64,000 bases of DNA, taken from NCBI GenBank assembly GCA_018816095.1, contig JAHIWP010000045.1:20987-84986 (forward strand), written 5' to 3'. The stretch comes from Gammaproteobacteria bacterium (lineage in GTDB: Bacteria > Pseudomonadota > Gammaproteobacteria > Pseudomonadales > Pseudomonadaceae). The notes below the pieces were generated by a model that saw nothing but the letters and a program-made list of their open reading frames with translations, had not been told where the DNA came from and did not search any database. This document shows positions 1-64,000 of this stretch, piece by piece; position 1 is the first letter of the stretch, and each line of letters opens with the position of its first letter. Position numbers and translations under genes: made by a program.

Positions 1-1
1 C

Positions 2-280
<279 letters not shown>

Positions 281-964
281 GTGGCTGTGAAAAAGAAGCC
301 CGCCGCCAAGCGCGGCGCCAGCCGTTACAAGGCACCGGCGAAAAAGCCGGTGCCGGGCTGGTTCTGGCTGGTCTGCGGCCTGGTGATCGGCGGCTTTATG
401 GTGTTTTTGTTCAGCCTCGAACCCGGCCGCGATGAAATCAAACGCAGCAAGGTCGAACAAGCCCGTGCCAACCAGGCCAGCAAAGCGGCGAGCGCCAAGC
501 CCGCCACTCAGGAGCCGGCCAAGCCCAAGTACGACTTCTACACCCTGCTGCCGGAATCAGAAGTGATCTTGCCGCAGCAGGCCGTCGAAGAGCCTGTGGT
601 TGCGCCGCCGCAGAAACCAGTAACGCCGGAAGAAGCCGCCAAGATCGATGCGGCACGCGCCCAGGCGGCGCTCAATGGCCAGGTGCCGCCTCCGCCACCG
701 GTGGTCGCCAAAGGCCCGATCAGCTCGCAGTTTTTCCTCCAGGCTGGCTCATTCCGCCGCAAGGACGACGCCGACAGCCTGCGCGCGCAGATCATCCTGC
801 TCGGGCAGAACGTCAAAGTGGAATCCGGCACGGTGCGCGAGGAAACCTGGCACCGCGTTTTGGTTGGCCCTTTTGCCAGCCGCGAACAGCTCGGCCAAGC
901 GCAAAAGTCCCTGGCCGCCAGCGGCTTTAGCAATCTGTTGTTACAGCAGCGCCAGGTGCAATAA
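281..964 (+). CDS. SPOR-domain membrane protein, FtsN-like
   Basis: A 227-residue bitopic inner-membrane protein. A basic cytoplasmic N-terminus (residues 1-25, many Lys) is followed by one transmembrane helix at about 26-46, then a long Ala/Pro/Lys-rich periplasmic linker and a C-terminal SPOR domain at about 146-225 (begins SQFFLQAGSF, contains RVLVGPF). SPOR domains bind denuded septal peptidoglycan, and FtsN has the same layout, so a cell-wall or division role is inferred. The GTG start directly follows the argS stop and has GGAG at 268-271, nine bases upstream; a second in-frame GTG at 287 is possible. It is not proven to be FtsN itself. Confidence 0.85.
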   Translation: MAVKKKPAAKRGASRYKAPAKKPVPGWFWLVCGLVIGGFMVFLFSLEPGRDEIKRSKVEQARANQASKAASAKPATQEPAKPKYDFYTLLPESEVILPQQAVEEPVVAPPQKPVTPEEAAKIDAARAQAALNGQVPPPPPVVAKGPISSQFFLQAGSFRRKDDADSLRAQIILLGQNVKVESGTVREETWHRVLVGPFASREQLGQAQKSLAASGFSNLLLQQRQVQ

Positions 965-1030
965 ACCCCACGAATTCAGGCCCTGTGGCGTGCTCTGATG
1001 ACTATTTGTCGGACGGGAATCGTTCCAGGG

Positions 1031-1059
1031 CTTGAAGCGGGCCACCGCTGCCCCCACTT
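1031..1059 (+). promoter_or_regulatory. Sigma32 (heat-shock) type promoter of hslVU
   Basis: CTTGAA at 1031-1036 is a perfect -35 for RpoH, and CCCCACTT at 1052-1059 matches the -10 consensus CCCCATNT at all but one base, with a 15-base spacer. Transcription would start near 1066, about 40 bases before the hslV start. HslVU is a classic heat-shock operon, so the location fits. Seen in sequence; activity not shown. Confidence 0.75.
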
Positions 1060-1105
1060 CATTCGGCATTGGGCACTTTCGCCCCGCTGCGTGGAGACTC
1101 TCCCC

Positions 1106-1636
1106 TTGACCACCATCGTTTCAGTACGCCGCAACGGCAAAGTCGTCATGGGCGGCGACGGCCAGGTGTCCCTTGGCAACACCGTGATGAAAGGCAACGC
1201 GAAAAAAGTTCGCCGCCTGTACCACGGCCAAGTACTCGCCGGTTTTGCCGGCGCCACCGCCGATGCCTTCACCCTGTTTGAACGCTTTGAAGGCCAACTG
1301 GAAAAACACCAAGGCAATCTGGTCCGCGCGGCCGTCGAGCTGGCCAAAGACTGGCGCACCGACCGTTCCCTGAGCCGCCTGGAAGCCATGCTGGCCGTCG
1401 CCAACAAAGATGCCTCGCTGATCATCACCGGCAACGGCGACGTGGTTGAACCCGAGCATGGCCTGATCGCCATGGGTTCCGGCGGCGGTTTCGCCCAAGC
1501 GGCGGCCATGGCCTTGCTGCAGAAAACCGAATTGAGCGCCCGTGAAATCACCGAAACCGCGTTGAACATTGCCGGTTCCATCTGTGTCTTCACCAATCAA
1601 AACCTGACTATTGAAGAGGAAGACTGCGCTGAGTAA
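1106..1636 (+). CDS. hslV: ATP-dependent protease subunit HslV (ClpQ)
   Basis: Proteolytic subunit of the HslUV cytoplasmic protease, which assembles as two hexameric rings capped by HslU. I use the TTG at 1106, preceded by GGAG at 1093-1096 with a nine-base spacer. This gives 176 residues starting [20 protein letters not shown], so that after Met removal Thr2 becomes the N-terminal nucleophile of this threonine protease. An upstream in-frame ATG at 998 would bury that Thr and lies upstream of the predicted heat-shock promoter, so I reject it. Conserved [14 protein letters not shown] and [20 protein letters not shown] segments are present and the length is normal. hslU follows 28 bases later. 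Confidence 0.95.
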
Positions 1637-1664
1637 GGCGCGGTCTTTTCTGGAGTACCTCCGC

Positions 1665-3005
1665 ATGTCCATGACGCCCCGCGAGATCGTTCACGAGCTC
1701 AACCGCCATATCATCGGTCAAGACGACGCTAAGCGCGCCGTGGCCATCGCCTTGCGCAACCGCTGGCGGCGCATGCAGCTGCCGGTTGAGCTGCGCGCTG
1801 AAGTCACGCCCAAGAACATTTTGATGATCGGCCCAACCGGCGTCGGTAAAACCGAAATCGCCCGCCGCCTGGCCAAACTGGCCAATGCGCCGTTTATCAA
1901 GGTGGAAGCGACCAAGTTCACCGAGGTCGGCTATGTCGGCCGTGACGTCGAGTCGATCATCCGCGACCTCGCCGATGCGGCGATCAAGATGCTGCGCGAG
2001 CAGGAGATGATCAAGGTCCGTCACCGCGCCGAAGATGCTGCCGAAGAGCGCATCCTCGATGCCCTGCTGCCGCCAGCGCGCACCGGCTTCAACGAAGAAG
2101 CGGCTTCGAGCAACGACTCCAATACCCGCCAGCTGTTCCGCAAGCGCCTGCGCGAAGGCCAGTTGGACGACAAGGACATCGAGATCGAAGTCGCCGACGC
2201 CCCAGCCGGTATCGAAATCATGACCCCACCGGGCATGGAAGAGATGACCAACCAGCTGCAGAACCTGTTTTCCAGCATGGGCAAAGGCAAGCAGAAGAGC
2301 CGCAAGCTCAAGGTCAAGGAAGCCCTCAAGCTGGTGCGCGATGAAGAAGCCGCGCGCCTAGTCAACGAGGAAGAACTCAAGGCCCTGGCCCTGGAAGCCG
2401 TTGAACAGAACGGCATCGTGTTTATCGACGAGATCGATAAGGTCGCCAAGCGCGGCAACACCAGCGGCGCCGATGTATCGCGCGAAGGCGTGCAGCGCGA
2501 CCTGCTGCCGCTAATCGAAGGCTGCACGGTCAACACCAAGCTGGGCATGGTGAAAACCGACCACATCCTGTTTATCGCTTCCGGTGCCTTCCACCTGAGC
2601 AAGCCGAGCGATCTGGTGCCGGAGCTGCAAGGTCGTCTGCCGATCCGTGTCGAGCTCAAAGCCCTCACCCCGGAAGACTTCGAGCGCATCCTCACTGAGC
2701 CGCACGCCTCGCTCACCGAACAATACGTCGCGCTGCTGAACACCGAAGGGCTGGGCGTTCAGTTCGTCGCCGAAGGCATCAAGCGCATCGCCGAGATTGC
2801 TTACCAGGTCAACGAGAAGACCGAGAACATCGGTGCACGCCGCCTGCACACCCTGCTCGAACGCCTGCTGGAAGAAGTCTCCTTCAGCGCCGGCGACCTG
2901 GCGGGCCAGCAAAATGGCACGCCGATCGTGATCGACGCGGCCTACGTCAACAGCCACCTCGGTGAGCTGGCGCAGGACGAAGACCTCTCGCGCTATATTC
3001 TGTAA
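1665..3005 (+). CDS. hslU: HslUV protease ATPase subunit HslU (ClpY)
   Basis: AAA+ unfoldase that feeds substrates to HslV. The start is the ATG at 1665 with GGAG at 1652-1655; the protein is 446 residues, the usual length. Visible features are the N-terminal [17 protein letters not shown] motif, Walker [10 protein letters not shown] near residue 57, the pore loop GYVG, an inserted I-domain rich in charged residues (about 110-230), Walker [10 protein letters not shown], and the C-terminal sensor-2/HslV-docking tail ending EDLSRYIL. The extreme C-terminus of HslU inserts into HslV to activate it. Co-transcribed with hslV. Confidence 0.96.
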
Positions 3006-3019
3006 CCCCCGCCGTAATC

Positions 3020-3048
3020 AGCCTGGCCGCGTTTACCGCGGTCAGGCT
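3020..3048 (+). terminator. Stable hairpin after hslU
   Basis: Bases 3020-3031 pair with 3037-3048 in a 12-bp stem with one G-T wobble and a five-base loop. No clear T-run follows, so it may be an attenuator or an mRNA 3'-end stabiliser rather than a strong intrinsic terminator between hslU and the DUF971 gene. Confidence 0.45.
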
Positions 3049-3073
3049 GAATGACCTTTAACGGAAAGCAGAC

Positions 3074-3448
3074 ATGCGCATCCCTACCGCCATCAAATTG
3101 CATAAAGCCTCGAAAACCTTGGAGCTGCACTACGGGCCTGACGAGCAGTACACCCTGCCCGCCGAGTTTCTCCGTGTGCATTCACCCTCGGCGGAAGTCC
3201 AAGGCCACGGCAAGCCTATATTGCAAACCGGCAAACTCGGCGTTGGCCTGAGCAAGATCGAACCTGCCGGCAACTACGCACTCAAGCTGAGCTTCGATGA
3301 CGGCCACGACAGCGGCCTGTTCAGTTGGGATTACCTTGAGCAATTGGCCCTGCGCCAAAACGAATTGTGGCGTGACTACCTGGCTGCGCTTAGCGCTGCC
3401 GGCAAATCCCGCGACCCCAGCGAAAGCCTGGTCAAGTTAATGCTCTAA
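3074..3448 (+). CDS. DUF971 (gamma-butyrobetaine hydroxylase-like N-terminal) protein
   Basis: A 124-residue soluble protein consisting almost entirely of a DUF971 domain: a short beta-rich start (IPTAIKLHKASKTLELHYGPDE), the LPAEFLRVHSPSAEVQGHG core and the C-terminal HDSGLFSWDYLEQLA motif. The same domain forms the N-terminal part of gamma-butyrobetaine dioxygenases, where it binds zinc; the stand-alone bacterial version has no established reaction. Purine-rich GGAAAG at 3062-3067 serves as ribosome binding site. In pseudomonads a gene of this type sits between hslU and phaC1, as here. Confidence 0.88.
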   Translation: MRIPTAIKLHKASKTLELHYGPDEQYTLPAEFLRVHSPSAEVQGHGKPILQTGKLGVGLSKIEPAGNYALKLSFDDGHDSGLFSWDYLEQLALRQNELWRDYLAALSAAGKSRDPSESLVKLML

Positions 3449-3836
3449 AGCGCCAAGCGCACACAGCCTCAGCAATTGCCCTAAACGCTCGGCATCTTCT
3501 CCTATTCGTCCTCTTTGCGGCGCGATAACCCGCAGCGCCACGCCAGCCCTCTAGCCGGTGGTTGCTGGCCGGTTAGAGCGCATTTTCTAATCCTTCTCTG
3601 CATACTTCCTCCCTATACCGTCCAACATGCGGCTCGCTTGCACAAAGCCATAAACTCGGGTAACCAAGTAACTGGAAAATCTATCGTGGCTGGCCTGACC
3701 AGTGACAGGACGATTGCGGAGCGATCCGCCCTTGGTAATCCGGGCAATACCTGGCCTTTAGAACGTGTTCAAAGCCTCGTGAGCTAGAGCCATGCAAGAC
3801 GCCGGTATTTCGTCTCAGGACAATGGAGCGTTGTAG
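3449..3836. other. 388-base intergenic region upstream of phaC1
   Basis: No convincing gene. One 90-codon open frame crosses it but has no ribosome binding site and no recognisable protein. It should contain the phaC1 promoter. I could not find a strong sigma70 box pair or a GG-N10-GC sigma54 pair. Confidence 0.5.
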
Positions 3837-5516
3837 ATGACAAATAAGAATAATGATGACCTGAAGCACCAGGCTTCGGAAAACACCCTAGGCCTCAACC
3901 CGGTCATTGGTATCCGTGGTAAAGACTTGCTCAGCTCCGCCCGCATTGTGCTCAAGCAGGCTCTCAAGCAACCCCTGCACAGCGCCAAACACCTGGCCCA
4001 CTTCAGCATCGAGTTGAAGAATGTGATGCTCGGCCAATCCGAACTCACGCCGAACGACGGCGACCGACGCTTTGCCGACCCGGCCTGGAGCCAGAACCCG
4101 CTCTACCGCCGTTACCTGCAGACTTACCTGGCCTGGCGCAAAGAACTGCATGACTGGGTCGAACACAGCAACCTGTCCGAGCAGGATGCCAGCCGCGGTC
4201 ACTTCGTGATCAACCTGATGACCGAAGCCATGGCGCCCACCAACACCATGGCCAACCCGGCGGCGGTCAAACGCTTCTTCGAAACCGGCGGCAAAAGCCT
4301 GCTCGACGGCCTGGGGCATCTGGCGAAGGACATCGTCAATAACGGCGGCATGCCCAGCCAAGTCGACATGAATGCCTTTGAGGTCGGCAAAACCCTGGCC
4401 ACCACCGACGGTGCCGTGATTTTCCGCAACGACCTGCTGGAGTTGATCCAGTACAAGCCGATCACCGAGCAGGTGCAGGATCGCCCCCTACTGGTGGTGC
4501 CGCCGCAGATCAACAAGTTCTACGTATTCGACCTGTCGCCGGAAAAGAGCGTGGCGCGCTTCTTGTTGCGCAACGGTATCCAGACCTTCGTGGTCAGCTG
4601 GCGCAACCCGACCAAAGCGCACCGCGAGTGGGGCCTATCGACCTATATCGAAGCGCTGAAAGAAGCCATCGACGTGGTCAGCGCCGTCACCGGCAGCAAA
4701 GACATCAACATGCTCGGGGCCTGCTCCGGCGGCCTCACCACCACCTCTCTGCTCGGCCACTATGCGGCGCTGGGCGAGAAGAAGGTGCACGCCCTGACGT
4801 TGCTGGTCAGCGTGTTGGATAACCGCCTGGAAACGGATGTCGCGCTGTTTGCCGACGAAAAGAGCCTGGAAATGGCCAAGCGTCGCTCCTACCAGGCCGG
4901 CGTGCTGGAAGGCAAAGACATGGCCAAGGTGTTCGCCTGGATGCGCCCCAATGACCTGATCTGGAACTACTGGGTCAACAACTACCTGCTGGGTAACGAG
5001 CCGCCCGTGTTCGATATCCTCCACTGGAACAACGACACCACGCGCCTGCCGGCAGCTCTGCATGGCGAGTTTATCGACATGTTCACCTCCAACCCGTTGA
5101 TCCGCCCGGGCGCACTGGAAGTGTGCGGCACGCCAATCGACCTCAAACAGGTCACCACCGATTTGTTCTGCGTAGCGGGCACCACTGACCACATCACACC
5201 GTGGGAGTCATGCTACAAATCGGCCACCCTGTTCGGCGGTAACGTCGAGTTCGTACTGTCCAACAGCGGGCACATCCAGAGCATTCTTAACCCGCCGGGC
5301 AACCCGAAAGCACGCTACATGACCAACACCCAGATGTACGCGGACCCGAAAACCTGGCAAGCCAGCTCAACCAAACACGCCGACTCCTGGTGGCTGTATT
5401 GGCAAACCTGGCTCGCCGAGCGCTCCGGGGAACTGAAAAAAGCACCGACCCAACTGGGTAATAAGAAACACCCCGCCGGCGAAGCCGCCCCCGGCACTTA
5501 CGTTCACGAACGTTGA
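3837..5516 (+). CDS. phaC1: Class II poly(3-hydroxyalkanoate) synthase PhaC1
   Basis: Polymerises (R)-3-hydroxyacyl-CoAs of medium chain length into PHA on the granule surface. The protein is 559 residues with an N-terminal PhaC domain and an alpha/beta-hydrolase catalytic half. The lipase-like box reads GACSGG with the nucleophile at Cys296; Asp451 (in TTDHITPW) and His479 (in NSGHIQSILNPPGNP) complete the triad. Class II enzymes act without PhaE/PhaR, in agreement with the absence of such genes here. GGAG at 3825-3828 lies eight bases before the ATG. First gene of the phaC1-Z-C2-D cluster; PhaD probably activates it. Confidence 0.97.
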   Translation: MTNKNNDDLKHQASENTLGLNPVIGIRGKDLLSSARIVLKQALKQPLHSAKHLAHFSIELKNVMLGQSELTPNDGDRRFADPAWSQNPLYRRYLQTYLAWRKELHDWVEHSNLSEQDASRGHFVINLMTEAMAPTNTMANPAAVKRFFETGGKSLLDGLGHLAKDIVNNGGMPSQVDMNAFEVGKTLATTDGAVIFRNDLLELIQYKPITEQVQDRPLLVVPPQINKFYVFDLSPEKSVARFLLRNGIQTFVVSWRNPTKAHREWGLSTYIEALKEAIDVVSAVTGSKDINMLGACSGGLTTTSLLGHYAALGEKKVHALTLLVSVLDNRLETDVALFADEKSLEMAKRRSYQAGVLEGKDMAKVFAWMRPNDLIWNYWVNNYLLGNEPPVFDILHWNNDTTRLPAALHGEFIDMFTSNPLIRPGALEVCGTPIDLKQVTTDLFCVAGTTDHITPWESCYKSATLFGGNVEFVLSNSGHIQSILNPPGNPKARYMTNTQMYADPKTWQASSTKHADSWWLYWQTWLAERSGELKKAPTQLGNKKHPAGEAAPGTYVHER

Positions 5517-5563
5517 TCCCTGCGCATTGCGCAACATTGCCCGCGGCACTGGACGTGCCGCTC

Positions 5564-5638
5564 CCCCACCCGCTCATTGGCTGAGGTGGGGCGAACCAGG
5601 CTTCGCCCTGGCGCTTCTGAAAAAGACCCGGAGGGTCT
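5564..5638 (+). terminator. Three consecutive hairpins between phaC1 and phaZ
   Basis: Hairpin 1: CCCCACC 5564-5570 with GGTGGGG 5585-5591. Hairpin 2: CCAGG 5596-5600 with CCTGG 5607-5611. Hairpin 3: AGACCC 5624-5629 with GGGTCT 5633-5638. None has a proper U-tract, so partial termination, attenuation or mRNA protection are all possible. They lie in the 156-base gap and could lower phaZ expression relative to phaC1. Confidence 0.45.
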
Positions 5639-5672
5639 GATTCAGCGTTTTAACTGACTAGGGCTTCTGCGC

Positions 5673-6533
5673 ATGTCGCTACCTTTCGTATTCCGCACCA
5701 TCGAACTGGACGGCCAGACCATCCGTACTGCCGTTCGCCCCGGCAATGGCGAGATGACGCCCCTGCTGATTTTCAACGGCATCGGCGCCAACCTTGAGCT
5801 GGTCATGCCCTTCGTACGCGCCCTGGACCCAGGCCTGGAAGTTATTGCCTTCGACGTCCCCGGCGTTGGCGGTTCCTCCACACCTAGCACGCCGTATCGC
5901 TTTCCTGGCCTGGCTAAACTGGCCGCCCGCATGCTCGACTACCTCGACTACGGTCAAGTCAACGCGATTGGCGTGTCCTGGGGCGGCGCCCTGGCGCAGC
6001 AGTTCGCCCACGACTACCCGGAACGCTGCAAGAAGCTGATCCTTGCCGCCACCTCGGCCGGCGCGGTGATGGTTCCGGGCAAACCCAAGGTGCTCTGGTG
6101 CATGGCCAGCCCACGGCGCTATGTGCAGCCTTCCTACGGCGTGCAGATTGCCCCAGAGATTTACGGTGGTGCGTTCCGCCGTGACCCCAAGCTGGCCTTG
6201 GCGCACGCAAGTAAGGTCCGTTCGGGCGGCAAGATGGGCTACTACTGGCAGCTGTTCGCCGGCCTCGGCTGGACCAGCATCCATTGGTTGCACAAGATCC
6301 GCCAGCCGACCCTGGTGATGGCGGGTGACGATGACCCGCTGATCCCGCTGGTGAATATGCGCCTGCTGGCCTGGCGCATTCCCAACTCGGAATTGCACGT
6401 GATCGACGATGGCCATCTGTTCCTGGTGACCCGCGCTGAAGCGGTTGCGCCAATCATCATGAAATTCCTGGAAGAGGAACGTCAGCGCGCGATCATGCAC
6501 CCACAGCCCTTGCCCGCACGCACTCACGGTTAA
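5673..6533 (+). CDS. phaZ: Intracellular medium-chain-length PHA depolymerase PhaZ
   Basis: Alpha/beta hydrolase of 286 residues that releases hydroxyalkanoic acids from intracellular PHA granules, allowing carbon turnover. The lipase box GVSWGG places the nucleophile at Ser102; Asp221 (GDDDPLIP) and His248 (DDGHLF) complete the triad, at the positions I recall for the P. putida enzyme. The oxyanion-hole region is FNGIGANLE near residue 35. No signal peptide, consistent with a cytoplasmic granule-bound enzyme. The ATG at 5673 is followed at once by conserved sequence. It lies between the two synthase genes, the standard order for class II PHA loci. Confidence 0.96.
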   Translation: MSLPFVFRTIELDGQTIRTAVRPGNGEMTPLLIFNGIGANLELVMPFVRALDPGLEVIAFDVPGVGGSSTPSTPYRFPGLAKLAARMLDYLDYGQVNAIGVSWGGALAQQFAHDYPERCKKLILAATSAGAVMVPGKPKVLWCMASPRRYVQPSYGVQIAPEIYGGAFRRDPKLALAHASKVRSGGKMGYYWQLFAGLGWTSIHWLHKIRQPTLVMAGDDDPLIPLVNMRLLAWRIPNSELHVIDDGHLFLVTRAEAVAPIIMKFLEEERQRAIMHPQPLPARTHG

Positions 6534-6548
6534 TCGCCCGAGGGCGAT
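6533..6548 (+). terminator. Short hairpin after phaZ
   Basis: ATCGCC 6533-6538 pairs with GGCGAT 6543-6548 over a four-base loop right at the phaZ stop. There is no U-tract, so it is a weak terminator candidate. The remaining bases to phaC2 (about 250) show no gene. Confidence 0.3.
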
Positions 6549-6798
6549 CACTCTCATTAGCTGTTCGCACCGGGAAGGTGCCGACAGCGCAGCGCTTGAC
6601 CCACTTTCGGGCACGTTGTATTACCTGAGAATTGCCGCGCGGCAGTCTGGAATGCACTTGCGCGCGCCTTGGTACAAGCCTTGCTGATCAAGGGTCTGTT
6701 GCTGTCTCGCTTGCGCGTCACGTGGCCGCGAACAAACAGCAATAAACGCCAACTAGCAATTTTTGCAGTCTCACGGTTTGACGACGGAGTGTTGCCCA

Positions 6799-8481
6799 AT
6801 GCGAGACCTACCCGCCAAACGCGCGTTACCCGCTAACAAAAGCGTGATGAACGCACAAAATGCGGTGGTCGGCCTGCGCGGCCGCGACCTGCTCTCCACC
6901 CTGCGCACGCTAGCCCTGCAAGGGGTCAAGCAACCCATCCACAGCGCTCGCCATGCAATGGCCCTCGGTGGCCAACTGGGCCGCGTACTGCTCGGCGACA
7001 AGCCGTTCAAGGTCAATCCGCAAGACCCGCGCTTTGCCGACCCGACCTGGCGTGATAACCCACTCTACAGTCGCAGCCTGCAAGGCTATCTGGCCTGCCA
7101 GAAACAGCTGAACAGCTGGATCGATGAGAGCAACCTGGACGCCGACGATCGGGCCCGTGCGCGCTTTGTCACCACCCTGCTCGGTGATGCTCTGGCGCCG
7201 TCTAACACCTTGCTTAATCCACAAGTGATCAAAGAACTGTTCAACAGCGGTGGCAGTAGCCTGTTTAAAGGCGCGAGCCACTTGTTTGATGACTTGGTGA
7301 ACAACGACGGCATGCCCAGCCAGGTCAGCAAGCATGCCTTCGAGGTCGGCCGTAACCTGGCCACTACCAGCGGCGCAGTGGTGTTTCGCAGCGAACTACT
7401 GGAGCTGATCCAGTACAAGCCGATGAGCGAAAAGCAGTACGCCAAACCGCTGTTGATCGTGCCGCCGCAAATCAACAAGTTTTATATTTTCGACCTCTCC
7501 AGCGAGAAGAGCTTCGTCCAGTACGCCCTGAAAAACGGCTTGCAGACGTTCGTGGTCAGCTGGCGAAACCCTGATCCCAAGCATCGTGAGTGGGGCCTGT
7601 CGAGCTATGTGGAAGCCCTGGAGGTCGCCATTGATGCCTGCCGCGATATCACCGGCAGTAAAGACGTCAACTTACTCGGCGCCTGCGCCGGCGGCCTGAC
7701 TATTGCCGCCCTGCAAGGCCACCTGCAAGCCAAACGCCAGCTGCGCAAAGTGGCCAGCGCCACCTATATGGTCAGCCTGCTCGATAGCCAGATCGACAGC
7801 CCAGCCATGCTGTTTGCCGACGAAAAAACCCTAGAAGCTGCCAAACGCCGCTCTTATCAGCAAGGCGTACTGGATGGTCGCGACATGGCGCGGGTGTTTG
7901 CCTGGATGCGCCCCAATGACCTGATCTGGAATTACTGGATCAACAACTACCTACTCGGCAAACAGCCTCCGGCCTTCGACATTCTCTACTGGAACAACGA
8001 CAACACCCGCCTGCCCGCCGCCCTGCATGGCGACCTGATCGACTTTTTCAAACACAACCCACTGACCCACCCGCGCGGCCTGGAAGTCTGCGGCACACCA
8101 ATTGACCTGCGCAAAGTCAACGTGGACAGTTTCAGCGTCGCGGGCATAAACGACCACATCACCCCTTGGGATGCGGTGTACCGCTCGACCCTGCTGCTGG
8201 GCGGCAACCGACGTTTTATCCTGTCCAACAGCGGGCATATCCAGAGCATTCTCAATCCGCCGGGCAACCCAAAATCCAACTACCTGGAAAGCCCCAAACT
8301 CACCGGCGACCCGCGCGCCTGGTATCACGACGCCGAACACCTGCCGGGCAGTTGGTGGCCGGTATGGCTGAGCTGGATGCAAGAGCGCTCCGGCGAACAG
8401 CGCGACACCCAAATGACGCTGGGCAACCCAGATTACCCGGCCATGGAAGCGGCACCGGGCACCTACGTGCACGTGCGTTAA
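6799..8481 (+). CDS. phaC2: Class II poly(3-hydroxyalkanoate) synthase PhaC2
   Basis: Second PHA synthase, paralogous to PhaC1 along its full length. I choose the ATG at 6799, with GGAG at 6786-6789 nine bases upstream, giving 560 residues; a longer frame from 6763 has no ribosome binding site and its extra residues do not look like the family. The triad is Cys296 (GACAGG), Asp452 (INDHITPW) and His480 (NSGHIQSI). PhaC1 and PhaC2 generally differ in side-chain preference and expression. The 265 bases between phaZ and phaC2 leave room for a separate promoter. Confidence 0.96.
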   Translation: MRDLPAKRALPANKSVMNAQNAVVGLRGRDLLSTLRTLALQGVKQPIHSARHAMALGGQLGRVLLGDKPFKVNPQDPRFADPTWRDNPLYSRSLQGYLACQKQLNSWIDESNLDADDRARARFVTTLLGDALAPSNTLLNPQVIKELFNSGGSSLFKGASHLFDDLVNNDGMPSQVSKHAFEVGRNLATTSGAVVFRSELLELIQYKPMSEKQYAKPLLIVPPQINKFYIFDLSSEKSFVQYALKNGLQTFVVSWRNPDPKHREWGLSSYVEALEVAIDACRDITGSKDVNLLGACAGGLTIAALQGHLQAKRQLRKVASATYMVSLLDSQIDSPAMLFADEKTLEAAKRRSYQQGVLDGRDMARVFAWMRPNDLIWNYWINNYLLGKQPPAFDILYWNNDNTRLPAALHGDLIDFFKHNPLTHPRGLEVCGTPIDLRKVNVDSFSVAGINDHITPWDAVYRSTLLLGGNRRFILSNSGHIQSILNPPGNPKSNYLESPKLTGDPRAWYHDAEHLPGSWWPVWLSWMQERSGEQRDTQMTLGNPDYPAMEAAPGTYVHVR

Positions 8482-8506
8482 CGCGCCACTCCGGACATCA
8501 TCAACC

Positions 8507-8528
8507 GTGGCGCAGCCTGCTGCGCCAC
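8507..8528 (+). terminator. Hairpin between phaC2 and phaD
   Basis: GTGGCGCA 8507-8514 pairs perfectly with TGCGCCAC 8521-8528 over a six-base loop. No U-tract follows, so it may only attenuate or stabilise the message. Confidence 0.35.
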
Positions 8529-8568
8529 GCCACTTTCAGCCTTTCTGCGCACAGAATAAGAAGAACCG

Positions 8569-9183
8569 ATGAAGACCCGCGACAAAATCCTTGAGTGCGC
8601 CCTGCTGCTGTTCAACCAGAAGGGCGAGCCGAATGTCTCCACCCTGGAAATCGCCAACGAGCTGGGCATCAGCCCCGGCAACCTGTACTACCACTTTCAT
8701 GGCAAAGAACCGCTGATCCTCGGCTTATTCGAACGTTTTCAGGCCGAACTCGCACCGCTGCTTTCGCCGCCCGAAGACGCACAGCTGGATGTGGAAGACT
8801 ACTGGCTGTTTCTGCACCTGATCGTCGAGCGCCTGGCCCACTACCGTTTTCTATTCCAGGACCTGTCCAACCTGACCAGCCGCCTGCCCAAGCTTGAACG
8901 CGGCATGCGCCATTGGCTCAATAGCTTAAAACGCACCTTGGCCGAACTGCTGGCGCAACTGCAGATAGAGGGCCAACTGCGCAGCGATACCCAAGCGCTG
9001 GGACAACTGGTCGAGCAGATAACCCTGACCCTGATGTTCTCCCTCGACTACCAGCGCATCATCGGCCGCGAAGGTGAGAGTCGCCTGGTGGTGTATCAAG
9101 TGATGATGCTGGTCGCCCCGCACCTGGCCGAAGAACCCCGTTACGCCGCCGAACACTTGGCGCAGCGCTATCTGGAAGAGTAA
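8569..9183 (+). CDS. phaD: TetR-family PHA regulator PhaD
   Basis: A 204-residue TetR-type transcription factor. The N-terminal helix-turn-helix spans about residues 1-50 (TRDKILECALLLFNQKG, then VSTLEIANELGISPGNLYYHFHGKEPLI). The C-terminal ligand-binding half is helical. In P. putida PhaD activates the phaC1 and phaI promoters in response to a fatty-acid-derived signal; position after phaC2 and facing phaF/phaI fits this ortholog. The start ATG is preceded by AAGAAG. It is separated from the convergent phaF by a 12-bp-stem terminator. Confidence 0.92.
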   Translation: MKTRDKILECALLLFNQKGEPNVSTLEIANELGISPGNLYYHFHGKEPLILGLFERFQAELAPLLSPPEDAQLDVEDYWLFLHLIVERLAHYRFLFQDLSNLTSRLPKLERGMRHWLNSLKRTLAELLAQLQIEGQLRSDTQALGQLVEQITLTLMFSLDYQRIIGREGESRLVVYQVMMLVAPHLAEEPRYAAEHLAQRYLEE

Positions 9184-9193
9184 GACAGCACAA

Positions 9194-9227
9194 ACGCAAA
9201 CGCCCAGCATGAGCCGGGCGTTTGCGT
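9194..9227. terminator. Bidirectional terminator between phaD and phaF
   Basis: A perfect 12-bp inverted repeat: ACGCAAACGCCC 9194-9205 and GGGCGTTTGCGT 9216-9227, with a ten-base loop, lying between two converging genes. There is no long T-run, but position and stability suggest a shared transcription end. Confidence 0.7.
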
Positions 9228-9243
9228 GAGCTGCAGCGCAGTT

Positions 9244-9969
9244 TTACGGCTGTGTAGCAGGTGTTACCGGTGCAGCTGGCACAACGGCCACAGCAGGCGC
9301 GGCAGGTGCAGCGACTACCGGCGCAGCGGGCTTGGCTGCAGCAGGTTTGGCGGCCGGCTTAGCGACGGGCTTGGCCGCTGGTTTTACCGCAGGCTTCGCA
9401 GCGGCTTTAGCAGCAGGCTTGGCCGCAGCCTTGGCGGCAGGTTTAGCCGCTGGCTTAGCCGTGGCTTTGGCAGCGGGCTTAGCCGCAGCTTTAGCGGCCG
9501 GCTTGGCGGCTACTTTCTTGACGGCAGGCTTAACCGATTTGACCGAGACACCGGTCAGCTGCTCAATCTGCTTGGTCAGGCTTTCAACTTTCGCGTTGAG
9601 CGCTTTCACTTCATTGCGGCTCGGTACACCCAGACGCGAAATGGCATTGTTCAGACGCTTGTCGAAGGCTTCTTCCAGCTCGTTCCACTTGCCCAGCGCC
9701 TTGTCTTTAACTTCATCAACGCGCGACTTAGCGGTGTCCACTTTCGTGTTCACGGTGCTTTTCACAGCGCCAACTTGCTTGTCGACTTCGCTCTTGGCTT
9801 GCTTCTCAGCTTTTTCGCCATCCTTGACCAGCGTGTCGAACAGCTTGTTGCCGTCCTTGCTGACCTTGGAATAGGCGCCCAAACCTGCCAACCAGATTTG
9901 ACGCGAGTATTTTTCGACTTCACCGACCCAAGAGGTGGCTTGCTTTTCGGTTTTCTTTTTGACGGCCAT
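9244..9969 (-). CDS. phaF: PHA granule phasin PhaF, histone H1-like C-terminus
   Basis: Phasin of 241 residues. The N-terminal half (about 1-140) is the amphipathic granule-binding phasin domain (WVGEVEKYSRQIWLAGLGAY near the start, then a long coiled coil ending with a leucine-zipper-like LNAKVESLTKQIEQL). The C-terminal half is a lysine/alanine/proline repeat built on AAKPAAK units, like AlgP and histone H1, which binds DNA and helps segregate granules between daughter cells. The repeats make the DNA at 9310-9530 highly repetitive. It is followed 14 bases away from phaI and shares its N-terminal motif. The last residues are Ala/Pro/Val-rich. Confidence 0.95.
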   Translation of the reverse strand: MAVKKKTEKQATSWVGEVEKYSRQIWLAGLGAYSKVSKDGNKLFDTLVKDGEKAEKQAKSEVDKQVGAVKSTVNTKVDTAKSRVDEVKDKALGKWNELEEAFDKRLNNAISRLGVPSRNEVKALNAKVESLTKQIEQLTGVSVKSVKPAVKKVAAKPAAKAAAKPAAKATAKPAAKPAAKAAAKPAAKAAAKPAVKPAAKPVAKPAAKPAAAKPAAPVVAAPAAPAVAVVPAAPVTPATQP

Positions 9970-9982
9970 TCTGCAGCTCTCC

Positions 9983-10423
9983 TTATTTGGTGCGCGCGAC
10001 GTGATCGAGCAACGCGCTCAACTCGTCGAGCTTAGCAGACAGGACTTCTACGTCCTGCTTAGACGGGATGCCCAGGCGGTTTAGGGCACTGGCTACACGG
10101 TTATCGAACGCCTTCTCGATTTTGTCGAGACGCCCTTCGAACTTATCTTTGACGCTGCTGACATTGCTGGTGACTGTGTTCTTCACACTGTCGATCTGGC
10201 TGTTGGCCGCTTCAACTTGTTCGTTGACCAGCTTCTTGCCTTGTTTTTCAACACCTTCGCCGCTTTTCACGAGTTCTTTGAAGTACTCGGAACCTTCTTG
10301 ACCGGCTTTGGCGTAAGCGCCCAGACCCGCCAGCCAGATTTTACGGGCGTAAACTTTTGCGTCGCTCAGCACGCTGCTGGTTTCTTCAACGACGGCTTTC
10401 TTTTTAACGGCAACTTTCGACAT
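9983..10423 (-). CDS. phaI: PHA granule phasin PhaI
   Basis: Small phasin of 146 residues, homologous to the N-terminal half of PhaF: the KIWLAGLGAYAKAGQEG segment near residue 30 matches PhaF closely, as does the coiled-coil region ending SALLDHV. It coats PHA granules. I start at the ATG at 10423 (MSKVAVKK), with GAGG a short way upstream; the frame extends to a GTG at 10435 but that start would overlap the ribosome binding site. First gene of the phaI-phaF pair; both are expected to be activated by PhaD. Confidence 0.93.
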   Translation of the reverse strand: MSKVAVKKKAVVEETSSVLSDAKVYARKIWLAGLGAYAKAGQEGSEYFKELVKSGEGVEKQGKKLVNEQVEAANSQIDSVKNTVTSNVSSVKDKFEGRLDKIEKAFDNRVASALNRLGIPSKQDVEVLSAKLDELSALLDHVARTK

Positions 10424-10552
10424 GGTGCACCTCACTCTAATGTTTCGAGGAAACGCCCACGGAATGCAGGCTTAGCAACACGGTATCGATGAAAATTAGA
10501 AACCGCATACTAAGCCGCTTAAAAACTGCCGAAGCCTGTTGAGGCCCTGGCG

Positions 10553-10831
10553 TCAGGCCTGCAGGTTCTTGTCCAGCGCGTCTTCGATTTCGCGCTTGAT
10601 GCTGCTGCTCATCGCCGAGAGCAACAAGCCCAGGCTGAGCTGCACACGCACGCTACTTTCATGCACCTCAATACGGCCGTCAGCACCGCTGCGTTTAAAC
10701 TCCAGGTTGTCGCCATTCCAGCGGTAACGCACGTCATATTCGCGCGCCAATCGCTCAGCTAGTTGCTCAGCTTTCTCACGGGCGGCCTCGCGGCCTAGGT
10801 TGTGGGGGCGTTCAACGGTGATCTTGGCCAT
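10553..10831 (-). CDS. Polyhydroxyalkanoic acid system protein (PHA granule-region family)
   Basis: A 92-residue protein starting MAKITVERPHNLGREAAREKAEQLAERL, matching the short family annotated as 'putative polyhydroxyalkanoic acid system protein' that recurs next to PHA and ubi genes in pseudomonads. It has a helical start, a central beta region (YDVRYRWNGDNLEFKRSG) and a helical end. No catalytic residues are visible and no function is established. It lies upstream of phaI on the same strand with a 129-base gap, so it may share or precede the phasin transcript. Confidence 0.85.
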   Translation of the reverse strand: MAKITVERPHNLGREAAREKAEQLAERLAREYDVRYRWNGDNLEFKRSGADGRIEVHESSVRVQLSLGLLLSAMSSSIKREIEDALDKNLQA

Positions 10832-10898
10832 GGCATTTCTCCTCGCCAGTTAACTGCGACCTTAGGGTTTGTTATCGTTTCAGCGCGGCCGCGCCGAA

Positions 10899-10986
10899 GC
10901 CTGTTTTAGCGCGAGACAAGGCACGAGACACGAAGTTTGGCGCTCCAAATGAGTGTCGAGAAACGCCGTATCGCGCTAAAACAGGC
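10899..10986. repeat. Large imperfect palindrome A upstream of ubiE
   Basis: GCCTGTTTTAGCGCGA at 10899-10914 is exactly inverted at 10971-10986. The 56 bases between contain further nested complementarity: GACAC with GTGTC, and TTTGG with CCAAA around a central CGCT. The whole 88 bases can fold into one long hairpin. It is non-coding and looks like a dispersed intergenic repeat or a structured transcript. Confidence 0.8.
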
Positions 10987-10998
10987 ACGGCCCTTCGG

Positions 10999-11097
10999 GT
11001 TGCGCGCAAAACCTCGCCATGCGGTGTTGGAGGACTTGGCAAGGGAACACCATTACCAGCGTCCTCCGCCTAGCCTGGCGAGGTTTTGCGCGGCAAC
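10999..11097. repeat. Large imperfect palindrome B upstream of ubiE
   Basis: GCGCAAAACCTCGCCA at 11004-11019 is exactly inverted at 11076-11091. GTTGC 10999-11003 and GCAAC 11093-11097 extend the stem with a one-base bulge. Inside, GGTGTT pairs with AACACC and GGAGGA with TCCTCC. It begins 13 bases after palindrome A and has the same arm length and similar arm spacing, so the two probably form one composite element. Confidence 0.8.
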
Positions 11098-11160
11098 GCG
11101 ACTCGTGCCGAAACGACAACAGACCCTAGATTGCGAGACTATAGCAAGCTGCACACATGC

Positions 11161-11177
11161 AAAGCCCTCAGGCTTTT
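11161..11177. terminator. Small intrinsic-terminator-like hairpin before ubiE
   Basis: AAAGCC 11161-11166, loop CTCA, GGCTTT 11171-11176 followed by another T. It resembles a short rho-independent terminator but no + strand gene lies just upstream; it could end a transcript covering palindromes A and B. Confidence 0.4.
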
Positions 11178-11268
11178 ACTTCACGCGTGCGGTTTGGAGC
11201 CTATGCCTGCATTTAGGTTTAGAATGGCCGCCTCTTTGACTCAGCCTCTCTGTTTAGGAAAGGGCACG

Positions 11269-12039
11269 ATGAACGACCCGCGCAAGAACAGCGACAGCGA
11301 ACCCACCACGCATTTTGGTTTCCAGGATGTGCCGGAAAGCCAGAAGGCGGAAAAAGTCGCCGAGGTCTTCCACTCGGTGGCGGCCAAGTACGACCTGATG
11401 AACGATGTGCTGTCCGGCGGCATGCACCGCCTGTGGAAGCGCTTCACCATTGAACTGTCCGGTGTGCGCAGCGGCAACCGGGTGTTGGATATCGCCGGTG
11501 GCACGGGCGACCTGACCCGCAAGTTCTCCAGCCTGGTTGGCCCGACCGGCGAAGTGGTACTGGCCGACATCAACGAGTCGATGCTGCGCGTTGGCCGTGA
11601 TCGTCTGCTCGACAAAGGCGTGTCCGGCAACGTCAGCTTCGTCCAGGCCGACGCGGAAAAACTGCCGTTCCCGGATAACCATTTCGATGTGGTGACCATC
11701 GCCTTCGGCCTGCGCAACGTGACGCATAAAGAAGATGCAATCCGCTCAATGCTGCGGGTGCTCAAGCCTGGTGGCCGCCTGTTGATCCTGGAGTTCTCCA
11801 AACCCTCCAGCCCGCTGCTGTCGAAGTTTTACGACGCGTATTCGTTCAAGTTCATGCCGTTGGCCGGCAAGCTGATCACCAACGACGCCGAAAGCTACCG
11901 CTACCTGGCCGAGTCGATCCGCATGCACCCGGATCAGGACACCCTCAAGGCGATGATGGTTGAAGCCGGCTTCGAGCGCGTGACCTTCCACAACATGACC
12001 GGCGGCATCGTCGCCCTGCACCGCGGCATCAAGCCCTGA
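11269..12039 (+). CDS. ubiE: Ubiquinone/menaquinone C-methyltransferase UbiE
   Basis: SAM-dependent methyltransferase that C-methylates the demethoxy-ubiquinone (and demethylmenaquinone) ring. I take the ATG at 11269, giving 256 residues starting [19 protein letters not shown]; the open frame reaches back to 11086 but that extension runs into the palindromic region. Motif I is [15 protein letters not shown] near residue 70, and the family signatures [18 protein letters not shown] and [25 protein letters not shown] are intact. The stop overlaps the ubiJ start (TGATG), so ubiE, ubiJ and ubiB form a tight operon. Confidence 0.96.
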
Positions 12040-12656
12040 TGTTAATCACCGGGCTGCTGGCCGGGGTCGAGCTTGGCCTCAATCGCGTATTGGCCATGGA
12101 CAGCACGGCGCTGCCGCGCCTGGCGCGCTTGAGCGGTCGCGTAATAGCAGTGGAGTGCACGGCGCCGAGCCTGCAACTGTTTATTCTGCCCAGCGCGACC
12201 GGCCTGCAATTGGCCGCGCAGTGGGCCGGCGAGGCTGATTGCAGCCTACGCGCGCCGGCGGCCAGCCTAGTACGCCTGGCCACCAGTAAGAATAAGACCA
12301 GCATCCTGCACAGCCCCGAAGTCAGCCTGGACGGTGACAGCGCCGCCCTGCTGGAACTGGCCGGCATCCTTCAGGACCTCGAACTGGACTGGGAGTATGA
12401 GCTGTCACGCTGGCTCGGCCCGGTTGGCAGCCAGTTGCTTGGCGGCCACCTGCGCAGCCGGGTGAGCTGGAGCAGCCAAGCCCTCGACAGCCTGCGCCTG
12501 AACCTGGCTGATTACCTCAGCGAAGAGTCCCGCAGCCTGGTCGGCCAGCGCGAGGCCGATGCGCGCTTCGCCGAACTCGATCACCTGAAGTTGTCACTCG
12601 ACCGTCTCGATGCCCGCATTGAGCGCCTTGCCCAAAACCATAAGCCCATCGCATGA
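12039..12656 (+). CDS. ubiJ: Ubiquinone biosynthesis accessory factor UbiJ (SCP2 domain)
   Basis: A 205-residue protein with an N-terminal SCP2-type lipid-binding domain (about 10-110) and a C-terminal coiled coil (about 150-200, rich in Leu/Asp/Arg). UbiJ, with UbiK, organises the soluble ubiquinone biosynthesis complex and binds the hydrophobic intermediates. The assignment rests on this architecture and on the conserved position between ubiE and ubiB. Start ATG at 12039 overlaps the ubiE stop by one base; its own stop overlaps the ubiB start in an ATGA. Confidence 0.88.
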
Positions 12657-14242
12657 AGCTGCTTGCCGTCCGTCGTCTGCTGCGCATTCAGCGCGTGATT
12701 ATCCGCTATCAACTGGATGACCTGTTGTTCGCCCTGCCGCTGCCACTCTGGCTGCGCGCGTTGCGTTTTGCCCTGCCCTGGCGCTGGTTGCCACGTCGCA
12801 CGCTTAACCTGTCGCGCGGCGCACGCCTGCGCTTGGCGCTGGAAGAGCTGGGGCCGATCTTCATCAAATTCGGCCAGGTGCTCTCAACCCGCCGCGACCT
12901 GCTGCCACTGGATATCGCCGACGAACTGGCCAAGCTACAAGACCAAGTACCGCCGTTTGACCCTGCTCAGTCGCAGGCGCTGATCGAAGCCCAGCTGGGT
13001 GCCAAGGTCAGCGAGGTGTTTGCCCGCTTCGATGCCCAGCCGCTGGCGTCCGCCTCGGTGGCGCAGGTGCATGGCGCACAACTGAAAAGCGGCGAAGAAG
13101 TGGTGGTCAAGGTGATTCGCCCCGGCCTGGAACCGGTGATCGAGCAAGACATCGCCTGGCTGTTCCTGCTCGCCAAAATAGCCGAGAAGTCCTCCGCCGA
13201 TGCACGCCGCCTGCGCCCGGTGGAAGTGGTCAGCGATTACGAGAAAACCATCTACGACGAACTTGACCTGCTACGTGAAGCGGCCAACGCCAGTCAGTTA
13301 CGGCGCAATTTCGAAGGCTCGCCGCTGCTCTATGTCCCTCAGGTTTACTGGGACCTGTGCCGACCGAAAGTACTGGTGATGGAGCGCATCTATGGCATTC
13401 AGGTCACCGACCTGGCGACCCTGGCTGACCAGCGCACCGACATGAAGCTGCTGGCCGAACGCGGCGTAGAGATCTTCTTCACCCAGGTGTTCCGCGACAG
13501 CTTCTTCCACGCCGACATGCACCCCGGCAATATCTTTGTCAGCACGCGCACGCCGTGGAACCCGCAGTACATCGCCATCGACTGCGGCATCATCGGCAGC
13601 CTCACCGCCGAAGATCAGGACTATCTGGCGCGTAACCTGCTGGCCTTTTTCAAGCGTGACTACCGCCGTGTGGCGCAGCTGCATATCGACTCTGGCTGGG
13701 TGCCTGCCGAGACCAAGGTGAATGACTTCGAGGCCGCCATCCGCACCGTCTGCGAACCGATTTTTGAGCGGCCGCTGAAAGATATTTCTTTTGCTCAGCT
13801 GCTGCTGCGTCTGTTCCAGACCGCGCGGCGCTTCAATATGGAAGTGCAACCGCAGCTGGTGCTATTGCAGAAGACCCTGCTGAATATCGAAGGCCTCGGC
13901 CGCCAGCTCTACCCGGATCTTGATCTGTGGAGCACTGCTCAGCCGTTCCTTGAGCGCTGGATGCGCGAGCGCATCAGCCCACTGCATCTGCTGCGTAACC
14001 TGCAACTGCAAGCTGAGCAAGTCCCACACCTGTCGCAAATCGCCCGCGAGACGCTGGAGCGCCTTAACCAGCAGCCCGCGCAGCGTCAGGAGCAGCCGGC
14101 GACTACCCAGCACTGGCTGGGACGGCTGTTGGGCGCGGCCCTGATTGCCGGCGCCGTCAGCCAAGGCCTGGCCTTGACCCTGCTCGTCTGGCCGAGCTGG
14201 GTAATGGCTGTGGCGGGGGTTTATCTGGTGTTGCGCCGATAG
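12653..14242 (+). CDS. ubiB: Ubiquinone biosynthesis kinase-like protein UbiB
   Basis: Membrane-anchored atypical ADCK/UbiB-family kinase-like ATPase, 529 residues, required for ubiquinone production. The family KxGQ motif appears as [15 protein letters not shown] near residue 65. The Ala-rich nucleotide loop ([13 protein letters not shown]), the VVVKVIRPG lysine and the catalytic [10 protein letters not shown] with a following DCGIIG metal motif are visible. Two hydrophobic helices at the C-terminus (about 480-529) anchor it. Four-base overlap with ubiJ indicates translational coupling. Confidence 0.95.
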
Positions 14243-14309
14243 CCACACTGGGTGCGAACTGGCACACTAGCTTTCTGAACCAAGCAGCCCGTTACGGGCG
14301 GATATAGCG

Positions 14310-14711
14310 ATGACTGACTGGCTCGACGAAATCAACTGGAACAGCGACGGCCTGGTGCCGGCAATCGCTCAGGACCACCAAACCGGCCGTGTACTGATGA
14401 TGGCCTGGATGAACCGTGAAGCCCTGGCGCTGACGGCCACCGAGCAGCGCGCCATCTACTGGTCGCGTTCGCGCGGCAAACTCTGGCGCAAGGGTGAAGA
14501 GTCCGGCCATGTGCAGAAGCTCCACGAACTGCGCCTGGACTGCGATGCTGACGTGATCATCATGAAGGTCGAACAACTGGGCGGCATCGCCTGCCATACC
14601 GGCCGCGAAAGCTGCTTTTACCGCGTATTCGATAACGGCAGCTGGAAAACCGTCGATGCGGTGATCAAAAACCCGCACGCCATCTACAACCCAGGACACA
14701 ACCATGAGTGA
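14310..14711 (+). CDS. hisI: Phosphoribosyl-AMP cyclohydrolase HisI
   Basis: Histidine pathway step 3: opens the adenine ring of phosphoribosyl-AMP. A 133-residue single-domain enzyme with the metal and active-site motifs [37 protein letters not shown] and CHTGRESCF. It is not fused to HisE, as usual in pseudomonads. hisE begins eight bases before its stop, so the two steps are translated together. The other his genes in this window lie 33 kb away at 47.8-50.9 kb. Confidence 0.96.
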
Positions 14712-15051
14712 CACGGCCATGACTGATACCCTGAGCCGCCTGGCCGAGGTGCTGGAGTCGCGCAAAGGCGCGGCCGCCGACAGTTCCTATGTCGCCAGCC
14801 TGTACCACAAGGGCCTGAACAAGATTCTGGAAAAGGTAGGCGAGGAGTCGGTGGAAACCATTCTGGCGGCCAAAGATGCTGCCGTCAGCGGCGACTGCAG
14901 CGATGTGATCTACGAAACCGCCGACCTGTGGTTCCACAGTTTGGTCATGCTTGCCGCCCTCGGCCAGCACCCGCAAGCGGTACTGGACGAACTGGACCGG
15001 CGCTTTGGCCTGTCCGGCCACGCGGAAAAAGCCGCACGCCCGCAAAACTAA
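14704..15051 (+). CDS. hisE: Phosphoribosyl-ATP pyrophosphatase HisE
   Basis: Histidine pathway step 2: hydrolyses phosphoribosyl-ATP to phosphoribosyl-AMP. 115 residues of all-helical MazG-like fold with [22 protein letters not shown] (EExx metal ligands) and [18 protein letters not shown]. Two possible starts exist, MSD at 14704 and MTD at 14719; the first gives an eight-base overlap with hisI and follows AGGACA. It is followed after 27 bases by tatA, giving a hisI-hisE-tatABC run. Confidence 0.95.
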
Positions 15052-15078
15052 TCAACCTCTTACTACGGAGTACGCATT

Positions 15079-15318
15079 ATGGGATTCGGTGGCATTAGCA
15101 TCTGGCAACTCCTGATCATCCTGCTGATCGTGGTCATGCTGTTCGGCACCAAGCGCCTCAAGGGCCTGGGTTCTGACCTGGGCGACGCGATTAAGGGCTT
15201 CCGTAAGTCGATGGACAACGGCGACGCTGAGAAGCCGGCCCCTGCCGTGGACGAGCCGAAAGGTCAGACCATCGACGCTCAGGCGCGCAAGGTCGAAGAA
15301 CCGGCGAAAAAAGACTAA
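15079..15318 (+). CDS. tatA: Sec-independent translocase subunit TatA
   Basis: 79-residue subunit forming the size-variable pore of the twin-arginine translocase. N-terminal membrane helix (about 5-22, [18 protein letters not shown]), a hinge with the conserved FGTKRL, an amphipathic helix ([17 protein letters not shown]), then a polar tail rich in Pro/Ala/Glu. ACGGAG about six bases before the ATG is the ribosome binding site. First gene of tatA-tatB-tatC-rsmE. Confidence 0.95.
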
Positions 15319-15321
15319 GCC

Positions 15322-15654
15322 ATGTTCGATATTGGCTTTACCGAGCTGCTGCTGGTGGGCATCGTCGCCCTGCTGGTATTGGGCCCTGATCGCCTGCCCG
15401 GTGCTGTGCGCACCGCTGGCTTGTGGATCGGCCGGATAAAACGCAGTTTTAGCGCGATCAAAGCAGAGGTCGAGCGCGAGATTGGCGCAGACGAAATTCG
15501 CCGCCAGCTGCATAACGAGCAGATTCTCGACCTTGAGCGCGAAATGAACGCGGCCAAGCAGAAGCTCAATGCACCGCTCAGCAGCCTGGGCGAAACCACC
15601 CCCACGGCCGAAAGCGTCAAAAACAGCAGCCAGGATAAAAGCCCGCAGCCATGA
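15322..15654 (+). CDS. tatB: Sec-independent translocase subunit TatB
   Basis: 110-residue TatB, which with TatC forms the receptor for twin-arginine signal peptides. The N-terminus [27 protein letters not shown] contains the TatB-type Glu in the membrane helix and the GPxRLP hinge that separates it from TatA. A long amphipathic helix follows ([14 protein letters not shown]). Three bases separate it from tatA; its stop overlaps the tatC start in ATGA. Confidence 0.94.
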
Positions 15655-16454
15655 GCCAACGACCGGACAGCGACCAGGAAATGCCCCTGGTCTCACACCT
15701 GACTGAGCTGCGCACCCGCCTGTTGCGTATTGTTGGGGCCGTGTTCCTGCTGTTTGCCGGGCTGTTCTATTTTTCTCAGGACATTTACGCCCTAGTCGCC
15801 GCCCCGCTGCGCGCTTACTTGCCGGAAGGCGCGACGATGATCGCCACTGGCGTGGCTTCGCCCTTCCTCACGCCCTTCAAGCTGACCCTTATGGTCGCGT
15901 TGTTCCTGGCGATCCCGATCATCCTGCATCAGATCTGGGGCTTTATCGCGCCGGGCCTGTACAAGCACGAAAAGCGTATTGCCGTACCGCTGCTGATTTC
16001 TAGCATTCTGCTGTTCTATGGCGGCATGGCCTTCGCCTACTTTGTGGTGTTCCCGATCATGTTCGGCTTCTTCGCCAGCGTGACCCCGGAAGGCGTGGCG
16101 ATGATGACCGACATCGGCCAGTACCTAGATTTTGTCCTCACCCTGTTCTTCGCCTTTGGCGTCGCATTTGAGATCCCGATCGCCACCTTCCTGCTGATCT
16201 GGATCGGCGTGGTGGATGTCGCCACACTGCGTAAAAGTCGCCCCTACGTGGTGGTCGGCTGCTTTGTCGTCGGCATGGTGCTGACGCCGCCCGACGTGTT
16301 CTCGCAGACCTTGCTGGCGCTGCCCATGTGGATGCTGTTTGAGGCCGGCTTGTTGTGCGGCAGCCTAGTCAAGCGACGCCCTGACGAGGATGCAGCAGAC
16401 AACACCGACAGCGAAGACGCGCCCCACGATCAACCGCCAGCCGCACAACCGTGA
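15651..16454 (+). CDS. tatC: Sec-independent translocase subunit TatC
   Basis: Polytopic inner-membrane receptor of the Tat pathway, 267 residues, with six membrane helices. The cytoplasmic N-terminus contains [16 protein letters not shown], with the conserved HLxELRxR motif that binds twin-arginine signals. [37 protein letters not shown] carries the periplasmic and Glu-containing segments typical of TatC. The C-terminal tail is acidic. ATGA overlap with tatB; the rsmE GTG overlaps its stop. Confidence 0.95.
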
Positions 16455-17158
16455 ACCTGCTGCTACTCGAAGACGGCGACTTTATCGCCGCAGACCGCGT
16501 ATTGCTGAGCGGGCGCCGCCTTAAACACCTGCAGGACGTGCACCGCGCTGAAGCCGGCGACAGCCTGCGGGTCGGTCGCCTCAACGGCCTGATGGGCAGC
16601 GGCCAGCTGCTGCGCCTGGATGCCGAGCACGCCGAACTGTCGGTGCAGTTCGATCAAGCGCCGCCTGAGAAACTGCCGCTTACCTTGCTGCTGGCCCTGC
16701 CCCGGCCGAAGATGCTGCGGCGCGTGCTGCAAACCGTCAGCAGCATGGGCGTACCTCGACTGATTCTGCTCAATAGCTATCGCGTTGAAAAAAGCTTCTG
16801 GCAGACCCCCTTTCTGGAGCCAGCAGCCATTCGCGAACAGCTGATTCTCGGTTTGGAACAAGCCCGCGATACCGTGCTACCCGAGGTGATCATCGAGAAG
16901 CGCTTCAAACCCTTTGTCGAAGATCATCTGCCACACCTCACCGCCGGCACTCTGGGCCTTGTCGGTCACCCTGGCGATTACCCGGCTTGCCCACGGGCAG
17001 TCGAACAGGCCGTCACACTGGCCATCGGCCCGGAAGGCGGCTGGATTCCCTACGAGGTGGAAAAGCTTTCCGAAGCCGGCCTGCAACCCGTGCAACTGGG
17101 TGCGCGAATCCTGCGGGTGGAGACAGCGGTTACTGCACTACTGGCGCGACTGTTTTAA
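16451..17158 (+). CDS. rsmE: 16S rRNA (uracil1498-N3)-methyltransferase RsmE
   Basis: SPOUT-class methyltransferase that methylates U1498 of 16S rRNA. 235 residues: an N-terminal PUA-like domain (about 1-70, with [16 protein letters not shown] and RVGRLNG) and a C-terminal knotted SPOUT domain containing [31 protein letters not shown] and the knot motif [22 protein letters not shown] start at 16451 overlaps the tatC stop (GTGA). Last gene of the cluster; the next gene, the HxlR regulator, is convergent. Confidence 0.94.
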
Positions 17159-17240
17159 CCGGCACCCCTGCCCCACAGGCGGGATGGCGCTGTATCCATC
17201 CACTAGCTCACGAGGGTAGATGAGCAAAGCGTCATTCACC

Positions 17241-17735
17241 CTACACAACCTGCTTTTCGTGCCAATGCGCTGGCAGTAGCTGGCCCTTGAGCGCGGGCGC
17301 TTCCTCCAGCTGTACATCCCTCGGCTGCAGCGGCTCACCACAGTCCGAGCACACCAGCACACCATGCATCGGCTGACCGCACGTGCGGTGAACATGCCGG
17401 ATCGGTGCACCCTCGACTCCGCTCATATGGCTGTCGCCCCAATGCACCAGCGCCATGATAGCCGGGTACAGATCACGGCCTTTGGCACTCAGGCAGTACT
17501 CCTCACGCAACGGCCGCTGCTGATAAGCCACCTTGTCCAGAACACCCGCTTCAGTCAGTTTTTTCAGGCGATCGGCCAGCACATGCCGGGTAATCCCCAA
17601 GCGTTTCTCGAACTCGTCAAAGCGACGAACTCCGAGAAAACACTCGCGCAGCACCAGCAATGTCCAGCGATCACCCACCACCGCCAGCGCACGCGCCAGC
17701 GAGCAGGGTTGTTGATCAAGCTCTTCCCAACGCAT
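17241..17735 (-). CDS. HxlR-family winged-helix regulator
   Basis: 164-residue MarR/HxlR-type transcription factor. The winged helix spans about residues 10-105 with the family signature ALAVVGDRWTLLVLRECFLG, RFDEFEKRLGITRHVLADRLKKL and a wing region. Cys11 (QQPCSLARAL) sits where redox-sensing HxlR/YodB proteins carry a regulatory cysteine. The C-terminal extension has CGQP...CSDCGEP, a possible zinc-ribbon-like cluster. It is divergent from the SDR/isomerase pair, with two palindromic operators in the 99-base gap, so it probably represses them and perhaps itself. Confidence 0.88.
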   Translation of the reverse strand: MRWEELDQQPCSLARALAVVGDRWTLLVLRECFLGVRRFDEFEKRLGITRHVLADRLKKLTEAGVLDKVAYQQRPLREEYCLSAKGRDLYPAIMALVHWGDSHMSGVEGAPIRHVHRTCGQPMHGVLVCSDCGEPLQPRDVQLEEAPALKGQLLPAHWHEKQVV

Positions 17736-17768
17736 GACTCATCTCCGCAATCGATAAGGCACATTAGC

Positions 17769-17821
17769 TTGACAGGTTCCAAAATGGAACCGAGTATCGA
17801 CCCAGGTTCCAAAATAGAACT
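17769..17821 (+). promoter_or_regulatory. Promoter with two HxlR-type operators
   Basis: Operator 1 is the perfect palindrome GGTTCCAAAATGGAACC at 17775-17791. Operator 2, GGTTCCAAAATAGAACT at 17805-17821, is the same sequence with two changes in its right arm. They start exactly 30 bases apart (about three helical turns). A consensus TTGACA -35 at 17769-17774 ends one base before operator 1, which fills the whole 17-base spacer; the -10 (GAGTAT, 17792-17797) is weak. Confidence 0.75.
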
Positions 17822-17834
17822 GACGGAGACAGTA

Positions 17835-18575
17835 ATGACCGCACGCAAAGCAATTCTGGTAGTTGGTGCCGGCGACGCCACCGGCGACGCCACCGGCGGC
17901 GCCATCGCTAAACGCTTCGCCCGTGAGGGCTATGTCGCCTGCGTGGCACGCCGTAATGCAGACAAATTGAGCCCCCTCGTGGCCGAGATCGAAGCGGCCG
18001 GCGGTAGCGCGCGGGCATTTGGCTGCGATGCTCGGGTAGAGGAACAGGTGATCGAGCTGTTCGCCACCATCGAGCGCGAGGTCGGCCCGCTGCATGCGGT
18101 GATCTTCAACATCGGCGCCAACGTGCAGTTTTCCATCACCGAAACCACTGAACGGGTCTACCGCAAGGTTTGGGAAATGGCCGCCCTGGCGGGCTTTCTC
18201 ACCGGTCGTGAAGCGGCCAAGGTCATGCTACCGCGTGGCCAGGGCACCATCATCTTTACCGGTGCCACCGCCTCGTTACGCGGCCGGGCCAACTTCTCTG
18301 CCTTCGCCAGCGCCAAGTTTGCCCTGCGCGCCCTGGCCCAGAGCATGGCCCGTGAACTGGGCCCACAAGGCATCCATGTCGCTCATCCAATTATCGACGG
18401 CGCCATCGACACCGCTTTTATCCGCGACACCTTCCCCGCGCTGTACCAGCGCAAGGAACAGGACGGCATCCTCAACCCCGCGCATATTGCCGACACCTAC
18501 TGGCAGATCCATTGTCAGCCGCGCGATTGCTGGGTGCATGAGCTGGATCTGCGCCCTTGGACGGAAACCTTCTAG
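17835..18575 (+). CDS. Short-chain dehydrogenase/reductase family protein (atypical active site)
   Basis: 246-residue Rossmann-fold protein. I start at ATG 17835, six bases after GGAG; the open frame continues upstream through the regulator gene but has no signal there. The N-terminal nucleotide loop reads ILVVGAGDATGDATGGAIAK: a perfect 12-bp tandem repeat at 17871-17894 duplicates GDAT (residues 13-20) relative to the usual GAGDATGGAIA. Where classical SDRs have YxxxK the sequence is FASAK, so the catalytic Tyr is Phe. The rest (NIGAN, FTGATAS, LAQSMARELGPQGIHVAH) is typical. Substrate unknown; co-transcribed with the isomerase downstream. Confidence 0.85.
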   Translation: MTARKAILVVGAGDATGDATGGAIAKRFAREGYVACVARRNADKLSPLVAEIEAAGGSARAFGCDARVEEQVIELFATIEREVGPLHAVIFNIGANVQFSITETTERVYRKVWEMAALAGFLTGREAAKVMLPRGQGTIIFTGATASLRGRANFSAFASAKFALRALAQSMARELGPQGIHVAHPIIDGAIDTAFIRDTFPALYQRKEQDGILNPAHIADTYWQIHCQPRDCWVHELDLRPWTETF

Positions 18576-18621
18576 CCACCACACGCCCAGCCAATAACAA
18601 GACCGCCCCGAGGAACATGCA

Positions 18622-19209
18622 ATGAGCAAAACCGTTGAATTCTTTTTCGACTTTGGCAGCCCGGCCAGCTACCTGGCCTGGACCCAGCTACCGCAGATTG
18701 CCGATAAAGCCGGCGCCCAAATCATCTGGCGGCCGATGCTGCTCGGCGGTGTATTCAAAGCCACCGGCAACCAGTCGCCCGTGATGATCCCGAGCAAGGG
18801 CCGCTGGATGCTGCAGGATCTAGCCCGCTTCGCCGCACGCTATGGCGCCAGCATGCAGTTCAACCCGCACTTTCCGATCAATACCCTCACCCTGATGCGC
18901 GGCGCAGCCGGTTATCAGGGCAGCGAACGCTTCGAGCACTACGTGAAAACTCTCTTCGAGGCACTGTGGGTGCAACAGAAAAACCTCAGCAAGCCAGAGG
19001 TCGTGGCCGAAGTATTGAGCAGCGCGGGTTTCGACCTGACTGAGTTTGAGCAACTGGTCAGCGATGAAGCGGTCAAGGAACGCCTCAAGGCCACCACCGA
19101 AGAAGCCATCAAACGCGGCGTGTTTGGCGCACCGACCTTCTTCATCGGCGAGGAAATGCACTTCGGCCAGGATCGCCTGGACTTTGTCGCCGAAGCCCTC
19201 GCGCGCTAG
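18622..19209 (+). CDS. 2-hydroxychromene-2-carboxylate isomerase / DsbA-like (GST kappa) protein
   Basis: 195-residue protein of the DsbA-like thioredoxin fold related to NahD and kappa-class glutathione transferase. The N-terminus VEFFFDFGSPASYLAWTQLP carries the Ser of the FDFxSPxS active site instead of CxxC, followed by WRPMLLGGVFKATGNQSP and, near the C-terminus, GVFGAPTFFIGEEMHFGQDRLDFV, all standard for this family. The true substrate need not be a naphthalene intermediate; there is no aromatic pathway nearby. It lies 46 bases after the SDR gene behind GAGGA, under probable control of the HxlR regulator. Confidence 0.88.
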   Translation: MSKTVEFFFDFGSPASYLAWTQLPQIADKAGAQIIWRPMLLGGVFKATGNQSPVMIPSKGRWMLQDLARFAARYGASMQFNPHFPINTLTLMRGAAGYQGSERFEHYVKTLFEALWVQQKNLSKPEVVAEVLSSAGFDLTEFEQLVSDEAVKERLKATTEEAIKRGVFGAPTFFIGEEMHFGQDRLDFVAEALAR

Positions 19210-19217
19210 CCGCGCTG

Positions 19218-19655
19218 TTAGCTCTCCAGCAGAAAGGTCACCGGCCCATCATTGACCAGATGCACCTGCATATCGGCGCCGAACTGGCCGGTAGCGACCT
19301 GCGGGTGTTTGGCTTGGGCCTGGGCGACCAGCAGATCGAACATCTCGGCACCCAGCGCAGGCGGCGCGGCGCTGGAAAAGCTCGGGCGCAGGCCACTCTT
19401 GGTATCGGCGGCCAGGGTGAACTGCGAAACCAGCAACAAGCCACCGCTGACATCACTGAGCGACAAATTCATCTTGCCCGCCGCGTCGCTGAATACCCGG
19501 TAATTGAGCAGCTTGTGCAGGATTTTTTCGACGCTGCCCAGGGTGTCTTGCGGCTCGACGCCGACCAGCGCCAGCAGGCCCTGATCAATCGCACCGACCA
19601 CTTCGCCTGCTACTTCTACTCGGGCGGCGCGTACGCGTTGGATCAGCGCCTTCAT
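19218..19655 (-). CDS. dtd: D-aminoacyl-tRNA deacylase Dtd
   Basis: 145-residue homodimeric enzyme that hydrolyses D-aminoacyl-tRNAs (and Gly-tRNA-Ala), protecting translation. Starts [15 protein letters not shown], a near-universal Dtd N-terminus, and contains the active-site [17 protein letters not shown] and the cross-subunit [11 protein letters not shown] (Gly-cisPro type loop). Its ATG overlaps the stop of pip in a four-base ATGA, so the pair is co-translated. It converges with the isomerase gene with only eight bases between stops. Confidence 0.96.
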
Positions 19656-20623
19656 GCTTCATCCGGCGTCAGGTTGAGCAAGCGCCGCGCCATTTCATCT
19701 GCAGCACGCACCAGAGCATCGGTAATGCCAACTTCGGCAGCCGAATGGCCGGCGTCGCGAATGATCTGTAGCTCACTGTTAGGCCAGGTCTGGTGCAGGG
19801 CCCAAGCGTTATCCAGCGGGCAAATCACGTCATAACGGCCATGCACGATGACCCCAGGCAGGTGGGCGATTTTCGGCATATCACGCAGCAACTGGTCTTG
19901 CTCAAGAAAGGCGTTATTGACGAAATAATGGCATTCGATCCGGGCAATCGATAGGGCGCGATGGCTATCGGTGAAACGGTCGACCACCTGTGGATTAGGC
20001 CGCAGGGTGGCGGTGCGGCCTTCCCAGCTCGACCAGGCCTTGGCCGCATGCATTTGGGCAATCTGGTCAGGGCCGGTCAGGCGTTTATAGAACGCTTGCA
20101 CCAGGTCAACGCGCTCATCCAGCGGGATCGGCGCCAGGTAATCCTCCCAATAATCTGGGAACAGCCGGCTGGCACCGGCCTGATAAAACCAGCTGATTTC
20201 CTGCGGGCGGCAAAGGAAGATGCCCCGCAGAATCAGCCCATGCACCCGTTCTGGATGCGCCTGCGCGTAAGCTAGGGCCAGGGTCGAGCCCCAAGAGCCG
20301 CCAAACAGCACCCACTTGTCGATACCCAACTGCTCGCGGATCACTTCCATGTCCTCGATCAGCGCCTGGGTGGTGTTGTTTTCCAGGCTGGCGTGAGGAG
20401 TGGATCGCCCACACCCGCGCTGGTCGAAGGTCACGATGCGGTACAAATTAGGGTCGAAATAGCGGCGACTGGCCGCATCACAACCGGCACCAGGACCGCC
20501 ATGGATAAACACTACAGGCAAGCCATCCGGCGAACCGCTTTCGTCCACATAAAGCACATGCGGTGCCTGCACCGCCAGCTCATGACGGGCGTAGGGTTTA
20601 ATCTCCGGATACAAGGTCTGCAT
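19652..20623 (-). CDS. pip: Proline iminopeptidase
   Basis: 323-residue alpha/beta hydrolase (peptidase family S33) that removes N-terminal proline from peptides. It has the HGGPGAGC oxyanion motif (about 41-48), [11 protein letters not shown], the nucleophile elbow [10 protein letters not shown] (Ser about 110), the GRYDVICP Asp and the DAGHSA His near residue 294. No signal peptide. AGGAG seven bases before the ATG. The neighbouring dtd overlaps by four bases; dtd-pip pairs are common in pseudomonads. Confidence 0.95.
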
Positions 20624-20745
20624 GGCATGCTCCTGACTTGACCTGAATAAAGCGTTGCATAACGTAGACGGGCTTGCGCTAGATAACCGCGGCGCAGCCG
20701 CTTGACGCTCTGTCGGGCATCATAACCATGAAACGGGAGTTGAGC

Positions 20746-21180
20746 ATGCCAACACGGATATTTGCCTGGGCTTTCTTGATGTTTTGCACCCTGCTCACCG
20801 GTTGCGGTGCCAAGGACGATCCGCAGGCCGCGCTGGAAGCGGCCGCGCAGCAACTGCAGAACAACCTAGAAGCGAAGAACAACAGCGCAGTGCTTGACCA
20901 GTTGCACCCGCAGTTCTCGGCCCAGGGCGAATTGGATCGCGAGTGGGCAAAGCGCACCCTGTTGCTGCTGTTTATGCGCCACAAGAACATCAAGGTGCTG
21001 GCCCTGAGCAAGCACAGCTACATCGACGCGACCTACCGTGAGAAAGGCCACACCGAGGCCCAGGTCGGCCTGACCGGCGCCGAAGGCCTGATCCCCGACA
21101 GCGCCCGCCATTACAGCGTGAAGCTGGAGTGGTGGCGGGAAGGCGATGAGTGGAAGCTGGCACGCCTAAGCTGGGAATAG
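20746..21180 (+). CDS. Putative lipoprotein, unknown function
   Basis: 144 residues from the ATG at 20746, which has GGAG at 20736-20739; an in-frame ATG at 20728 lacks such a site. The N-terminus is a lipoprotein signal (hydrophobic FAWAFLMF, then LLTG and Cys20, with GAKDD following), and the +2 Gly suggests outer-membrane sorting. The mature part is helical at first (PQAALEAAAQQLQNNLEAKNNSAVLDQLHPQFSAQG) then beta-rich, ending KLEWWREGDEWKLARLSWE, which resembles NTF2/SnoaL-like folds; I do not recognise a named family. Transcribed divergently from pip. Confidence 0.8.
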   Translation: MPTRIFAWAFLMFCTLLTGCGAKDDPQAALEAAAQQLQNNLEAKNNSAVLDQLHPQFSAQGELDREWAKRTLLLLFMRHKNIKVLALSKHSYIDATYREKGHTEAQVGLTGAEGLIPDSARHYSVKLEWWREGDEWKLARLSWE

Positions 21181-21338
21181 CGTCTCAGTGCCGACTTCAA
21201 AAAGCTGAAGGACTAACCGGCCTGCTGCGGGCACAGGGTCGCGTAAGCTTCCCCGAACACACCAGCACCCCGCCTTAACACACTGGCGATCAACCCGGTC
21301 CAGGCCAATCACATAAGAGCCTGGCCCACTGCGCTGAG

Positions 21339-21902
21339 TTAGCGCGCTTGATCCATCTCGGCATCCGTGCGCCGCCAGATCAACTCACGCGTGCCATAGC
21401 CGCGACTGCGCGCCTCTTCGAGTAGCGTTGCGCGGTTTTGCGAGCTGAGCTCCTGATCACGCGTCAACAGCCAGAGGTACTGGCGATTGGGGTGGCCGAC
21501 CAGTGCTGTTTGATAGTTTTCATCCAGGTAGAGCACCCAGTACTCGCCCTTGGTCAGACCGGGCAGTAAGTTACTGGCCCAGTTATCGAAGCGCACCCAC
21601 AGCTTGCTGGTTTCGCCTGGCACCTGAGCCACGGCCTGGCCCTGCACTTGCTGCACGTCGCCATCGAAGGTACGGCAGCGGTTGATCACGCCAAGCGCGC
21701 CACCTTCTTGCACGCTGTAAATGGCCTCGGACTGCGCGCAGTTGCGCTGGAAGAACATCGGCAAACGCGCCTGTTCATACCACGTGCCCTGATAGCGCTG
21801 CAGATCAACCTGCTCCACGGTTTTCGGCGGCACTGTTCCCGTACCGGAGTTCGCACATCCCGCCAAGGCTACCGCTGCGGCCAACACCGCCAGCAGGCGC
21901 AT
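21339..21902 (-). CDS. blc: Outer-membrane lipoprotein lipocalin (Blc-like)
   Basis: 187-residue bacterial lipocalin. Lipoprotein signal with LAGC lipobox near residue 16, then the lipocalin GxW motif in YQGTWYEQARLP, a central CRTFDGDVQQVQGQA strand, and the conserved YWVLYLDENYQTALVGHPNRQYLWLLTR. Bacterial Blc binds fatty acids and lysophospholipids at the outer membrane. I choose the ATG at 21902, which overlaps the stop of the upstream BamE-like gene (TGATG); an in-frame GTG at 21905 would add one residue. Confidence 0.92.
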   Translation of the reverse strand: MRLLAVLAAAVALAGCANSGTGTVPPKTVEQVDLQRYQGTWYEQARLPMFFQRNCAQSEAIYSVQEGGALGVINRCRTFDGDVQQVQGQAVAQVPGETSKLWVRFDNWASNLLPGLTKGEYWVLYLDENYQTALVGHPNRQYLWLLTRDQELSSQNRATLLEEARSRGYGTRELIWRRTDAEMDQAR

Positions 21903-22156
21903 CACTGCAGTCCCTTGCCGGAAAACAGCAAGACCTGCTCACCCGCGTACTGCACGCTGATAAAGCGCTGCTCATTGCCCCAAGTGCAGCTGGAGATACC
22001 GAGGGCACCGGAACACTCAGATGGTTTACCCAGCAAGTTTTCGACCTCGACCTTGCTCATCCCCGGCTTAAGCTGGGCGTAATTATCCTGATTGACCTTG
22101 TTGCAAGCCGCCAATAACAGGCAACTGGCAAATAGTGCGGCAACACGCAGAGACAT
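21902..22156 (-). CDS. Small BamE/OmlA-like lipoprotein
   Basis: 84-residue secreted lipoprotein: signal peptide MSLRVAALFASCLLLAAC with Cys18 as lipidation site, then YAQLKPGMSKVEVENLLGKPSEC, the helix-loop motif of the SmpA/OmlA/BamE superfamily, and two mature cysteines (SECSGALGISSC) that could form a disulfide. The real BamE is larger; this resembles small DUF3862-type relatives. GGAG six bases upstream of the ATG at 22156 fixes the start although the frame is open much further back. Coupled to the lipocalin gene by stop/start overlap. Confidence 0.85.
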   Translation of the reverse strand: MSLRVAALFASCLLLAACNKVNQDNYAQLKPGMSKVEVENLLGKPSECSGALGISSCTWGNEQRFISVQYAGEQVLLFSGKGLQ

Positions 22157-22223
22157 AAAGAACTCCAGAGGGAATAACCAAGACCAGCTTGGCATAGCAA
22201 TAACCAACCTGCTCGCTTGGACG

Positions 22224-22841
22224 CTAAAAGCGCGAGCCTGGTTCCAACAGAAAGGCAGATTCTTTAGCGCTGGAGCTACGCCCGAGGATTTGATTGCGAT
22301 GGGGGAAACGGCCAAAACGGGCGATGACCCGCTGATGACACTCGGCATAGTCCAAGTAACCGGCAAACAGCTCGTGCTCGGCGGCTGTCGCCTCCTGAGT
22401 AAGCGCTTGAAACAGCCGAACGGCCTGATTCTGTAGCGCCAGGTCCTCGGCATGTTCGAGCACCAGGTAGACAAATACCCGCTGAATCGGCGGTAACTGC
22501 TGATCCCACCCTTGAGCCAGCCCGCGCAACGCTGACGCACGAGCCAGTGCGTCGCCAGCAAAGGCGCGCGGGGTGTCACGAAAAATCATGCGCGGCAGCT
22601 GATCGAGCAACAGCAAGGTTGCCAGCCAGCCTTCAGGCTCGCCAAGCCAGTCGTGCAATTGGCCGGCGAGCGCCTGGTCGACCAGCCCGCCAAGTTGCTC
22701 GCGCGCCTGGCCATCCTGGCGATCCTGCTTGGCAAACCAGAGGGCTGTGCGGCTGGCGGCAACCTCAGCAGCTGTCACATCGGGACCGCTGCCGGCCGCA
22801 CCGAACCACCAGTCGAGCAACGGCTGCCAGGGCGCGCTCAT
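22224..22841 (-). CDS. DUF924 family protein
   Basis: 205-residue all-helical protein matching DUF924, a family of tetratricopeptide-like folds with no assigned biochemical role. Diagnostic segments are the N-terminal LLDWWFG, ALWFAKQDRQDGQAREQLGGL, the LLLLDQLPRMIFRDTPRAFAGD motif and, at the C-terminus, RFGRFPHRNQILGR. It begins three bases after the fbp stop on the same strand, so it is read from the fbp transcript. Confidence 0.9.
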   Translation of the reverse strand: MSAPWQPLLDWWFGAAGSGPDVTAAEVAASRTALWFAKQDRQDGQAREQLGGLVDQALAGQLHDWLGEPEGWLATLLLLDQLPRMIFRDTPRAFAGDALARASALRGLAQGWDQQLPPIQRVFVYLVLEHAEDLALQNQAVRLFQALTQEATAAEHELFAGYLDYAECHQRVIARFGRFPHRNQILGRSSSAKESAFLLEPGSRF

Positions 22842-22844
22842 TGC

Positions 22845-23852
22845 TTACTCGCGGTGATAGGCGCTGATGCGTAGCACTTCTTCCTTCGAACCGAGGAAGA
22901 CCGCGACACGCTGGTGCAGCGAGGTCGGCTGAATATCGAGGATACGCTGGGTGCCGTTGGTGGCCACGCCGCCAGCCTGTTCGATGATCATCGCCATCGG
23001 ATTGGCTTCATACATCAGGCGCAGCTTGCCCGGCATTGACGGGTCACGGCTGTCGCGTGGGTACATAAATACGCCGCCACGGGTGAGGATGCGATGCACA
23101 TCGGCAACCATCGCTGCGACCCAGCGCATGTTGTAGTTCTTGCCCAACGGTCCGGTCTCGCCTGCCAGCAACTCACTGACGTAACGCTGTACCGGCGCTT
23201 CCCAATGGCGCTGATTGGACATGTTGATGGCGAACTCTTTGGTGGCTTCCGGCACCTTGATGTCATCGTGGGTCAGGACGAAGCTGCCCAGTTCGCGGTC
23301 GAGGGTGAAGCCTTTGACGCCGTCACCGAGGGTCAACATCAGCATGGTCTGCGGGCCGTAGATCGCATAACCGGCGCACACCTGCTCGGTACCCGGCTGC
23401 AGGAAGGCTTCTTCGCCCAGGTCACCCTCAGCGCCGTTGCGGTCTGGGCAACGCAGCACCGAGAAGATGGTGCCGACCGAGACGTTCACGTCGATGTTGC
23501 TGGAGCCGTCCAGCGGATCGAATACCAGCAGGTAAGCACCTTTCGGGTACTTGCCAGGGATCTGGTAAGCGTTGTCCATCTCCTCGGAGGCCATGCCGGC
23601 CAGGTGACCGCCCCACTCGTTGGCTTCCAGCAGAATCTCGTTGGAAATCACGTCGAGCTTTTTCTGCACCTCGCCCTGCACGTTTTCGGTGCCCATGCTG
23701 CCCAATACGCCGCCCAGTGCGCCCTTGGATACCTGATGGCTGATTTCCTTACAGGCGCGGGCCACTACTTCGATAAGAAACCGCAAATCCGCCGGAGTAT
23801 TGTTGCTGCGGGTTTGTTCAATCAGGTAGCGGCTGAGGGTAACGCGGGACAT
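22845..23852 (-). CDS. fbp: Fructose-1,6-bisphosphatase class I
   Basis: 335-residue gluconeogenic enzyme converting fructose-1,6-bisphosphate to fructose-6-phosphate. The metal-binding signature [20 protein letters not shown] near residue 112 is intact, as are the [23 protein letters not shown] lead-in, the substrate segment [22 protein letters not shown] and GGVFMYPRD, all class I features. Start ATG at 23852 is preceded by GGAGG-like sequence (CCGGAGG in the leader). Followed directly by the DUF924 gene. Confidence 0.97.
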
Positions 23853-23943
23853 GGAGGGCTCCGGAGGGTATGAAATCGCGCGCAGTTTACCTCTTTAGAG
23901 GGCAACGTGCCTTAGCGCTGGATGGAAGGCTGCGTCCAGCCAC

Positions 23944-25587
23944 TCAGGCCAGACTGCACACCCGATTACGTCCTTCGTGCTTGGCCTGATAAAGCGCGGC
24001 ATCGGCCACTTGCAACAACTCATCCAACGCCTGCCCTTGCTCAGGCCACAGCGCCAGGCCAGCCGACAGGGTCACATAGCGGGCGCCGCCGCGTGTTGGC
24101 AGCGGGTGGGCCGCTAGCTCACGGCAGATGGAATCCAAGCGCGCGCGTGCCTCTGGAGCATCGGCACGGGGCAGAATCAGCAGGAACTCTTCGCCACCAA
24201 TGCGAAATACCGCATCTGAACTGCGCAGATTCTCCAACAAGTGCTGCGCGACGCCCTTGAGCACATCATCGCCTTCTAAGTGACCGTACTCGTCGTTGAG
24301 TAGCTTGAAGTGATCAAGGTCGATCAGGGCCAGTGAAATCGGCGAATGCTCACGCTGCGCCACCGCCAGCTCACGGGCAAAGAACTCATCCAGATAACGG
24401 CGGTTGTACAGCCCAGTGAGCGGATCACACAGTGCCTGTTCCTGCAGCTGCTCATGCAGCCTGGTGATGGTGCGCAAACGCTCTTCACTCAAGGCAAGGG
24501 CTTCGGCCAGTTTCAATTCGCTGAGATGCCGCTGGGTGACATCACGCAAATAGAGCATTTGCCCCAGCGTTAACGTGCCCCGCTGGGTAATCCGCTCGAT
24601 GGCGCGTATGCGTACCTCGAAATAACGGGCTGAGCTGGCCAGAGTCAGTAACCGGTCATGCTCACCCTGCACGGATTGGCTCAACAGCTGGTGCAAATCC
24701 GCGCCGAGGATCGGCCAATCCATCAACTGTCGCCCCTGCCAGCCACTGCGCAGGCCAACCAGCTTCAAGGCTGCCGGGTTGGCCTCAATCACGCGCAACT
24801 GTGCATCCACCACCAACACCGGGTCGAGCAGCGCATCCAGTAACAGATGACGGGCCACGGGCAGTAGATCAAACAGCCGCACCCCCACAATCAACCAGGC
24901 AAACGCCACCAGTGTAAAAGTAAAACTGAAGGGCGTCGGATCGAAGCCGAACAGCATCCAACCGAACACCACATAACTGATATTGGCGACCCAGGGCACC
25001 GCCGTGACGACAACGAAGGCCAAATAATGACGACGATGCACGCCATAGCTGACGATGGCCGCGCGCAGCACCACGCCCATGCAGAAGGTCATAAACAGGT
25101 AGACATACACGGCCGCGGCGTAGAACAGCGGCCCATGCTGGTAGCGGATGGGGGCGCCCGGCGCATCGCTCATCGGTGCCGTGCCGGCAGCGTAAAACAA
25201 GCCATGCCAGGGATTGCTTAGGGCAACCAGCCAAATCAGCAACGGCACCACGGCCAAGCCTAGCGCGCTGCGCAGCGGCAACGGCTGCCGTACGCTGTTG
25301 ACGTACTGCCAGAGGAATACCGCCCAAAAGGTCGGCGTCAGCAGAATCCCAGGCCAGGCCATGCTCGCCCAGAACACCTTGCACTGCGGGCCTTGCGCCG
25401 CCATTTCCAGACTCGCCGCAACCATCCACCAGAGACTGGCCAGATGCAGCACGATAAAGCTCTCGCGCCCGGGGAAATAGCGCTGGCGCTTAACCCAGCG
25501 CGCCAGCAGCAGCACGCCAATGCACACCGCGCCCGTCAAAAGCACCGGGGCACTCAGCGCCCAACCGGAATTACCGCAGGCATTCAT
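23944..25587 (-). CDS. Membrane diguanylate cyclase: 7TM sensor, PAS and GGDEF
   Basis: 547-residue c-di-GMP synthase candidate. Seven membrane helices of the histidine-kinase N-terminal 7TM type occupy about residues 8-215, a PAS domain follows (VLVVDAQLRVIEANPAALKLVG), then a linker helix and a C-terminal GGDEF domain with active site GGEEF. RSSD nine residues before it is an intact RxxD inhibitory site. I start at ATG 25587 (MNACGNSGW) just before helix 1; the frame extends to 25734, and no strong ribosome binding site supports either start. Ligand unknown. Confidence 0.88.
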   Translation of the reverse strand: MNACGNSGWALSAPVLLTGAVCIGVLLLARWVKRQRYFPGRESFIVLHLASLWWMVAASLEMAAQGPQCKVFWASMAWPGILLTPTFWAVFLWQYVNSVRQPLPLRSALGLAVVPLLIWLVALSNPWHGLFYAAGTAPMSDAPGAPIRYQHGPLFYAAAVYVYLFMTFCMGVVLRAAIVSYGVHRRHYLAFVVVTAVPWVANISYVVFGWMLFGFDPTPFSFTFTLVAFAWLIVGVRLFDLLPVARHLLLDALLDPVLVVDAQLRVIEANPAALKLVGLRSGWQGRQLMDWPILGADLHQLLSQSVQGEHDRLLTLASSARYFEVRIRAIERITQRGTLTLGQMLYLRDVTQRHLSELKLAEALALSEERLRTITRLHEQLQEQALCDPLTGLYNRRYLDEFFARELAVAQREHSPISLALIDLDHFKLLNDEYGHLEGDDVLKGVAQHLLENLRSSDAVFRIGGEEFLLILPRADAPEARARLDSICRELAAHPLPTRGGARYVTLSAGLALWPEQGQALDELLQVADAALYQAKHEGRNRVCSLA

Positions 25588-25989
25588 AGGGAGGGCACTG
25601 CCAGGGAGAACAGCTGTAAGTGATCGCCCGCCACATCCGGCAAGCACGCGGAGAAGCCCAAAAGACGGGTCATAGTTGTAATACGCAAGGGCCTTCCTGA
25701 CCTCTAACGCCGAACAATTGAAGGCGCTAACCATACTGCAAAATCGTTAAAGGGCCTGGCTTTATTTCTGCGTGCAAGCGCTACTCGGTACTCGGCTGGC
25801 AAACAGACGCAGCGCCGCCGAGGCAGCCGCATCCTATCTAATAGCGCGAAACACTCTACGCATCAGCGCAAACAAGACCATTCCTCCGCCATGCAGCCGT
25901 ACAAAAGATGACCAGCGAGCAGATTGTCATTCCAAAAAACTTCAGGCCCGCTATCATCGCCCGCCGCCTAACCGACGCACGCCTCGCTG
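25588..25989. other. 402-base intergenic region, divergent promoters
   Basis: Separates the - strand GGDEF gene from the + strand YkgJ-type gene. It should hold both promoters. No RNA gene, repeat or credible small CDS was seen; short open frames lack ribosome binding sites. Confidence 0.5.
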
Positions 25990-26385
25990 ATGAAAAACAA
26001 CCTGATTGCCGCCGCCGAACTCGACCGCCTGGACACCTGGGCCAAATACACTGCTGACATGTGCCACAGCTGCATGTCCAGCTGCTGCACGCTGCCGGTC
26101 GAGGTGCGCCTCAACGACCTGATCCGCATCGGTGTGGTCGACGAATTTGAGCGCAGCGAGCCGCTGAAAAATATCGCCAAGCGCCTGCAAAAAGACGGTC
26201 TGGTCGAACGTTTCCACCAGAAGTCGGGCATCTTCACCCTGGTACGCATGAGCAACAACGACTGCTACTACCTGGACCGTAAAACGCGCCTGTGCACCAT
26301 CTACGAAAAGCGCCCGGACACCTGCCGCAACCACCCGAAGATCGGCCCGCGCCCTGGTTATTGCGCGTACAAGCCAAAGAGCTAA
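25990..26385 (+). CDS. YkgJ-family cysteine-cluster protein
   Basis: 131-residue protein of the YkgJ/UPF0153 zinc- or iron-binding family. Cysteines are arranged as CHSCMSSCC near residues 25-33, then C95, CTIYEKRPDTCRNHP and a final C in GYCAYKPKS. The YLDRKTRLCTIYEKRPDTCR stretch is diagnostic of the family. Function is unproven; Cys-cluster binding of a metal or Fe-S centre is the usual inference. It is followed by a strong bidirectional terminator shared with cptA. Confidence 0.88.
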   Translation: MKNNLIAAAELDRLDTWAKYTADMCHSCMSSCCTLPVEVRLNDLIRIGVVDEFERSEPLKNIAKRLQKDGLVERFHQKSGIFTLVRMSNNDCYYLDRKTRLCTIYEKRPDTCRNHPKIGPRPGYCAYKPKS

Positions 26386-26520
26386 GTAACGGGGTTGAGC
26401 GGATGCGCGGCGCAATCGCTCGCCTGGAAATGCGTGTGCGCTAACGCCCTGAAGACCTCAAGCATGCCGCCCGCATGCGACTAAAAAACGAATCTGCGCC
26501 ACCATCAACAGTCCCTGCGG

Positions 26521-26568
26521 CCACTAAAAAGCCCCCATCAACATCTGCTGACGGGGGCTTTTTAGTGG
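26521..26568. terminator. Strong bidirectional terminator between ykgJ-like gene and cptA
   Basis: CCACTAAAAAGCCCCC 26521-26536 and its exact inverse 26553-26568 form a 16-bp stem with a 16-base loop, with A/T tracts within the arms giving U-runs in both directions. It ends both converging genes. Confidence 0.9.
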
Positions 26569-26583
26569 TCGACACTTAGTGAG

Positions 26584-28338
26584 TTACAGCTCAGCCGCAC
26601 GCGCCTCATCACGTTGGGCTAAGCGCCCTGCACTGGTCTTGGGCTTGATCAGGCTAAAGTCGATCAGGCTCTTGGGCTGCGCGGGGTTACCGATCAGTAG
26701 CGGCATTGCTTGGAAGTCACTGCTCACCACGCTCTTGTGCGCGTCGTACTCATCAAAGCGCAAGCCGGCTAAGTCGGCCCAAGTGTGGATAAAGTGCGAC
26801 GAACTGTAAGGCCGCGACAGCGTGGCGGTGAAGTCACGGGGTTGCTGCGCCTGCCACCGGGGCGAGTTCCACAAGATAAACGGCACGGTGTACATCGGGC
26901 TGGTCGGCGCTGCTTCGTTACGACCGAGCACGTCGGGCTTGGGTGCATCGAATACCGCTTCGCCGTGGTCCGCTAGGTACAGCAACATGCCGTTTGGCTC
27001 GTGCCCCGCCAAATCCTTGATCAGGCTGGCCACCACATGGTCGTTGTACAGCACCGCGTTGTCGTAGCTGTTATAGGTCGGCAGCTGATCATCCGTGACA
27101 TTGGCCGGGACACCAGCACGGTCCGTAAAGCGTTCGAACTCAGGCGGATAACGGTACTGGTAGCTCATGTGCGTGCCCAACAGGTGCACCACGATAAACT
27201 TGCGCGGCGCACCATCGGCCAGCACCTTGGCAAAAGGCGCCAGCACGTCACCGTCATACTGGCGGGCGTTCTGTTCACGGTTGTTGTTCAGGTAAAACTG
27301 CTCATCTGCCTGCTCAGAAAAGGTCGTGAGCATGGTGTTGCGCCTGGTCATGGTCTGCTGGTTGGTGATCCAGTAGGTCTTGTAGCCCGCCTGCTTCATC
27401 AGGTTGATCACCGATGGCGTGGTCAGGTAGCGCTCGGGGTGCTCCTGATCGGCAAAGGTCAGCACCTGCTGCAAGGCTTCGATGGTGTAAGGACGCGGGG
27501 TCACCACGTTATCGAACACCTGCAACTGATCGCGCAGTGCATCCAGTTCCGGCGTGGTCGCACGCGGGTAGCCATACAGGCTCATGCGCTGACGGTTGGT
27601 CGATTCACCGATCACCAAAACCAACGTAGCGGGCTGTCCCGCATGGGTATCCTGCAAATTGGCCAAGGGTGGGATGCTGGCGTTTTCAGCCAACAGCACC
27701 TGCATATTGGCCAGTTGCTCACTGTAATTCTTGTAGCCCACCGCCAACTGCCAAGGCGTGGCCGCTTCAATGCGCTGGGCAAAGTTATCAAAGCCTGCCT
27801 GCCAGCTGTCGTGTTTAGTGAACTGACGCAGGGCGGGATAGCCCACCGAGACGAACACCGCCAAGGTCGCCGCAAACAATGCACCAGGACGCGACAGGTA
27901 AACCGGACGCACCTTGCGCCACAACAGCCAACCGCCCAGGCCATAGGCCGCGAAGGCTGGCAGCATCCACCAGGCGAAATACTGAATCAGGTACTCGCGG
28001 CTCTCATTCATATTCGATTCGAACATGATAAAAATCACGCTCTGCGAGAACTCCTGACCGTAGACCAGAAAGTAGCCAAAACTGCCCAATGAGCACAGCC
28101 ACAGCAATGTGCCAATCACCGCCGCCAACTGTCGGGCGCGGGTTGGCCACAGCAACAAGGGCACCAGCCACAACGCGCTGACCAAAAATGCCTGACGAAA
28201 GCCGGAAAACCCCGCCGTACCGGTCAGCTGAATCAATAACTGGGTAACGCCGGAGAAATACCAGAAGAATAAAAAAGCCCAACCTAACCCAGCCCAATCC
28301 ACGCGCTGGCGCGGCGACGCTTGCAATGTTGCAGACAT
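26584..28338 (-). CDS. cptA: Phosphoethanolamine transferase, CptA/EptA type
   Basis: 584-residue inner-membrane enzyme of the alkaline-phosphatase/sulfatase superfamily that adds phosphoethanolamine to LPS. Five N-terminal membrane helices (about 15-175) are followed by a periplasmic catalytic domain. VLVIGESTNRQRMSLYGYPRATTPEL carries the metal Glu and the nucleophilic Thr; VHLLGTHMSYQYRYP, YNSYDNAVLYNDHVV and LLYLADHGEAVFD supply the other ligands. The family also includes lipid A modifiers that give polymyxin resistance; CptA modifies core heptose. The specificity assignment is by overall resemblance, so moderate. Confidence 0.85.
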   Translation of the reverse strand: MSATLQASPRQRVDWAGLGWAFLFFWYFSGVTQLLIQLTGTAGFSGFRQAFLVSALWLVPLLLWPTRARQLAAVIGTLLWLCSLGSFGYFLVYGQEFSQSVIFIMFESNMNESREYLIQYFAWWMLPAFAAYGLGGWLLWRKVRPVYLSRPGALFAATLAVFVSVGYPALRQFTKHDSWQAGFDNFAQRIEAATPWQLAVGYKNYSEQLANMQVLLAENASIPPLANLQDTHAGQPATLVLVIGESTNRQRMSLYGYPRATTPELDALRDQLQVFDNVVTPRPYTIEALQQVLTFADQEHPERYLTTPSVINLMKQAGYKTYWITNQQTMTRRNTMLTTFSEQADEQFYLNNNREQNARQYDGDVLAPFAKVLADGAPRKFIVVHLLGTHMSYQYRYPPEFERFTDRAGVPANVTDDQLPTYNSYDNAVLYNDHVVASLIKDLAGHEPNGMLLYLADHGEAVFDAPKPDVLGRNEAAPTSPMYTVPFILWNSPRWQAQQPRDFTATLSRPYSSSHFIHTWADLAGLRFDEYDAHKSVVSSDFQAMPLLIGNPAQPKSLIDFSLIKPKTSAGRLAQRDEARAAEL

Positions 28339-28442
28339 GGCGACCTCATGACATCTAAATGACCGCGGTCTTTATGCCAGCCGCTCTGTGAAAATTCCGT
28401 CAAACACCCTGATTCAGTGAGCAACTTTTTACCCACCCAAGA

Positions 28443-28478
28443 AAAAGCCCCCGCGGGCTCTCGCCGGCGGGGGCTTTT
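28443..28478 (-). terminator. Intrinsic terminator of typA
   Basis: AAAAGCCCCCGC 28443-28454 pairs with GCGGGGGCTTTT 28467-28478 over 12 bases. It lies 19 bases beyond the typA stop and, read on the - strand, ends in a U-tract, so it closes the typA transcript before cptA. Confidence 0.85.
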
Positions 28479-28496
28479 CAGTTAGCTAGAACTGGA

Positions 28497-30317
28497 TCAG
28501 TTCTTGGCTTTCTTGGCAGCGCGGGTACGCTCGCCTTCGTCGAGGATCTTCTTACGCAGACGGATCGACTTCGGCGTCACTTCACACAGCTCGTCGTCCT
28601 GGATGAATTCCAGAGCCTGTTCCAGGGTGAAGCGAACAGGTGGAACCAGAGCGATGGTTTCGTCTTTACCCGAAGCTCGCATGTTGTCGAGCTTCTTGCC
28701 CTTGGTAGGGTTAACGCCCATATCGGTGTCACGGCTGTTCAGACCGACGATCTGACCGTTGTAGATTTCCTGACCGTGCTCAACAAACAGCTTGCCGCGT
28801 GCTTGCAGGGTTTCCAGGGAGTAGGTCAGTGCCTTGCCGGTTTCAACCGAAACCAGTACGCCGTTCTGACGACCGGACATCTGGCCCGACTTCATGGTGT
28901 CGTAGCGATCGAAGATCGAGGTCAGGATGCCAGCACCGTTGGTCAGGGTCAGGAACTGGTTACGGAAACCGATCAGACCACGCGCAGGGATGTTGTATTC
29001 CAGACGTACACGGCCTTTGCCATCCGGCACCATGTTGGTCAGGTCGCCTTTACGCAGGCCCATTTCTTCCATGACCTTGCCCTGGGATTCTTCCGGGGTG
29101 TCGATGGTGACGTTCTCGAACGGTTCCTGCTTCACGCCGTCGACGGTACGGATGATCACTTCCGGACGACCCACACCCATTTCGAAGCCTTCGCGACGCA
29201 TGGTTTCGATCAGTACCGAGAGGTGCAGCTCACCACGGCCGGAGACCTTGAACTTGTCAGCGCTGTCGCCTTCTTCAACACGCAGGGCCACGTTGTACAG
29301 CAGCTCTTTGTCCAGACGCTCTTTGATATTACGGCTGGTGACGAACTTGCCTTCTTTACCGCAGAACGGCGAATCGTTGACCTGGAAGGTCATGGATACG
29401 GTTGGCTCGTCGACGGTCAGCGGGGTCATCGCCTCAACATGGTTGATGTCGCACAGGGTGTCGGAGATGAACAGCTGGTCCATACCGCTGACGCAAACGA
29501 TGTCGCCGGCGCCGGCTTCTTCAACGTCTACACGGTGCAGGCCGTGGTGACCCATCAGCTTGAGGATACGACCGTTACGCTTCTTACCGTCAGCGCCAAT
29601 CGCCACAACTGGGGTGTTCGGCTTGACCTTGCCACGCGCAATACGGCCAACGCCGATGATGCCGAGGAAGCTGTTGTAGTCCAGTGCGGAGATTTGCATC
29701 TGGAACGGACCATCAACGTCAACCGCTGGGGCCGGCACGTTGTCGACGATGGACTGGTACAGCGGGTCCAAGTTCTCGCTCATTTCAGCGTGATCCAGGC
29801 CAGCAACACCGTTCAGTGCCGAGGCGTAGACGACTTTGAAGTCCAGCTGATCTTCGGTCGCGCCGAGGTTGTCGAACAGGTCGAAGATCTGATCCAGAAC
29901 CCAGTCAGGACGCGCACCCGGACGGTCAATCTTGTTGATCACAACGATTGGACGCAGGCCAGCTTCGAAGGCCTTTTTGGTCACGAAGCGGGTTTGCGGC
30001 ATCGGGCCGTCTTGGGCATCAACCACCAGCAGCACGGAGTCAACCATCGACATCACGCGCTCTACTTCGCCACCGAAGTCGGCGTGGCCGGGGGTGTCAA
30101 CGATGTTGATGTGGTAGCCACCCCAGTTGATCGCGGTGTTCTTGGCCAGAATGGTAATGCCGCGCTCTTTTTCCTGGTCGTTGCTGTCCATCACGCGCTC
30201 GTCGTTGAGCTCGCTGCGTTCCAGGGTGCCTGATTGACGCAGCAGGGCGTCAACCAGGGTGGTCTTACCATGGTCAACGTGGGCAATGATGGCGATGTTG
30301 CGTAGTTTCTCGATCAC
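28497..30317 (-). CDS. typA: Ribosome-associated GTPase TypA/BipA
   Basis: 606-residue translational GTPase of the EF-G-like family that binds ribosomes and affects ribosome assembly, stress and virulence traits. G1 [15 protein letters not shown] is near residue 11, switch [14 protein letters not shown]3 [16 protein letters not shown]4 [16 protein letters not shown], then beta-barrel and EF-G V-like domains and the BipA-specific C-terminal domain ([31 protein letters not shown]). Length is normal. A strong terminator follows. A 485-codon open frame on the opposite strand is a shadow. Confidence 0.97.
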
Positions 30318-30473
30318 GTGTGTATCTCAATCAGAGGATTCGGTGTGCCGCCTAGTGTAGGCGGCGAGTATTAACTAAATGCGATTTCTGCTCGGCGGCG
30401 TAAAAGCCTGCTTCACGCCGCCGGTATGTCGGGAGGGCGATGGCGAATGCTACCGCCATTCAACCCAGGCGTC

Positions 30474-31928
30474 TTATGTCGGACGATAAACGCGCACATT
30501 GGCATGCCCCTCGCTCAACAGGTGATGGGCATGCAAACGGCTCATGACGCCCTTATCGCAATACAGCAGGTATTGCCGCGCGTCATCCAGCTCTTTAAAG
30601 CGGCTGTTCAACGCATAGAAGGGCAGCTTTTGCACCTCTATACCGGGCAGTTCGAGCGGATGCTCTTCGGCATTATCCGGGTGACGGATATCGATGATGA
30701 CCTGGCCGGCCAGCGCTTCGCTGACCTCCTCAACCTTAACGTCCTTGCCCAGCTCGTCGATCACTTTGTCGATCGGCAGCAAGGTCGCACGCTCTAGGGC
30801 GCGGTCGAGGACCGCCATGTCGAACTGGCCCTCTTCATGCTCGACCCGCGGCTTCTTCGCCCGAGTGGTCGGGTTGACCGAAATCACCCCGCAGTATTCC
30901 GGCATGTGCTTGGCAAATTCGGCGGTACCGATCTGCGTGGCGGTGTCGATGATGTCTTGTTTATGGCTGGCCAGCAGCGGACGCAGCACCAGCATATCGG
31001 TGGCCGAGTCGATTACCGCAAGGTTGGTCAAGGTCTGGCTGGAGACTTGGGAGATCGCCTCACCGGTCACCAGCGCCTCAATCTGCAGGCGCTCGGCCAT
31101 GCGTGTAGCCGCGCGTAGCATCATGCGCTTGAGGATCACGCCCATGTGACTGTTATCAACCTTGCCGAGAATCTCGCCGAGCACTTCCTCGAACGGCACG
31201 CTGATAAACAGCACGCGCTGCGAGCTGCCGTATTTTTGCCAGAGATAGTGCGCCACTTCCATCACACCCAGCTCGTGAGCACGACCGCCAAGGTTGAAGA
31301 AGCAGAAATGCGTGACCAGGCCGCGGCGCATCATCTGGTAGGCGGCAACGGTGGAGTCGAAACCACCGCTCATCAACACCAGGCTCTGTTCCAACGAGCC
31401 CAGTGGATAACCGCCCAACCCTTGGTGCTGGTGATGAATCACGAACAGGCGCTGGTCGCGGATCTCCATGCGCACCACAACGTCGGGGTCTTTCAGCGAA
31501 ATACCGGCCGCGCCGCACTGCTGACGCAGTTGGCTGCCGACATAGCGCTCGATATCCATGGAGCTGAACGCATGTTTGCCGGCCCGCTTGCAGCGTACGG
31601 CGAAGATTTTGCCCGGCAGCTGATCGGCAAAGTGCTGTTTGCACTTTGCCAGCACGTCATCAAAATCACCCAGTGGGTATTCGTCGACCTGCAAAAAATG
31701 CGTGATGCCCGGCGTGCAACTCAGGCGTTCGATCATCGCCTGCAGGGTCTTCGGCTCACTGATCTGGGTTTCGACTTCCAGGTTGTCCCACACACCGCTG
31801 ACCTGCAGCTGTGGATCGAACTCACGCAAAACCGAACGAATGTTCTTCGCCAGCTGCCGGATAAAGTGCTTACGCACTGGCCGACTTTTAATGGTGATTT
31901 CTGGGAAGACTTTAACGATCAGTTTCAT
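30474..31928 (-). CDS. thiI: tRNA 4-thiouridine synthase ThiI (with rhodanese domain)
   Basis: 484-residue enzyme that puts sulfur into U8 of tRNA and serves thiamine thiazole synthesis. Ferredoxin-like/THUMP region at about 1-165, PP-loop pyrophosphatase motif [19 protein letters not shown] near residue 185, and a C-terminal rhodanese domain with the persulfide cysteine at about 457 (YCDKGVMS). I start at the ATG at 31928 ([15 protein letters not shown]); the frame is open to 32060 but that leader overlaps the NtrC-site region of glnA and is unlike the family. Divergent from glnA. Confidence 0.95.
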
Positions 31929-32024
31929 GAAAACTATGAGTGCCGAGGCCGCGAAAAAACAGGGGCGCGGATTATAGCGGAAATTGCTCACGCTTTGATC
32001 AAAAATCCTCACCAAAACAAATCG

Positions 32025-32041
32025 CGCACCATAAAAGAGCA
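32025..32041. promoter_or_regulatory. NtrC-like enhancer site 1 of glnA
   Basis: CGCACCATAAAAGAGCA fits the GCACY-N5-(G/A)GTGC-type NtrC palindrome well in the left arm and partly in the right (AGAGC). It is about 120 bases upstream of the sigma54 element and 31 bases from site 2. Confidence 0.55.
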
Positions 32042-32055
32042 TAATCAAAACAGGG

Positions 32056-32072
32056 CGCATTTAAATGGTGCA
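32056..32072. promoter_or_regulatory. NtrC-like enhancer site 2 of glnA
   Basis: CGCATTTAAATGGTGCA has a perfect right arm GGTGC and an imperfect left arm GCATT with a five-base centre. Start-to-start distance to site 1 is 31 bases, close to three helical turns, suiting cooperative NtrC binding. Confidence 0.6.
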
Positions 32073-32144
32073 AATAATACTAACCAAAGGCCGCTCAACC
32101 CCCGCCACCCCTGAGTTTCAAGGCTCGCATCCATTTCCGTGCAC

Positions 32145-32160
32145 TGGCATGCAATTTGCT
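32145..32160 (+). promoter_or_regulatory. Sigma54 (-24/-12) promoter of glnA
   Basis: TGGCATGCAATTTGCT matches the RpoN consensus TGGCAC-N5-TTGCW with the required ten bases between GG and GC. The start would be near 32171, giving a leader of about 87 bases. Two NtrC-like sites upstream and the nature of the gene support it. Confidence 0.8.
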
Positions 32161-32174
32161 CCCTTGTGAGGCAA

Positions 32175-32208
32175 GGTACGCCGACGGACTATGCCGGCGC
32201 GCCGTACC
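32175..32208 (+). promoter_or_regulatory. Possible hairpin in glnA leader
   Basis: GGTACG 32175-32180 can pair with CGTACC 32203-32208, with an alternative inner pairing CGCCG/CGGCG (32179-32183 with 32195-32199). It begins almost at the predicted transcript start and might stabilise the 5' end. Weak evidence. Confidence 0.3.
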
Positions 32209-32257
32209 ATATTATTGAGGGGCTCAGCATTCGAGCCTTAGCCACCTGGAGGACAGC

Positions 32258-33667
32258 ATGTCGAAGTCGATTCAACTTATTAAAGAACACGACGTGAAGT
32301 GGGTTGACCTGCGCTTCACTGACATTCGCGGCAAGCAGCACCACATCAGCATGCCAGCACGCGACGCACTGGACGAAGACTTCTTCGAAGTCGGCAAGAT
32401 GTTCGACGGCTCCTCCATCGAAGGCTGGAAAGGCATCGAAGCCTCCGACATGATTCTGCTGCCGGATGACAGCTCCGCGGTACTGGACCCATTCACCGAA
32501 GAGCCCACTCTGATTCTGGTGTGCGATGTGATTGAGCCGTCGACCATGCAGGGCTACGAGCGCGACCCACGCGCCATCGCCAAGCGTGCCGAAGAGTTCC
32601 TGAAGACCACTGGCATCGGCGATACCGTATTCGTTGGTCCAGAGCCTGAATTCTTCATCTTCGACTCCGTTAAGTTCAAGTCGGACATGTCTGGCTCGAT
32701 GTTCAAGATTTTCTCCGAACAAGCCTCGTGGAACAGCGACGCTGACACCGAAGGCCGCCAGGGCAACAATGGCCATCGCATAGGCGTGAAAGGCGGCTAC
32801 CTGCCGACTCCGCCAGCTGACTCGGATCACGAAATCCGTACCGCGATGTGCAACGCTCTGGAAGAAATGGGCCAGATCGTTGAAGTGCACCACCACGAAG
32901 TGGCAGCCGGGCAAAACGAAATCGGGGTGAAATTCAACACTCTGGTTGCCAAAGCTGACGAAGTGCAGACCCTCAAGTACTGCGTACACAACGTTGCTGA
33001 AGCCTACGGCCGTACCGCCACCTTCATGCCGAAGCCACTTTACGGCGACAACGGTTCGGGCATGCACGTACACATGTCCATCGCCAAAGATGGCAAGAAC
33101 ACCTTCGCGGGTGAAGGCTATGCCGGTCTGTCCGACACTGCCCTGTACTTCGTTGGCGGCATCATCAAGCACGGTAAGGCGCTGAACGCCCTGACCAACC
33201 CGTCCACCAACTCCTACAAGCGTCTGGTGCCTGGCTTCGAAGCGCCAGTGATGCTGGCTTACTCGGCACGCAATCGCTCGGCCTCGATCCGTATTCCCTA
33301 CGTCGCCAGCCCACGCGGCCGTCGTATCGAAGCACGCTTCCCAGACCCGGCAGCCAACCCGTATCTGGCATTCGCCGCTCTGCTGATGGCAGGTATCGAC
33401 GGTATCCAGAACAAGATTCACCCTGGCGATGCAGCCGACAAGAACCTCTACGACCTGCCACCGGAAGAGTCCAAGCTGATCCCGCAAGTGTGCGGCAGCC
33501 TGAAAGAAGCACTGGAAGCACTGGAAGCCGACCACGACTTCCTGCTCAAGGGCAACGTCTTCACCAAGGACTTCTTGGAGTCCTTCACCGAGCTGAAATC
33601 GGAAGAAGAAGTTAAGGTTCGCACCTTCGTACACCCGCTGGAATACGACCTGTACTACAGCGTCTAA
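32258..33667 (+). CDS. glnA: Glutamine synthetase type I
   Basis: 469-residue dodecameric enzyme making glutamine from glutamate and ammonia. Class I signatures: [17 protein letters not shown] near residue 50, metal-site [28 protein letters not shown], the ATP-site segment [15 protein letters not shown] (KPLxGxxGSG-type), and [10 protein letters not shown]. The adenylylation tyrosine is Tyr398 in NLYDLPPEE, so GlnE-mediated control is expected. GGAGG precedes the ATG. Upstream lie a sigma54 promoter and NtrC-like sites; downstream a strong terminator. ntrBC follow 1.6 kb later. Confidence 0.97.
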
Positions 33668-33685
33668 TACCGCACGCAACACAAG

Positions 33686-33709
33686 AGGCCACCTTCGGGT
33701 GGCCTTTTT
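33686..33709 (+). terminator. Intrinsic terminator of glnA
   Basis: AGGCCACC 33686-33693, TTCG tetraloop, GGTGGCCT 33698-33705, then five T. A textbook rho-independent terminator 19 bases after the glnA stop. Confidence 0.93.
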
Positions 33710-33852
33710 GCATCTGTATTCTGCTCACTGCCAAGCACCCCGCGCCTTTAAGCCCAATGTTTTCTGCGCGGGTATACGCCACACCATCTGCGCGCTTGCC
33801 AGGGCGCCGAAGCAGTGCAACGCTTAGGGCACATTAACTGGGAGAGTCCGGC

Positions 33853-34416
33853 ATGCGCCCTCTACTCATCTGCCTGCTGCTGAGCCTGGCCTTACCGGCC
33901 AGTGCACAGATCTACAAATACACCGACGCCAATGGCAACACGGTATTCACCGACCAGCCGCCAGAAGGCCAAGCGACAGAAAGTATCGCGCTACCCGCCA
34001 CTAATAGCGTATCGATGCCAGTGCCCAGCGCTCCAGCTGCACAGCCAACCGACAACACCTCTGAAAAAGCAGCGCCTTACAGCACCTTACAGCTGTCGGG
34101 CCTGCCTACAGATGAGGCCATGCGCGCCAACAATGGCACCTTCAGCGTCGGGGTGACGATAGAGCCGCGCCTGGCCAATAACCATCGCCTGCGCCTGCTG
34201 CTCGATGGCAAGCCCTACGGCCAGCCGAGCAACGTGCCGCGCCTGCAAGTCATCAATGCCGATCGCGGCGAACACAGCCTGGCCGTGGAAGTGCTCAGCG
34301 GCGAGCAGTCGATCCAGCAAAGCGCCACCACCATCTTTACCGTGCAGCGGGTCAACACCAGCAGCCCGGCCCTGCGGCCGCCAGCACCTACGCCAAAACC
34401 CAAACCGGCACCCTAA
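33853..34416 (+). CDS. DUF4124 periplasmic protein (first of a tandem pair)
   Basis: 187-residue secreted protein: signal peptide cleaved after ALPASA near residue 18, then the DUF4124 domain QIYKYTDANGNTVFTDQPPEGQ. A Pro/Ala-rich linker leads to a beta-rich domain (TIEPRLANNHRLRLLLDGKPYG, RGEHSLAVEVL) like the one in the neighbour. DUF4124 is widespread in proteobacterial envelope proteins without a known role. GGAGAG before the ATG. The second copy starts three bases after its stop, so this is a duplicated pair. Confidence 0.88.
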   Translation: MRPLLICLLLSLALPASAQIYKYTDANGNTVFTDQPPEGQATESIALPATNSVSMPVPSAPAAQPTDNTSEKAAPYSTLQLSGLPTDEAMRANNGTFSVGVTIEPRLANNHRLRLLLDGKPYGQPSNVPRLQVINADRGEHSLAVEVLSGEQSIQQSATTIFTVQRVNTSSPALRPPAPTPKPKPAP

Positions 34417-34419
34417 CCT

Positions 34420-35040
34420 ATGCGCAACCTGTTGTTCTGCAGCCTGATGCTGCTGGCCCTACCCTCCCCGGCGCAGGTCTACACCTATATAGACGCCGAA
34501 GGAAATCGCGTTTTCACCGACAAACCCAAGTCGGGCAATGCCGAGCGCGTCGAGTTGGCGCCGAGCAACTCAATGCCGGCAATCCAGACACCCAGCGCCA
34601 CCCAGGTTGTCAGCGCACCACCGCAGCCGACGCAGCGTTACAGCCTGCTGCGTATTCTGGTGCCGCAGCCCGACGCCACCATCCGCGACAGCGCCGGCAA
34701 CCTGATAGTCAGCATCAACAGCGAGCCCGGCCTGTTTGCGCAGCACAGCTATCGCCTGCTACTGGACGGCCAACCCGTGGGCGAAGTGGGCAGCAGCCCG
34801 GTGTTCCCACTGGAGAACATCGACCGCGGCACCCATCAACTGGCGGTGGAAGTCATTGACCAGGCAGGTCGCATCATCGAGCGCACGCCCACGCAACCCT
34901 TCCATATGCAGCGCATTTCCCTGGCGCAGAAGCGCAAGGTCAATCCCTGCAAGAAAGCGGATTACGGCGTACGCCCGGAATGCCCACTGAAGGACAAGCC
35001 ACCGGAAAAGAAAGAGATCCCCTTCGTTCCGTTCATCTAA
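34420..35040 (+). CDS. DUF4124 periplasmic protein (second of a tandem pair)
   Basis: 206-residue paralogue of the preceding gene. Signal peptide to about residue 19 (LALPSPAQ), DUF4124 domain VYTYIDAEGNRVFTDKPKSGNA, linker, then the shared domain (LFAQHSYRLLLDGQPVGEVG, RGTHQLAVEVID). Unlike its partner it has a basic, cysteine-containing tail (CKKADYGVRPECPLKDKPPEKKE). Function unknown. A nearly perfect NtrC-type palindrome follows the stop and a sigma54 element sits before ntrB, so ntrBC probably have their own promoter. Confidence 0.88.
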   Translation: MRNLLFCSLMLLALPSPAQVYTYIDAEGNRVFTDKPKSGNAERVELAPSNSMPAIQTPSATQVVSAPPQPTQRYSLLRILVPQPDATIRDSAGNLIVSINSEPGLFAQHSYRLLLDGQPVGEVGSSPVFPLENIDRGTHQLAVEVIDQAGRIIERTPTQPFHMQRISLAQKRKVNPCKKADYGVRPECPLKDKPPEKKEIPFVPFI

Positions 35041-35048
35041 CCACCACA

Positions 35049-35067
35049 GCGCACCAAACCAGTGCGC
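35049..35067. promoter_or_regulatory. NtrC-like palindrome upstream of ntrB
   Basis: GCGCAC 35049-35054 and GTGCGC 35062-35067 form a perfect inverted repeat; its core GCACC-AAACC-AGTGC fits GCACY-N5-(A/G)GTGC. It sits about 120 bases upstream of the sigma54 element. It could also act as an RNA hairpin after the DUF4124 gene, though no U-run follows. Confidence 0.55.
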
Positions 35068-35184
35068 ATATTGCCCGGCATTTCTATACTCTCCCTGTTT
35101 TGGGTCGCGTCATACGGCCCCGCTGCGCTGAAAAGCAGCTAATTTCCGGCATCCCACGGCCAAACACGCTTCTTTTCGGGGCTT

Positions 35185-35200
35185 TGGTTTGCTTCTTGCA
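35185..35200 (+). promoter_or_regulatory. Putative sigma54 promoter of ntrBC
   Basis: TGGTTTGCTTCTTGCA has TGG and TTGCA with exactly ten bases between the GG and GC pairs, although the -24 half departs from TGGCAC. The start would be near 35211, 37 bases before the ntrB ATG. Together with the upstream palindrome it suggests autoregulation. Confidence 0.55.
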
Positions 35201-35247
35201 TTTTCCAGCTGCATTGCTGGAACCCAAGGGTCTGCTGACATCCCACT

Positions 35248-36333
35248 ATGATCATCAATGACGCACTGCATCGCCTGCTCCTGGACAACCTGACCACTGC
35301 CACGCTGCTGCTCAACGACGACCTGCGCCTTGAGTACATGAACCCAGCAGCGGAGATGCTCCTCGCCGTCAGCGGCCAGCGCAGCCATGGCCAGTTCATC
35401 AGTGAGCTGTTTACCGAGTCCAGCGAAGCGCTGAGCGCGTTGCGCCAGTCCGTGCAGCACGCGCATCCGTTCAACAAACGCGAAGCCGTGCTGACCTCGG
35501 TTAATGGCCAGACGTTGACCGTCGACTACGCCGTGACCCCGGTCCTTAGTCGCGGTGAAACCCTGCTGCTGCTCGAAGTACACCCGCGCGACCGCCTGCT
35601 GCGCATCACCAAGGAAGAGGCGCAGCTGTCCAAGCAGGAAACCACCAAAATGCTGGTGCGCGGCCTGGCCCATGAAATCAAGAACCCCCTTGGCGGCATC
35701 CGCGGCGCCGCGCAGTTACTGGCCCGCCAACTGCCCGAAGAGAGCCTCAAGGATTACACCAATGTGATCATCGAGGAGGCCGACCGTCTGCGTAACCTGG
35801 TCGACCGCATGCTCGGCTCGAACAAGCTGCCCTCGCTGGCCATGACCAATGTGCATGAAGTACTAGAGCGCGTATGCAGCCTGGTGGAAGCCGAGAGCCA
35901 AGGCAGCATCATTTTGGTGCGCGACTACGACCCGAGCATTCCGGATGTGCTGATCGACCGCGAGCAGATGATTCAGGCGGTACTGAACATCGTACGCAAT
36001 GCCATGCAGGCTCTCGCCGCGCAGAGCGACCTGCGCCTTGGGCGCATCACCTTGCGCACCCGTACATTGCGCCAGTTCACCATTGGCCATTGCCGCCATC
36101 GCCTGGTAACCAAAATCGAAATTATCGATAACGGCCCCGGCATCCCCGCCGAACTGCAAGAAACCATCTTCTACCCCATGGTCAGCGGGCGTGCCGACGG
36201 CACCGGGCTGGGCCTGGCCATTACCCAGAACATCATTAGCCAGCACCAAGGCCTGATCGAGTGCGAGAGCCATCCTGGCCATACCGTGTTCTCGATCTTC
36301 CTGCCTCTGGAACAAGGAGTAACGCCGTCATGA
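35248..36333 (+). CDS. ntrB: Nitrogen regulation sensor kinase/phosphatase NtrB (GlnL)
   Basis: 361-residue soluble histidine kinase controlled by PII. An N-terminal PAS domain (about 10-115, LLLNDDLRLEYMNPAAEMLL) is followed by the dimerisation domain with the phosphorylated His142 in LAHEIKNPLGGIRGAAQLL, then the HATPase region with N-box IVRNAMQALA, G1 EIIDNGPGIP and G2 GRADGTGLGLAITQNII. No transmembrane segment, as expected. The stop overlaps the ntrC start (ATGA). Partner of NtrC; controls glnA and other nitrogen genes. Confidence 0.96.
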   Translation: MIINDALHRLLLDNLTTATLLLNDDLRLEYMNPAAEMLLAVSGQRSHGQFISELFTESSEALSALRQSVQHAHPFNKREAVLTSVNGQTLTVDYAVTPVLSRGETLLLLEVHPRDRLLRITKEEAQLSKQETTKMLVRGLAHEIKNPLGGIRGAAQLLARQLPEESLKDYTNVIIEEADRLRNLVDRMLGSNKLPSLAMTNVHEVLERVCSLVEAESQGSIILVRDYDPSIPDVLIDREQMIQAVLNIVRNAMQALAAQSDLRLGRITLRTRTLRQFTIGHCRHRLVTKIEIIDNGPGIPAELQETIFYPMVSGRADGTGLGLAITQNIISQHQGLIECESHPGHTVFSIFLPLEQGVTPS

Positions 36334-37763
36334 GCAGCAGTGAAACCGTCTGGATTGTCGATGACGACCGCTCTATCCGCTGGGTCCTGGAAAAGGCTCT
36401 GCAACAGGAAGGCATGACCACCCAGAGTTTTGACAGCGCCGACGGCGTCCTCAGCCGCCTAGCCCGGCAGCAGCCCGATGTCATCCTCTCCGATATCCGC
36501 ATGCCCGGCGCCAGTGGCCTTGAGCTGCTGGCGCGCATTCGTGAGATGCACCCGCGCCTGCCGGTGATCATCATGACCGCGCACTCCGACCTCGACAGCG
36601 CCGTGGCCTCCTATCAGGGCGGCGCGTTTGAATACCTGCCCAAGCCGTTCGACGTTGACGAAGCCGTCGCCCTGGTCAAGCGCGCCAACCAGCACGCCCA
36701 GGAGCAGCAGGGCCTTAGCATACCGATCGAACAGCCGCCCACGCCGGAGATCATCGGTGAAGCACCGGCGATGCAGGAGGTGTTCCGCGCCATCGGCCGC
36801 CTCTCGCACTCCAATATCACCGTATTGATTAACGGTGAGTCCGGCACGGGTAAGGAGCTGGTCGCTCACGCCCTGCACCGCCACAGCCCGCGCGCAGCCT
36901 CACCGTTTATCGCCCTGAACATGGCGGCGATTCCCAAAGACCTCATGGAGTCCGAGCTGTTCGGCCATGAAAAAGGTGCCTTTACCGGGGCGGCCAATCA
37001 ACGTCGCGGGCGCTTCGAGCAGGCCGACGGCGGCACCCTGTTTCTCGACGAAATCGGCGACATGCCGGCCGATACGCAAACCCGCCTGCTGCGCGTACTG
37101 GCGGACGGCGAGTTCTACCGGGTCGGTGGCCACACCCCGGTCAAGGTGGATGTGCGCATCATCGCCGCCACCCACCAGAACCTGGAAATACTGGTGCAAG
37201 CCGGCAAGTTCCGCGAAGACCTGTTCCACCGCCTCAACGTGATTCGCATCCACATCCCACGCCTGTCTGATCGCCGTGAAGATATCCCCACCCTGGCGCG
37301 GCATTTTCTTAGCCGCGCCGCGCTGGAGCTGGCCGTTGAACCAAAACTGCTGAAAAGTGAAACCGAAAACTACCTGGCGCAGCTCCCTTGGCCGGGTAAC
37401 GTGCGCCAACTGGAAAACACCTGCCGCTGGATTACCGTCATGGCCTCAGGCCGTGAAGTGCATGTCGGCGACCTACCGCCCGAGCTGCTCAGCCAGCCAC
37501 AGGAAAACGCTCCGGCCAGCAGCTGGGAACAGGGTTTGCGGCAGTGGGCGGAGCAGGCACTGGGCCGCGGCCAATCCAACCTGCTGGATACGGCAGTGCC
37601 GGCCTTTGAGCGGATCATGATCGAAACCGCACTCAAGCACACCGCCGGCCGCCGCCGCGACGCGGCCGTACTGCTGGGCTGGGGGCGCAACACCCTGACG
37701 CGCAAGATCAAAGAGCTGGGCATGAATGTCGACAGCAGTGATGACGAGGACGGCGACGACTGA
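36330..37763 (+). CDS. ntrC: Nitrogen regulator NtrC (GlnG), sigma54 activator
   Basis: 477-residue response regulator. Receiver domain (1-120) with acidic DDD at 11-13 and phospho-acceptor Asp55 in LSDIRMPG; central AAA+ domain with Walker A GESGTGKE, the sigma54-contact loop GAFTGAA, Walker [12 protein letters not shown] and the R-finger region; C-terminal Fis-like helix-turn-helix ([25 protein letters not shown]). I start at ATG 36330, which overlaps the ntrB stop; the frame extends into ntrB. The C-terminus is acidic ([10 protein letters not shown]). It should act at the elements upstream of glnA and ntrB. Confidence 0.96.
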
Positions 37764-37788
37764 ATCGCCGCCACGCCGCGCACCATAC

Positions 37789-37816
37789 AAACGGGCCCAT
37801 TACAGGGCCCGTTTTC
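37789..37816 (+). terminator. Intrinsic terminator of ntrBC
   Basis: AAACGGGCCC 37789-37798 pairs with GGGCCCGTTT 37805-37814 over a six-base loop, followed by further T. It lies 26 bases after the ntrC stop. Confidence 0.9.
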
Positions 37817-38052
37817 ATTACGTCGTCACTTACACCCAGCGTGCATCAAAGCAATGCACGCGCACCGCTGCGCTGCACAGCGGCGGTTCAACCACCAGCC
37901 CCCGCACGCTGCACAAGCCGCCCTATGTCACCTTAAACCCAGCATTTACAGGGCCTGCAGCCAACGTAATAAAACTGGCACACAGTCTGCATAGACTCAT
38001 GCAATCCCAGTTTCGGGGACCTTGGTACAGGCAGGCCGGGGAATCCCCTCTT

Positions 38053-38484
38053 TTATTGCTCCACCAGGCTGACCAGCAGCCGCCAGCGCCCGTCCACCTC
38101 TTCAGCGCGCCACTCGCCGCGCAAAGGACGGGCAGCCAGCACTCGCAACAGCAAATCCTTTCTTTCACGCTGCAACCGCCAATTGGCCAAGCGCCCCTGC
38201 ACCTGTAACTGGCCTTGTTGTTCGCGGCCAAAACTCTCTAGCCGCAGGATAAAAACACCTCCCGCATGCTCTTCGCGCGGCACCGGTTCGACGTTGAACC
38301 ACAGCTCAAGCCCCTGCTCACGCACTTCAACGCGCTCCAACCAGAGCGGGTCTGGCTGGAAAAGCCGGCCGATCATCAAACCGATCAAAAAGCCAAATAG
38401 CGCCAACGAACCGATCACCCGCACCCACGGACGTGGCCGCGGGTCTGTAGAATGCTGCTCGCCTTCAAGCTCGGAGCCGCGCAT
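38053..38484 (-). CDS. Conserved hypothetical single-pass membrane protein
   Basis: 143 residues. A polar N-terminus, one membrane helix at about 23-42 (VIGSLALFGFLIGLMIGRLF), then a predicted periplasmic beta-rich domain (VEVREQGLELWFNVEPVPREE, GGVFILRLESFGREQQGQLQ, GEWRAEEVDGRWRLLVSLVEQ). I do not recognise a named family; a gene of this kind between ntrC and trmL fits my memory of P. aeruginosa. The ATG at 38484 overlaps the trmL ATG on the other strand (the palindrome CATG serves both), unless a later start is used. AAGGA lies about 11 bases upstream. Confidence 0.72.
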   Translation of the reverse strand: MRGSELEGEQHSTDPRPRPWVRVIGSLALFGFLIGLMIGRLFQPDPLWLERVEVREQGLELWFNVEPVPREEHAGGVFILRLESFGREQQGQLQVQGRLANWRLQRERKDLLLRVLAARPLRGEWRAEEVDGRWRLLVSLVEQ

Positions 38485-38971
38485 GTTTCACGTCATCCTT
38501 TTTCAACCGGAAATTCCACCGAATACCGGCAACATTATCAGGCTCTGCGCCAACAGCGGCTGCCACCTGCACCTGATCGAACCCCTGGGCTTCGACCTGG
38601 ATGACAAACGCCTGCGTCGCGCCGGCCTGGACTATCACGAATACGCCACCCTGCAGCGCCACGCCGACCTCGCCAGCTGCCTGGAAAGCCTAGGGCAGCC
38701 GCGTGTATTCGCGTTCACCACCAAGGGCTCGCAACCGTTCCATCAGGTCAGTTATCAACCCGGCGACGCCTTCCTGTTCGGCCCGGAAAGCCGCGGCCTG
38801 CCCCAGGAGGTGCGCGACAGCCTGCCCCCCGAGCAACGCGTGCGCCTGCCAATGCGCGACGGCTGCCGCAGCCTCAACCTGTCCAATACTGTTGCCGTGG
38901 CGGTGTACGAGGCCTGGCGCCAGCATGAGTTCGCCATGCCCGAGGCGCCTACGGCAACGTCGCAGGAATAA
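38483..38971 (+). CDS. trmL: tRNA (cytidine/uridine-34-2'-O)-methyltransferase TrmL
   Basis: 162-residue SPOUT methyltransferase modifying the wobble ribose of tRNA-Leu. MFHVILFQPEIPPNTGNIIRLCANSGC is the family N-terminus; the knot contains FLFGPESRGLP and MRDGCRSLNLSNTVAVAVYEAWRQ. I use the ATG at 38483, with GGAG six bases upstream; the frame extends into the divergent gene. The last ten residues (PTATSQE) go beyond the usual length. The promoter must lie within the start of the opposite gene. Confidence 0.94.
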   Translation: MFHVILFQPEIPPNTGNIIRLCANSGCHLHLIEPLGFDLDDKRLRRAGLDYHEYATLQRHADLASCLESLGQPRVFAFTTKGSQPFHQVSYQPGDAFLFGPESRGLPQEVRDSLPPEQRVRLPMRDGCRSLNLSNTVAVAVYEAWRQHEFAMPEAPTATSQE

Positions 38972-38994
38972 ACCGCCTTATTTTGACTGCCAAT

Positions 38995-39020
38995 AAAAAA
39001 GCGCCCTTAGGCGCTTTTTT
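38995..39020. terminator. Bidirectional terminator between trmL and secB
   Basis: AAAAAAGCGCC 38995-39005, loop CTTA, GGCGCTTTTTT 39010-39020. Perfect stem with U-runs on both strands, between two convergent genes. Confidence 0.93.
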
Positions 39021-39036
39021 ATTGCATGGCAGCGGC

Positions 39037-39522
39037 TCAGTGAGCAACGGCAGGCGCAGCGGCCTGCTGCATGCGCTGCAGCTCTTGCGCGTACAGCGCA
39101 TCGAAGTTCACCGGGGCCAGCATCAGCGCCGGGAAAGAACCCCGCACTACCAGGCTGTCCAGCGTCTCGCGGGCATACGGGAAGAGGATGTTCGGGCAGA
39201 ACGCACCGAGGGTATGGCTCATCGAGGCGGCGTCCAAGCCCTGGATCAGGAAGATCCCGGCCTGCTGCACTTCGGCAATAAACGCCGTCTCTTCACCGTT
39301 TTTCACGGTCACCGAGAGCGTCAGCACCACTTCGTGGAAGTCACCGTCCAAGGACTTCTGGCGAGTGTTGAGGTCCATGGCGACGCTCGGCGTCCACTCT
39401 TGGCGGAAAATTTCCGGGCTCTTCGGCGCTTCAAAGGACAGGTCACGCACGTAGATGCGCTGCAGGGAGAATTGCGGGTTCTGTTCGCCCTGAGCGGCGC
39501 CGTTGCTAGCTTGTTCTGTCAT
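39037..39522 (-). CDS. secB: Protein-export chaperone SecB
   Basis: 161-residue tetrameric cytoplasmic chaperone that holds preproteins unfolded and passes them to Sec[27 protein letters not shown] is the SecB signature at about 19-45, followed by [27 protein letters not shown] and [31 protein letters not shown]. The Gln/Ala-rich C-terminus is typical. It ends a rhodanese-grxC-secB operon; 41 bases separate it from grxC. Confidence 0.96.
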
Positions 39523-39563
39523 GGCAAAGCCTTCTTGTCGTTAGGTACGGATAAACAGGGGAG

Positions 39564-39818
39564 TTAAACCTTGAGCAGCGCGTCGAGCTTGCCGGCGCGC
39601 TCCAGGGCATACAGGTCATCGCAGCCGCCCACATGGGTGGTGCCAATCCAGATTTGCGGCACCGAGGTCTGGCGTGCCTTGCGGGTCATTTCCGCACGCA
39701 CGTCCGGCTGACCGTCGACCTTGATTTCTTCGAACGCCACGCCCTTTTTCGCCAACAGCTGCTTGGCGCGGGTGCAATACGGGCACCAATCGCTGGAGTA
39801 GATGACGACAGGCTGCAT
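39564..39818 (-). CDS. grxC: Glutaredoxin 3
   Basis: 84-residue monocysteine-pair glutaredoxin with the CPYC active site at residues 12-15 (SSDWCPYCTRAKQLL), the TSVPQIWIG cis-Pro strand and the GGCDDLYALERAG glutathione-binding end. It reduces disulfides with glutathione. One base separates it from the rhodanese gene stop, so the two are translationally linked. This rhodanese-grxC-secB set is common in gammaproteobacteria. Confidence 0.95.
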   Translation of the reverse strand: MQPVVIYSSDWCPYCTRAKQLLAKKGVAFEEIKVDGQPDVRAEMTRKARQTSVPQIWIGTTHVGGCDDLYALERAGKLDALLKV

Positions 39819-39819
39819 C

Positions 39820-40233
39820 TCACTTCACCAGCGGCAGGTTGTCGCCACGCCAGCTGGCAATGCCACCTGACAGTTTGGCGGCAGTGAAACCAGCCTTTTT
39901 CAGATCACGGCAAACCGTGCCGGCATGCTGACCCATGGCGTCGACCACGATCAGCGTCTTGGCCTTGTGCTTGTCCAGCTCAACCATACGACCGGCCAGC
40001 TTTTCATAGGGGATATTCAGCGCACCGACGATATGTCCGGCAGAAAAATCCTTCTGCGCGCGAATATCCAGCACCACGCCCTGCTCGCTGTTAACCAGCG
40101 CAGTCAGCTCGCGGCTGCTCAGGCTCTGCCCGCCCTTACGCGCTTCGGTGAAGATCAGCAGTGCAAGCACGGTCACAAACAACCCGCTCAGTACGTAGTG
40201 AGTAGTGGCAAATTCAATCAAGTTGGCGAGCAT
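39820..40233 (-). CDS. Membrane-anchored rhodanese-like protein lacking the catalytic Cys
   Basis: 137 residues from ATG 40233 (frame open to 40323, but the leader is unlike the family). An N-terminal membrane helix (about 10-30, YVLSGLFVTVLALLIF) is followed by a rhodanese-homology domain: VVLDIRAQKDFSAGHIVGALNIPY is standard, but the active-site loop reads VVDAMGQHAG, with Asp where the persulfide Cys should be. GGIASW closes the domain. It is therefore probably not a sulfurtransferase. First gene of the operon with grxC and secB, equivalent to YibN. Confidence 0.88.
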   Translation of the reverse strand: MLANLIEFATTHYVLSGLFVTVLALLIFTEARKGGQSLSSRELTALVNSEQGVVLDIRAQKDFSAGHIVGALNIPYEKLAGRMVELDKHKAKTLIVVDAMGQHAGTVCRDLKKAGFTAAKLSGGIASWRGDNLPLVK

Positions 40234-40376
40234 TGTGCGGTTCCGGGGCGGTAAAATGTCGGCCAGTATACACAGCCACACAGGCCGGCCAAACCCTGCC
40301 CGACGGTGACGTTTGCCACACATGGCCGTAAAATGCCCAGCCTTTATTCGCCCCTCACGCAGAGCGAGCCTGCTTT

Positions 40377-41912
40377 ATGAGCGCCACGCCCAAACCCCTG
40401 GTACTGATCATCCTCGATGGCTTCGGCCACAGTGACAGCCCCGAATCCAACGCCATCATGGCGGCCAACACGCCGGTCTACGACCATCTGCGCGCCACCC
40501 AAGCCCATGGTCTGATATCCGGCTCAGGCATGGATGTCGGCCTGCCGGACGGCCAGATGGGCAATTCCGAGGTCGGTCATATGAACCTCGGCGCGGGCCG
40601 CGTGGTGTACCAGGACTTCACCCGGGTGACCAAAGCCATCCGCGATGGCGAGTTCTTCGCGAACCCAACCATCACCACGGCGGTGGACAAGGCCGTTAGC
40701 GCCGGCAAGGCCGTGCACATCCTCGGCTTACTTTCAGAAGGTGGCGTACACAGCCATCAGGACCACCTGGTGGCCATGGCTGAGCTGGCCGCCCAGCGCG
40801 GTGCAGAGAAAATCTACCTGCATGCGTTTCTCGACGGCCGCGACACCCCGCCGCGCAGTGCACAACCCTCCATCGAGCTGCTCGATGCGGCGTTCGCCAA
40901 ACTGGGCAAGGGCCGCATCGCCAGCCTGATCGGCCGCTACTTTGCCATGGACCGCGACAATCGTTGGGACCGTGTCGAGCAAGCCTATCAACTGCTGGTC
41001 GACGGCAACGGCCAGTTCAACGCGGCCACTGCCGTCGAGGGCCTGAACGCAGCTTATGCCCGCGATGAAAGCGACGAGTTCGTCAAAGCCACCACCATCG
41101 GCGAGCCGGTGCACATGGAAGACGGCGACGCCGTGGTGTTTATGAACTTCCGCGCCGACCGCGCCCGCGAACTGACCCGCGCCTTTGTCGAGCCTGGCTT
41201 CAAGGAATTTGAACGCCCGCGCGTCCCGCAGCTGGCCGACTTCGTCATGCTCACCCAATACGCGGCAAGCATCCCGGCACCCAGCGCCTACAAGCCGGAA
41301 GCGCTGACCAACGTACTCGGCGAATACCTGGCGAATAACGGCAAAACCCAACTGCGTATCGCTGAAACCGAGAAGTACGCCCACGTCACCTTCTTCTTCT
41401 CCGGTGGCCGTGAAGAACCCTTTGCCGGCGAAGAACGCATCCTGATTCCCTCGCCGAACGTCGCCACCTACGACCTGCAGCCGCAGATGAGCGCGCCGGA
41501 AGTCACCGACAAGATCGTCGATGCCATCGAAAATCAGCGCTACGACGTGATCATCGTCAACTACGCCAACGGCGACATGGTCGGCCACACGGGCGTGTTC
41601 GCCGCTGCCGTGGCTGCCGTGGAATGCCTGGACAGCTGTGTCGGCCGCATCGTCGCCGCGCTGGACAAGGTTGGTGGTGAAGCACTGATCACCGCTGACC
41701 ATGGCAACGTCGAGCAAATGGCCGACGAGAGCACCGGTCAGGCCCACACCGCGCACACCTGCGAACCGGTACCGTTCATCTACGTCGGCAAACGCCCAGC
41801 GACTATCCGCCCGGGCGGCGTGCTGGCCGATGTGGCGCCGACCCTGCTGACCCTGATGAGCCTGCCAGTACCCGCGGAAATGACCGGGACCAGCATTGTC
41901 GAACTGAAATAA
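40377..41912 (+). CDS. gpmI: 2,3-bisphosphoglycerate-independent phosphoglycerate mutase
   Basis: 511-residue cofactor-independent mutase interconverting 3- and 2-phosphoglycerate in glycolysis and gluconeogenesis. Mn-binding, alkaline-phosphatase-like halves: [10 protein letters not shown] at the N-terminus, the phospho-Ser in [21 protein letters not shown] (about residue 62), [25 protein letters not shown], and the C-terminal [11 protein letters not shown] and [11 protein letters not shown] metal sites. Divergent from the rhodanese operon. Followed by envC and ctpA. Confidence 0.97.
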
Positions 41913-42037
41913 CCCTGTACTCCACAGGCCAGGTGCAACGCCTGGCCTGTGGGCTGTCGCAACGTGACGTTGACCATGGCTCCAAGCCATTTTTTAGGCA
42001 TACTAGGCACGTTCTTCATTCAGGTGCTGCCAGCCCC

Positions 42038-43282
42038 ATGTTTCGTGCCCTCGCTCTTATTTTCCTGACCCTCCTGCTGACGCCTGCGATCGCCGACGAG
42101 AAGAGCGATGCGCAGAAAAAACTGGACGCTGCCCGCGCCGATATCAGCGAGCTCAAGCAGCTGCTGGAGAAGCTGCAGCTGGAGAAATCTGGCGTGCAGA
42201 AAGACCTGAAAAAAACCGAAAGCGAAATGGGCCAGCTAGAAAAGCAGGTCAACGGTTTGCAGCAGGACCTGAAAAACAGCGAAGAGGAAATCCAGCGCCT
42301 CGATAGCGAGAAAAAAAAACTCCAGGGCGCACGCCTTGAGCAACAACGCCTGATTGGCATCCAGGCCCGCGCCGCTTACCAAAGCGGCCGCCAGGAGTAC
42401 GTCAAGCTGCTGCTCAATCAGCAAAACCCGGAAAAATTCTCGCGCACCCTGACCTACTACGATTACCTCAGTGAAGCGCGCATGGAACAACTCAGCGCCT
42501 TCAATGAAACCCTGCGCCAGCTCGCCAATGTCGAGCAGGACATCGTCAACCAGCAAGCCACGCTGCTCGAACAGAAAAGCGCCCTGGATGGCCGCCGTGA
42601 ACAACTCGCCAGCGTGCGCAAAGAACGCCAGCTGGCCCTGGCCAAACTGAGCAAGGAATTCTCCGCCCGCGACCAGAAGCTCAAAGCCCGCCAGCAGGAA
42701 CAAGCCAATCTGGCGCGGGTGCTAAAAACCATCGAAGCCACCCTCGCCCGCCAGGCTCGCGAGGCCGAAGCGGCGCGCCAGCAAGCGCTGCTGGCGCAGC
42801 GTGAGCAACAACCGAGCACGCCTGGCAAACCTGCCAGCAGTGGCCCACTGGTCAGCGCTGGCGCCAGCTTCGGCGGGCCATTTGCCAAAGCCCGCGGCAA
42901 GTTGCCCTGGCCGGTCAATGGCCGCCTTGTGGCACGCTACGGCACGCCTCGCGGTGGTGATGCGCGCACCAAATGGGACGGCGTGCTGATCGGCGCCACT
43001 GCCGGCAGCCAGGTGCATGCGGTGCATGGCGGGCGCGTAGTGTTTGCCGACTGGTTGCGCGGGGCCGGGCTTCTGGTCATTCTCGACCATGGCAACGGTT
43101 ACTTGAGCCTCTATGGGCATAACCAAAGCCTGCTCAAAGACGCCGGCGACGTGGTCAAAGCCGGCGAAGCCATCTCCACCGTAGGCAACAGCGGCGGCCA
43201 AGACAGCTCGGCGCTGTATTTCGCCATTCGCCAGCAGGGCCGCCCGATTGACCCCGCACAATGGTGCCGCGCACAAGGATAA
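42038..43282 (+). CDS. EnvC-type murein hydrolase activator (degenerate LytM)
   Basis: 414-residue periplasmic protein: signal peptide (FRALALIFLTLLLTPAIA), a long coiled coil (about 20-270, heptads of Leu/Glu/Lys) and a C-terminal LytM/M23 domain (about 300-414). In true M23 peptidases HxxxD starts the active site; here KWDGVLIG occupies that position, so the domain is probably non-catalytic, as in EnvC, which activates amidases at the division septum. I start at ATG 42038, although the frame extends to 41933. Between gpmI and ctpA, the usual place in pseudomonads. Confidence 0.9.
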   Translation: MFRALALIFLTLLLTPAIADEKSDAQKKLDAARADISELKQLLEKLQLEKSGVQKDLKKTESEMGQLEKQVNGLQQDLKNSEEEIQRLDSEKKKLQGARLEQQRLIGIQARAAYQSGRQEYVKLLLNQQNPEKFSRTLTYYDYLSEARMEQLSAFNETLRQLANVEQDIVNQQATLLEQKSALDGRREQLASVRKERQLALAKLSKEFSARDQKLKARQQEQANLARVLKTIEATLARQAREAEAARQQALLAQREQQPSTPGKPASSGPLVSAGASFGGPFAKARGKLPWPVNGRLVARYGTPRGGDARTKWDGVLIGATAGSQVHAVHGGRVVFADWLRGAGLLVILDHGNGYLSLYGHNQSLLKDAGDVVKAGEAISTVGNSGGQDSSALYFAIRQQGRPIDPAQWCRAQG

Positions 43283-43322
43283 GTGCCGCGTTTATCGATT
43301 CTGGACCAGGAGTACGTTCAAC

Positions 43323-44624
43323 ATGCCGCATCTGTTCCGCCTCACCGCCCTCGCGCTGGCTGTTACCCTGCTGGGCAGCACGGCCGCCGTCGCCGCACCG
43401 GCCGCAGCCCCAGCAACCGCCAATGACAGCGCGCCATTGCCGCTGGACGAGCTGCGCACCTTTGCCGAAGTCATGGACCGCATCAAATCGGCCTATGTCG
43501 AGCCTGTCAGCGACAAGACCCTGCTGGAAAACGCCATCAAGGGCATGCTCAGCAACCTTGACCCGCACTCGGCGTACCTGGAGCCTGAGGCCTTCCGCGA
43601 TCTGCAGGAAAGCACCAGCGGCGAATTCGGCGGCCTGGGCATTGAGCTTGGTAGCGAAGACGGCTTTCTCAAGGTGGTGTCGCCCATTGATGACACCCCT
43701 GCGTCTGCCGCCGGCATCCAACCCGGCGACCTGATTGTGAAAATTAACGGCCAGCCGACCAAAGGCCTGTCGTTGATGGAAGCGGTCGAGAAAATGCGCG
43801 GTAAAGCCGGCACAGATATCGAGCTGACCCTGCTACGCGAGGGCGGCAAACCCTTCGATGTCGAGCTGACGCGCGCGGTGATCAAGGTCAAGAGCGTGAA
43901 GAGCCAGCTGCTTGACGACGGTTACGGCTACATCCGCATCACCCAATTCCAAGTCAACAGCGGTGAAGAAGTCGGCAAGGCGCTGGCCAAGCTGCGCAAG
44001 GACAACGGTAAAAAGTTACGCGGCCTGGTACTCGACCTGCGTAACAACCCCGGCGGCGTGCTGCAAGCCGCCGTGGAGGTTACCGACCACTTCCTCAAGA
44101 AAGGCCTGATCGTCTACACCGAAGGGCGCATCGCCAACTCCGAGCTGCGCTTCAACGCCGACCCGGCCGACGCCAGCGAAGGCGTACCGCTGGTGGTGCT
44201 GATCAACGGCGGCAGTGCCTCGGCCTCGGAAATCGTTGCCGGCGCCCTACAGGATCACAAGCGCGCGGTACTGATGGGCACCGACAGCTTCGGTAAAGGC
44301 TCGGTGCAAACCGTGCTGCCGCTGAACAATGACCGCGCCCTGAAGCTCACCACGGCGCTGTATTTCACCCCCAACGGCCGCTCGATCCAGGCGCAGGGCA
44401 TCATCCCAGACATCGAGGTGGCGCGCGCCAAGCTGACCCGCGAGCAGGCCGAGAGCGGCATCAAAGAAGCCGACCTGCAAGGCCACCTGGGCAACGGTAA
44501 CGGCGGCGCAGATAAACCGAGCAAGAGCAAAACGCCGGCCAAAGCCAACCCGCAGGATGACGATTACCAACTAAGCCAGGCCTTGAATTTGCTCAAAGGC
44601 CTGAACGTCACCCGCGGCGACTAA
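43323..44624 (+). CDS. ctpA: C-terminal processing peptidase (S41), CtpA/Prc type
   Basis: 433-residue periplasmic serine protease. Signal peptide to about residue 25 (LALAVTLLGSTAAVAA), N-terminal helical part, PDZ domain (about 85-165, FGGLGIELG...GIQPGDLIVKINGQP), and a catalytic domain with the Ser in INGGSASASEIVAGAL and the Lys in GTDSFGKGSVQT, the Ser/Lys dyad of family S41. It degrades peptidoglycan-remodelling enzymes in P. aeruginosa. Start at ATG 43323 behind AGGAG; the frame extends into envC. The C-terminal tail is Lys/Pro-rich. Confidence 0.95.
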   Translation: MPHLFRLTALALAVTLLGSTAAVAAPAAAPATANDSAPLPLDELRTFAEVMDRIKSAYVEPVSDKTLLENAIKGMLSNLDPHSAYLEPEAFRDLQESTSGEFGGLGIELGSEDGFLKVVSPIDDTPASAAGIQPGDLIVKINGQPTKGLSLMEAVEKMRGKAGTDIELTLLREGGKPFDVELTRAVIKVKSVKSQLLDDGYGYIRITQFQVNSGEEVGKALAKLRKDNGKKLRGLVLDLRNNPGGVLQAAVEVTDHFLKKGLIVYTEGRIANSELRFNADPADASEGVPLVVLINGGSASASEIVAGALQDHKRAVLMGTDSFGKGSVQTVLPLNNDRALKLTTALYFTPNGRSIQAQGIIPDIEVARAKLTREQAESGIKEADLQGHLGNGNGGADKPSKSKTPAKANPQDDDYQLSQALNLLKGLNVTRGD

Positions 44625-44642
44625 AGCCGCCAGGTAGGTACT

Positions 44643-44680
44643 AAAAAGCCCGGACTTGAGCCATCAAGTCCGGGCTTTTT
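44643..44680. terminator. Bidirectional terminator between ctpA and the binding-protein gene
   Basis: AAAAAGCCCGGACTTGA 44643-44659 pairs perfectly with 44664-44680 over a four-base loop: a 17-bp stem with A/T ends giving U-runs both ways, between convergent genes. Confidence 0.95.
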
Positions 44681-44696
44681 TATCAGCGATCAGACG

Positions 44697-45452
44697 CTAC
44701 AGATAGTTATTGGTCATCTCGTCGACAAAGCCCTCAGCACGCAGCTCGTCCAAGGCCTTTTGCAGGCGCTGCACCACTTCATCGGGGGTGTCTTTGTTCA
44801 GCGCCAGATACAACTCCGCTTCGTTGAAGCGCAGCGCCGTATTCAAGCCACTGACGCCTTCCTGCTTGGCCAGATAACGCCCAACCGGGTCAGTGGTGGC
44901 CCACAGGTCGATCTTACCGCTGAGCAGCTTTTTGATGTTTTCCTGATCGCGCAAGGCGTTGTTCGGCGCTAAACCTTGGCTTTCCAGGTGCTGGCTAACG
45001 GCATCGTTCTTGTACGCGCCAATCTGGTACTGCGCAGCGTCCTTAAGGTTGGCGACACTGAGGTTATTGCCCGGCGCCGCTAACAGCACCCAACCGGTCT
45101 TGGCCAGCGGCCCGACCCACTTGAACAACGGCTGCCGTTCAGGCGTGAAGGTGGTGGAGAACAGGCCGTAGTTGGGCTTATCCAGGGTCAGACGGTAGAG
45201 GCGATCCCAGGGAAAGCGCAGGGTCAGGGTGTAGTTGATGCCGGCTCGCTTGAACATCGCCCGGACAATCTCGGCACTGATACCGTCAATGCCATCATCA
45301 CGGGCAAAGTTCTTGTCATCCACGGCCATATTGAACGGCGGGAAGTTCTCGGTCAGCAGCACCACTTTGTAATCATCCGGCAGCTCTGCGCGAGCTGCGC
45401 ATGCGCTCAGCGCCAGGCCTAACAACAGGCCGGTTTTCAGGGTTTTCAACAT
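44697..45452 (-). CDS. Periplasmic amino-acid-type binding protein (SBP family 3), copy 1
   Basis: 251 residues: signal peptide to about residue 22 (LLLGLALSACAARA), then an SBP_bac_3 fold (VVLLTENFPPFNMAV, GIDGISAEIVRAMFKRAGI, RFPWDRLYRLTLD). The domain-linker segment KDAAQYQIGAYKNDAVSQHL and GKIDLWATTDPVGRYLA follow. These proteins usually serve ABC importers, but no permease or ATPase gene is nearby. It is clearly paralogous to the next gene upstream (copy 2). Confidence 0.9.
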   Translation of the reverse strand: MLKTLKTGLLLGLALSACAARAELPDDYKVVLLTENFPPFNMAVDDKNFARDDGIDGISAEIVRAMFKRAGINYTLTLRFPWDRLYRLTLDKPNYGLFSTTFTPERQPLFKWVGPLAKTGWVLLAAPGNNLSVANLKDAAQYQIGAYKNDAVSQHLESQGLAPNNALRDQENIKKLLSGKIDLWATTDPVGRYLAKQEGVSGLNTALRFNEAELYLALNKDTPDEVVQRLQKALDELRAEGFVDEMTNNYL

Positions 45453-45589
45453 AGGTCATTCCGCTCGCATGAATTGTGATTATGGCTAGCGGCATCCCTG
45501 CTCGGGCGTAGGCCCGGCGACGTAGGGTACTTAGCGTCAACCATCCTTGGTCGCGGACCGGCTGGTGACCGGCCCGCTGGTTTCACGCA

Positions 45590-46345
45590 TTACAGGTAGT
45601 TGTTCAGAATATCGTCAACAAAGCCTTCGCTGCGCATCTTGTCCAACTCGGCTTGCAGTTTCTGCACCACTTCATCCGGCACCTCTTTGTTTAGCGCCAG
45701 ATACAGCTCGGCGCTGTCGAAGCGCAGAATAGTTTTCAGGCCGGAAATGCCTTCCTGCTTGGCCAGGTAACGGCCGGCAGGGTCGCCCGTGGCCCACAGG
45801 TCAATCTGGCCAGCCATCAGCTTCTTGGCATTTTCTGTATCACGCAAGGCCGTGACCGGCTCCAGGCCTTTTTCCGCCAGGTGCTGCGCAATGGCGTCGC
45901 CCTTGTAGGCACCTATCTGGTACTGCTTGGCGTCTTCCAGGCTGGTTAGGGTAATGGGGCTATCGGCCTTGCCAAGCAGCACCCAGTCATCGGGGCCAAT
46001 CGGCCCGACCCATTTAAACAGCGCCTCGCGGTCAGGCAGACGCGCGGTCACGAACACACCATAGCCGGGCTTTTCCAGCGCCAATTTGTAGATGCGATCC
46101 CAAGGGAAGCGCAGAGTCATGTTGTAGTGAATACCGGCACGTTTGAACATCTCACGGACAATATCCACCGCAATGCCATCAATATTGTCTTCTTGCGCAA
46201 AGTTCTTGCCGTTGATCGCCATGTTGTACGGCGGGAAGTTCTCGGTCAGCAGGACCATGCGGTAATTCGGGTCGATTTCCGCCCGAGCACTGCCCGCGAG
46301 CACCATAACAGTGCCGGCAAGAGCGGCGAGTAGTTGCTTCAACAT
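45590..46345 (-). CDS. Periplasmic amino-acid-type binding protein (SBP family 3), copy 2
   Basis: 251 residues, the same length as copy 1 and alignable throughout: MVLLTENFPPYNMAING, NIDGIAVDIVREMFKRAGI, RFPWDRIYKLAL, GQIDLWATGDPAGRYLA and the shared end ILNNYL. Signal peptide to about residue 22 (LAGTVMVLAGSARA). A tandem duplication of an orphan binding protein upstream of hisF; ligand unknown. A 137-base gap separates the two copies, so each may have its own promoter. Confidence 0.9.
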   Translation of the reverse strand: MLKQLLAALAGTVMVLAGSARAEIDPNYRMVLLTENFPPYNMAINGKNFAQEDNIDGIAVDIVREMFKRAGIHYNMTLRFPWDRIYKLALEKPGYGVFVTARLPDREALFKWVGPIGPDDWVLLGKADSPITLTSLEDAKQYQIGAYKGDAIAQHLAEKGLEPVTALRDTENAKKLMAGQIDLWATGDPAGRYLAKQEGISGLKTILRFDSAELYLALNKEVPDEVVQKLQAELDKMRSEGFVDDILNNYL

Positions 46346-46697
46346 GACGTCTCACTTCGTTAGTAGGCCGGAGCTGCAAACGTACTCGGCCAAGTTGGCT
46401 TAACCCCGCCTGCAATAAACCCAGGCACGGATACATATTCGCTTTGCGTGGATGGCGCCTCGCGCGCTTTAAGTGCTCATTTTGAGCACTGCTGCCGCAC
46501 ATCGCCAGAGGCCGGCGGCCAAGGCAAATAACTACAGCGAACCGCACGCAAACAGGCCGATTTTAGCGAGACAGTCGACATTTAGCTGTCGACTACCCCG
46601 CAGCAGTGGTCAGCAGGTCTGCCAACCACGCGGCTTAATGCACTGGAGCAGACGACAACTGCCGGCCTAGAGCCGAACGCAGCAAGCAGTTAGCGAC
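46346..46697. other. 352-base intergenic region with a perfect hairpin
   Basis: Contains AGTCGACA 46573-46580 and its inverse TGTCGACT 46587-46594 over a six-base loop. It lies downstream of the Stealth-type gene (on the - strand) and upstream of SBP copy 2, so it may end the former transcript, though no U-tract is present. No coding sequence seen. Confidence 0.5.
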
Positions 46698-47654
46698 TTA
46701 GGCATGCACCGAGGCAAGGCCACCTGCAGACTCAAAGTCACTTGGCCGAGGGAAAAGCTCTGAGCGTATCCGGTCTAGCTTGTCGCGCATTGTTGCGACG
46801 TCTGAGCGGTCGTCCGTTGTGTCGTTGATGCAGATGCACAGGTGACGCCCGAGCGAGTCCAGCAGCGATGCGACCCGGTCATGCTCAACATCATCGGTGA
46901 ACAGGTAGCGGCACTGTTCCCAACCAATATCGGCTCGGCCATGGGTTGCACACCAGTCGAGGTACAGGTTAGCCAGAATGCTCTGGCCAGTGCGGCGCCT
47001 GAATTTCTCCTGACGAACCTCATCGAAAATTTCGGGGTGCGCCGCTTCAAGCTCCATCATCCAGCTCTTACGAATGCCTTTGGGCGCGTGCTCAGGGATG
47101 AACGCGATGCTCGATGCGCCATAGGTTGTTTGCATCCAGTGCCGCGCGTTACTGGCATCGTTATGGCCCGACAGCTGCAGATCGGCATCACCGGTTGGGA
47201 TGGGCTCTCGGGTTAAAAACACCATCGCGCCAACCGCGCTGAAAAAGTCTGCGGGCTTAACAGGCCGGGTCAGCATTTGATCGTCGTTGAATGAAACGAA
47301 ATGCTCAGCCAAGTCGGGAATATGGTGCAGCGCCGACTCGATAGCCCGGGATGAGAATGTCGGCAGGTAGCGCGCATCCAGAATCTGCGAATGATCAACG
47401 ATGCGCAGCCGAGGGTGCTCCGCGATAAAGCTTGGCACTTGCTGATCGGTGACAATAAAGATGTTGCCGTCTATGCCCCAGAATTGTTCCATCGAGCGAA
47501 GCAAAAACAATAAATCGTCGTTATCTCGATAGCGTCCCTCGCCATTGGCAAAGGGCAGCAGGTCGCGCCGCGGTTCACCCGAGTGATATTCGCGTTTGGC
47601 CCGCCAATTAGCGTCACCTCCATCAACCCACGTGATAACGGCATCAACTTGCAT
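46698..47654 (-). CDS. Stealth-family sugar-phosphate transferase (capsule-type phosphotransferase)
   Basis: 318-residue soluble protein matching the Stealth family, which transfers hexose-1-phosphate in polysaccharide synthesis. Stealth CR1 is visible as the N-terminal VDAVITWVDGGDANWRAKR; CR2 as RYRDNDDLLFLLRSMEQFWGIDGNIFIVTDQQVPSF, LRIVDHSQIL, and FVSFNDDQMLTRPVKPADFF (the DD pair likely binding metal); CR3/CR4 are less clear. It stands alone between SBP genes and hisF, with no polysaccharide genes around. Two lines I counted are 53-55% GC against 62% in hisF, suggesting acquisition. Confidence 0.82.
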   Translation of the reverse strand: MQVDAVITWVDGGDANWRAKREYHSGEPRRDLLPFANGEGRYRDNDDLLFLLRSMEQFWGIDGNIFIVTDQQVPSFIAEHPRLRIVDHSQILDARYLPTFSSRAIESALHHIPDLAEHFVSFNDDQMLTRPVKPADFFSAVGAMVFLTREPIPTGDADLQLSGHNDASNARHWMQTTYGASSIAFIPEHAPKGIRKSWMMELEAAHPEIFDEVRQEKFRRRTGQSILANLYLDWCATHGRADIGWEQCRYLFTDDVEHDRVASLLDSLGRHLCICINDTTDDRSDVATMRDKLDRIRSELFPRPSDFESAGGLASVHA

Positions 47655-47772
47655 GTCTAATCCAGCTCTGATTCAGGGCAACTACAACAATCGTCATATG
47701 CGCACGGCTGAAAGTATGAAGCGCTGCACCCTGCGCACAAGGTAGCAGCGCTAGTGCCCTGCCAGCGGCGGC

Positions 47773-48543
47773 TTAACGTACGACGATGCCGCGGCTGGCC
47801 ATATAGGCCTTGGCTTCCGGCACGGTGTATTCGCCAAAATGGAAAATGCTCGCGGCCAGTACCGCAGCCGCCTTACCTTCGATAATGCCGTCGGCCATGT
47901 GCTGCAGGTTGCCAACGCCGCCGGAGGCAATTACCGGGATGCCAACCATCTCGCTAATGGCGCGGGTCACACCCAAGTCGTAGCCGCTCTTTACGCCGTC
48001 CTGATCCATGCTGGTCAGCAGGATCTCACCGGCGCCGAGGTCTTCCATTTTCTTCGCCCAGAGCACCGCATCCAAACCGGTCGGCTTGCGCCCGCCGTGG
48101 GTGAAGATCTCCCAGCGCGGGGTTTCACCCGGCTTAGAGACCCGCTTGGCATCAATCGCCACGACGATGCACTGCGAGCCGAAGCGCGAAGCGGCTTCGC
48201 CAACAAACTCCGGGGTGAACACCGCTGCCGTGTTGATCGAGACTTTATCGGCACCGGCATTCAGCAGGTTACGAATGTCCTGCACCGTGCGCACGCCGCC
48301 ACCGACGGTCAGCGGGATAAACACCTGGCTGGCCATGCGCTCGACGGTGTGCAGGGTGGTGTCGCGGCCGTCGACGCTGGCGGTGATGTCGAGGAAGGTA
48401 ATCTCGTCGGCACCTTGCTCGTCATAGCGCCGGGCGATTTCCACCGGGTCGCCAGCATCGCGGATGTTCTCGAACTGCACGCCCTTGACCACGCGACCGT
48501 TGTCGACGTCGAGACAGGGAATAATGCGTTTTGCCAGTGCCAT
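47773..48543 (-). CDS. hisF: Imidazole glycerol phosphate synthase, cyclase subunit HisF
   Basis: 256-residue TIM-barrel subunit that, with HisH, makes imidazole glycerol phosphate and AICAR from [26 protein letters not shown] carries catalytic Asp11, [40 protein letters not shown], and [15 protein letters not shown] follow with the second catalytic Asp in the central VVAIDAKRV strand. I start at ATG 48543; the frame reaches 48600 into the repeat. Last gene of the hisB-H-DUF2164-A-F series. Confidence 0.96.
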
Positions 48544-48616
48544 AACGATGCTCTCGTTGGATGGGGCGGGCGGCGTTCCGCTGAGCGCAGCGATACCCAT
48601 AGATAAAGTGGTTGGC

Positions 48617-48648
48617 GATGGGTTACGCCGCTGCGCGGCTAACCCATC
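48617..48648. repeat. REP-like palindrome between hisA and hisF
   Basis: GATGGGTTA 48617-48625 is inverted at 48640-48648, and inside it GCCGC and GCGGC pair around TGC, so 32 bases fold into one near-perfect hairpin. The GGATGGGTTA...TAACCCATCC pattern is, as I recall, a repeat type frequent between genes in many pseudomonads. Confidence 0.65.
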
Positions 48649-48655
48649 CTACGGC

Positions 48656-49393
48656 TTAGCCCTTGAAGGAATCGCAGAAGGCTTGAGCTTCAGCCACATC
48701 CAGGGTGCCTTCATAGATAGCGCGGCCGGTGATCGCACCGATAATGCCAGGCGAGCGCGCCAGCAGCAGCTTCTCGATATCACTCAGGTTGTGGATGCCG
48801 CCCGAGGCGATCACCGGAATGCGGCTCGCCGCCGCCAGGGCCGCAGTGGCCTCGACGTTACAGCCCTGCATCATGCCGTCTTTGGCGATGTCGGTATAAA
48901 CGATGGCGCTCACACCGTCGGCCTCAAACCGCTTAGCCAAATCAGTGGCCTGCACGGTGGACACTTCGGCCCAGCCGTCGGTGGCGACGAAGCCGTCTTT
49001 GGCGTCGAGACCGACAATCACCTTGCCCGGGAAGGCTTTGCAGGCATCGGTGACGAACTGTGGATCTTTCACCGCCTTGGTGCCGATGATCACGTAGCTG
49101 ACCCCCGCACGCACGTAGTGCTCGATGGTTTCCAGTGTGCGGATGCCACCGCCAATCTGGATCGGCAGGTGCGGGTAACGCTTGGCGATGGCCGTCACCA
49201 CCTCACCATTAACCGGCTGACCTTCAAAGGCACCGTTGAGGTCGACCAGGTGCAGACGACGGCAACCGCCCTCCACCCACTTGGCGGCCATGCTCACCGG
49301 GTCATCGGAAAACACCGTGGAGTCTTCCATGCGGCCCTGGCGCAAGCGCACGCAGGCGCCGTCCTTCAAATCGATCGCGGGGATAATCAGCAT
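48656..49393 (-). CDS. hisA: ProFAR isomerase HisA
   Basis: 245-residue TIM-barrel isomerase: converts ProFAR to [25 protein letters not shown] with catalytic Asp8, [51 protein letters not shown] and [16 protein letters not shown] are all present, and homology with HisF is evident. DUF2164 lies 36 bases upstream and hisF 112 bases downstream, with a REP-like hairpin in between. Confidence 0.96.
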
Positions 49394-49429
49394 CGGTTGA
49401 ACCTGCTCAAGTCGTGTGAATTCGGTGGG

Positions 49430-49690
49430 TCAGCTCTTTTCGAGTGCCCAGAGGTCGCTTTCGATGCTCTCGAACCGTTCTTTCAGGTGAGTCTGCACAT
49501 CGAAAATCGCCCGATTGTAATAATGCGGCGCAATTTCTCGGCTAAACAGTTCGAGTATTTCAGCCACCTCGAAACTGCCCAGCTCCAGCTCAAAACGCTC
49601 AGCCATAAAGCGCTTGAGTACCTGGCAGGCGTCACGCTCCTGCTCGGTGCTCAAGGTCATGATTGGCGGCTTAAGCTTGGCCCTGGCCAT
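49430..49690 (-). CDS. DUF2164 small protein inside the his cluster
   Basis: 86-residue helical protein of family DUF2164, starting MARAKLKPPIMTLSTEQERDACQVLKRFMAERF and containing FEVAEILELFSREIAPHYYNRAIFDVQTHLKERFESIESDLWALE. No function is known. Its ATG directly abuts the hisH stop (49691), so it is translated with hisH. This placement between hisH and hisA is characteristic of pseudomonads but the link to histidine synthesis is untested. Confidence 0.9.
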   Translation of the reverse strand: MARAKLKPPIMTLSTEQERDACQVLKRFMAERFELELGSFEVAEILELFSREIAPHYYNRAIFDVQTHLKERFESIESDLWALEKS

Positions 49691-50329
49691 TTACCAGCGA
49701 CCATCCCAGGCGGCGAAGTTCTGCAGCAACTGCAGGCCATGGGTGTGGCTCTTTTCCGGGTGAAACTGCACGGCAAAACGCGAGCCGTCGGCCAGCGCCG
49801 CGGCGAAATCCTTGCCGTAATGCCCGCGCCCGACCACCTGCTTGGGGTTGCCGGCTTCGATGTAGTAACTGTGCACGAAGTAGAAGCGCGCCAGGTCCGG
49901 GATGTTGTGCCACAGCGGGTGTTTCACCGCCTGCGCCACTTCATTCCAGCCCATGTGCGGGACCTTCAACGGCTCGCCATCCTCAACCATGTCCTTGCCG
50001 AAGAAACGCACCTTGCCGGGAAACAGGCCGATGCAATCAACGCCGGCGTTCTCCTCGCTGTGCTCCAGCAAGGCTTGCATGCCTACGCAAATGCCGAGAA
50101 ACGGCCGATCCGCGCTGACTTCACGCACCAGGCTGTCGAAGCCCAGCCGCTTGATCTCGGCCATGCAGTCGCGGATCGCGCCCACGCCGGGGAACACCAC
50201 GCGATCCGCCTCACGAATCACTGCGGCATCGCTGGTGACCAGCACCTTGCCGGCCCCAACATGCTCAAGCGCCTTGGCCACCGAGTGCAAGTTGCCCATG
50301 CCGTAGTCGATGACGGCAACCGTTTGCAT
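49691..50329 (-). CDS. hisH: Imidazole glycerol phosphate synthase, glutaminase subunit HisH
   Basis: 212-residue class I glutamine amidotransferase feeding ammonia to His[19 protein letters not shown] at the start, oxyanion [10 protein letters not shown], nucleophile Cys in [18 protein letters not shown], and the His/Glu of [18 protein letters not shown]. Its ATG overlaps the hisB stop by one base. The DUF2164 gene follows without a gap. Confidence 0.96.
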
Positions 50330-50922
50330 CAGAGCACGCCCTTGGTCGACGGCATTTGCCCGGCCATGCGTGGGTCCAGCTCAACCGCCATGCGCAGCGC
50401 GCGACCGAAGGCTTTGAACACCGTCTCGATCTGGTGGTGGGTGTTGGTGCCACGCAGGTTATCGATGTGCACGCTGACCAGCGCGTGGTTAACGAAACCC
50501 TGGAAGAATTCCTGGAACAAGTCGACATCGAAGCCGCCCACCACTGCACGGGTGAACGGTACGTGCATCTGCAGGCCCGGACGGCCGGAGAAGTCGATCA
50601 CCACGCGTGACAGCGCTTCATCCAGCGGCACGTAGGAATGGCCGTAGCGGGTCATGCCTTTTTTGTCGCCGATGGCCTTGGTGAACGCCTGGCCGAGGGT
50701 GATACCCACGTCTTCCACGGTGTGGTGGTCGTCGATATGCAGGTCGCCCTTGCACTGGATATCCAGGTCGATCAGGCCATGCCGGGCAATCTGATCAAGC
50801 ATGTGTTCAAGGAACGGCACGCCAATATCAAACTTGGCTTTGCCCGTACCATCCAGGTTGATCGAGACCTTGATTTGGGTCTCCAGGGTATTGCGCTCGA
50901 CAGATGCCGTACGCTCGATCAT
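50329..50922 (-). CDS. hisB: Imidazoleglycerol-phosphate dehydratase HisB
   Basis: 197-residue monofunctional dehydratase. Metal-binding motifs [61 protein letters not shown], and [30 protein letters not shown]. No phosphatase domain is fused, unlike the enterobacterial enzyme. I start at ATG 50922 ([17 protein letters not shown]), six bases after GGAG; the frame is open to 51009. First gene of this his cluster. Confidence 0.96.
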
Positions 50923-51008
50923 CACCAGCTCCACAAAGTCGTTGTGCCAAAGGGCGGCCATTATAGGCCGATAAGCACACAACCTTGAAGCAAGGCCCGC
51001 AGATAGCA

Positions 51009-51046
51009 AAAATCCCGCTGACGAACACAGCCGCCAGCGGGATTTT
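51009..51046 (-). terminator. Intrinsic terminator of the OFA transporter gene
   Basis: AAAATCCCGCTG 51009-51020 pairs with CAGCGGGATTTT 51035-51046 over a 14-base loop. Read on the - strand it follows the transporter stop by 17 bases and ends in a U-run; hisB starts 87 bases further. Confidence 0.85.
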
Positions 51047-51063
51047 GCGGTGCTACGCGCGAC

Positions 51064-52725
51064 TTACTGGAACAGCGTCGCGGTCTTTTGCAGGGTGATC
51101 CAGATGCCCCATGCCAGCGGCAGCCCGACAACCAGCCAGGCGGCAATGGCCAGCGGCTTGGACGCCGGATCGGCCGACCATTCCAGCACAGCCACTTCAC
51201 CGCGCTTGGCGTCATGGCTCAGCGCACGCTCGGCAGCCAGTTCGGTTTCGCTCATGAAGTACTTGTCCGCCACCGGGCGCACCAACAGGTTGCAAATAAA
51301 GCCCAGCACCAGCAGGCCGGCAAGGATGTACAGGGTGATGTCATAGGCCGCTGCGCGCTCGACGCCAATGCTCAACTGATACTCACGCAGGTAGTTGACC
51401 AGCACCGGCCCCAGCACCCCAGCTGCCGCCCAGGCGGTGAGCAAGCGACCGTGAATAGCGCCGACCATCTGCGTACCGAACAAGTCGGCCAGGTAGGCCG
51501 GCACCGTGGCAAAGCCACCGCCATACATCGACAGGATGATGCCGAACGCCAGCACGAACAGCGCCAAGCTGCCCAACTGCCCCAGCAGCGGCACGGCGGC
51601 ATAGAGCGCAAAGCCCAGGCCGAAGAACACGAAGTAGGTGGCTTTACGGCCGATAAAGTCCGAGCAAGAGGCCCAGAAGAAGCGGCCACCGATGTTGAAT
51701 AGGCTGAGCAGGCCGGTGAAGCCGGCTGCAATGGCCGCAATCTGCCCCAACTGCACGGCGCTCAGCTCGTTAAACGACAGCTCATTACCCAGCAACTGCC
51801 CGGCAAACACTTCCTGCAACAGCGGTGACGCCATGCCGATAATGCCGATGCCCGCCGATACGTTAAGGCACAGCACCGCCCAGACCAGACGAAACTGCGG
51901 GGTTTTCCAGGCAACGCTGACGTGCACGTGGCGATTGGTGATCATGCTGTTACCCGCCTTAGCCGCAGGCGCCGTCCAGCCGGCCGGTTTCCAACCAGTA
52001 GGCGGCACACGGTAGGCCAGCGCGCCGCCGACCATAAAGACGAAGTAGATGATCGCCATGACCACGAAGCTCTGCCATACGCCAACGCCCGTGTCGCTGG
52101 CGAAGTGGCTCATCAGCTCAGCCGCTAACGGCGCACCCACCATCGCCCCGCCGCCGAAGCCCATGATCGCCATACCGGTGGCCATGCCGCGCTTGTCCGG
52201 GAACCACTTGATCAGCGTCGACACCGGCGAGATATAGCCCAGACCCAGACCAATACCACCGATCACCCCGGACCCCAGCCACAGCAACCAGATTTGGTGA
52301 TGGTAGATACCCAGCGCGGAAATCAGCAGGCCACCGCACCAGCACATAGCCGATACCAAACCAGCCTTACGCGGGCCGGCATGCTCCAACCAACCACCCC
52401 AAACGGCCGCAGAACAGCCGAGAAAAACGAAGAACAGCGTATAGATCCAGCCCAGCATGGAAATCTGCCAGTCGCAGTTGCTGGCAAAAATCTGCTCAAA
52501 GAAGCCAATATCCGCCGCACAAGCCAGCGGCGCATCGATACCGACAGCCTTTGACAGCGGTAACCAGAAGACCGAAAAACCATAAGCCATACCAATACAT
52601 AAATGGATGGCCAATGCGGCTGGCGGCACCAGCCAGCGGTTGAAACCCGGCGTCGCGATGATGCGTTCCTTAGACAGAAAGGCAGGCGCAGCCGAAGCGC
52701 CGTCTAGGACGAGAGCGTCAGTCAT
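51064..52725 (-). CDS. MFS transporter, oxalate/formate antiporter (OFA) family
   Basis: 553-residue, about 12-helix major-facilitator protein. OFA traits: the first helix MAYGFSVFWLPLSKAVG, the loop WGGWLEHAGPRKAG, GIGLGLGYISPVSTLIKWFPDKRGMATGMAIMGFGGGAM, and LFNIGGRFFWASCSDFIGRKATY. A large loop between helices 1 and 2 (APLACAADIGFFEQIFASNCDWQ) and the length exceed typical members. OFA proteins carry small carboxylates; the substrate here is not determinable. The gene is separate from hisB, with a terminator between. Confidence 0.88.
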   Translation of the reverse strand: MTDALVLDGASAAPAFLSKERIIATPGFNRWLVPPAALAIHLCIGMAYGFSVFWLPLSKAVGIDAPLACAADIGFFEQIFASNCDWQISMLGWIYTLFFVFLGCSAAVWGGWLEHAGPRKAGLVSAMCWCGGLLISALGIYHHQIWLLWLGSGVIGGIGLGLGYISPVSTLIKWFPDKRGMATGMAIMGFGGGAMVGAPLAAELMSHFASDTGVGVWQSFVVMAIIYFVFMVGGALAYRVPPTGWKPAGWTAPAAKAGNSMITNRHVHVSVAWKTPQFRLVWAVLCLNVSAGIGIIGMASPLLQEVFAGQLLGNELSFNELSAVQLGQIAAIAAGFTGLLSLFNIGGRFFWASCSDFIGRKATYFVFFGLGFALYAAVPLLGQLGSLALFVLAFGIILSMYGGGFATVPAYLADLFGTQMVGAIHGRLLTAWAAAGVLGPVLVNYLREYQLSIGVERAAAYDITLYILAGLLVLGFICNLLVRPVADKYFMSETELAAERALSHDAKRGEVAVLEWSADPASKPLAIAAWLVVGLPLAWGIWITLQKTATLFQ

Positions 52726-53128
52726 AGCAATGTTCTCTTCTTATAATGTGCAGGCAAGGCACTGGGCTTTAACGCGGGCAGAATAGCTCGCGCAGCGGCG
52801 AGACTAGCATTGCAGCGATACGCCTCGGACACATGGCGCATTATTCATTAGTCGTATAGCAACTGCCAGGCAACGACGACTCGCTAACAGTACGCACGCC
52901 GCAGGGAACCGGCCGCCAACCTGCCTATCCAAGTGCCACAGCAGAACGCCCAGCAATGCGCCACAGCCTGCTTGCTAACGCTCAACGCCTTGGCGCAGCG
53001 GTAAAAGCCGCTTGCAAAAAACGCCAGGCAAACGCAAGTGTCGGCGGCCCGGACAAAAACACTGCCGCTATACTGACCGGCTTAAATTGCTGCTCTTCAC
53101 TCTTCAGCTTCGAAACAAGGATTCGCAC
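52726..53128. other. 403-base intergenic region, divergent promoters
   Basis: Lies between the - strand OFA gene and the + strand AsmA-like gene. Locally AT-richer near 52740-52750 (TATAAT at 52743-52748 but with no good partner box). No CDS or RNA gene recognised. Confidence 0.5.
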
Positions 53129-55354
53129 ATGAAAGCGCTCGGCAAAATCATCGGCCTGTTTTTTCTAGGGCTCTTGCTGATCATCGTGGCGCTGGGCTTC
53201 GCCCTCACCCACCTGTTCGATCCCAACGATTACAAAGACGAAATCCGCCAACTGGCCCGCGACAAGGCCAATCTGGAGCTAACCCTCAAGGGCGATATCG
53301 GCTGGAGCCTGTTCCCCTGGCTCGGCCTGGAGCTGACCGACGCCAGCCTCGCCAGCCTCAGCACCCCAGAGCAACCCTTTGCCGACCTGCGCCTGCTTGG
53401 CCTGTCGGTGCGCGTACTGCCGCTGCTGCGCAAAGAAGTGCAGATGAGCGATATCCGCATCGACGGCCTCAACCTCAATCTACAGCGCGACGAAAAAGGC
53501 CACAGCAACTGGGAAGATGTCGGCAAACCGAAAACCGCCGCAACCACACCTGACGCCGCGACGGGCGACAGCGCACCACCTGCAAGCGCAACACCTGAAG
53601 CAGAAAATAACAGCCAGCCACTAAAACTGGATATCGACAGCCTGATCGTCAACAGCGCCCGCATCGACTACCGCGACGCACAGAAGGGCCAACAATTCAG
53701 CGCCGAAAGCATCCAGCTGACCACCGGGGCCATCCGTGAGGGCGCTGGCATACCCGTCAAGCTCAGCGCCTTCTTTGGCCTCAACAAGCCGGTATTGCGC
53801 GCCCGCAGTGAACTGCAGGGCGAACTGCGTTTCGACCGGGCGCTCAAGCGCTACCAGCTGGAAGATGCCAAGTTCTCCGGCGAAGTCTCCGGCGAACCCT
53901 TTGACGGTCAAACGCTGACCTACTCCGCCCAAGGCCAACTGCTGGTTGACCTGGCCGCTCAGGTCGCCGAATGGAACGGCCTGAAACTGTCCGCCAATCA
54001 GCTGCGCGCCCTCGGCGAGCTAAAAGTGCGCGACCTCGACACCCAGCCAAAACTCAGCGGCGGGCTGTCCATCGCCCCGCTCAACCTGCGCGAATTCCTC
54101 ACCACCATCGGCCAGAAACTGCCGCCGATGAACGATGAGAAAACCCTCAGCCAATTCGAACTGGTCACCCGCCTCAGCGGCACCGCCAACAGCCTGACCC
54201 TCGAAGACCTCAAGCTAACCCTCGACGACAGCCATTTCAGCGGCCAGCTGGCGATTGCCGACTTCGCCAAGCAAGCCCTGCGCATGCAACTCAAAGGCGA
54301 CCAACTGAACCTCGACCGCTACCTGCCAGCACCGGCCAAAGACGCCAAAGACGCCGGCGCTGCGCGCCAGGCCGAAGTTAAAGCCAGTGTTGCCAGTGCC
54401 GGTGAAAGCGGCAGCACACCACTGCCCGACGCGCCGACGCAGCATGCCTGGAGCAGCAGCGAAATCCTGCCGATCGCCGCCTTGCGCAAGCTCGATGCAC
54501 AGCTCGATCTCGACCTAGACCAGTTCACCGTGCAGCAACAAGCCATCAGCAACTTCAGCGCCAAAGCGCAGGCCAAAGCCGGCTTGCTGACCCTTGAAAA
54601 CGCACGCGGCAGCATTGGTAACGGTAGTTTCGACGCCAAAGCCAGCATCGACGCAAGACCTGCCACGCCGCTGCTCAGTGTGCAAAAGAACCTGCGCGGC
54701 ATTCAGATCGAACCCTTCCTGAAAAAGCCCGACCAGCCTTCCCCCGTCAAAGGCCTGCTCGACCTCAACGCCACCCTCAGCACCAGCGGCAACAGCCAGC
54801 GCGCCTGGGTGGACGGACTCAACGGCGACGCCAGCTTCCTGCTCAATGACGGCGTGCTGGTCGACGCCAATCTGGAACAGCAGCTGTGCCGCGGCATCGC
54901 CACCCTCAACCGTAAGGCCCTAAGCAGTGACCCGCGCGGCAAAGACACGCCCTTCGAAACCCTGCAAGGCAGCCTGACCGTGCGTAATGGCGTGGCCCAC
55001 AACCCAGACCTCAAGGCGCGCATCCCAGGCTTGGCGGTCAGCGGTAATGGTGATGTGGACCTGCGCATCCTCGGCCTCGATTACCGCGTTGGCATCACCA
55101 TTACCGGTGATCAGCGCGAGATGCCCGATCCGGCCTGCCAGGTCAACGAACGCTATGTCGGCATCGAATGGCCCGTGCGCTGCCGTGGCCCGTTGGAAAT
55201 GGGCGGCAAGGCCTGTCGCCTGGATCAGGACGGCCTGGGTAAGGTCGCCGCGAAACTGGCCGGCAACAAGCTCAACGAGAAGATCGAAGAAAAACTCGGT
55301 GACAAGGTCAGCCCCGAGCTGAAAGATGCACTCAAGGGCCTGTTCAACCGATGA
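53129..55354 (+). CDS. AsmA-family envelope protein
   Basis: 741-residue protein with an N-terminal membrane helix (about 5-28, [25 protein letters not shown]) and a long periplasmic AsmA-like beta-groove: [54 protein letters not shown] is the family core, and the C-terminal [28 protein letters not shown] and [14 protein letters not shown] end it. An Ala/Pro/Gln-rich linker (about 125-165) separates the parts. AsmA/YhdP/TamB proteins move phospholipids to the outer membrane. Start ATG 53129 behind AAGG; the frame runs to 53012. Overlaps mutY by four bases. Confidence 0.92.
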
Positions 55355-56424
55355 CCCCTGCACAATTCTCTACCGCTGTACTCGACTGGTATGACAGCCA
55401 CGGACGCAAGGACCTGCCCTGGCAACAGGGCATCACACCGTATCGCGTGTGGGTCTCGGAGATCATGCTGCAGCAGACCCAGGTCAGCACCGTACTCGGC
55501 TACTTCGACCGTTTTATGGCCGCATTACCGACGATGAGCGACCTGGCCGCCGCGCCGGAAGACGAAGTGCTGCACCTGTGGACCGGCCTCGGTTATTACA
55601 CCCGCGCGCGCAACCTGCAAAAGACCGCACAGATCGTTGTGCGCGAACATGCCGGCGAATTCCCACGCGATGTCGAGCAGCTCACCGAACTTCCTGGCAT
55701 CGGCCGCTCCACCGCCGGCGCCATTGCCAGCCTCAGCATGGGCCTGCGTGCACCGATACTCGACGGCAACGTCAAGCGCGTACTGGCGCGCTACGTGGCT
55801 CAGGAAGGCTATCCAGGCGAACCGAAAGTAGCCAAGCAGCTATGGGATGTGGCCGAACGTTTCACCCCGCAGGCGCGGGTGAACCACTACACCCAGGCAA
55901 TGATGGATCTGGGCGCCACCCTCTGCACGCGCAGCAAACCCAGCTGCCTGCTTTGCCCGCTAAAAAGCGGCTGCCAGGCGCACCTGCTCGGCCTGGAGAT
56001 TCGTTACCCCATCCCTAAGCCGCGCAAAACGCGGCCGCAGAGGCGCACGCTGATGCCGATCCTCGCCAACCACCAAGGCGAGGTCTTGCTCTACCGCCGC
56101 CCTTCCAGCGGCCTTTGGGGCGGCCTATGGAGCCTGCCAGAGCTCGACAACCTGCAAAGCCTGGACGACCTGGCAAGCCGTCACGGCTTGCAGCTGGGCA
56201 CGCGCCAGATGCAAGCCGAACTGACCCACACCTTCAGCCACTTCCAGCTGGCCATCGAACCCTGGCTGATCCAAGTCAACGCCGCGCCGACCGCCGTGGC
56301 CGAGGCCGATTGGCTCTGGTATAACCTCGCCACCCCGCCGCGCCTGGGCCTTGCCGCCCCGGTGAAGAAACTGCTGAAACGCGCGGCCGATGCACTCGCA
56401 GCAAATACTGGAGAGACACCATGA
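55351..56424 (+). CDS. mutY: Adenine DNA glycosylase MutY
   Basis: 357-residue base-excision repair enzyme removing A mispaired with 8-oxoG. HhH-GPD core: [11 protein letters not shown]-type segment [14 protein letters not shown] holds the catalytic Glu, [32 protein letters not shown] the helix-hairpin-helix and catalytic Asp, and [17 protein letters not shown] the CX6CX2CX5C 4Fe-4S site. The C-terminal NUDIX-like domain (about 225-345) recognises 8-oxoG. ATGA overlap with the AsmA gene and with yggX. Confidence 0.97.
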
Positions 56425-56693
56425 CCCGCACCGTACAGTGCCGCAAACACAAGCAAGAACTCCCCGGCCTGGAGCGCCCGCCATACCCCGGCGCCAAAGG
56501 TGAAGACATCTTCAACAACGTCTCCAAGCAAGCCTGGGAAGAATGGCAAAAACACCAGACCCTGCTGATCAACGAACGTCGCCTGAACATGATGAACGCC
56601 GAAGACCGCAAGTTCCTCCAAACCGAGATGGATAAATTCCTCTCCGGCGAGGAGTACGCCCAGGCCGAAGGCTACGTGCCGCCGAGCGCATAA
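56421..56693 (+). CDS. yggX: Oxidative-damage protection / Fe(II) trafficking protein YggX
   Basis: 90-residue protein starting [57 protein letters not shown], matching the YggX family throughout. It protects Fe-S clusters from oxidation and is thought to move Fe(II). The single Cys7 is conserved. ATG overlaps the mutY stop by four bases, a pairing that joins two oxidative-damage functions, as in Escherichia coli. Confidence 0.95.
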
Positions 56694-56937
56694 CCCGGTA
56701 TACCGTGGGCGGCACGTTAGCGTGCGACCTCATCCGCAATATGCGCGACTAAAAGCCCCGCCCACGACCCACACCCTGCAACCGCAGGGTCGATGCCGCT
56801 TCACCCTCCCAGCAAACCGCACATCCCCGCCTACAAACATCCTCCCGGACTGCCTCCAAACCACCCCGCGTCACCCATCATTTCCCACCATCCGAACCTA
56901 ACCGCCCGTATTAATTAAATATTTTTTAAACTCACGC

Positions 56938-56966
56938 TTGACACACACCCTTCAAATCCGTCTAAT
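56938..56966 (+). promoter_or_regulatory. Sigma70 promoter of tRNA-Phe with UP-like AT tract
   Basis: TTGACA 56938-56943, 17-base spacer, TCTAAT 56961-56966. An AT-rich stretch at 56910-56930 lies just upstream, as in strong stable-RNA promoters. Start would be near 56973. Confidence 0.85.
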
Positions 56967-56976
56967 ACGCCCCGTT

Positions 56977-57052
56977 GCCCGGGTAGCTCAGTCGGTAGAG
57001 CAGGGGATTGAAAATCCCCGTGTCGGCGGTTCGATTCCGTCCCCGGGCACCA
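56977..57052 (+). tRNA. tRNA-Phe (GAA)
   Basis: 76 bases with encoded CCA. GCCCGGG acceptor pairs with CCCGGGC; D arm GCTC/GAGC, anticodon arm with GAA in the loop (GGGATTGAAAATCCCC, five paired bases each side), T arm with GGTTCGATTCC. Cloverleaf is complete. A good promoter and a terminator flank it, so it is monocistronic. Confidence 0.97.
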
Positions 57053-57064
57053 AAATACCGAGAA

Positions 57065-57098
57065 ACCCCAAGCGAAGTTAAATTCCTTGGGGTTTTTT
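57065..57098 (+). terminator. Intrinsic terminator of tRNA-Phe
   Basis: ACCCCAAG 57065-57072 pairs with CTTGGGGT 57086-57093, followed by T through 57098. It begins 13 bases beyond the tRNA 3' end. Confidence 0.92.
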
Positions 57099-57300
57099 AT
57101 TGCCTGCGATTTTTCACGACCTGCTCAGCGCCACAATTGTGTGCGAGCGACAGCCAACTGCAGCAAGGCGACAGGCTGACCAGCTAAGCGCCCCGCGGCA
57201 GGTAAACGGCTTGGCGGTCAGCGAAACGCTATGCTAGCTTGGCGCCTCGCCAGGAACGCTACGAAAGGCCTGAGCGCCCCGAATAACAAGAGGACACCCC

Positions 57301-58074
57301 ATGGCCGAGGCCACGCCTGCGCTGGAAATTCGCGATCTGCATAAACGCTACGGCGACCTTGAGGTGCTCAAGGGCATTTCTCTCACTGCCCGCGACGGCG
57401 ATGTGATTTCCATCCTCGGCTCCTCAGGCTCCGGTAAGTCGACCTTTCTGCGCTGCATCAACCTGCTGGAAAACCCACACAAGGGGCAGATCATTCTTGC
57501 CGGCGAAGAGCTCAAGCTTAAAGTGGCGAAGAACGGCGACCTTATTGCCTCCGACAACAAGCAGATCAATCGCCTGCGCAGCGAAATCGGCTTTGTCTTC
57601 CAGAATTTCAATCTGTGGCCGCACATGAGCGTGCTCGATAACATCATCGAGGCACCGCGCCGCGTATTGGGGCAGAGCAAAGCTGAGGCCATTGAAGTGG
57701 CCGAAGCGCTGCTGGCCAAGGTCGGGATTGCCGACAAGCGCCACGTTTACCCGAATCAACTGTCTGGCGGCCAGCAACAGCGGGCGGCGATTGCCCGCAC
57801 CCTGGCCATGCAGCCGAAAGTCATCCTGTTCGATGAGCCCACTTCGGCTCTTGACCCGGAAATGGTACAAGAAGTGCTTAATGTGATCCGCGCACTCGCC
57901 GAGGAAGGCCGCACCATGCTGCTGGTGACTCACGAGATGGGCTTTGCCCGCCAAGTATCCAGCGAAGTGGTGTTCCTGCATCAAGGCCTGGTTGAAGAAC
58001 AGGGCTCCCCGGAGCAGGTGTTCGACAATCCGAACTCGGCGCGCTGCAAACAATTCATGTCCAGCAATCACTAA
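57301..58074 (+). CDS. Polar amino-acid ABC transporter ATP-binding protein (HisP/AotP type)
   Basis: 257-residue ATPase of a basic/polar amino-acid importer. Walker A ILGSSGSGKSTFLR, Q-loop VFQNFNLWPHMSV, signature LSGGQQQRAAIARTLA, Walker B VILFDEPTSALDPEMV and H-loop VTHEM are complete. The inserted segment KVAKNGDLIASDNKQINRLRSE is typical of HisP/AotP. First gene of a four-gene transporter; a binding protein and two permeases follow on the same strand. Substrate probably Arg/Lys/His/ornithine, by family only. Confidence 0.94.
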   Translation: MAEATPALEIRDLHKRYGDLEVLKGISLTARDGDVISILGSSGSGKSTFLRCINLLENPHKGQIILAGEELKLKVAKNGDLIASDNKQINRLRSEIGFVFQNFNLWPHMSVLDNIIEAPRRVLGQSKAEAIEVAEALLAKVGIADKRHVYPNQLSGGQQQRAAIARTLAMQPKVILFDEPTSALDPEMVQEVLNVIRALAEEGRTMLLVTHEMGFARQVSSEVVFLHQGLVEEQGSPEQVFDNPNSARCKQFMSSNH

Positions 58075-58093
58075 ACACACGGAGCAACTACGC

Positions 58094-58846
58094 ATGCAGA
58101 ACTACAAGAAAATCCTGCTGGCCGCTGCCGCCACCCTGGCTTTCGGCACCAGCGCCGTCGCTGCTGACAAACTGAAACTCGGCACCGAAGGCGCCTACCC
58201 ACCGTTCAACCTGATTGACGCCAGCGGCCAGGTAGGCGGCTTTGACGTAGAAATCGGCCAAGCCCTGTGCGCCAAGATGAAGACTGAGTGCGAAGTGGTC
58301 ACCTCCGACTGGGACGGCATTATTCCAGCCCTGAACGCGAAGAAGTTCGACTTCCTGATCGCCTCCATGTCGATCACTGACGAGCGCAAAGTAGCCGTTG
58401 ACTTCACCGACCCGTACTACACCAACAAGCTGCAGTTCATCGCCCCTAAAGGCGGCGACTTCAAAACCGACAAAGCCAGCCTGAAAAACAAAGTGATCGG
58501 CGCACAGCGCGCCACCATCGCCGGCACCTGGCTGGAAGACAACCTCGATGGCGTGGTCGATATCAAGCTGTACGACACCCAGGAAAACGCCTACCTCGAC
58601 CTGTCTTCGGGCCGCCTCGACGGCGTCCTGGCTGACACCTTCGTCAACTGGGAATGGCTGAAGAGCGATGCCGGCAAAGACTTCGAGTTCAAGGGCGAGC
58701 CAGTATTCGACAACGACAAGATCGGCATCGCCGTGCGCAAGGGCGACGCCCTGCGCGAAAAGCTGAACGCTGCCCTTGCCGAGATCGTGGCTGACGGCAC
58801 CTACAAGAAAATCAACGACAAGTACTTCCCGTTCAGCATCTACTAA
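58094..58846 (+). CDS. Periplasmic polar amino-acid binding protein
   Basis: 250-residue type 3 solute-binding protein: signal peptide to about residue 23 (ILLAAAATLAFGTSAVAA), then LGTEGAYPPFNLIDASGQVGGFDVEIGQALC, CEVVTSDWDGIIPALNAKKFDFLIASMSITDERKVAVDFTDPYY, which is the HisJ/ArgT/AotJ-like signature. Start ATG 58094 with GGAG nine bases upstream (frame extends into the ATPase gene). It delivers ligand to the permease pair encoded next. Confidence 0.94.
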   Translation: MQNYKKILLAAAATLAFGTSAVAADKLKLGTEGAYPPFNLIDASGQVGGFDVEIGQALCAKMKTECEVVTSDWDGIIPALNAKKFDFLIASMSITDERKVAVDFTDPYYTNKLQFIAPKGGDFKTDKASLKNKVIGAQRATIAGTWLEDNLDGVVDIKLYDTQENAYLDLSSGRLDGVLADTFVNWEWLKSDAGKDFEFKGEPVFDNDKIGIAVRKGDALREKLNAALAEIVADGTYKKINDKYFPFSIY

Positions 58847-58897
58847 GCTGCCGGCACTGCGTCGCCCGCCCGGGCGGCGCAGGCTTCTGAGCCTCCT

Positions 58898-59593
58898 ATG
58901 AATTTCGATCTTTACGGATTCGGCCCAGCCCTGGCTGCCGGCACCCTGATGACTATCAAGCTGGCGCTCAGCGCGCTGTGCCTGGGTCTGGTGCTCGGTT
59001 TGCTCGGCGCCCTGGCCAAGACTTCCCCGTACAAGCCGCTGCAATGGCTTGGCGGCACTTACTCAACCATCGTGCGCGGGATTCCCGAGCTGCTTTGGGT
59101 GTTGCTGATCTATTTCGGCACCGTGCAGCTGATGCGCAACCTGGCGGACCTGCTCGGCATCGAAAGCCTTGAGCTGAACGCCTTTGCTGCCGGCACTATT
59201 GCCCTCGGCATTTGCTTCGGCGCGTACGCCACCGAGGTGTTTCGTGGCGCAATCCTGGCCATCCCCAAAGGCCACCGCGAAGCCGGCCAAGCGCTGGGCA
59301 TGTCCAAGCCGCGGATTTTCTGGCGACTGATCCTGCCGCAGATGTGGCGCATCGCCCTACCCGGTCTCGGCAACCTGTTTATGATTTTGATGAAGGACAC
59401 CGCGCTGGTGTCAGTGATCGGCCTGGAAGAAATCATGCGCCGCTCACAAATCGCCGTAACCGCCAGCAAGGAACCCTTCACCTTTTATATGGTGGCGGCC
59501 TTTATCTACCTGGGCCTGACGGTGCTGGCGATGATTGGCATGCACTTCCTGGAAAAACGCTCCAGCCGTGGCTTTGTCAGGAGCGCGTCATGA
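58898..59593 (+). CDS. Amino-acid ABC transporter permease, HisQ type
   Basis: 231-residue inner-membrane permease of the HisMQ family with about five membrane helices. The family EAA loop reads EAGQALGMSKPRIFWRLILPQMWR. LMTIKLALSALCLGLVLGLLGAL and IVRGIPELLWVLLIYFGTVQL are typical. Overlaps the second permease gene in ATGA at 59590. It forms a heterodimer with the next permease. Confidence 0.93.
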   Translation: MNFDLYGFGPALAAGTLMTIKLALSALCLGLVLGLLGALAKTSPYKPLQWLGGTYSTIVRGIPELLWVLLIYFGTVQLMRNLADLLGIESLELNAFAAGTIALGICFGAYATEVFRGAILAIPKGHREAGQALGMSKPRIFWRLILPQMWRIALPGLGNLFMILMKDTALVSVIGLEEIMRRSQIAVTASKEPFTFYMVAAFIYLGLTVLAMIGMHFLEKRSSRGFVRSAS

Positions 59594-60360
59594 AAAAGAC
59601 CTCTGAAATAGCCGCCTGGTCGATTGCCGTAGCGCTGATTGCCTACGCACTCTGGGGCGGCCTAACCGCCCTTAACTGGGACGTGATCATCAAATGGCTG
59701 CCGCGCCTCTCTGAAGGCGCCCTACTGACCCTGGAGCTGGTGGCCATCGCTGTTCTCGCCGGGTTGATCCTGGCACTGCCCATGGGCATCGCACGCGCCT
59801 CACGGCACTGGTATGTGCGCGCCCTGCCCTACGGCTACATCTTCTTCTTCCGCGGCACGCCACTGCTGGTGCAGCTGTTTCTGGTGTATTACGGCCTGGC
59901 ACAGTTCGATGCGGTGCGCGAAGGCCCGCTCTGGCCCTATCTGCGCTCCCCATACTGGTGCGCTGTACTGACCATGACCATGCACACCGCGGCCTATATC
60001 GCCGAGATTCTGCGCGGCGCGATTCAAGCCGTCCCGCCAGGTGAGATCGAAGCCGCCCGCGCTTTGGGCATGTCGCGGGCCAAAACCATGTTCTATATCG
60101 TCCTGCCACGGGCGGCGCGTATCGGTCTGCCGGCTTACAGCAACGAAGTGATCCTGATGCTCAAAGCCAGCGCCCTAGCCAGCACCGTAACCCTGCTGGA
60201 ACTGACCGGCATGGCGCGCACCATCATCGCCCGCACCTACCTGCCCGTGGAGATCTTCTTCGCCGCCGGGATGTTCTACCTGTTGATCGCCTTCATCCTG
60301 GTCCGGGGCTTTAAGCTGCTGGAGCGCTGGCTGCGCGTCGACGCCTGCCAGGGCCGCTGA
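59590..60360 (+). CDS. Amino-acid ABC transporter permease, HisM type
   Basis: 256-residue partner permease. EAARALGMSRAKTMFYIVLPRAAR is the EAA loop, and YIFFFRGTPLLVQLFLVYYGLAQF, with the conserved RGTPLLVQ, lies near residue 80. Start ATG 59590 (MKKTSEIAAWSIAV) overlaps the HisQ-type stop; the frame is open to 59212. End of the transporter operon; the next gene starts 41 bases on. Confidence 0.93.
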   Translation: MKKTSEIAAWSIAVALIAYALWGGLTALNWDVIIKWLPRLSEGALLTLELVAIAVLAGLILALPMGIARASRHWYVRALPYGYIFFFRGTPLLVQLFLVYYGLAQFDAVREGPLWPYLRSPYWCAVLTMTMHTAAYIAEILRGAIQAVPPGEIEAARALGMSRAKTMFYIVLPRAARIGLPAYSNEVILMLKASALASTVTLLELTGMARTIIARTYLPVEIFFAAGMFYLLIAFILVRGFKLLERWLRVDACQGR

Positions 60361-60401
60361 TTGCCTGGGGGCCAGCGCCCTCAGGCAACACGCCACGTCA
60401 T

Positions 60402-61676
60402 ATGCCAACGACCACGCCCGCCCTGCCACTCGAAAACGCTGACCTCCTGCAGCGGTTTAACGCACTCGATCGCTTCCTCAGCGAACATCAAGCACTGTGG
60501 CGCCCCCGACCCTTTGTGCATTATCCGGCAATCCCATGGGAAGCCGAGCACCCGCAGCTGGCGGCTTGGCTAAGGACACAGAGCCTAGAGCACGCAGAAG
60601 CGGCACATAACCAGCCGCACCTGCTACAAGCACCCGCACCCTTTGCGCAACTAGCGGCACAGGCTCACCAGCTGAGCCAAGTGGGCGAATTAGCACCGCT
60701 ACCAACGCCCGCTTTGCCCGCACGCTTCAGCGCAGACGTACCCGGCCGGAAGTGGCAGCAAATCGACGCCTTCGCCCACAGCCTGAACTTCACCGATAAG
60801 CCTCTGCACTGGCTGGACTGGTGCGCTGGCAAGGGCCACCTCGGCCGGCGACTGGCGCATAACGGTGCAGCGCTGACCTGCCTGGAATACAACCCAGAAC
60901 TGATCAAGAGCGGGCAACAACTCAGCAAAAAGCTCGGCATCGAGGCCGCGCATATTCAGCAAGATGTGCTGGCTGATACTGCGGCAGCGCAGCTACGCGC
61001 TCACCACACCCCCGTGGCACTGCATGCCTGTGGCGACCTGCACACGCGCCTGCTGCAACTGGCCAGCCAAGTCGGCTGCCAGCAACTAGCCGTGGCGCCC
61101 TGCTGCTACAACCGCATCAGCACGGCGCTCTATCAACCACTGTCGACAAGCGCCCAAGCCTCAGCACTGCAACTGTCCATCGACGATCTAGGTCTGCCGC
61201 TCAGCGAAACCATTACCGCCGGCGCACGGGTACGCCGCCAGCGCGATCAATCCATGGCCTGGCGCCTGGCCTTCGACCTGCTGCAGCGCCAGTTACGCGG
61301 CATTGACGCTTACCTACCGATCCCGTCCCTGCCACCCGCCTGGCTGGACAAGCCCTTTGCGGACTACTGCCAAGACCTTGCTGCACTCAAGCAACTGCCC
61401 GCACCAACCACAGAGGATTGGCAACAGCTTGAACACAGGGGCTGGAAACGTCTGGCAGAAGTGCGCAACCTGGAGCTGCTGCGCGGCCTTTTCCGCCGCC
61501 CACTGGAAGTCTGGCTGCTACTCGACCGCGCCCTATTCCTGCAAGAGCAGGGTTACAGCGTGCGCCTTGGCACCTTCTGCGCCCCCCAACAGAGCCCGCG
61601 CAACCTGCTGCTGCTTGCAGAACGCCAGCCCAAGTTGCCCACAACATCTGTGGATAACTCTGTTGACAGATTCTGA
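60402..61676 (+). CDS. SAM-dependent methyltransferase (GSTCD-like, Methyltransf_32 type)
   Basis: 424-residue cytoplasmic protein. The central domain has the SAM motif WLDWCAGKGHLGRRLAHNGAALTCLEYNPELI near residue 140, then VALHACGDLHTRLLQLASQVGCQQLAVAPCCYNRIS, where HACGD and APCCY are hallmarks of this family. The N-terminal 120 residues and C-terminal 130 are family-specific and helical. Substrate unknown. No strong ribosome binding site is evident before the ATG. Confidence 0.85.
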   Translation: MPTTTPALPLENADLLQRFNALDRFLSEHQALWRPRPFVHYPAIPWEAEHPQLAAWLRTQSLEHAEAAHNQPHLLQAPAPFAQLAAQAHQLSQVGELAPLPTPALPARFSADVPGRKWQQIDAFAHSLNFTDKPLHWLDWCAGKGHLGRRLAHNGAALTCLEYNPELIKSGQQLSKKLGIEAAHIQQDVLADTAAAQLRAHHTPVALHACGDLHTRLLQLASQVGCQQLAVAPCCYNRISTALYQPLSTSAQASALQLSIDDLGLPLSETITAGARVRRQRDQSMAWRLAFDLLQRQLRGIDAYLPIPSLPPAWLDKPFADYCQDLAALKQLPAPTTEDWQQLEHRGWKRLAEVRNLELLRGLFRRPLEVWLLLDRALFLQEQGYSVRLGTFCAPQQSPRNLLLLAERQPKLPTTSVDNSVDRF

Positions 61677-61882
61677 GCAAACCACGCAAACGCGCACCAC
61701 GAACTGTCAGCGCTGAACTGTACATTTTTTAACCTGCAAATATTTCTTGTAAAAACATGCACTTATCAAATACCGAGAGGTAGCTCACAAAGACCACGTA
61801 CGAACGTGCCGAAAACACCTCACATGTGCATAAGCATTTCGCTGCTGATAACTGCCCCCGCATAAAACCCTGCTCGGGCCGC

Positions 61883-61910
61883 TTTACACGCGCAAATGAA
61901 TCGATATAAT
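61883..61910 (+). promoter_or_regulatory. Sigma70 promoter of tRNA-Thr
   Basis: TTTACA 61883-61888, 16-base spacer, perfect TATAAT 61905-61910. Start near 61917, just before the tRNA. Confidence 0.82.
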
Positions 61911-61923
61911 GCGCCCCACAAAT

Positions 61924-61999
<76 letters not shown>

Positions 62000-62007
62000 T
62001 ACAAAAC

Positions 62008-62038
62008 AAAGGGTTACGTGAAAGCGTAGCCCTTTTTT
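62008..62038 (+). terminator. Intrinsic terminator of tRNA-Thr
   Basis: GGGTTACG 62011-62018 pairs with CGTAGCCC 62025-62032 (one G-U), with A-run before and six T after (62033-62038). Confidence 0.85.
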
Positions 62039-62360
62039 GTACCCTAAATTTGGCTTGGGGTAGGATTGGGGTAGGGTTTTGACACCCATCGCTATGCTGG
62101 CTAGAAAAAATACGCGCCAGCCTCAATACCACTCGTCGGGAATAACTGCTGGTACGCCTCACCCGGCAGCAGAGTTCATAGCCATTCCAAAACGGCCAAA
62201 CCCATTTTTACCCATCTTGAGGGCGATTCATGATGAAGCCATTTCTTATCAAGATGGCGTAATGTGGGCACTTGCGCAGCCTTAGAGAGCTGAATAGTGT
62301 GAATGGGCGGGTCATCTGACCTGACTCCAGGATCACTAGCACCATAAAGCAACTTGTTAT
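62039..62360. other. Non-coding boundary region beyond tRNA-Thr
   Basis: 322 bases with no convincing gene. A 68-codon frame (62079-62285) has a TTG or ATG start, no ribosome binding site and no family I recognise. Contains a tandem 11-base repeat (TTGGGGTAGGA then TTGGGGTAGGG, 62055-62076), a kind of sequence often seen near integrase genes or attachment sites. No integrase is present in the window. Confidence 0.5.
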
Positions 62361-62436
62361 GGTGGCTGTATGCGGGGCGCTTCGGCGCGCCGAGTTCCTT
62401 GAGCCTCGGTCTACCAACCCGCATACAGCCGCCACC
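62361..62436 (+). ncRNA. Structured RNA resembling C4 antisense RNA
   Basis: The outer stem pairs GGTGGC 62361-62366 with GCCACC 62431-62436, then TGTATGCGGG 62367-62376 with CCCGCATACA 62418-62427, leaving GCC 62428-62430 bulged. Two hairpins lie inside: GGCGC with GCGC(G)CC around TTCG at about 62376-62391, and CCGAG 62390-62394 with CTCGG 62405-62409. CTACCAA 62411-62417 stays unpaired. The three-way junction and the two segments complementary to downstream bases resemble phage P1/P7 C4 RNA, which represses an antirepressor. Family membership is from memory and needs a covariance search. Confidence 0.5.
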
Positions 62437-62488
62437 CTCTCGTTTGGTAGCGAGTGACGGCGGCCTCTAAAACTCAAGAGGTCACCCT
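62437..62488 (+). promoter_or_regulatory. Leader with C4-type target segments and hidden ribosome binding site
   Basis: CTCG 62439-62442 and CGAG 62451-62454 form a hairpin whose loop shows TTGGTAG (62444-62450), exact complement of CTACCAA 62411-62417. GGCGGC 62459-62464 is complementary to GCCGCC 62428-62433. CCTCT 62464-62468 pairs with AGAGG 62477-62481, the Shine-Dalgarno of the gene at 62489, so translation could be switched by RNA pairing. Confidence 0.5.
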
Positions 62489-62776
62489 ATGCACCCAAGC
62501 AACTCCTCCCCAGGCTTTACCCCACTACACTCCAGCGAGCACAACTGCCTGCTCGGCTTTCGCAGCGATGCCAGGGCAACCGAGCTCTATGACGAGGCGA
62601 TGCAACGCCAGCATGCAGCTCTCAGCTTACTCTGCGTACTCGGCGGCACACCCCATTTGAATGAGCTTTCCGACGAACCCCTGAGCGGGTGCATCCAGGC
62701 GATCAGATTACTGTGCAGTGATGCAGCCGGGCTGTATTCCGCAGCCTGGGAGCGCGTGCAGCAAGAAGCGGCCTGA
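62489..62776 (+). CDS. Small hypothetical island protein
   Basis: 95 residues, helical by composition: RSDARATELYDEAMQRQHAALSLLCVLGG, then LSDEPLSGCIQAIRLLCSDAAGLYSAAWERVQQEAA. Length and pattern recall the short DUF3077-type proteins of pseudomonad islands, but I cannot confirm that. Start ATG 62489 has AGAGG seven bases upstream, inside a hairpin. It follows a C4-like RNA, so it may be the target of riboregulation. No other clue to function. Confidence 0.6.
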   Translation: MHPSNSSPGFTPLHSSEHNCLLGFRSDARATELYDEAMQRQHAALSLLCVLGGTPHLNELSDEPLSGCIQAIRLLCSDAAGLYSAAWERVQQEAA

Positions 62777-62802
62777 CTTGAATTAGAAGAAGGAGGGGCG
62801 GA

Positions 62803-63063
62803 TCACTCGCCCGCCTTCTTTGAAGACAGCTCAGATTCGTAACGCTGCACAAACTCGACAAGGTTAAGCCCAAGCACATGGCAAATATCGCGCAGCTGCA
62901 CTAGATCGAGCCGACGAAGGCCACGCTCAATGTCGCTGGTAAAGGATTGTGGACGGCCCAGCGCTTCGGCGAACTCGGCCTGAGTCATCCCTGAGTCGAC
63001 CCGGCATTGCTTGATCAAGCGAAGCAGCACCAAATTCTCATCTCGATAAATCGACTTTTCCAC
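62803..63063 (-). CDS. XRE-family helix-turn-helix repressor
   Basis: 86 residues of Cro/C1-type DNA-binding domain: ALRLIKQC-like start LVLLRLIKQCRVDSGMTQAEFAEALGRPQSFTSDIERGLRRLDLVQLRDICHVLGLNL, then an acidic-basic tail. GTG start at 63063 (next in-frame Met is internal) with only a weak GGAA upstream. It is divergent from the metallophosphoesterase; tandem palindromic sequences in the gap are likely its operators. Confidence 0.85.
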   Translation of the reverse strand: MEKSIYRDENLVLLRLIKQCRVDSGMTQAEFAEALGRPQSFTSDIERGLRRLDLVQLRDICHVLGLNLVEFVQRYESELSSKKAGE

Positions 63064-63081
63064 AGAGACGCATTCCAGCTG

Positions 63082-63132
63082 TTGACAAAGCCAGAATGTA
63101 TATCTAAATTACAGATATCTGAATTACAGGTA
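63082..63132 (+). promoter_or_regulatory. Promoter with two tandem 15-bp operator units
   Basis: TTGACA 63082-63087, 17 bases, TAAATT 63105-63110. Overlapping the -10: units TCTAAATTACAGATA (63103-63117) and TCTGAATTACAGGTA (63118-63132), 13 of 15 bases alike; unit 1 with its flanks is an inverted repeat (ATATCT...AGATAT). Position fits repression by the XRE protein. Confidence 0.65.
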
Positions 63133-63139
63133 TACAGAT

Positions 63140-63760
63140 ATGAACGTCGTGCACATCTCCACAATCATCCCTCTCGATCCAGATCGATCCGCACTTCTCG
63201 ATGCCAAAAACCGCGTTTTGCTTTTAACCCTTGAGCGCTTGGTAAGTCGATTCGACATCCTCGCTGGCGATATCGATGTAAAGGCTCGAGGAATTAGCTG
63301 GGCCATGCGGGCGTTTCCCTGCCCCGTTCTTTATGTACCCGGAAATCATGAGTACTTCGGCGGACACCTCTTCGGAACACTGGCGAAAATGCGTGTTTCC
63401 TGTGCAGCGTCTCATGTTCAAGTACTGGATCGAGATGTAGTTGAAATAGGTGACGTTCGATTTCTAGGCGCGACGGCGTGGACTGATTTTTCCGCGACAG
63501 GAAATACGCCGTTGGCGTCGATCACAGCACAGAGTTCAATGAATGATTACCGCCTGATTCGTACTGGTGAGAACTACCGACGCATCAAGCCTGGCGACCT
63601 TGCCGCCGAAGCACGTAAGACACGTAATTGGTTTCTGAGCAAACTAGCCGAACCGTTTTCAGGCCAAACCATAGTGATAACGCACCACGCACCGCTTATG
63701 CGCTCACTGGTAGAAAACCCACATTCTGGGGGGCATCTTGATGCGGCTTATGCAAATGAG
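63140..63760 (+). pseudogene. Calcineurin-like metallophosphoesterase, truncated by IS21 element
   Basis: The native part ends near 63760, where IS21-type sequence begins; the frame runs on to a stop at 63823 with 21 IS-derived residues. Present motifs: LAGDID (GD motif), VPGNHEYFGG (GNHE motif), and VITHHAP. The C-terminal GHxH motif is lost, and no DxH motif exists near the N-terminus (reads HISTIIPLD). Related proteins have SDLHLEF there. Divergent from an XRE repressor and next to a palindromic operator. Lower GC than the core. Likely inactive; the second IS end is outside the window. Confidence 0.8.
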
Positions 63761-63765
63761 TGCGG

Positions 63766-63880
63766 ATTCCACGGCCATCCGGCCACCCATTCCATGAGCA
63801 TCTGGCCACCGATTCCACGGTGATCCGGCCACCCGTTCCACGCGCATCCGGCCACTGATTCCACGGCCATCTGGCCACCC
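63766..63880 (+). repeat. Five tandem 23-bp terminal repeats of the IS21 element
   Basis: Units at 63766-63788, 63789-63811, 63812-63834, 63835-63857 and 63858-63880, all beginning (A/G)TTCCA and ending GGCCAC plus two bases. No spacers intervene, and the period is constant at 23. They are probable IstA-binding sites. Confidence 0.9.
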
Positions 63881-63949
63881 GCCCAGGTAGGCAGCCACGC
63901 AGGATTTATTCACTACCATCGACCTCTTTTTCGAAGCACAGAGGTCGTC

Positions 63950-64000
63950 GTGGAGCGTTTATCCATGCGTAAGATTCGCGAAGTACTACGTCTCAAGTTC
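63950..64000 (+). CDS. istA: IS21-family transposase IstA, N-terminus (partial)
   Basis: 17 codons to the window edge: VERLSMRKIREVLRLKF, matching the start of IS21 IstA transposases (a helix-turn-helix of the type MRKIREVLRLK). GTG at 63950 has GAGG five bases upstream; ATG at 63965 is an alternative. The DDE domain would lie outside the window. Confidence 0.82.
   Translation, partial: MERLSMRKIREVLRLKF

Follow-up and report, generated by a model that had tools for sequence, protein, structure and literature searches.

A structured RNA in front of a small gene of no named family, next to a chromosomal tRNA-Thr gene, raises the question of whether it is a C4 RNA of the phage type and, if so, what it controls. 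The leader and its gene lie near the right edge of a 64,000-nt stretch of a Pseudomonadaceae genome (hereafter the window). Our analysis indicates that positions 62272-62776 form, with high probability, a post-transcriptional lock that is complete in itself, is of the phage P1 c4/icd type and lies on a probable integrative element, and that, judging from the sequence, the C4 RNA very probably blocks translation of the adjoining ORF95.

The C4 RNA and its contacts in the ORF95 leader

Features of the locus, with positions in the window and strand:
62272..62300, plus: promoter-like TTGCGC / 17 nt / TAGTGT, read by eye, presumed start of the C4-ORF transcript
62309..62332, plus: a1/b1 position, hairpin GGGTCATCTGACC, in which nothing matches a' (loss of a1), followed by GACTCCAGGA
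62355..62439, plus: C4 antisense RNA (Rfam RF01695, 81.4 bits against a gathering score of 45, E 2.9e-15)
62361..62436, plus: presumed mature C4, with GGTGG...CCACC ends as in P1 C4
62398..62403, plus: b' CTTGAG in the P3 loop, pairs with 62473-62478 (6 nt, exact)
62411..62417, plus: a' CTACCAA, unpaired at the junction, pairs with 62444-62450 (7 nt, exact)
62444..62450, plus: a2 target TTGGTAG, loop of hairpin 62438-62454 (fold, covariation)
62459..62464, plus: GGCGGC, third complementarity, to GCCGCC (62428-62433) in the 3' arm of the C4 stem (energies in 109 loci)
62464..62481, plus: Shine-Dalgarno hairpin CCTCTAAAACTCAAGAGG with b2 CTCAAG (62473-62478) and Shine-Dalgarno AGAGG (fold, covariation)
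62489..62776, plus: ORF95, the 95-aa target gene (two-helix protein of no named family)
62796..62812, strand not assigned: terminator-like hairpin separating ORF95 from the convergent HTH gene (3 overlapping sites on two strands, 0.9 expected)
62803..63063, minus: HTH_3/HTH_31 regulator gene (PF13560, 39.0 bits; PF01381, 36.9 bits)

Across the whole window, Rfam yielded three matches at the gathering score, the C4 RNA and two tRNAs, and at the C4 the RF01695 model was matched over its full length (1-87) by covariance-model score. The RNA is a genuine C4 and as a kind it is not new; the C4-like RNA upstream of a small gene that a preliminary description had proposed from the sequence alone was strongly borne out by this check. 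A riboswitch was rejected, since besides C4 only tRNAs match Rfam at this score in the window. The three-way junction of that description is present in both sequence and fold, with stem P1 at 62360-62376/62418-62434 (its 3' arm ending at 62434), helix P2 at 62377-62388 and helix P3 at 62389-62393/62406-62410. The predicted fold of the leader 62355-62500 has an energy of -72.6 kcal/mol, where shuffled sequences averaged -49.3 (z -6.3; reached in 0 of 200 shuffles), and a GGT context, the candidate start for RNase P cleavage, is found at 62361. The genome of the window carries one C4.

Two further elements of the preliminary description proved to lie where it had placed them, namely the unpaired CTACCAA, exactly complementary to the TTGGTAG hairpin loop 26 nt downstream, and the Shine-Dalgarno sequence of the gene starting at 62489, which is enclosed in a hairpin. 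The b2 segment overlaps the Shine-Dalgarno sequence, and b'/b2 is the second classical C4 contact, absent from that description, which had given this part to GCCGCC and GGCGGC. The positions and complementarity of the latter two hold, but GCCGCC was rejected as the b' arm, since the second contact is that of the P3 loop CTTGAG with CTCAAG. As a third complementarity the pair stands out among 109 loci (cognate -12.9 kcal/mol, permuted -10.9 with sd 0.2, shuffled -8.4), and through it the base of the C4 stem could swap partners with the a2-b2 spacer.

Dinucleotide shuffling of 62440-62488 produced the 7-nt complement of a' in 45 of 20,000 sequences; in 5 of 20,000 it came together with a match of 6 nt anywhere to the 12 nt of 62396-62407. 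The b' contact is weak by itself, with some 6-nt match in 2,579 of 20,000 shuffles. By duplex energy, 3 of 104 non-cognate targets were equally good for the a' of the window and 88 of 108 for its b', which makes it a weaker case in the set. That the b'/b2 match of the window is short and energetically unremarkable counts against the lock; it is credible because of compensatory change in homologues, not because of the 6-nt match alone.

Upstream of C4, the promoter-like block is largely conserved in six aligned leaders, the window included, and a consensus promoter scan of 61900-62900 reported none. In the position of the a1/b1 copy, GACTCCAGGA differs at one base from the sequence complementary to b' of the homologues and appears as a b1-like remnant. 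Against the upstream 170 nt, a' reached -3.3 kcal/mol in the window and about -6 to -13 in loci outside its group; a1 is non-matching in the window and five homologues of its group (-3.3 to -6.2 kcal/mol), with the b1-like stretch kept. The c4-a1b1 motif (RF03163) had no match at E ≤ 1 in window positions 55001-64000. Upstream a1/b1 copies matching their own C4 are present in loci of other branches, and among 14 of the 15 C4s of genome G012 the upstream a1/b1 was strictly best in 13 and the downstream a2/b2 in 2. This upstream fit, set against the downstream fit of the window, shows that the two target copies are separable; reading the locus as a lock does not call for the upstream a1/b1 of the C4 family, nor does it account for them. 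In four loci of G012 (L117, L120, L121 and L125) the C4 lies just upstream of large vgrG-like genes, recognised by Pfam in L120 (Phage_GPD and Gp5_trimer_C) and by resemblance in the other three; there the downstream a2/b2 match is lost and the upstream a1/b1 match is kept.

Compensatory change and fit of C4 RNAs to their own targets

An alignment of homologous leaders for covariation, the check that the preliminary description had proposed, revealed two compensatory switches in nine leaders of the tRNA-Thr type (alignment A6: the window, L033, L034, L035, L040, L042, L139, L141 and L143, with the C4s of L139, L141 and L143 identified by reading the sequence rather than by Rfam). Loci L036-L039 were omitted for their other P3 and a' forms, L041 and L043 for leaders equal to those of L040 and L042; L148 was also omitted, as were L140 and L142, the source records of L034 and L035. 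One a' pair is U-A in six leaders and A-U in three, the window among the latter; one b' pair is A-U in five and U-A in four, the window again among the latter. The two switches occur in all four combinations, each always together with its target, and thus a' and b' changed with their targets independently of each other. All 342 of 342 cells form standard pairs, as against 29-45% for slid control structures, and neither the covariation score nor the count of doubly changed cells was reached in any of 500 shuffles. Double changes were found in just 3 of the 38 pairs, a number of pairs reached in 254 of 500 shuffles, because the leader set is small and close.

A stronger test than this covariation, with a caveat for relatedness, is the permutation of targets among 109 distinct C4 loci, many of which are related, the permutation ignoring descent. 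Duplexes with the own target averaged -9.1 kcal/mol for a' (permuted -6.65, sd 0.14) and -14.1 for b' (permuted -8.9, sd 0.20), values reached in 0 of 2000 permutations in both cases, and the cognate target was better than the mean non-cognate one in 95 (a') and 98 (b') of the 109 loci. In the window's own genome (87% complete), sites combining a2 and b2 occur at chance level (4 including the locus itself, against 5 in the reversed control), for which reason a wider C4 regulon in this genome was rejected.

ORF95, its genomic setting and the proposed mechanism

The preliminary description had seen a small gene in an apparent island, not a recognised antirepressor, and the protein databases agree, as Pfam, PHROG and NCBIfam name no family for ORF95. 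Nothing exceeded the Pfam cut-off (one match at 14.1 bits against 26.8), PHROG and NCBIfam gave no match at E ≤ 1, BLASTP found no similarity to P1 Icd (E 1.5) and the best hit of a PDB sequence search had an E of 0.87. The AlphaFold model (pLDDT 88) consists of two short strands and long helices at residues 30-52 and 62-94, for which Foldseek found no match at E ≤ 0.001 in the PDB and viral sets. Phage and plasmid records searched by tblastn gave no result for ORF95, and IMG/VR gave one contig (L148), with a leader identical to that of L034. The three nearest relatives encode proteins 76-94% identical to ORF95.

A profile search among ORFs of at least 60 aa within 900 nt downstream of a C4 assigned 50 ORFs to the ORF95 superfamily, with some loci represented twice; it includes the second gene in G303, which overlaps a leader ORF of 23-32 aa by 4-8 nt. 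In the ten genomes selected, a C4 precedes 43 of 57 superfamily members by at most 700 nt, a partly circular count since alignment A2 was seeded from G303, G355, G012, G166, G033, G195, G237 and G335; in the genomes without an A2 seed, this holds for 8 of 16 members in G254 and for none in G182. A C4 is found upstream in 23 of 29 loci with an ORF95 homologue, the six without one (L051, L052, L053, L056, L059 and L060) being weak matches (E 9e-6 to 1.1e-4). In L051, L052, L053 and L056, matches to the SymR antitoxin RNA (39-58 bits, cut-off 61) were seen on the strand opposite the gene. When 26 superfamily rows were compared with PHROGs, two families were matched by one row each (best E 0.0028). 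Homology to DUF3077 was not accepted, neither for the superfamily (hhalign probability 8%, E 0.0043) nor for one ORF95 homologue at 13.9 bits, below the cut-off of 21.

With the terminator-like hairpin behind it, ORF95 looks monocistronic, and since nothing in the window is evidently coupled to it, ORF95 itself should be the effector. Eight of the nine homologue loci L063-L071 have the convergent HTH gene next to ORF95; L071 and L141 lack it. A repeated palindrome-like ATATCTAAATTACAGATATCTGAATTACAG stretch, noticed by eye in front of the HTH gene (63100-63140), is probably its operator; no copy that would link the HTH regulator to C4 was noticed by eye near the C4 promoter.

Of the 10 closest distinct loci, the window included, 8 have a C4 that starts about 250-360 nt after a tRNA-Thr or tRNA-Met gene; the stretches examined of the other two, L035 and L038, contained no such tRNA. 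Just after the tRNA-Thr terminator of the window, a near-tandem repeat GGGGTAGGATTGGGGTAGGG (62057-62076) is kept in 6 of 6 aligned leaders and is a possible recombinase arm site. Five of the nine homologue loci (L064, L065, L068, L069 and L070) carry homologues of ORF95, the HTH gene, orf163, a P22_AR_N antirepressor gene (PF10547, 48.7 bits in L064), a DUF6957 gene and an integrase-like gene; in these relatives the P22_AR_N-type gene lies beyond the convergent HTH gene, a few genes after ORF95. L063 is without orf163 and the antirepressor and has Vsr, HATPase and DUF4420 genes beyond its integrase-like gene, L066 ends at a contig end, L067 and L143 hold partial sets and L071 matched ORF95 alone. 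In L141 (Pseudomonas sp. 8AS) tRNA-Thr, C4 and ORF95 stand alone, and this lone pair fits domestication as well as immunity. Five of the loci come from named relatives, all Pseudomonas and Stutzerimonas. The integrase-like gene, found in 6 of the 9 homologue loci, scored below the PF00589 cut-off of 27.1 bits in L063 (25.6) and L068 (20.6), and its L064 copy gave no match. The homologue loci examined showed no repeat of the tRNA-Thr end either, so that the tRNA is a candidate site of integration; the window's contig ends at the right edge of the window, and up to that edge this copy showed neither antirepressor nor integrase. The C4-ORF95 pair probably sits on an integrative element beside tRNA-Thr, and the assignment of C4 to its target does not rest on the evidence for integration.

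From the RNA family, the target pairs, the compensatory change and the gene order we infer how the locus might be transcribed, processed and repressed. A single transcript would carry C4 first and then ORF95, and host RNase P would cut at GGU 62361 and free a C4 RNA of about 76 nt. Its a' could then pair with the a2 hairpin loop and its b' with the ribosome-binding site of ORF95, on the same or other molecules, and this pairing would stop ORF95 translation. ORF95 might thus be made only if C4 is short or mismatched, for example when the element enters a cell without a matching C4, and would most likely be an effector that takes the element out of quiescence. In P1, Rho-dependent termination follows once icd translation is blocked. 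P1 C4 is described as acting in trans and repressing synthesis of Ant (PMC8546580), as being cut by RNase P at the 5' end of its stem (cited in PMC5320573), and P1 Icd as blocking cell division (PMC8198154, PMC8201110).

Of the two options in the preliminary description, a cis-acting switch or a processed antisense RNA, we favour the latter by analogy: the locus is laid out like P1 C4, described as trans-acting. If the leader switched purely in cis, the C4 domain would stay in the ORF95 mRNA and pair intramolecularly with no free RNA being made; a' and a2 are just 26 nt apart and would be co-transcribed, and the third complementarity offers the 3' arm of the C4 stem an alternative partner. Such a switch is nevertheless quite improbable, as the locus retains the features typical of a processed C4 (GGTGG at the start, CCACC at the end and the TTATGG context), P1 C4 acts in trans according to the account in PMC8546580, and for the C4-like RNAs of A. 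baumannii an RNA-seq step at the GGW start is reported in all but two transcripts (PMC5320573).

The pair might instead resemble a type I toxin-antitoxin system in which a growth-inhibiting ORF95, held by C4 as RNA antitoxin, would serve element retention. P1 Icd, encoded right after C4, is described as an inhibitor of cell division (PMC8198154), one genome has the C4-ORF95 pair at tRNA-Thr with none of the other genes, and in the two genomes tested the pairs of one genome seldom cross-match; the absence of similarity between ORF95 and Icd, of a toxin family match in Pfam, PHROG and NCBIfam, and the two-helix model of ORF95 speak against it, and we consider it rather unlikely. Very improbable is a decayed remnant, currently functionless in its own genome, as might be read from the lost a1, the single C4 and a region cut off at the contig end: among close homologues two compensatory switches with 100% of cells paired, an intact ORF and highly identical proteins in the three nearest relatives all argue against it. 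The preferred reading is the translational lock exerted by a processed C4.

C4 RNAs in the family and comparison with known systems

Under stricter filters, C4 RNAs were found in 286 of 398 family genomes (at most 10 candidates scored per genome) and in 18 of 274 class-wide genomes (at most 15 candidates per genome), 2 of these 18 from the window's own family. Fuller counts in ten genomes, picked for high C4 numbers or close ORF95 homologues, gave 1 to 24 C4s each and 124 in total, two of them below the cut-off; six of these genomes hold 15-24 C4 RNAs. All a'/b' pairs are distinct among the 17 C4s of G303 and among 20 of the 21 C4s of G355, and for 14 of 17 and 17 of 20 C4s, respectively, no other target fitted as well as the own one. 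Genes neighbouring C4 include, by Pfam, Bro-N antirepressors (L023, L090), DUF3077 (L007) and DUF6124 (L024, L101).

Several loci deserve mention in their own right. In L130 (8001-8442) a C4 with fitting a2/b2 lies directly upstream of a gene of the QslA family (PF18226, 72.6 bits), that of the LasR antiactivator of quorum sensing. Eight C4s of G355 (L101-L103, L105, L106 and L108-L110) precede a gene starting MFKVTPNPP or MFKPTPNPP, the L101 member being DUF6124 by Pfam. G303 carries ten dispersed cassettes of about 610 bp (L072-L075, L077-L079 and L081-L083; C4 near position 8001), composed of a promoter-like stretch, C4, a leader ORF and a 91-aa ORF, with no transposase inside. Similarity among the ten copies is confined to about -140 to +470-570 relative to C4, with little or none outside, and the cassette looks like a small mobile unit. 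A search for the empty site of one cassette in 29 genomes, G303 included, found three others sharing part of the left flank only and one genome sharing 29 bases of the right flank.

We are about evenly divided on whether C4 in this family is a multiplied regulatory cassette that has gone beyond phage immunity, with codes fitted to the neighbouring gene, ORF95 being a version still on an integrative element. If this holds, the C4 cassette would control a superfamily of small two-helix proteins in addition to Bro-N, DUF3077, DUF6124 and QslA-family genes. In the literature covered (titles and abstract openings, with subscription journals scarcely represented), no neighbour-matched C4 sets were described in this family; as far as these searches show, what is new is the target and setting of the window's C4 and, beyond the window, the scale and insulation of the sets. 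C4 control would extend from phage immunity operons to a small protein family without a name in chromosomal islands. Target choice is testable with two homologous C4 codes, CTACCAAC and CTTCCACAC, and their matching targets, the expansion in the family offers a natural set of mostly insulated antisense RNA-target pairs in single genomes, and the function of several DUF families becomes testable through a common RNA switch.

The closest known system is immI (c4-icd-ant) of phages P1 and P7. The P1 record (AF234172) has the order a1, b1, c4 (77 nt), a2, b2, icd and ant1, the last two sharing 4 nt. The locus shares with it the Rfam family, the three-helix fold, a' and b' and the placement of a2 and b2 around the ribosome-binding site, with gaps of 22 nt between a2 and b2 and 10 nt between b2 and ATG in both; from the CCACC end to a2 the gap is 7 nt in the window and 3 in P1. 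Both C4s start in a TTATGGTGG context, end in CCACC and would form one transcription unit with their target, and a counterpart of the third complementarity, CCTGC/GCAGG, was seen by eye at the corresponding place in P1. Other C4 branches resemble P1 further in their a1/b1 copies and in a short leader ORF that shares 4-8 nt with the gene after it; ORF95 occupies the position of Icd, and in the leader-containing relatives that of Ant. In contrast to P1, the target is unrelated to Icd by BLASTP, behind ORF95 come a terminator-like hairpin and a convergent HTH gene, with no evident coupling to an antirepressor, the upstream a1 copy is lost with only a b1-like remnant left, and the C4 lies beside a chromosomal tRNA whereas P1 is a plasmid prophage. 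The c4-a1b1 motif (RF03163; Weinberg et al. 2010, PMC2864571, where it is described) lies upstream of C4 in distant branches (59.9 bits in L044), unlike the window, which has no match. The "Group 1" C4-like sRNAs of Acinetobacter baumannii are, as reported in PMC5320573, likewise numerous (21 in one chromosome) with varying a' loops, and incoming phage or other bacterial transcripts are suggested there as their targets, whereas the C4 RNAs analysed here, G012 excepted, mostly fit the gene directly downstream.
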